In this document: positions 1-20,328 of the stretch, in pieces
Layout of the letters: every line of letters starts with the position of its first letter
Position numbering within the stretch: the stretch's first letter is position 1
DNA from: a virus
Virus record (IMG/VR): IMGVR_UViG_3300042691_000982
Location: 1-20,328 of that record
Length of the DNA: 20,328 bases
Direction: 5' to 3' (one strand)
Program-made: the position numbers and the translations under genes
Notes under the pieces: model-generated
Seen by the model: the letters and a program-made list of their open reading frames with translations, nothing else
The model's database searches: none
Told to the model about the DNA's origin: nothing

Positions 1-2
1 TA

Positions 3-116
3 GAGCGCCGTATACATCAAACAAATATGAAACAGTTTTTAGAGGAAAACCCGGATACGCATCCCGCCGGACTTCAGGTTGAAAAAGAGTATGCAATTAC
101 CATTAGGAGAAAATAA
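3..116 (+). CDS. C-terminal end of an unidentified early phage protein (5' truncated by window edge)
   Basis: A reading frame is open from base 3 to the TAA at 114-116 and codes for 37 residues ending in EYAITIRRK. The frame carries the strong Shine-Dalgarno of the next gene inside its last codons and stops only at the base before that gene's ATG, which is the spacing expected inside an operon. An ATG at 27-29 could be an internal start, but the frame is open upstream of it, so I treat the gene as cut by the window edge. The ending (helix, then a short basic strand) is reminiscent of the C-terminus of siphovirus Gp157-type proteins. That resemblance is weak and I assign no function. It probably belongs to the replication/recombination operon. 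Confidence 0.55.
   Translation, partial: ERRIHQTNMKQFLEENPDTHPAGLQVEKEYAITIRRK
105..110 (+). promoter_or_regulatory. Ribosome binding site AGGAGA for the cysteine-motif DNA-binding protein
   Basis: AGGAGA lies six bases before the ATG at 117. It is the best Shine-Dalgarno in the window and fixes this start, which fits a protein that is probably needed in large amounts. Confidence 0.75.
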
Positions 117-1010
117 ATGAGTAACGAAATTAGTTTGTTTCAACAAGCAGTACCCGACTACATTAAAGAAGCCGGTGTAGATGAGTTAACCCGTTCGCTA
201 GGTGGCGGCGGTGGTAGCAAGCGCATATCCATTCGTGGTTCTGTATTTCGTATGATGGTGGGCGGCGAGGAGATTGCCAAGAACGAAAGCCGTTCCATGA
301 ACATTGTAATTGTAAATGGAACCAAGCACGTAGCACGTAAGTTCTATGCCGGTAAGTATGTAGCCGGTGAATCAGCACCTCCTGATTGCTGGTCTAATGA
401 CGGCATCGCTCCTGATGCAAGTGTAGAAAGCCCACAAGGCCCAAATTGCGATAACTGCCCACAGAACATTAAGGGTTCAGGCAATGGCGATTCGCGTGCG
501 TGCCGGTACGAAAAACGTTTGGCAGTTGTATTAGCCGACGACATCAAAGGTAGTGTTTATCAATTGTTGCTCCCATCAAAGTCCTATTTCGGCAAAGGCG
601 ACATCGACAAGATGCCGTTTGAGCAGTACGCCAAATACGTTGCTTCACAGGGATACAACATCAATATGATTGTCACCGAAATGAAGTTTGACTCGGACAG
701 CGACAATCCCAAGTTGACCTTCAAGCCTATTGGTTTCCTCTCCAAGGAACAGTGGGAAGTAGCAAAACAGCAAGGTGCAACCTTGGATGCAAAACAAGCA
801 ATCGTAATGACTGCCTCACAATCAGATGCAAAACTGAAAGCAATTGCCGCTCCGGTAGCATCTACTGTGAATAAAGCCGAAGTAAAAGCAGAGGCCGAAG
901 CAGCGGTTCCTGAGCCAACCAAAAAAGTTTCTAAGAAGGCTGCGGAGGCGCCGACTGAGAAAAAAGATCTCGCTGAAATTATGGGCAACTGGGCTACGGA
1001 TGACGAGTAA
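117..1010 (+). CDS. Putative phage single-strand DNA-binding protein with four-cysteine motif
   Basis: This 297-residue protein probably coats single-stranded DNA during replication or recombination. Directly visible are a Gly-rich turn at residues 29-33 followed by a beta-rich core (about 36-75); four cysteines at 91, 111, 114 and 129 (C-x19-C-x2-C-x14-C) that could hold a zinc ion; a second beta-rich section (about 135-210); a low-complexity Ala/Lys/Glu/Pro linker (about 232-282); and a short acidic tail ending in NWATDDE. A flexible linker plus an acidic aromatic-containing tip is the usual C-terminus of bacterial SSB and phage gp2.5/gp32-type proteins, where it recruits partners. The position just ahead of the primase-helicase supports this role. 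The cysteine pattern is one I recall from unnamed phage proteins. The function is inference. A zinc-dependent recombination cofactor is the main alternative. Confidence 0.6.
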   Translation: MSNEISLFQQAVPDYIKEAGVDELTRSLGGGGGSKRISIRGSVFRMMVGGEEIAKNESRSMNIVIVNGTKHVARKFYAGKYVAGESAPPDCWSNDGIAPDASVESPQGPNCDNCPQNIKGSGNGDSRACRYEKRLAVVLADDIKGSVYQLLLPSKSYFGKGDIDKMPFEQYAKYVASQGYNINMIVTEMKFDSDSDNPKLTFKPIGFLSKEQWEVAKQQGATLDAKQAIVMTASQSDAKLKAIAAPVASTVNKAEVKAEAEAAVPEPTKKVSKKAAEAPTEKKDLAEIMGNWATDDE

Positions 1011-1255
1011 TGACGGACAGTCGTGGTTACAGTTCTCGAATTGTTAAGGCGAATAAAGAAGCCAGTACAGAAAACCTCGGTGTAGCGTTGGGGCGACTGT
1101 GCATTGCTAAAGAAATCCCTGTGTCTGATGTTTCTACTTACTTTGGGGTAAGCCGAATGACCATATACAAATGGTTTAAGGGTTTAGAAATACCAAGGCA
1201 GAAACAAATTGCAAGGATTGAAGAAGTTTTGGCAAAGGCTAAATTTAGCGTTTAG
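1010..1255 (+). CDS. Small helix-turn-helix DNA-binding protein
   Basis: This 81-residue protein is built around one helix-turn-helix. Residues about 37-58 read PVSDVSTYFGVSRMTIYKWF, with the GVSRMTIYKW recognition-helix pattern typical of XRE/MerR/homeodomain-like phage regulators. The flanks are short and basic, and there is no effector or dimerisation domain. Its ATG overlaps the stop of the gene before it by one base (TAATG at 1008-1012), and it has no clear Shine-Dalgarno, so it is probably translated by re-initiation. It lies directly before a leader full of inverted repeats, so it may bind there and control the primase gene. That is a guess from position. It could instead act as an architectural or replication-initiator protein. 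Confidence 0.75.
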   Translation: MTDSRGYSSRIVKANKEASTENLGVALGRLCIAKEIPVSDVSTYFGVSRMTIYKWFKGLEIPRQKQIARIEEVLAKAKFSV

Positions 1256-1261
1256 TAACAC

Positions 1262-1340
1262 GGGCATCTAGTTCGACGGAACGAAAAGGGGTTAATCGCC
1301 GCAACCCCCTGATGCCCTTTCTTTTCTGCGGCGCAAGGGC
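1262..1340 (+). promoter_or_regulatory. Candidate structured mRNA leader of the primase-helicase gene (nested stems, possible pseudoknot)
   Basis: The 90 bases between the helix-turn-helix gene and the primase contain several exact inverted repeats. The outer stem is GGGCATC (1262-1268) with GATGCCC (1311-1317). Inside it are a small hairpin GTTC/GAAC (1271-1274/1279-1282) and a hairpin GGGGTT/AACCCC (1288-1293/1303-1308). The loop of the last hairpin holds CGCCGC (1297-1302), which is exactly complementary to GCGGCG at 1328-1333. An alternative stem GCCCTT (1314-1319) with AAGGGC (1335-1340) would break the outer stem and hide the Shine-Dalgarno AAGGG. This arrangement could switch translation of the downstream gene, or serve as a protein-binding operator. 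I do not recognise a known riboswitch class. The base pairs are read directly; the function is inference. Confidence 0.45.
1335..1339 (+). promoter_or_regulatory. Ribosome binding site AAGGG for the primase-helicase
   Basis: AAGGG ends six bases before the ATG at 1346 and is the only purine-rich match near this start. It is also one arm of the alternative stem with 1314-1319, so the leader fold may decide whether it is accessible. Confidence 0.55.
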
Positions 1341-1345
1341 GGCAA

Positions 1346-4168
1346 ATGGCAACTACAGAATTACTGTCGGCGGTGCTTCCATCCGAAGGATGGTATTGCA
1401 TTGTTGGGCTAAAGGCGGGGAATAAGCCAAGACAGACATTCCATGAGACATTGGATGAATGCGAGCAAGCAATTGCTGGCTTGATGGAAGACGAATATAA
1501 CGCATACTTTGCATGCTCAAAGTACGAGACAAACAAATCACGCACGCAACCAAACGCCAAGTACATCAAAGCCTTTTGGCTAGACATTGATTGCGGTGAA
1601 GGCAAAGACTATCCTAGCCAAGGTGAAGGTCTTGCCGCGCTTAAAAACTTTTGTAAGGCAACAGGACTACCTAAGCCGACAGTTGTTAACTCGGGGCGGG
1701 GGCTGCATATCTACTGGCGACTTAGCAGAACTATCACTGCTGAGGAGTGGAAGCCCGTTGCCGAACGCATCAAGTATCTTTGCGAAGAATACGATTTCCA
1801 TGTTGACCCGTCGCGCACAGCAGACTTAGCCTCGATACTTAGGGTTCCTGAGACTCTAAACTTTAAGGATGACCCGCCTAAGCCTGTATCTATTATTTGC
1901 TTATCAGATGAAATAGAGTACGAAACAGTTAAGTCCCAACTCGGTGTTCTTGTTGCGCCTCCTGAGTTTAATGTACCGAGGCAAGAACTAAATGAATTGA
2001 CTAAAGCCCTTGCTAATAACGAAGAGAAGTGGTTCAAGATAATTATTAAAAAGACTATCAAGGGCGAAGGATGCGCTCAGATACATAAGATAGCGACAGA
2101 GCAAGAGACAGTTAACTATGAGTTATGGCGTGCAGGGCTGTCGGTAGCGTGGGCATGCGAGGATAGAGACACAGCCATCCATAAGATCTCAGAGCGCCAT
2201 CAGGAATATGATTTCCAAGAGACTATCCGCAAGGCTATGGATACCGGTGGCCCACAGAAGTGTGTCACGTTTGAGAAATGGAACCCTAGTGGGTGTGAGG
2301 GTTGCTCCCATAAAGGCAAGATAGTTGGGCCGATTGCGTTGGGGCGCAAGATTGTCAAAGCCCGTGCCGAGGATAACTTTGTCGAAGTAGAGGCAAAGTC
2401 CCCCGAGGTGCCGGTTACAAAGATCACAATCCCCGAATACCCCTTTCCTTACTTTAGAGGCAAGCAGGGCGGCGTCTATATTGAAATCGCGGATAACGAC
2501 CCCATATTAGTTTATCAGCACGACCTTTATGTGGTTAAGCGGATGAGAGATCCACAGAAAGGGGAGGTCGCTTGGATTAGATTGCACCTACCAAAAGATG
2601 GAATTAAAGAGTTTGCGTTGCCGATTACAGAGGTAATGACCAAAGAAAAGTTACGGGAGAAGTTAGGATTTTATGGCGTTGCAGCATTACAAAAGCAGAT
2701 GGATGCCATCATGGTGTACATCATTAAGTTTGTTAACGAATTACAGTACAAAACTGACGTGGAGGTAATGAGAATGCAGTACGGATGGGCAGACAAAAAT
2801 AGCAAATTCGTTGTTGGAGACCAAGAGATAACGGCGGAAGGTATTAAATATAGCCCCCCTTCTTCAATGACCTCGGCGTTGTCAGAGTACATGCAGCCGG
2901 TTGGCACGTTAGACGAATGGAAAAAGATAGCGAATGTGTACAACCGCCCCAGTATGGAGCCGCATGCGTTCGGGTTTTTCACGGCGTTTGGATCTCCGCT
3001 TTTGACACACCTGAACCTAAAAGGCGCGGTTATAAACCTAGTCAACAATGTATCGGGAACAGGTAAAACAACGGTAGCCAAGGTTATGCACAGCGTCTAC
3101 GGACACCCCGAGGAACAGATGCTTATTGCTAAAGACACCATAAACGTCAAGTTGCATAGGATGGGCGTGATGGGTAACTTGCCAATTAGTTGTGACGAGA
3201 TAACTAACGTAGAGGCAGAGCACTTTTCTGACTTTGTCTACGCCGTGTCGCAAGGCCGTGCCCGTAACCGCATGAAGTCTCAGTCTAACGAAGAGCGGCT
3301 TAACACATCAAAGTGGTCTTTACTGTGCGTGTGTACTTCTAACGCATCCTTTTATGACAAGTTGGCGTCGCTGAAATCGACCCCTGATGGCGAGTTAATG
3401 CGGTTAATTGAGTTTCAAATACCTGTTAATAGCGTCATGAACAAGGTCGAAGCCGACGAGATATTTAGCCAATTAGACAATAACTACGGGCACGCAGGGC
3501 GCATTTACCTGCAATGGCTAGTATCAAACCTTGAAGAAGCCATAGATATGGTCAAGCAGATACAGGTTGTTATCGACAAAAAGGTTAAATTTAGTGGACG
3601 TGAGCGGTTTTGGTCAGGTGTTGCCGCCTGTAATATTGCGGGAGCCATGATTGCTAAGAAACTTGGACTGATTGACATTGATATTAAAAGGGTTTTTGAG
3701 TGGATGGTTGTTGAGTTTTCTAAGATGCGTCACGAGATTAAGGCACCTCCTACAAACCAAGCCAGCACGATAGGCGAGTTCTTAAATGAGTTCCGTGGGA
3801 GCATCCTTGTTATTAACGACGCCGCCGACAAGCGCTCAGGTATGGCCCAGTTGCCGATTGTAGAGCCGAAGTTTGACCTGCTTGCACGGATAGAGCCAGA
3901 CACTAAGAAGTTATTTATCAGTGCCAAGCACCTACGGCAGTTCTGTACCAAGAACCAGATCACACTTAAGGATGTATTAAATACTTTAGCCGCCGAGGGC
4001 ATATACGAAAAGACAGTTAAAAAGCGTATGGCTAAGGGCACCAAGATTGAGGGGCTACCTACGGATGCCTTTATGTTTGACTGCTCCAAGGGGGACTTTA
4101 TTAATACCGAGGACTATGTTGAGTCACTAAAACCCGCCGACGATGAGAGTCCACGGCCTGTCGTTTGA
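1346..4168 (+). CDS. Bifunctional primase-helicase (archaeo-eukaryotic-type primase fused to a DUF927-like helicase)
   Basis: This 940-residue replication protein probably lays primers and unwinds DNA at the phage fork. Residues about 1-190 look like an archaeo-eukaryotic primase core: metal-binding DID at 80-82 (WLDIDCGEG), then SGRGLHIYW at 116-124, then VDPSRTADLASILRVPET at 153-170 with further acidic residues. Cysteines at 306, 317 and 320 with His322 form a possible small zinc site. The C-terminal half holds an ATPase: the P-loop VSGTGKTT ends at residue 576 with Lys574, and ISCDEI (614-619) is a likely Walker B. The P-loop has Asn where the first glycine of the classical pattern sits, as I recall for DUF927-type ATPases. 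Such fusions replace separate DnaG- and DnaB-type proteins in phages and plasmids. It starts after the structured leader and overlaps the next gene by 26 bases. Confidence 0.85.
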   Translation: MATTELLSAVLPSEGWYCIVGLKAGNKPRQTFHETLDECEQAIAGLMEDEYNAYFACSKYETNKSRTQPNAKYIKAFWLDIDCGEGKDYPSQGEGLAALKNFCKATGLPKPTVVNSGRGLHIYWRLSRTITAEEWKPVAERIKYLCEEYDFHVDPSRTADLASILRVPETLNFKDDPPKPVSIICLSDEIEYETVKSQLGVLVAPPEFNVPRQELNELTKALANNEEKWFKIIIKKTIKGEGCAQIHKIATEQETVNYELWRAGLSVAWACEDRDTAIHKISERHQEYDFQETIRKAMDTGGPQKCVTFEKWNPSGCEGCSHKGKIVGPIALGRKIVKARAEDNFVEVEAKSPEVPVTKITIPEYPFPYFRGKQGGVYIEIADNDPILVYQHDLYVVKRMRDPQKGEVAWIRLHLPKDGIKEFALPITEVMTKEKLREKLGFYGVAALQKQMDAIMVYIIKFVNELQYKTDVEVMRMQYGWADKNSKFVVGDQEITAEGIKYSPPSSMTSALSEYMQPVGTLDEWKKIANVYNRPSMEPHAFGFFTAFGSPLLTHLNLKGAVINLVNNVSGTGKTTVAKVMHSVYGHPEEQMLIAKDTINVKLHRMGVMGNLPISCDEITNVEAEHFSDFVYAVSQGRARNRMKSQSNEERLNTSKWSLLCVCTSNASFYDKLASLKSTPDGELMRLIEFQIPVNSVMNKVEADEIFSQLDNNYGHAGRIYLQWLVSNLEEAIDMVKQIQVVIDKKVKFSGRERFWSGVAACNIAGAMIAKKLGLIDIDIKRVFEWMVVEFSKMRHEIKAPPTNQASTIGEFLNEFRGSILVINDAADKRSGMAQLPIVEPKFDLLARIEPDTKKLFISAKHLRQFCTKNQITLKDVLNTLAAEGIYEKTVKKRMAKGTKIEGLPTDAFMFDCSKGDFINTEDYVESLKPADDESPRPVV

Positions 4169-4340
4169 GATTGATTGGAGCAAATTTAAGCCGGGGCGCA
4201 CCTTCTTTATCCCTTGCTTAGATTTGGAAACGGCGAAAAAAGAAGTAGGAGCCGTGGTTAAAAGATTAAAGTATTCTGTAGAAATGCGTGGGGTGATTGA
4301 GAATGGGGTCAAGGGCTTGCGAGTGTGGAGAATTAAGTAG
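4143..4340 (+). CDS. Small hypothetical phage protein
   Basis: This 65-residue basic protein runs from ATG 4143 to the TAG at 4338-4340. It overlaps the end of the primase-helicase by 26 bases in another frame, so it is probably translated by coupling; no Shine-Dalgarno is visible. The pattern WSKFKPGRTFFIPCLD, an alpha-helical middle and an ending GLRVWRIK resemble short phage proteins I have seen beside replication genes (GxxFFxP ... GxRVWR), so I regard it as real and not a chance frame. I cannot assign a function. An antisense frame at 4127-4345 covers the same bases but has no such pattern. Confidence 0.65.
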   Translation: MRVHGLSFEIDWSKFKPGRTFFIPCLDLETAKKEVGAVVKRLKYSVEMRGVIENGVKGLRVWRIK

Positions 4341-4353
4341 TACACTTCGGCCT

Positions 4354-4413
4354 GACAGCATCTCCTCGCTGTCGGTGCCTATGGCACTCCTCTTGGTGGT
4401 TGATTATTCAACC
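4354..4413 (+). other. Chain of three short hairpins ahead of the terminator, possible small RNA
   Basis: Between the last + strand gene and the terminator there are three perfect hairpins in a row: GACAGC/GCTGTC (4354-4359/4368-4373), GTGCC/GGCAC (4375-4379/4383-4387, loop TAT) and GGTTGA/TCAACC (4398-4403/4408-4413, loop TTAT). No gene fits in this stretch. The chain could be the 3' untranslated part of the replication mRNA, protecting it from exonucleases, or a small RNA that uses the terminator as its own 3' end. The pairing is read directly; the role is not known. Confidence 0.45.
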
Positions 4414-4417
4414 TTGC

Positions 4418-4445
4418 ACCCCCGCCCAGCGCGGGGGTCTTTTTT
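4418..4445 (+). terminator. Rho-independent terminator of the rightward replication operon
   Basis: ACCCCCGC (4418-4425) pairs with GCGGGGGT (4431-4438) around a five-base loop, followed by CTTTTTT (4439-4445). The GC-rich stem plus T tract is a textbook intrinsic terminator for + strand transcripts. It reaches the stop codon of the converging - strand gene at 4444-4446. Read on the - strand the stem is followed by TGCAAGG, not a T tract, so it should not stop leftward transcripts efficiently. Confidence 0.9.
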
Positions 4446-7400
4446 AGGCTTCGTCCCCGTAGTACCCCATATCCTCAAGGGCGCCCATCAAGTTTTTATT
4501 GATAGGTATGCCGCCGGTTAGGCTGGCTAAGGCACGGGACTTATATCGAGTCGTTACAGACTTCATTAAAGTGTCGCCCAAAATAGGGTATGTCGGATGT
4601 GTGCGGTTAAACAAACTAATTTTGTCAATAACTCGGTCAGTAAAGTCTGAATCTTGGGTATCAATAGACATAAAGAAAGCGTTCATCAAATCCTGCCGCT
4701 TATTAATGATGTCCTGCTCCATTGATTTCTTCTCAATGTTAGACTTTTGCCGCTGTGCAACACGCTCAGGTGAGAACCCAAGTGATTGGGCAAGCGCATC
4801 TTTCCCACTAATATCATCTACTAATTCATCACCTTTGAGGGTAAGAACTCCTTCTGTAGCGTAGCGCATGCCGACCAATGGCTGCTTTAACACGGCAGGC
4901 ATAATCTTTTCAGCGCCGCGATAATAGTATCCATCGTTGTAAAGTTTTAGTGCTTCAGCAGCGCTTATGCCTAGGCTTGCAGTCGGCCCAAGTAAATTAA
5001 TAAGCATGTTTTGGAAAGCGGTAACTTCGTCTTGGCTCTTACGGGCATCACGGAACCAAAGGTCATTTAGGCTCATACGATCTGCAATGTTTAAACCTGT
5101 AGCCTGCGTGACAACCCCACGGGATATAGAGTCGCCCCAGAAGTTGCCAAATGTCTCTGCCATCCAGTTCTTAAACCAATTCTCAAAGTCAAGCGGCGGC
5201 TCATCCTCATCTGAGAATGCCGCGTGTAAGGCTTCAATTGTGGCTGCGCCGACTGAGAATAGCGGCATGCCGGTTGCACCTGCAATTAAGAACGTCATCC
5301 CTAAAGTGCCAAGTATACGACCCCGGCCTTCTTTAACAATACGATCTACCTCAGCATCAATTTGTTTCTCTAGTTCTTCAGGTGTAACAGGGGTAGGTAA
5401 TCCGTAGTTAGCACGCTCAATTTCTAAAGAACTACGTACTTCTTCACGCAGTTCTGGATTACTTTTAGAGAACCATTCATATGCACTACGACCTAAAAGA
5501 TAAGTTGTGTGCTGTGGGAACTGTTTAAATTGTAGGATAACTTTGGCGTAAGCGTTTTGTAGATAGCGGGGCTTATTAAGCGTAGAGTAATCAAACATTG
5601 ACCGGTAAGTTAAATCCTTTGCCTCATCTACCGCTTTGTTAAACGCATTAAGATCAGACATACCTTTCTTTTTAGCGGCTGCATACGACAGTCTAAATGC
5701 ACTCATAGCCATAACTTCACGGTTAAACCGCTCGGCGTGGTGGAACATAAAACTGCTCCAGCGCATGATTGTGCTCATCTTGCCGGTGTACATATTAGAT
5801 GGAGAGTCAGCCAGTCCTGCTAAATCATATGCTTGAGTAATATCAATCAGCCCACTAGCCGAAAAAGCATCGTATGCACGTTGCTCTACTGCGTTTAGTT
5901 TCGAACCCATTTTAAGTGAGGGCATAGCAAATTTGCCATTTGCGTCTTTAAAACCTGAACGCATAAAACTCATTCCCATACTAGCCAACATGGCTGCGGC
6001 GTCTACTTTCCCAAAGCGAGAAGCAAGAACAGGCAATCCAAACGCAGGTACACCCAACATGTTTACCAAGGCCGAAGCAGGTGCCGTGAGATACCATAAA
6101 AACGACACGTTAGATAGGACAGTAGGTATTGTCCCTGTGTCTGTAGGATTCATCACGTAATCAAGTCGGCGGCGCAGTTCGTTTAGGTAGTCCCCATCAA
6201 CTTTAGGGTTTCCCTCGTTGTTTGCTATGTTTGCTTTTTGTACTTCGTCAGCAGCATTTAACTGATCAAACATTTGCCGAGAATATTTAAAACGCGCATG
6301 CTGATATGCCATGTGGGAAGACGTATCGGAGAATGCCCGCAGCATATCCTTTGACGCTCCAGAAACTCCTTTACGATGGATAAAGTTCTTTCTAAGGCTT
6401 CTGTTTGGCAACGTCATTAAGTATAGTTCTTGCACGCCGTCTTTAATTGCGTTCCGTAACGTATCTACTTGGTTGCCTGCTTGTTTATAATTTACATACG
6501 TCCCGTTTAATAGTTTGTCACTAGCGCTATCGACAATGTCGTTTATTGTTTTTAGGGCAGTCACATTTTGTAGGCTTGTAAGGTCAGCCGTGCGTAAACT
6601 ATTCCCCTGCCCAATTTTTGTATTACCTTGTTGCTCAAATAATTTAAATGCTGAGTTACGTTCAGCCGCAGTATCAAATTTATAAAAACCTGCATCGGGG
6701 CCTTGACCAACATTAATCCAGAATTGCCCAAAACGAGCCAAAGGAAAATATGGGCCTACTAATCCTTTTCTAAACTCTTTTTCAACTTCGCTAAGTTTTT
6801 GCCTAATTTCAGCATCTGGCAGTCCGCTGGCAACTAAAGACAATTTAATATTGTTAAGTAGGGTCTCTAAATATGAATCCATCCTACGGACATAAAAATT
6901 ACGAACTTCGCGGTAGACTTCTTTGGCTTCTGGGCTAAGAGCATCCCATGCCTTGTCTAATTTATAGTCTTTACCTTTTTGCGTATCAGGGTCAATACCT
7001 AGTAGAGTTGCCTCAATCATTACTTCAGACAACTTATCGCTTTCTTTAGAGTCTTTGTTTTGGAGTTTTGACCATTTGTCTGTTGTAGATTTAGCCTCAT
7101 TAACAATCTTGTTATGCTCTTCAAGCATACCTTCAACACTAAGAATAAAGTTTTTAGGTGCTTGCCCCAAACGAGTACCAACTAAATCTTGAAGTTGGCG
7201 AAGCGTAAAGGCTCCTAAAAAATATTTACGTGTAGTGTCTGCTACATTTTCAAGCATTTGAGAAACGCCATTCTTAGCCTCTTGCCATGTTGGGCGGTTC
7301 AAAGCAGCATTTAACATGCGCCGGGGTATGCTTTGATCTGGAGGTAGTGGAGACGTTTTAAAGGTGCCGCCCATTACGCTCTTAGGTGCAGACGCATTAA

Positions 7401-10400
7401 GAGTGCCATCCAACATACCGGGAGAACCACGAGAAACTGTAGCAGACATAAGAACGTCGGCATTGGCAAGTGTTGCCGCCAGCACGTTATCTTTGTTGCC
7501 GCCAAGTAAATCTACAATAAATTTAACAAATGTAGACCACAGGTTTTTATCTGTGTTTTGGTACTTTAGATCACGCAGTAAACTTTGAAACTCCATATTG
7601 GAGAAAGCCTCGGCTACAAACTCATCAAGGTTTTTAAACCCGTATTGATATACAGCCGGATAATTTTTTAGCGTATATTCGTAAAGGTTTTCTAATTTAC
7701 TTAATGCTACTTTTTGTGCGGTATTTAATTCGTTTTTATTACGAATAGCATTAGATGTAGCAGCATGTATTGTTTCGTGGAAAAGCCCATACAGCGACAA
7801 TCCACCTTTTGCTTTGTTAAGGTTGATTACATCTTGCTCAATAAAATAAGTACCAAGACTAGTTAATGCTGGCACTACTTCTTTGTATTTACCTAAAACT
7901 CTTTCGTACAATAGGTTGTCATTAGTTAGTATCGACGGAATTAGGTTATCGTCTTTAACCTTTTGTAACGCCGCCAACATTTGAACTGGGTTATTAGCGT
8001 TCCCCCTGAAGTATTTGTTATAAACGTCAGGGTACAGAAGTTGCATGTTGTCCATTAGTCGGGTGGTGCTTAACTGAACTTTCTGTAACTCTATCTCTAC
8101 AAGTATCCGTTGCTGATTAAACCCAATAGACGTAGGCAAATTAAGTTCACGCAAGCGGCTTGCTAACGCCGACCAGTAGGTATTAGCCCTAGGCATCTGC
8201 CTAATTAAATCTAAAGCAAGGTTTAAATCGTTATTCTCAACCGCTTGCTGCACAGCAGGGTGCATTAACTCAAGGCTCTTCTCTAAAAATCTAGACTCTA
8301 GCGTGGTTTCCCGTAGCGCTTTTTGGATTTCTTCTTCGCTTTTGTTTAAAGCCTTTTTTAGTTCTTTAATTTTTTGGCGATACTGAACTAACTTTTGTGT
8401 ATTGCCGTATGCCCGTCGTTTGTCGTAGCGGTATGTTTCTACAGTCCGATCAAACTTTTCTACTTCAGAAGCAGGGAAATTTTCTTCAATGTATTTTCTA
8501 AATAGTTCTGCTTGCTTAGCACCTTGCCCCGAGAACATCTCACCGGGAGGAGTTTGGCTGACAATATCAAACGCCGCCGAACGCATAGCCACGCCATAAT
8601 TCCACCGACTAAAGTAGGCAAAGGCCGCATTTTCTTCAGGGGTTCGACCTCTAGGCGACAATATTTTTAACCGAGCAAGAATATTACTAACCCGCTTTGG
8701 GATTCTAGTATCAGTGGCAAAGGTATTTAATGCCGCTTGTTCTTCTGTGTATCCAAGTTGCTCGGTCTTCTTACGAGCCATAAAATCATTAAACTCTTGC
8801 CGTAACTGACTTACACCCCCTAGACGAGTAAGGTCAGGCATCCGGGTGCGTGACCCAAGGATCTGTTTTTGTTGCGCTGGGTTCTTGTTTTTAATTTCGT
8901 TGATTACATTTTCCGCAGTTTTGGGGTCATCTGTAATCGAATATTGATCAAAAAACTCATTAATTAGTTGACGGTTTTCGCCACGTTCTTGAGCATCAGC
9001 CGTGTTTATGTACTCATTGATGTCGTCAATAAAGTTTTTTATGGCTGATTTAAAATTATTTACGCCTTGTTCTGCTTCTGCAATTGGGTTAATGCTTCGT
9101 AAGAAATCTATTGCGTTACGCCCTGTCTTTGTAAACATATTTAATGGGGCACCTTGCGTTGCAGCAGGGGCTTCTATGTCTACTTCACCGGGAGCCACAC
9201 CGGGTGGGCGCTCTAATTTAAACTCGGCTGCGCCTAATTCAATCAATGAAGGTGGTAGATTGCGCTCAACTTCGCCTTCAGATTGGCTTACGTCAAACCC
9301 AAGTTGTTCACCGGATGGGGCAAATAATGCCGATTGTGGTTTAGCCCTATCAAAAGCGGTTTGTAACCGTGTTTTCTCTTCTGGCGTAATTGCATTATCA
9401 ATATCGTCTTGAGTTACGGGACGAAGCACGTTATTAAAAAGTACTTCACCATTTGCAACCCGTCTTAAAGTTTCCTTTGTTTTGGGGCCTGTGCTTAGGG
9501 GTTTAGCGCTCGCAAGTATATTGTCAGCGTCATTAGCACCATACCCAGCGGCAAGAAGGTCTTCTTTTGTAACAGCCTTTTCTTGGTCTGTTAACTTAAA
9601 TACTTGGCGTGGCCCACCATATTGGCGAGGAGCCTCGGCATCAAGCGCAGTCGGCTTAGCACTTTCTGTTAACGTCCGCCGAATCTCTCGCTCACGTACT
9701 TGTAAGTCTTGTGCAGCCAAAGAAAATTGATCTGCTCTTTCAGGGTCGCTATCTCGTAGATTCTTTGCCTCACCTTGAAGTTCTGCGATTTGTGTAAGTA
9801 GTTCTTTACGCTCATCGTCAAGGGCTAACCGTTGCTCATCCGTAATGGTTGTTTTAGTTTCAGGTGGGGCTGGCGGTGGTGGAGGTGGGGGCGGAACTAT
9901 ATTAGCGGGTGGCGCAGCAGATGTTTCTTCTTCTGTTTCTCCAGCATCTAATTGATCAAACGTATTTTTGCCCGTAGCAAGTTCTTTCTTTGGCGCAGCA
10001 GGTCGGCCTTCTACAAACCCTTTAACTCCACCAGCAATACCAGAAATACCGCCACCGCCTACAGCACCACGCACGCCAGACTCAACTAGCCGATTAAATT
10101 CTTTGCTACCCCAGACTTCAGGGTTTTCCTGTACAAACTTCTCGGCTGCGATACTAATGGCTTCTTGTGCAGCCTCAGTTGGCCCTTCTGTAGCAACACC
10201 GGTAAGGGCGCCAGCCGTAACTCCACGGGCAATACCGGGAGCCATACCTGATTTTTCTAATAACTTTTCTACAACCCCCATCTTCATACCGGGGGTAAAC
10301 TGTCGCACTAAGTAGGCAGGCAGAATTGAGTCAAGTGCAGCCGCCACAGAACCGGCTAAGACGGAAGCGCCCACCTCCATCTGACCAGTTTCCTCAAAGA

Positions 10401-11019
10401 TATTCTGGAAGACTTCAGGAGCGTTAAGAGCGTAGGAACCTAGGAAGGCACCAGCCCCACCGCCGTAAGCCGCGCCTTGAGCGCCTTTAAGTGCAGCGTA
10501 CCGCGCACTCGCTTCAGTTGCTTCCCGTGCTCCCAAGGTTTTAGCCGCTTGCCCAGCCGCCATACGGGCACCAATAGCAGCGCCACCTGCGCCGGGAACT
10601 ACGGCTGTAGCAAGATTGGGTATTTGTTCGGCAACGGTCTCGGCGATAAACGGCAGTACGTCACCAAGCCCTTTTACATCCGATAGTTGCCCATAGCGGG
10701 CAGCATACTTCTGAGCAATCTCTTTCTGCGTTTCTTCAGCCTCAGCCATCTGACGGGCAGCGTACTCATCAGCGCCGACAGCCTTAGCCGCCATAGCAGG
10801 TAGCACATCCGCAAGAAGAGACCCAGTCTGTTTAGCGCCACGCACAACGGCGCGACCCGTCATATCAAAGAACCCTGTGTCTTTAACTGGCTCTGCCTCT
10901 TTAGGCATCCCCTCGCCTGAAACCTGCCGAATGTAATCGGCTAAACGCTTTGCATCTTCAACATTTCCAGCAGCGTCGGCTTTACGAAGGGCATCATAAA
11001 TTTGATTTAGGTCAGCCAT
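4444..11019 (-). CDS. Giant polyvalent virion protein with metallopeptidase (HExxH) and PLxRFG motifs, probable ejected internal protein
   Basis: At 2191 residues this is by far the largest protein here. Visible in order: a charged N-terminus; several Gly/Ala-rich hydrophobic stretches (about 125-330) suited to membrane insertion; a proline run at about 374-385; long charged helical sections; HETIH at 1081-1085 with DEFVAEAF at 1132-1139, which together look like a zinc metallopeptidase (third ligand perhaps Glu1133 or Glu1137); PLARFG at 1426-1431, matching the PLxRFG motif of phage polyvalent proteins; and hydrophobic segments near 1637-1670 and 1898-1934. By analogy with T7 gp16 and similar proteins it may be packaged in the head and injected with the DNA, forming a channel and cutting a host protein. 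The start overlaps the stop before it by one base (TAATG) and has no Shine-Dalgarno, so coupling is likely. The family call is good; the injected role is inference. Confidence 0.75.
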   Translation of the reverse strand: MADLNQIYDALRKADAAGNVEDAKRLADYIRQVSGEGMPKEAEPVKDTGFFDMTGRAVVRGAKQTGSLLADVLPAMAAKAVGADEYAARQMAEAEETQKEIAQKYAARYGQLSDVKGLGDVLPFIAETVAEQIPNLATAVVPGAGGAAIGARMAAGQAAKTLGAREATEASARYAALKGAQGAAYGGGAGAFLGSYALNAPEVFQNIFEETGQMEVGASVLAGSVAAALDSILPAYLVRQFTPGMKMGVVEKLLEKSGMAPGIARGVTAGALTGVATEGPTEAAQEAISIAAEKFVQENPEVWGSKEFNRLVESGVRGAVGGGGISGIAGGVKGFVEGRPAAPKKELATGKNTFDQLDAGETEEETSAAPPANIVPPPPPPPPAPPETKTTITDEQRLALDDERKELLTQIAELQGEAKNLRDSDPERADQFSLAAQDLQVREREIRRTLTESAKPTALDAEAPRQYGGPRQVFKLTDQEKAVTKEDLLAAGYGANDADNILASAKPLSTGPKTKETLRRVANGEVLFNNVLRPVTQDDIDNAITPEEKTRLQTAFDRAKPQSALFAPSGEQLGFDVSQSEGEVERNLPPSLIELGAAEFKLERPPGVAPGEVDIEAPAATQGAPLNMFTKTGRNAIDFLRSINPIAEAEQGVNNFKSAIKNFIDDINEYINTADAQERGENRQLINEFFDQYSITDDPKTAENVINEIKNKNPAQQKQILGSRTRMPDLTRLGGVSQLRQEFNDFMARKKTEQLGYTEEQAALNTFATDTRIPKRVSNILARLKILSPRGRTPEENAAFAYFSRWNYGVAMRSAAFDIVSQTPPGEMFSGQGAKQAELFRKYIEENFPASEVEKFDRTVETYRYDKRRAYGNTQKLVQYRQKIKELKKALNKSEEEIQKALRETTLESRFLEKSLELMHPAVQQAVENNDLNLALDLIRQMPRANTYWSALASRLRELNLPTSIGFNQQRILVEIELQKVQLSTTRLMDNMQLLYPDVYNKYFRGNANNPVQMLAALQKVKDDNLIPSILTNDNLLYERVLGKYKEVVPALTSLGTYFIEQDVINLNKAKGGLSLYGLFHETIHAATSNAIRNKNELNTAQKVALSKLENLYEYTLKNYPAVYQYGFKNLDEFVAEAFSNMEFQSLLRDLKYQNTDKNLWSTFVKFIVDLLGGNKDNVLAATLANADVLMSATVSRGSPGMLDGTLNASAPKSVMGGTFKTSPLPPDQSIPRRMLNAALNRPTWQEAKNGVSQMLENVADTTRKYFLGAFTLRQLQDLVGTRLGQAPKNFILSVEGMLEEHNKIVNEAKSTTDKWSKLQNKDSKESDKLSEVMIEATLLGIDPDTQKGKDYKLDKAWDALSPEAKEVYREVRNFYVRRMDSYLETLLNNIKLSLVASGLPDAEIRQKLSEVEKEFRKGLVGPYFPLARFGQFWINVGQGPDAGFYKFDTAAERNSAFKLFEQQGNTKIGQGNSLRTADLTSLQNVTALKTINDIVDSASDKLLNGTYVNYKQAGNQVDTLRNAIKDGVQELYLMTLPNRSLRKNFIHRKGVSGASKDMLRAFSDTSSHMAYQHARFKYSRQMFDQLNAADEVQKANIANNEGNPKVDGDYLNELRRRLDYVMNPTDTGTIPTVLSNVSFLWYLTAPASALVNMLGVPAFGLPVLASRFGKVDAAAMLASMGMSFMRSGFKDANGKFAMPSLKMGSKLNAVEQRAYDAFSASGLIDITQAYDLAGLADSPSNMYTGKMSTIMRWSSFMFHHAERFNREVMAMSAFRLSYAAAKKKGMSDLNAFNKAVDEAKDLTYRSMFDYSTLNKPRYLQNAYAKVILQFKQFPQHTTYLLGRSAYEWFSKSNPELREEVRSSLEIERANYGLPTPVTPEELEKQIDAEVDRIVKEGRGRILGTLGMTFLIAGATGMPLFSVGAATIEALHAAFSDEDEPPLDFENWFKNWMAETFGNFWGDSISRGVVTQATGLNIADRMSLNDLWFRDARKSQDEVTAFQNMLINLLGPTASLGISAAEALKLYNDGYYYRGAEKIMPAVLKQPLVGMRYATEGVLTLKGDELVDDISGKDALAQSLGFSPERVAQRQKSNIEKKSMEQDIINKRQDLMNAFFMSIDTQDSDFTDRVIDKISLFNRTHPTYPILGDTLMKSVTTRYKSRALASLTGGIPINKNLMGALEDMGYYGDEA

Positions 11020-12704
11020 TATTTGTATTTATTTGCAATAGCAGCAATATCAGCGGGGACACCGGCACCAGCAGTGGGAGAAGACCCTCTAATTCTATTG
11101 AGAATATCATTGTATTGCTTTAATTCAAACTCTTGAAGTTTTTTAACGGCTTCAGGATTCCCACCTTTAGCCGCATCTCTAAGTTCTTTATATCCCGGGA
11201 TTTGCCCAAAGAGTAATTTTTGTTGCGCAAATTGTCTTTCGGCTTCTGACCTTGCACGGAAATCAATGTTTTCATCGCCCGACCCAAGAGCCTTACGGAA
11301 CCCTTCAAATGATGGTATGCGCCCAGCGGCTTTTTCGTCAGCGGCATATAGCGCATATTGTTCAGAAAATTGACTTGGTTTGTTTGCTTGTCTTTCAGAA
11401 GCAACCGCTTGACGCTCCCTTATAGCCAAATCTCTAGCATCTTTTTCAAGTTCAAGTGCCAACTTCACATTACCACGGGCACGAGCATCAGCGGCTTGAT
11501 CCAGTTTGGCTTCGCTGTCAAGAATACCTTTTTCACCCTCACGAATCTGGGACATTGCCTTACTGTATTGTTCAATTGCAGGAGCGGCGCCAGCAAGATT
11601 TTGTAGGGCATACTGGGACTTACCACCAGCAATACCAAGACCTGCTTGAACTAATCCAAGAGCACCAGCCTTGTCTAAGTCTTTATTAAGTTTTTCTTTG
11701 TACTTATCTAGGGCTGCGCGAGCCTTAGCGTCTGGCTCATCAGAAACACCAAATTCTTTATTGAACTCTTTAATTTTTTTAGCGTAGTCAGTTAGTGCTT
11801 TGTCGGCGGCTTTGACGTTAACGCCTTCGGGTGCTTTGGCTTCGGTTGTTTTGGCTTCAGTTTTAGGCGCAACATTCTCGGCTATGCGTTTTATGCCAGA
11901 GATATTTTCATCGTACCGAGCACGGTCTTCGGGATTTGAAATACCTGCTCGTGAAGCAGCGGCTTTGGCCCGAAGAGCATCAATAGAATCGGTGCCGGTT
12001 TGTTGGGCTTGAGACAGTTGGTCAATTGGAACTGCACGATTTTTACTTCCGGTTAATTGACGCAGTTCGTTAACATCCATTCTAGTTAAACGGCCCATAA
12101 TGTCTTTAGCACGCTGACGTTCTTCATCCGTTTGCGACATAAATAAACCGGGTAGGCTAGAAGCAGAACCATACTTGCCTCTAAGTTCATCTTGAAGTTT
12201 TAAAATTTCTAATTCTTCTGCTGTTTTATTTCTAAAATTGCTTCCAAACTCTGATGCAAATCTACCAAACGGCGTAGTTGGGCCTCCTTCTTCAAACGCC
12301 ACAATCCCACCACCTGCATATTCATCAGGGAACATATCCTCATCAACGGGCAGTGCAGTCAGGCCACCCTCAGCCAAAGTTGTAGTTTGTGCAGGAGCCG
12401 CAGCCATTTGAGTATTTGCTTGGGGGGCCATCTGAGGGGCCGTTTGTGCTTGAGGTGTAGCGCCTAGACCAGCCATTTGCGTAGCCGGAGCCGGAGCCAT
12501 AACATCTTGGGCTACAGTTGTAGTAGGCTGTTGCTCTTTAACTGCGGCGTTTCGCATCCGGTCAATAAACATACCAGCCATAACGGCAACAGTCGGGTTA
12601 ACCAATCCCATTCGAGCGGCTTCACCAATCTTGCGCTTATCCCCGCCGTATTTAGCGGCAACCTTTTCGGCTGACAGCAAGTCAAAATTATCCATGTCGT
12701 CCAT
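11019..12704 (-). CDS. Putative internal virion/structural protein, low-complexity with coiled coil
   Basis: This 561-residue protein does not match a named family I know. Residues 1-55 are a compact helical head. Residues about 56-110 are a Pro/Ala/Gln/Thr-rich linker. At 111-141 is a Gly-rich patch with GGLTALPV, DEYAGGGIVAF and a second GG, closely similar to a patch in the 815-residue protein encoded upstream in the same operon. Residues about 255-460 are rich in Lys, Ala, Glu and Asp and look helical or coiled-coil, with KAAD/KALTD and ARARGNVKLA runs. The C-terminus is mixed. It follows the 301-residue gene by seven bases, and its last base is shared with the start of the giant virion protein, so it is probably made together with that protein and may assemble with it. 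A second in-frame ATG three codons later is possible. Confidence 0.6.
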   Translation of the reverse strand: MDDMDNFDLLSAEKVAAKYGGDKRKIGEAARMGLVNPTVAVMAGMFIDRMRNAAVKEQQPTTTVAQDVMAPAPATQMAGLGATPQAQTAPQMAPQANTQMAAAPAQTTTLAEGGLTALPVDEDMFPDEYAGGGIVAFEEGGPTTPFGRFASEFGSNFRNKTAEELEILKLQDELRGKYGSASSLPGLFMSQTDEERQRAKDIMGRLTRMDVNELRQLTGSKNRAVPIDQLSQAQQTGTDSIDALRAKAAASRAGISNPEDRARYDENISGIKRIAENVAPKTEAKTTEAKAPEGVNVKAADKALTDYAKKIKEFNKEFGVSDEPDAKARAALDKYKEKLNKDLDKAGALGLVQAGLGIAGGKSQYALQNLAGAAPAIEQYSKAMSQIREGEKGILDSEAKLDQAADARARGNVKLALELEKDARDLAIRERQAVASERQANKPSQFSEQYALYAADEKAAGRIPSFEGFRKALGSGDENIDFRARSEAERQFAQQKLLFGQIPGYKELRDAAKGGNPEAVKKLQEFELKQYNDILNRIRGSSPTAGAGVPADIAAIANKYK

Positions 12705-12711
12705 CTTAATC

Positions 12712-13617
12712 TCACTTCAGAAGGTTATATACGCCAAGCCCAGCCAATCCCAAACCACCGATCTGTGATGCTACGGATGGAGGCGGCTCATAAACAGTCT
12801 TACCTCCAGTAGCCGCAAGGTTTGCGCTTCCACGGAGGATGTCAGACATAAAGCCAAGTTGCTTGTACGGATACTGTTGCTGTTGTAAGAAGTCCTGATA
12901 CTGGAGGTCAAGGGCTTTCTGTTGCTCTGCCTGCCCCATTGCACCAAAGGCTTCTTGTGCTTTAGCCAAATCAATACCTGTTTGTTGCTGTCCAATGCCC
13001 AGTTGACCCAATGTAGCACCTGCTTGAGAAGCGGCTTGGGCGCCTTGTATACCTGCTGAGGTACCAAACTGCATACCCTGCATGGCCTGTTCGTAGGCTT
13101 TCTGTGCGCCAGTTGCTTGAATGTTTGCCAAATTTTGTTGTAGGTTGCGCTCACGTTCAGTACCAGCAAGAAGTTGACGTGCACCTCCATATGTACCCTG
13201 ACGAGCCGCGCCCAAGTTCTGAGCCAACTGCCCTTTCTGGGCGTCACGGATGGCTTCTTGCTTTTGCAGGTCAACCACGTTCTGCATATAGGGAGACATA
13301 AAGGCTTGCTGCGCCATCGGATCAGTAGCCATCTGCATATACTGTTGGCCTGCACCAAGAGCGCCTAACCCACCAGCAGCGGCTAACCCAGTACCAGCAG
13401 CAAATTGACCGGGTTGCTGCATAGCAGCCACGTTTTGCCGAACGGCTTGTTGCTCTGGGGTAGCAGTAGCCATACGCTGCCCACCGTAGGTCTGATACGG
13501 ACTTTCAGTAATAGCCTCGGCCTTACCAAGCATCTTCTCCGCATATGGTTTAGCGTATTCAGGTATCGTCGTTTGCGACGTACTGGTTGGCTGTGGTGGT
13601 GCTGAAGATGAACACAT
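12712..13617 (-). CDS. Putative internal virion protein, Gln/Ala-rich helical
   Basis: This 301-residue protein is strongly enriched in Gln, Ala and Gly and is predicted helical through about 50-260. It includes QEAIRDAQKGQLAQNLG and ARQGTYGGARQLLAGTERER (about 125-160), a pattern I have seen in virion proteins of uncultured phages next to other long low-complexity proteins. The short C-terminus is hydrophobic and Gly-rich (GGLGLAGLGVYNLL) and may touch a membrane or a partner. The Met-Cys start is not a lipoprotein signal because no hydrophobic signal segment precedes the cysteine. GAGG, overlapping the stop of the acetyltransferase gene, is its Shine-Dalgarno. It resembles proteins that line the ejection channel of podoviruses, but this is inference from composition and neighbours. 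Confidence 0.6.
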   Translation of the reverse strand: MCSSSAPPQPTSTSQTTIPEYAKPYAEKMLGKAEAITESPYQTYGGQRMATATPEQQAVRQNVAAMQQPGQFAAGTGLAAAGGLGALGAGQQYMQMATDPMAQQAFMSPYMQNVVDLQKQEAIRDAQKGQLAQNLGAARQGTYGGARQLLAGTERERNLQQNLANIQATGAQKAYEQAMQGMQFGTSAGIQGAQAASQAGATLGQLGIGQQQTGIDLAKAQEAFGAMGQAEQQKALDLQYQDFLQQQQYPYKQLGFMSDILRGSANLAATGGKTVYEPPPSVASQIGGLGLAGLGVYNLLK

Positions 13618-13628
13618 AGTTTGTTACC

Positions 13629-14090
13629 TCAAAAAGTTACAGTCATTGCATGGGCTGTATGCTGATACCCCATACGAGATAAAAGTTTTGACACTCTCAA
13701 GTCTGTTGCTGTCGTAATGTTTAATCTCTTAACACCACGTTTCTCTAATTCTTCGTGCACTGCTCTAATTAACTTTCGTCCCCAACCCGTTCGATGCTCT
13801 TTCAAAACAAAAACGGTATCTTCTTGTGCTATCAGGTCTTGGTTGTGCATGTCATTTGTTATGTAGACATTGCTGTACCCAACTGCTTTACCATCTAGCC
13901 TTAACACAAAAGTTAACAACCACCCACCGTCACTAGCCCTTATATACTCATCAAGTCTTGGGTTGTAGGGAGAATACTGCACCCCTTGCTCTGCCAACCG
14001 CTCAACCATCTCTGAGTAATGCTGCCTATATAAAGGCTCTAATTCTGAATACGTCTCTTTAAATTTCTCTAGTGTTATCTCGTAGTTCAT
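13629..14090 (-). CDS. GNAT-family N-acetyltransferase
   Basis: This 153-residue protein has the order and length of a GNAT acetyltransferase, which moves an acetyl group from acetyl-CoA to an amine. Strand 4 and motif A are at about 91-110: DTVFVLKEHRTGWGRKLI, with GWG as the pyrophosphate-binding loop before a helix. Next come helix EELEKRG, strand KRLNITTA (121-128) and the motif B region SKLLSRMGYQHTAHAM (134-149). The ATG overlaps the stop of the 815-residue virion gene by four bases (ATGA at 14087-14090). I recall similar enzymes among late genes of many aquatic podoviruses. The substrate is unknown and could be a virion protein made in the same transcript or a host target. The family call is firm; the role is not. 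Confidence 0.85.
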   Translation of the reverse strand: MNYEITLEKFKETYSELEPLYRQHYSEMVERLAEQGVQYSPYNPRLDEYIRASDGGWLLTFVLRLDGKAVGYSNVYITNDMHNQDLIAQEDTVFVLKEHRTGWGRKLIRAVHEELEKRGVKRLNITTATDLRVSKLLSRMGYQHTAHAMTVTF

Positions 14091-16534
14091 GCAGGCATGT
14101 ATTTTCGTGCGTTGACTTCGGGTGCTTGACTCTTACGCCCCGTCCTTGCTTTTCTAATTTTGTCCATCATCGCATACAACTTCTTAGCCCCGGCTTTGCT
14201 TGACCCATTACCAAGATGAGATACCACATCTGCCGGAACCACAAACTCACCATCAGCCAGTCGAGCCTCTTGCACCCCACCAATACGCGCCTTGATTGAG
14301 TCACTCATACCGTCGCCACCGCCCGACAGAAACCGTGGGGGTAACGCACCCAAACCACCCTTGGCAAAGTTTTGATCTATAGCGGCTTCCATGCTGGAAT
14401 CTTTACGATCTTGGGCAAACTTGTAATAAGGGTTTCCCCTAAGTGAAGTTACCTTACGTTTTTTTACAGAGCCGCCCGGAGCGTACTCATCCCTACCGTA
14501 CTCATCATCGTAAGTTTGCCCATTTAGGGCGGTTAGACCACCTTGAGCGGCCTCATAGATAGGCCGTGGGCTGAATGCATAACGTACCTGCTCCCGCTCT
14601 CTTGTGTCCTGTGGAGTGTACTGAGGCGTGCCCGATGGGTTGGTAATGTCTAAATCGTAACCACGAATAAAGGATTTTGATGGTTCGGGGCCTTTTGGGG
14701 GTTCTGCTGCTGCCATAGCCAATGGCGCACCTGCGGCTACTGTAGTTCCATATGGAAGGGCCGCACCAAACGCTTTGCGGTACTCAGCACCGCCCTCAGC
14801 AGCAGGTTTAAATACGTTCTCAAACCCACTCGTGGCGGCTTCAAAACCCGCAGGTGCGGGTATCGCTGGAGTTGTAGTAATCATTTGCCCCGGTAGAACC
14901 TTAGCCTGAGCCACATCGGCTGCGCTCATAGTATCTAAAGCAGAAGACCCCAACTGAGGACTTGTTAATGCTTGTTGATACGCAGGGGATTGCATTGCTT
15001 GTTGCATGATGGATTCTTTACTACCGGCCCCTAAACCACTTTCTAATATGGACGGATCAATATTGCTTTGTGCTAAGTTAAAGGCGCTTGTAGGGGCTTG
15101 TGTCACTTGAGTTGCAGCCGCTTCGACTGGGGTAGCCGCACTTACTAAACCTTCACCTAAACCAAAGCCACCGTAGGCTCCTAGACCCGCCATCAAGCCC
15201 TTCTTAAGGCTTCCCGTAGCCAATCCAGTCAACCCACCTACCACGGCGCCTGCGCCTAATGCAGATGACATAAGGCCAAATCCAGCAGGCCCAAGAGCAA
15301 AGCCAGCCACCATTGGAAGAATGGCACTTAAAAACCCTGCTTCGGGTAGCCCAGTCTGGGGGTTAATAGTGAGCGAACCACCGTGAGCCATAGCCAAAGC
15401 CTGTAGCCCACCAACTTCTTTTGGTGTCATGTGGACAAGCATCGTGTCCTGACCACGGCCTTTACTTTGTGTTTGTTGCGCCGCAGCAAGACCGCCTTGT
15501 TCGTAGTTCATAACTTGCCCGCCATACATATAGTGTTTGGGTTTAGGGGTTAAAGCCTCATTATCAATACCTGACTCGCGTTTAGCAAAGTTAACTAATC
15601 TTTTGTAATCCGCATAGGCTTCAGCATTTTTACCAGCCTTAATGTTCCTATATGCTGGGATTACGTAGTCGTTATACATTTCCCTATAAACCGATCCAGC
15701 ATCTTTTCTAGCGTCTAAAGCACGCATAATTCGAGGGGCGTTGGTGTAATACCACTGAACGTCTTTATTTTTTTCCCTATCTTTTTGCATGTAGGTATCG
15801 CGGAAATTACGAAGGGTATTTAGCACCTCGCCATTGTCCTTTTGACCCATATGCTTAACTGCCGCAGTTGTAAGGAAGCAACTACTACCCCCGCCACCAC
15901 CGTCGCTAGGGGCATCTTGGACGTTCATATTAGAGTCAACGCTTTGCTGATCTCCTATGGAGGGGGTTCCAGCCCCAGCCCCAGTATCAGTGCCAGTACC
16001 AGCAGTAGTGGAAGCGGGGGCAGGGGCGCCTACAGTCTGACCACCCTCAGCATCAACAGCATCCTGTGTAGCGGCGACAGTGGCGGCAACATCAGAAATA
16101 TCGGGAGTTGAGGGGTCTTGTTCTTGCTGTTGCTGTTGTTGGGTCATAGCGGCTAGTTGGCCTAGTGCTTGATCTTCAGCATCTTGCACCGCAGCAATAT
16201 CGGTGTCCTTTTGGGCTTGTTGGGCTTCTACTTCCGCTGCGGTTTTAGCCTCCATGATTGGGGCTGGATCTTGCTTTGCCATAAAAGCGTTGTAGGCACT
16301 TAACGCCGCGAGGGGGGCAGAAATAGGAGGTGGGGCAACTAATCCAATCATACTAGCCGGAGTTACCGATAGCGGCCCTACTTGGGTAGGAGCAAACAGT
16401 CCACCAATAGCGGTATCTGATAGGCCCCCTCTTTGAAACCGTTTAACAGGTAAGGACGCCAGACCACCACTAGCCATACCGGGCATGGTGGGAGCGAATC
16501 CGTATTGGGGTTGACCTATGGTGGGATATTGCAT
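14087..16534 (-). CDS. Large virion protein with embedded CFI-box-like domain and conserved C-terminal phage domain
   Basis: This 815-residue multidomain protein contains an N-terminal patch with GGLASLPV (23-30); Ala/Gln-rich helical and polyglutamine sections (about 95-140); a Thr/Gly/Ala dipeptide linker (about 165-215); a domain at about 216-318 starting SSCFLTTAAV (Cys219) with LRNFRDTY and WYYTNAP, which resembles the CFI-box domain (CFIATAAYG ... VLRxFRD ... YY) of bacterial proteins; a segment with LVHMTPKEVGGLQALA (365-381) and LTINPQTGLPEAGFL (388-402); Gly-rich hydrophobic stretches (about 403-465); another Gly patch GGLTAL...DEYAPGG (664-688); and a C-terminal domain (about 741-800) with LADGEFVVPADVVSHLG. 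The last piece and the MTPKEV segment are ones I recall from virion proteins of uncultured phages. It could be an internal or tail-associated assembly protein. The start follows CAGGAT, eleven to sixteen bases upstream. Confidence 0.65.
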   Translation of the reverse strand: MQYPTIGQPQYGFAPTMPGMASGGLASLPVKRFQRGGLSDTAIGGLFAPTQVGPLSVTPASMIGLVAPPPISAPLAALSAYNAFMAKQDPAPIMEAKTAAEVEAQQAQKDTDIAAVQDAEDQALGQLAAMTQQQQQQEQDPSTPDISDVAATVAATQDAVDAEGGQTVGAPAPASTTAGTGTDTGAGAGTPSIGDQQSVDSNMNVQDAPSDGGGGGSSCFLTTAAVKHMGQKDNGEVLNTLRNFRDTYMQKDREKNKDVQWYYTNAPRIMRALDARKDAGSVYREMYNDYVIPAYRNIKAGKNAEAYADYKRLVNFAKRESGIDNEALTPKPKHYMYGGQVMNYEQGGLAAAQQTQSKGRGQDTMLVHMTPKEVGGLQALAMAHGGSLTINPQTGLPEAGFLSAILPMVAGFALGPAGFGLMSSALGAGAVVGGLTGLATGSLKKGLMAGLGAYGGFGLGEGLVSAATPVEAAATQVTQAPTSAFNLAQSNIDPSILESGLGAGSKESIMQQAMQSPAYQQALTSPQLGSSALDTMSAADVAQAKVLPGQMITTTPAIPAPAGFEAATSGFENVFKPAAEGGAEYRKAFGAALPYGTTVAAGAPLAMAAAEPPKGPEPSKSFIRGYDLDITNPSGTPQYTPQDTREREQVRYAFSPRPIYEAAQGGLTALNGQTYDDEYGRDEYAPGGSVKKRKVTSLRGNPYYKFAQDRKDSSMEAAIDQNFAKGGLGALPPRFLSGGGDGMSDSIKARIGGVQEARLADGEFVVPADVVSHLGNGSSKAGAKKLYAMMDKIRKARTGRKSQAPEVNARKYMPA
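15969..16004. repeat. Imperfect 6-bp tandem repeat (CCAGNN), six units
   Basis: Six consecutive units read CCAGCC, CCAGCC, CCAGTA, TCAGTG, CCAGTA and CCAGCA. On the - strand they code for an alternating Thr/Ala-Gly/Asp linker in the 815-residue virion protein, just before its CFI-box-like domain. Unit length is a multiple of three, so slippage would change linker length without breaking the frame. Confidence 0.7.
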
Positions 16535-16566
16535 AATGGGATTATCCTGAATTTGTCAAGTGAAGT

Positions 16567-17346
16567 CTATGGGGCTATGGTAACTGAGACTGTTCCCACA
16601 GAGCCAGAAGCGGATACCGAAGAAAGGCGTACTACAGTCTTATATAGGAGTGAGGAAACAAACGTGATTGACCCTATAACCGAGGGGATGGCAGGTCTGA
16701 CAAAGGGTGAGACTTGGGGGCCGTCGTGGTAAATATAGACACCGTTTGTTGGAGAGGTGGGGTTGCCAGCCAAATCTGTTGCCCAGTACAACTCAACCTC
16801 ATCCCCAGCGATAACAGTAAAAGTAGCCTCGGAATACCCGCAAATATAGCCTTCTTCCCCCGGCGACGCACTTTTACGGGCTGGGATAGTAAAGATTGTG
16901 GCTGAGTTGTCTACATTTATATTATTAACTTTAAGCCAAACTGTGGCGTAGTGGATAGCATTTGCCGAATTAATCAACTGAAGGCTAAAAGTAATTTTAT
17001 AAACCCCGTCATAGGTAGCCGTTGCCGAGCCGGACGGATTAAGAGTCCAACCAAAACTAGAGTCAAGCGTATTGAACTTAACCTGAGTGGCAGTATTATT
17101 TCCTGTAGCAATCTGATCTGTTGAGTCAGATGCGGCAATATGAGGAAAGACTAAGTTTTGACCATACCCAACAAAGTCTCCACCATAAAAGTTATCCGCA
17201 CGGTACGAGTTGGCTTGGTTGGGAGTAAGCGAGTCTAGTTGGTTAAAGTAGAGGCGAAGTATACGAATCAGATCCGTGTGGTATCTCTGGTCGTATTCAA
17301 CAGGCGGTACCGGTAATGCTGGCGCCTGAAACTTCTCAAGTGCCAT
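16567..17346 (-). CDS. Putative receptor-binding or head/tail decoration protein with C1q/TNF-like jelly roll
   Basis: This 259-residue protein begins with a helical anchor (about 1-45) carrying LPVPPVEYDQRYHTDLIRIL and FNQLDS, a conserved-looking phage motif that probably binds the particle. The middle, about 86-210, is all-beta and has the marks of a C1q/TNF-like trimer fold: FNTLDSSFGW, then SGSATATYDGVYKITFSLQL, ATVWLKVNNINV, SEATFTVIAGDEVELYW and a final GVYIYHDGP. The C-terminus is Ser/Val-rich beta. Such jelly rolls end tail fibres, spikes or capsid decorations and usually bind host surface sugars or proteins. Its start overlaps the stop of the tail nozzle/hub-like gene by one base, which favours a tail location. 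Fold call moderate; binding role inferred. Confidence 0.65.
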   Translation of the reverse strand: MALEKFQAPALPVPPVEYDQRYHTDLIRILRLYFNQLDSLTPNQANSYRADNFYGGDFVGYGQNLVFPHIAASDSTDQIATGNNTATQVKFNTLDSSFGWTLNPSGSATATYDGVYKITFSLQLINSANAIHYATVWLKVNNINVDNSATIFTIPARKSASPGEEGYICGYSEATFTVIAGDEVELYWATDLAGNPTSPTNGVYIYHDGPQVSPFVRPAIPSVIGSITFVSSLLYKTVVRLSSVSASGSVGTVSVTIAP

Positions 17347-19253
17347 TAGCGTTTACCATCCACACGAGCATCTAATCTCGGCACACCTAACTGCCAATTA
17401 ACACCTAAGTCCTCTGAACTAATCTTTAACGCCATCTGCCGAGCACGGGCACGGATAAACACCTGCTCCGTATAAACATCTACCGCAGTCTCAATCACCG
17501 GCTTAGAGTCCGTCGTACCTACAGGTTGGAAGCCTGACCCGGGGAAGTTACGGGGGCGAATCTGTAGCGTTACTTCTGGTGCAGCGGCGGTTGAGTTAGA
17601 AAAATTAATATCTGGAAGCATACGACGAGTCAACATAAACTGTTCACCATCGGCAATATCAAAGTCAGATGATTGAATGTAAGCCGTTATAGGAGCACCG
17701 TCGTCGTCTAAACCATTTTCTTGGTCATAGAGAACCCCAGTGCTGGTGCCACCGGGTGTATTGACTGCCATAGGATACTCACGCAACGGACTGTCTAACC
17801 ATGCGGTACGATCAATATTCCCGTAGTACCAGATACGCTCAAGGTAGTTATAGATTACATAACGGTTAGGATAAGCGGAGTTAGAACTTGGGTATATCCA
17901 CCAAACTTCGTTCCAACCCTCGTTTGAGCCAGAAATAATAGTGTCGGCCTGACCAAAATTAATATCTTGAAAGATAAACTGTCGCAAAGTGCAAGGAAGC
18001 GTTTCAACACGACCTGAATAGACATAAAACTTTTCGTTCCCCATCCAGTAAGTTATGTTATTTACGGTTACAGCAGCCCGTGGGCTAAGGATAGAGATGT
18101 TGTCTGCTAATTCTTGTAGCCCAAATACGTCTGTGGTTCCAAGGTATTGGAAGGAATAAAGGTGTGATTCTGTCCACACCAAGATCTCTTGCCGGGTTGG
18201 TAGAGCACGGACAATCCTTGAACCCCTAGAAACTCTTATAAATCCCGCAGAGTTGGTAGGCGTCGGAGTCCATTGACCCGGATTATCCTGATCAGCCCAC
18301 CTAATAAGAAGGGGGTCAAAATCAGCCACATTAGTAGAACCAAAAGGCACACTCCCAAAAGCGAGAAGATGCTTGTCGTTTTGCGATACAAGAACCTGCA
18401 TAACCTTGGTTGGTACTGCATTGGCGTTGTATCCATCTGCGGTAGCCTTTACTGAAAGAAGAATTGCATTGGTCTGAAGGGCTGTTCCGGGGTTAGTAGA
18501 AGACCCGCGCTCCCAATAGTAAACAGGGCCATCTCTAAGATTGGCAACTAAATCGTTATCAAAGTTGTCATACCACCAATCGCTACCACTTAAAGCAACA
18601 GGTATTGTGCCACCAAGGCCCCACTCAAGGCGGCTCCAAGTGTCCGTACCCCAGCCATAACCAAACGTACCACCGGGAGTACCGGCGTTTATTTGATACT
18701 TACCAACCGTTGCAGAGCCGCCATTACCTGCATCAGAAGCATTAGCCGTTACTGGAACAACAATTGTGTAAGCGTTGGCGTTGACCAATGTAGTAATCTC
18801 AAAGCCTTGGTTGACGTTTAAGATCGCAGCCGTGACATTACCGCCCAAAGAAACAGCGCCAGTAAACTGAACGTAATTACCTACTTGGGCTGGGTTGCTG
18901 GTATCTGAAACTGTTATGGTAGAAGATCCGTTAACAGCAGCAAATGTTACATCTCCAGCAGCCGTTGTGGATTGGAGTGGGGTAATGTCATAAAAATAAC
19001 CGCCTGCTTCTATGTATAACTTTAAGTTTGTCCCAACGGCTAGAAGGTTATCCCCAAAAGTTGTTGCATAGTTAAATAGTTGGCGGCAGGTACCAAGAAA
19101 TGTATTGGGCGTCTGTTTAAGCCAGCCACCAATCTTCTGGGGGAAACCCGAAAGGAAGCGAATTTTGTCTCCCTCGAACCAGCCACCCTCGTTAGAGTAG
19201 TTGGTCTGATCTCGGTTTATTCCCGGCTTAAATCTAAGTGCTATAAATGGCAT
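17346..19253 (-). CDS. Tail nozzle/hub-like protein (P22 gp10 / T7 gp12-type)
   Basis: This 635-residue beta-rich protein has an N-terminus (about 4-45, GINRDQTNYSNEGGWFEGDK and IRFLSGFPQKIGGW) of the kind seen in phage tail-hub and DNA-stabilisation proteins, where it begins a beta-propeller that seals the portal. Aromatic/Gly repeats through the rest (for example LLAVGTNLKLY, LLAFGSVPFG, ILVWTESHLYSFQY, YWMGNEKFYVYSG) are spaced like propeller blades. Residues about 100-180 form a Val/Thr/Asn-rich inserted beta-domain (VGNYVQFTGAVSLGGNVTAA) reminiscent of E1-FCCH-like modules in phage proteins, possibly a surface knob. The stop of the oxygenase gene is three bases before the ATG, and the final TAA overlaps the next start. 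The assignment rests on overall pattern, not on a unique motif. Confidence 0.6.
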   Translation of the reverse strand: MPFIALRFKPGINRDQTNYSNEGGWFEGDKIRFLSGFPQKIGGWLKQTPNTFLGTCRQLFNYATTFGDNLLAVGTNLKLYIEAGGYFYDITPLQSTTAAGDVTFAAVNGSSTITVSDTSNPAQVGNYVQFTGAVSLGGNVTAAILNVNQGFEITTLVNANAYTIVVPVTANASDAGNGGSATVGKYQINAGTPGGTFGYGWGTDTWSRLEWGLGGTIPVALSGSDWWYDNFDNDLVANLRDGPVYYWERGSSTNPGTALQTNAILLSVKATADGYNANAVPTKVMQVLVSQNDKHLLAFGSVPFGSTNVADFDPLLIRWADQDNPGQWTPTPTNSAGFIRVSRGSRIVRALPTRQEILVWTESHLYSFQYLGTTDVFGLQELADNISILSPRAAVTVNNITYWMGNEKFYVYSGRVETLPCTLRQFIFQDINFGQADTIISGSNEGWNEVWWIYPSSNSAYPNRYVIYNYLERIWYYGNIDRTAWLDSPLREYPMAVNTPGGTSTGVLYDQENGLDDDGAPITAYIQSSDFDIADGEQFMLTRRMLPDINFSNSTAAAPEVTLQIRPRNFPGSGFQPVGTTDSKPVIETAVDVYTEQVFIRARARQMALKISSEDLGVNWQLGVPRLDARVDGKR

Positions 19254-19256
19254 AAG

Positions 19257-19928
19257 TCACCAAAGATACTTTCTCATGCGAGGCACAGGAAAAACTGTGT
19301 CTTCTTCATGGATATGAATTTGTTTAACAAAAAACACTAAAGTTAGGCGTGCAGAATCGTCTTCATTTCCATAAAATTCATTTGCGCTATGTAATAAATG
19401 ACCGTCAAAAAGAACTAAACGATTGTATTCTTCTTGTATAGTAACTGTTGGTCTAAATTGTTTATTGTTCTCCAACCTAAAATCATTAGTATTTGTAATT
19501 AAATCTGTATTTTTAAAACTCTTTATTTTTTTATCTAAATTTTTTAAGTTGGCGTTTATAGGGTCTGTGGGTCTATAAATTGTAGTGCCACATTTATTTT
19601 TTGATTTGGATAAATAAATAATCCCCGTGCATATATTTTCATCAGCATGAACCCACCCTTCAATGTACTTGCTATCTACTTTTTGAAACTGTGCGGCGGT
19701 GTTCCACGAAATCTTTGTTTTATTTGAGTTATAAAATAAATAGATAACTTTATTTATTGTGTTGTTAAATAAAGTGGGGTTTAGTTCGTGTAAAGGTTTA
19801 CTACGTTTGCCGGGCCATTTGTTATCAGGATCAGGTAGATATTCTTGTTGTAAAGCAAATTCTCTTACCTCATCTGGGTAATCAAAAAAATCATCAACAA
19901 CAGTAATAGGAAAATGCAAAGTTTTCAT
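19257..19928 (-). CDS. Fe(II)/2-oxoglutarate-dependent oxygenase-like protein (DUF6445-like)
   Basis: This 223-residue protein probably adopts the double-stranded beta-helix of Fe(II)/2-oxoglutarate oxygenases, which hydroxylate proteins, nucleotides or small molecules. Visible are HAD at 94-96 in GWVHADENICTGIIYLS (the HxD iron ligands), NRLVLFDGHLLHSA at 169-182 with His177 or His180 as the distal ligand, and Arg194 in ARLTLVFF as a likely 2-oxoglutarate salt bridge. The N-terminus VVDDFFDYPDEVREFA matches the style of this family. The gene is much more AT-rich than its neighbours: four 60-base lines I counted inside it hold 19, 16, 10 and 18 G+C, against 36 in one line of the tail gene beside it. 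It sits between the endolysin and tail genes with a one-base start overlap (TAATG), so it is probably a recent cargo gene. The substrate is unknown. Confidence 0.7.
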   Translation of the reverse strand: MKTLHFPITVVDDFFDYPDEVREFALQQEYLPDPDNKWPGKRSKPLHELNPTLFNNTINKVIYLFYNSNKTKISWNTAAQFQKVDSKYIEGWVHADENICTGIIYLSKSKNKCGTTIYRPTDPINANLKNLDKKIKSFKNTDLITNTNDFRLENNKQFRPTVTIQEEYNRLVLFDGHLLHSANEFYGNEDDSARLTLVFFVKQIHIHEEDTVFPVPRMRKYLW

Positions 19929-20328
19929 TAGGCTACAAGTCCCGGCAGATACACTGTTTTACCGCCCTGCTTGGTAGCCGTCAAGTTCTGCTTCTTGAGG
20001 TTAGCAGGGTCGTAGGAAACATGCACCCAGCCCGAATCAGGCACGCCGGGGGTGTAGAACTCAAGGATCAACTGGGTGTACTCAAGGTTGTCCATAATCC
20101 ACACGGCTAAGTCTGCGTTGGCAATACCGGGAATCTCAATGTCAGCGGCTTGTCCTTTACAATGATCGGACGTTTTGGAGCCTCCCACCTTTGCGTTGAC
20201 CTCGGGATGTCGGAACCCTGAGTTGACCTTGACCCCGGTTTTGAATTGGTCTCGGACAGGCTGCAATACCTTTTCACAGAGCGTTTTAAGATTAGCAATC
20301 TCAGCCTCCCCCGGTGTGTTGTCCATGT
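19928..20328 (-). CDS. Endolysin, peptidase M15 (D-Ala-D-Ala carboxypeptidase-like); N-terminus beyond the window
   Basis: This zinc peptidase should cut peptidoglycan cross-links to release progeny. Visible are SGFRHPEVN (36-44), SDHCKGQAADIEI with His55 and Asp62, Glu89 in QLILEF, and WVHVSYD with His102. These are the zinc ligands and catalytic Glu of M15 enzymes (residues counted from the Met at 20326). The 132 residues visible from that Met begin MDNTPGEAEIANL. In complete family members an IDNTP-type segment lies about 25 residues inside the protein, after a short FTLxEFxxSxxA section, so this Met is probably internal and the real start lies past the right edge. The two remaining bases fit a codon ending AC, compatible with the common Asn before IDNTP. 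The gene heads the visible part of the late transcript. No holin is visible. Confidence 0.88.
   Translation of the reverse strand, partial: MDNTPGEAEIANLKTLCEKVLQPVRDQFKTGVKVNSGFRHPEVNAKVGGSKTSDHCKGQAADIEIPGIANADLAVWIMDNLEYTQLILEFYTPGVPDSGWVHVSYDPANLKKQNLTATKQGGKTVYLPGLVA

Follow-up and report, generated by a model that had tools for sequence, protein, structure and literature searches.

The leader of a primase–helicase gene in a 20,328-base virus record (IMGVR_UViG_3300042691_000982, here called the window) is an int-alpA RNA of Rfam family RF02996. Comparison with its relatives suggests, with a probability that we put at about 0.72, that this RNA is a portable antisense-loop module that would repress translation of the adjacent gene and would resemble C4 and P4 CI RNA in its working. 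Specifically, an int-alpA RNA in a phage operon would fold into an outer stem around two hairpins, the second of which would present an antisense loop. This loop would pair with a target directly 3′ of the element (T1) and with a second one, T2, at the ribosome site of the gene that follows, and the ribosome-site pairing would repress translation of that gene, here the primase–helicase. Sequence comparisons across the family establish a folded core, complementarity of the loop to both T1 and T2 with evident co-evolution, a hairpin at the ribosome-binding site (RBS), placement within operons and independence from the identity of the downstream gene.

The element occupies a 90-nt gap (1256-1345) between the stop codon of a helix-turn-helix (HTH) gene and the primase ATG (Table 1). 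Every pairing that a sequence-only reading had described in this gap was located there, including the outer stem (GGGCATC at 1262-1268 with GATGCCC at 1311-1317), both hairpins and the match of loop CGCCGC (1297-1302) to GCGGCG (1328-1333), which lengthens to 7 bp (1297-1303/1327-1333). A competing stem proposed in the same reading (GCCCTT at 1314-1319 with AAGGGC at 1335-1340) is likewise present in the window. The predicted minimum free energy (MFE) fold of the leader contains the outer stem and both hairpins; its energy shows no extra stability relative to dinucleotide shuffles (z −0.14), so that the fold is unproven from the single sequence. That it is real follows instead from the match to RF02996 and from covariation among relatives.

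Table 1. Coordinates of the leader and its flanking genes in the window
Feature	Position	Strand	Remarks
HTH gene, upstream	1010..1255	+	In relatives that lack the element, stop codon adjoins primase start
Rfam RF02996 int-alpA RNA match, whole model 1-71	1261..1331	+	47.1 bits; gathering score 35.8
Three-helix core: outer stem 1262-1268/1311-1317 around hairpins 1 and 2	1262..1317	+	Conserved, covarying pairs in 94 elements
Hairpin 1, surroundings conserved (CUAG..CGACGG..CGAAAAG)	1271..1282	+	From sequence and covariation
Hairpin 2, bearing the variable antisense loop	1288..1308	+	
Antisense loop CGCCGCA	1297..1303	+	−13.9 kcal/mol with T1
U-rich spacer UUUCUUUUC, 3′ of outer stem	1318..1326	+	Terminator-like in part of the RF02996 family
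Target T1, UGCGGCG, 7 bp with loop	1327..1333	+	
Weak Shine-Dalgarno hairpin UGCGGC(GCAAGG)GCGGCA, one G-G mismatch	1327..1344	+	Predicted fold; T1 is the 5′ arm in the window's clade
Shine-Dalgarno AAGGG	1335..1339	+	
Target T2, GCGGC, second loop match, 5 bp, between Shine-Dalgarno and start codon	1339..1343	+	−11.3 kcal/mol
Primase-helicase (DUF927; phrog_25314/8841), putatively regulated gene	1346..4168	+	

With respect to class, the leader had not been recognised from its letters, and an Rfam scan assigned it to RF02996: positions 1261-1331 score 47.1 bits against a cut-off of 35.8 (E 4e-7) over the full length of the covariance model (1-71). The window element shares with the family the outer stem, hairpins 1 and 2, the conserved CUAG, CGACGG, CGAAAAG and CUG motifs and a U-rich tail. 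The family name, which we take to record a location between int and alpA that the model presumably leaves unscored, does not describe the window, where the element lies between the HTH gene and the DUF927 primase and is followed by the latter rather than by alpA. Location has no bearing on membership, since the next gene spans 72 families. The source description of RF02996 is said to be that of Weinberg et al. (2017, NAR). In a literature search of which that description was not part, RF02996 went unmentioned and 'int-alpA' appeared only in a presence/absence list. Rfam types the family as 'sRNA' and names no target; its model ends within T1, and the pairing of the loop with T1 and T2 as well as the RBS hairpin lie across or beyond the model limits. 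The results presented here on loop–T1 pairing, on loop–T2 pairing with the RBS hairpin and on portability are thus in excess of Rfam's description.

Relatives were collected by scanning viral contigs with the pattern CTAGNNCGACN{2,7}CGAAAAG and by pattern-scanning bacterial genomes likewise, which yielded 150 distinct elements after structural parsing. As the virus contigs are redundant, non-redundancy was set by loop sequence or by downstream-gene family. The Rfam cut-off was passed by 10 of 12 viral loci tested. Hairpin 1, whose arms were unconstrained by the search pattern, has two free positions, which are paired in 93 and 92, respectively, of the 94 non-redundant elements; all four Watson–Crick types occur there. 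The pairs of the outer stem and of hairpin 2 also vary widely in the same 94 elements, both stems being parser conditions. Among 299 genomes sampled from one bacterial phylum, at least 47 carry RF02996 above cut-off, at up to six places each, and control by this RNA would therefore be common. Scoring was restricted to a few candidates in each genome, which makes the tally a minimum. E. coli genomes searched with two Acinetobacter-type queries gave no match, and a search of GenBank for close phage relatives of the window gave none either. In seven loci (L271, L272, L274, L276, L284, L287 and L292) the top-scoring int-alpA copies lie ~0.8-1.5 kb from a tRNA gene, a proximity expected if the copies adjoin an integrase at a tRNA attachment site.

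Evidence for the antisense role of hairpin 2 comes from the relationship between its loop and T1. The loops vary greatly among elements, and most match a T1 3′ of the element that starts mostly 5-13 nt (median 8) past the outer stem; some elements have weak targets. Many loops are anti-Shine-Dalgarno-like, and the controls therefore combined each loop with T1 regions taken from elsewhere in the set. In 64 elements the longest Watson–Crick run between loop and T1 averages 5.75 for own pairs and 3.72 for swapped pairs (sd 0.12), with none of 1000 swaps above 4.14. Duplex energies, computed for one element per downstream-gene family (n=73), average −9.06 kcal/mol for own and −5.29 for swapped pairs (sd 0.23), the best of 20,000 permutations reaching −6.16. 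In a held-out set of 40 loci located by the Rfam model alone, the run is again longer for own pairs (5.88) than for swapped ones (4.42, sd 0.17). When 33 elements whose loops are 9 nt long were analysed as a pair matrix in fixed register, the peak was no more than modest (z 3.4); spacer length varies and flattens such a matrix, which is why register-free swap tests were used. Chance or sequence bias, whereby GC-rich or Shine-Dalgarno-like words match by accident, might be suspected from the ordinary MFE of the window leader and from the anti-Shine-Dalgarno-like loops. This reading is refuted by the swap controls, which preserve such bias and were exceeded by ~16-17 standard deviations, with the excess recurring in held-out data. 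Loop and target are in fact the most variable part of the element, a pattern that marks an antisense interaction rather than a single ligand or protein product.

The same relationship is seen at the locus of the window itself. A primase alignment search supplied more leaders from the identical HTH–primase gap, of which 31 orthologous ones, with primases about 36-100% identical to that of the window, were compared. In all 31, a loop of the form GCC[G/A]-x pairs with its own T1, and one loop–T1 position has undergone compensatory change (A-U in 18 leaders, C-G in 13). The L369 leader has an A-U pair where the remaining leaders have G-C or G-U, and is otherwise near-identical to that of L343. Pairs were counted after anchoring, because MAFFT alignments of the orthologs displace T1 by one column. 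Compensatory changes are thus found in homologous leaders, both at hairpin 1 of the 94 elements and across these 31, and together with the swap controls this covariation bears out the earlier suggestion that the leader is structured and regulatory and that its second loop pairs beside the Shine-Dalgarno.

The element also behaves as a module that is gained or lost as a unit, being present, reduced or absent at the same locus. Seven variant leaders (L326, L327, L330, L332, L333, L344 and L354, in each case just upstream of position 1201) are missing hairpin 1 and the conserved core, and keep a single hairpin, a GCCGC-type loop and the Shine-Dalgarno site, with a U-run and T1 in most. Some close primase relatives carry no RNA element at all, the HTH stop adjoining the primase ATG, and RF02996 had no match anywhere in the records searched for four such contigs. 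More distant primase relatives (46% identity, e.g. L387 and L398) have, in this position, simple hairpins that look like terminators.

At the ribosome site, the loop finds a second match, T2, at the Shine-Dalgarno or start codon (run 4.61 own, 3.90 swapped, sd 0.11). Part of this signal is generic, because many loops are anti-Shine-Dalgarno-like, a bias for which the swap control allows. In 71 of 94 loci a hairpin with a Shine-Dalgarno-like core in its loop lies between T1 and the start codon. Arms of at least 5 bp are found in 50%, compared with 11% in shuffles, and the mean MFE z is −1.51, compared with −0.12 in a control region inside the gene. The loop of this RBS hairpin matches that of the element (4.53 own, 3.30 swapped, sd 0.095), and since most family members have T2 inside the loop of the Shine-Dalgarno hairpin, the two would meet loop to loop. 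The competing stem of the sequence-only reading, by comparison, was rejected as a regulatory switch, as it is unconserved across relatives (3.60 bp own, 3.44 swapped, sd 0.08). Of the idea that two exclusive folds toggle the ribosome site, the part that survives is a possible exchange between loop–T1 and loop–T2 pairing, and the part that falls is the particular stem put forward for it.

That pairing represses rather than activates is something we infer by analogy with the C4 and P4 CI systems. In the window the RBS hairpin is weak and has T1 as its 5′ arm (1327-1344), which makes it a compressed variant of the family arrangement. With T1 in an arm of the RBS hairpin in this clade, T1 pairing could open the Shine-Dalgarno and activate instead, and the T2 match of the clade, at just 5 bp, is a counterpoint to the repression model.

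The genes that follow the element are of no one kind. Their proteins fall into 72 unrelated families and include DUF927 primases, HNH and GIY-YIG endonucleases, replication initiators, Rha, Dam and an integrase. Of the 94 non-redundant loci, 77 have a same-strand gene ahead of the element; the element typically lies within ~10 nt of the upstream stop codon, and mostly within a few tens of bases of it; the start codon lies at a median of 33 nt past the outer stem. In Acinetobacter phage TRS1 (KX268652; L269 2437-3109) and phage qsb1 (L270 2501-3228), int-alpA lies in the late structural operon, where it is flanked by the tail-terminator and major-tail genes, precedes Rha/AntB-type regulator genes and has a terminator-like hairpin on its 5′ side.

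This diversity bears directly on whether the leader could be a cis-only operator or riboswitch, in which a fixed loop–T1 pseudoknot is the receptor for a ligand or a protein (HTH, primase) that toggles the Shine-Dalgarno. The narrow T1 spacing would suit such a receptor, as would strong conservation of the CUAG/CGACGG/CGAAAAG core. No common metabolite or autogenous product fits 72 unrelated downstream families, however; the loop is free to change provided that T1 follows, and L326-L333 and L344 retain hairpin, loop, U-run and T1 without hairpin 1 and the core. We accordingly consider this explanation unlikely. Two familiar forms, both raised by the sequence-only reading, are likewise unsupported. 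Against a riboswitch, as a conserved aptamer before genes of one pathway, stand the 72 families and the fact that loop and target are what varies most; against an autogenous operator of the T4 gene 32 type, the element precedes unrelated genes and is absent from close primase relatives.

The U-rich tract after the outer stem raises two further possibilities. At least 5 T in 9 positions follow the stem in 44% of the family, compared with 4% in the control. One possibility is a plain terminator or attenuator, in which stem and U-run curb read-through and the loop complementarity is secondary. The tract itself and the terminator-like hairpins of the 46%-identity primase relatives speak for it, yet more than half of the elements are without a T-rich tract, and neither the co-evolution of the loop with T1 and the RBS nor the RBS hairpin would be needed for termination, so that we find it very doubtful. 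A terminator scan of the window, limited to short loops, did not list the element, after whose stem the U-rich UUUCUUUUC follows. Elsewhere in the window, at 4418-4438 (+) in the gap between convergent gene blocks, is a strong hairpin resembling an intrinsic terminator, with 7 GC pairs among its 8 and followed by CTTTTTT.

The second possibility is the trans form of the antisense explanation, namely an immunity RNA in the strict C4/CI sense that is cut out or terminated at the U-run and silences incoming phages bearing the same T1/T2. C4 (PMC5320573) and P4 CI (PMC4825925) act in this way, and the U-rich tract and the diversification of loops inside one clade are consistent with it. So are orphan elements with an intact loop and no target, in Acinetobacter phage qsb1 and the prophages L051/L059, whose loops match T1/T2 of related Rha leaders; the orphans are near-identical, however, and may be recent recombinants. 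Also against a trans RNA, 77 of 94 elements lie behind a same-strand gene, there is no promoter-like site by the element in the window, most elements are missing a clean U-run, and a fixed short T1 spacing is unneeded for trans action. The -10-like words directly upstream of elements show a weak rise that is likewise expected at a gene end. This strict form is conceivable, though less probable than not. For the antisense module in general, we infer action either within one transcript, as a pseudoknot, or in trans after processing or U-run termination, and its purpose would be low expression of replication or cargo genes, or superinfection immunity.

A more elaborate version, which we put forward tentatively and think rather improbable as a whole, would unite these features. 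One loop would address both a T1 decoy in its own transcript and the T2 Shine-Dalgarno loop of the gene beside it; copies that are terminated or processed would repress in trans, whereas read-through copies would have their loop occupied by T1. Joint change of loop and targets would then create private addresses, or immunity types. The system would be a second, separate invention of the C4/CI type, usable on any cargo gene and widespread in phages and integrated elements.

C4 antisense RNA is processed by RNase P and acts in trans. C4 (P1/P7, RF01695), P4 CI and int-alpA have in common an outer stem around two hairpins with antisense sequence in the loops, and replication or antirepressor genes among their targets. 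The c4 RNA pairs around the ant ribosome site (PMC12197685, PMC5320573), and the corresponding feature of int-alpA is the complementarity of its loop to the ribosome-site region of the putatively regulated gene. For P4 CI the two complementary sites with which it pairs are seqA and seqC (PMC4825925), and int-alpA shares with it the possession of two target sites per antisense. The two types nonetheless differ: int-alpA lacks the long outer stem of C4 and has other conserved bases, a single loop serves its two sites, which are located 3′ of the element, one of them in the RBS hairpin. Rfam lists int-alpA without a clan and places C4 in clan CL00128. The RF01695 model gave no match up to E 5 in window positions 1200-1400, whereas phage P4 CI scores 74.9 bits against it. 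With a working that would be C4-like but no match to the C4 model, int-alpA was not filed as a C4 member. Upstream of CI in phage P4, L123 8615-8705 (-) matches isrK, with c4-a1b1 slightly below cut-off; both are target-side parts of C4-type systems.

Other phage leaders offer partial parallels. In T4, the gene 32 protein binds a pseudoknot in its own leader, 67 nt 5′ of the start codon (PMC3014915), and that operator shares with the window a leader pseudoknot before a phage replication gene. Unlike gene 32, the int-alpA module is common to 72 unrelated genes, and its pseudoknot partner ends at the ribosome site. In the phage homing endonucleases I-TevI and mobE, RBS-sequestering hairpins damp translation (PMC3014915), so that RNA is again placed at the ribosome site of cargo genes, as with the HNH and GIY-YIG genes that follow int-alpA. 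Those are simple hairpins, whereas in the int-alpA family the Shine-Dalgarno lies in a loop that is matched by a separate structured RNA.

The comparative signal offers a concrete and easily testable function for RF02996, a family to which no role has been assigned, and makes the target predictable for each genome from sequence alone. It also suggests that RNA control of phage genes in the manner of C4 and CI may extend beyond the P1 and P4 cases, and the natural matched pairs of loop and target could act as separate translational controllers.

Individual loci add further detail. Two elements in L302 (711-777 and 1403-1469), 692 nt apart, have near-identical loops and targets and similar gene starts downstream, and are a duplicated element-plus-gene unit. 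In L301, two RF02996 copies (1851-1918 and 3591-3658) within 2.5 kb of a complete one are without a matching T1 or start site and are orphan or decayed. In the window itself, positions 4444-11019 (-) encode a 2191-aa protein that matches DarB-like antirestriction and unnamed large-protein families, with a weak virion RNA polymerase profile match and an LPD39 domain, and that is probably a large polyvalent or internal virion protein.
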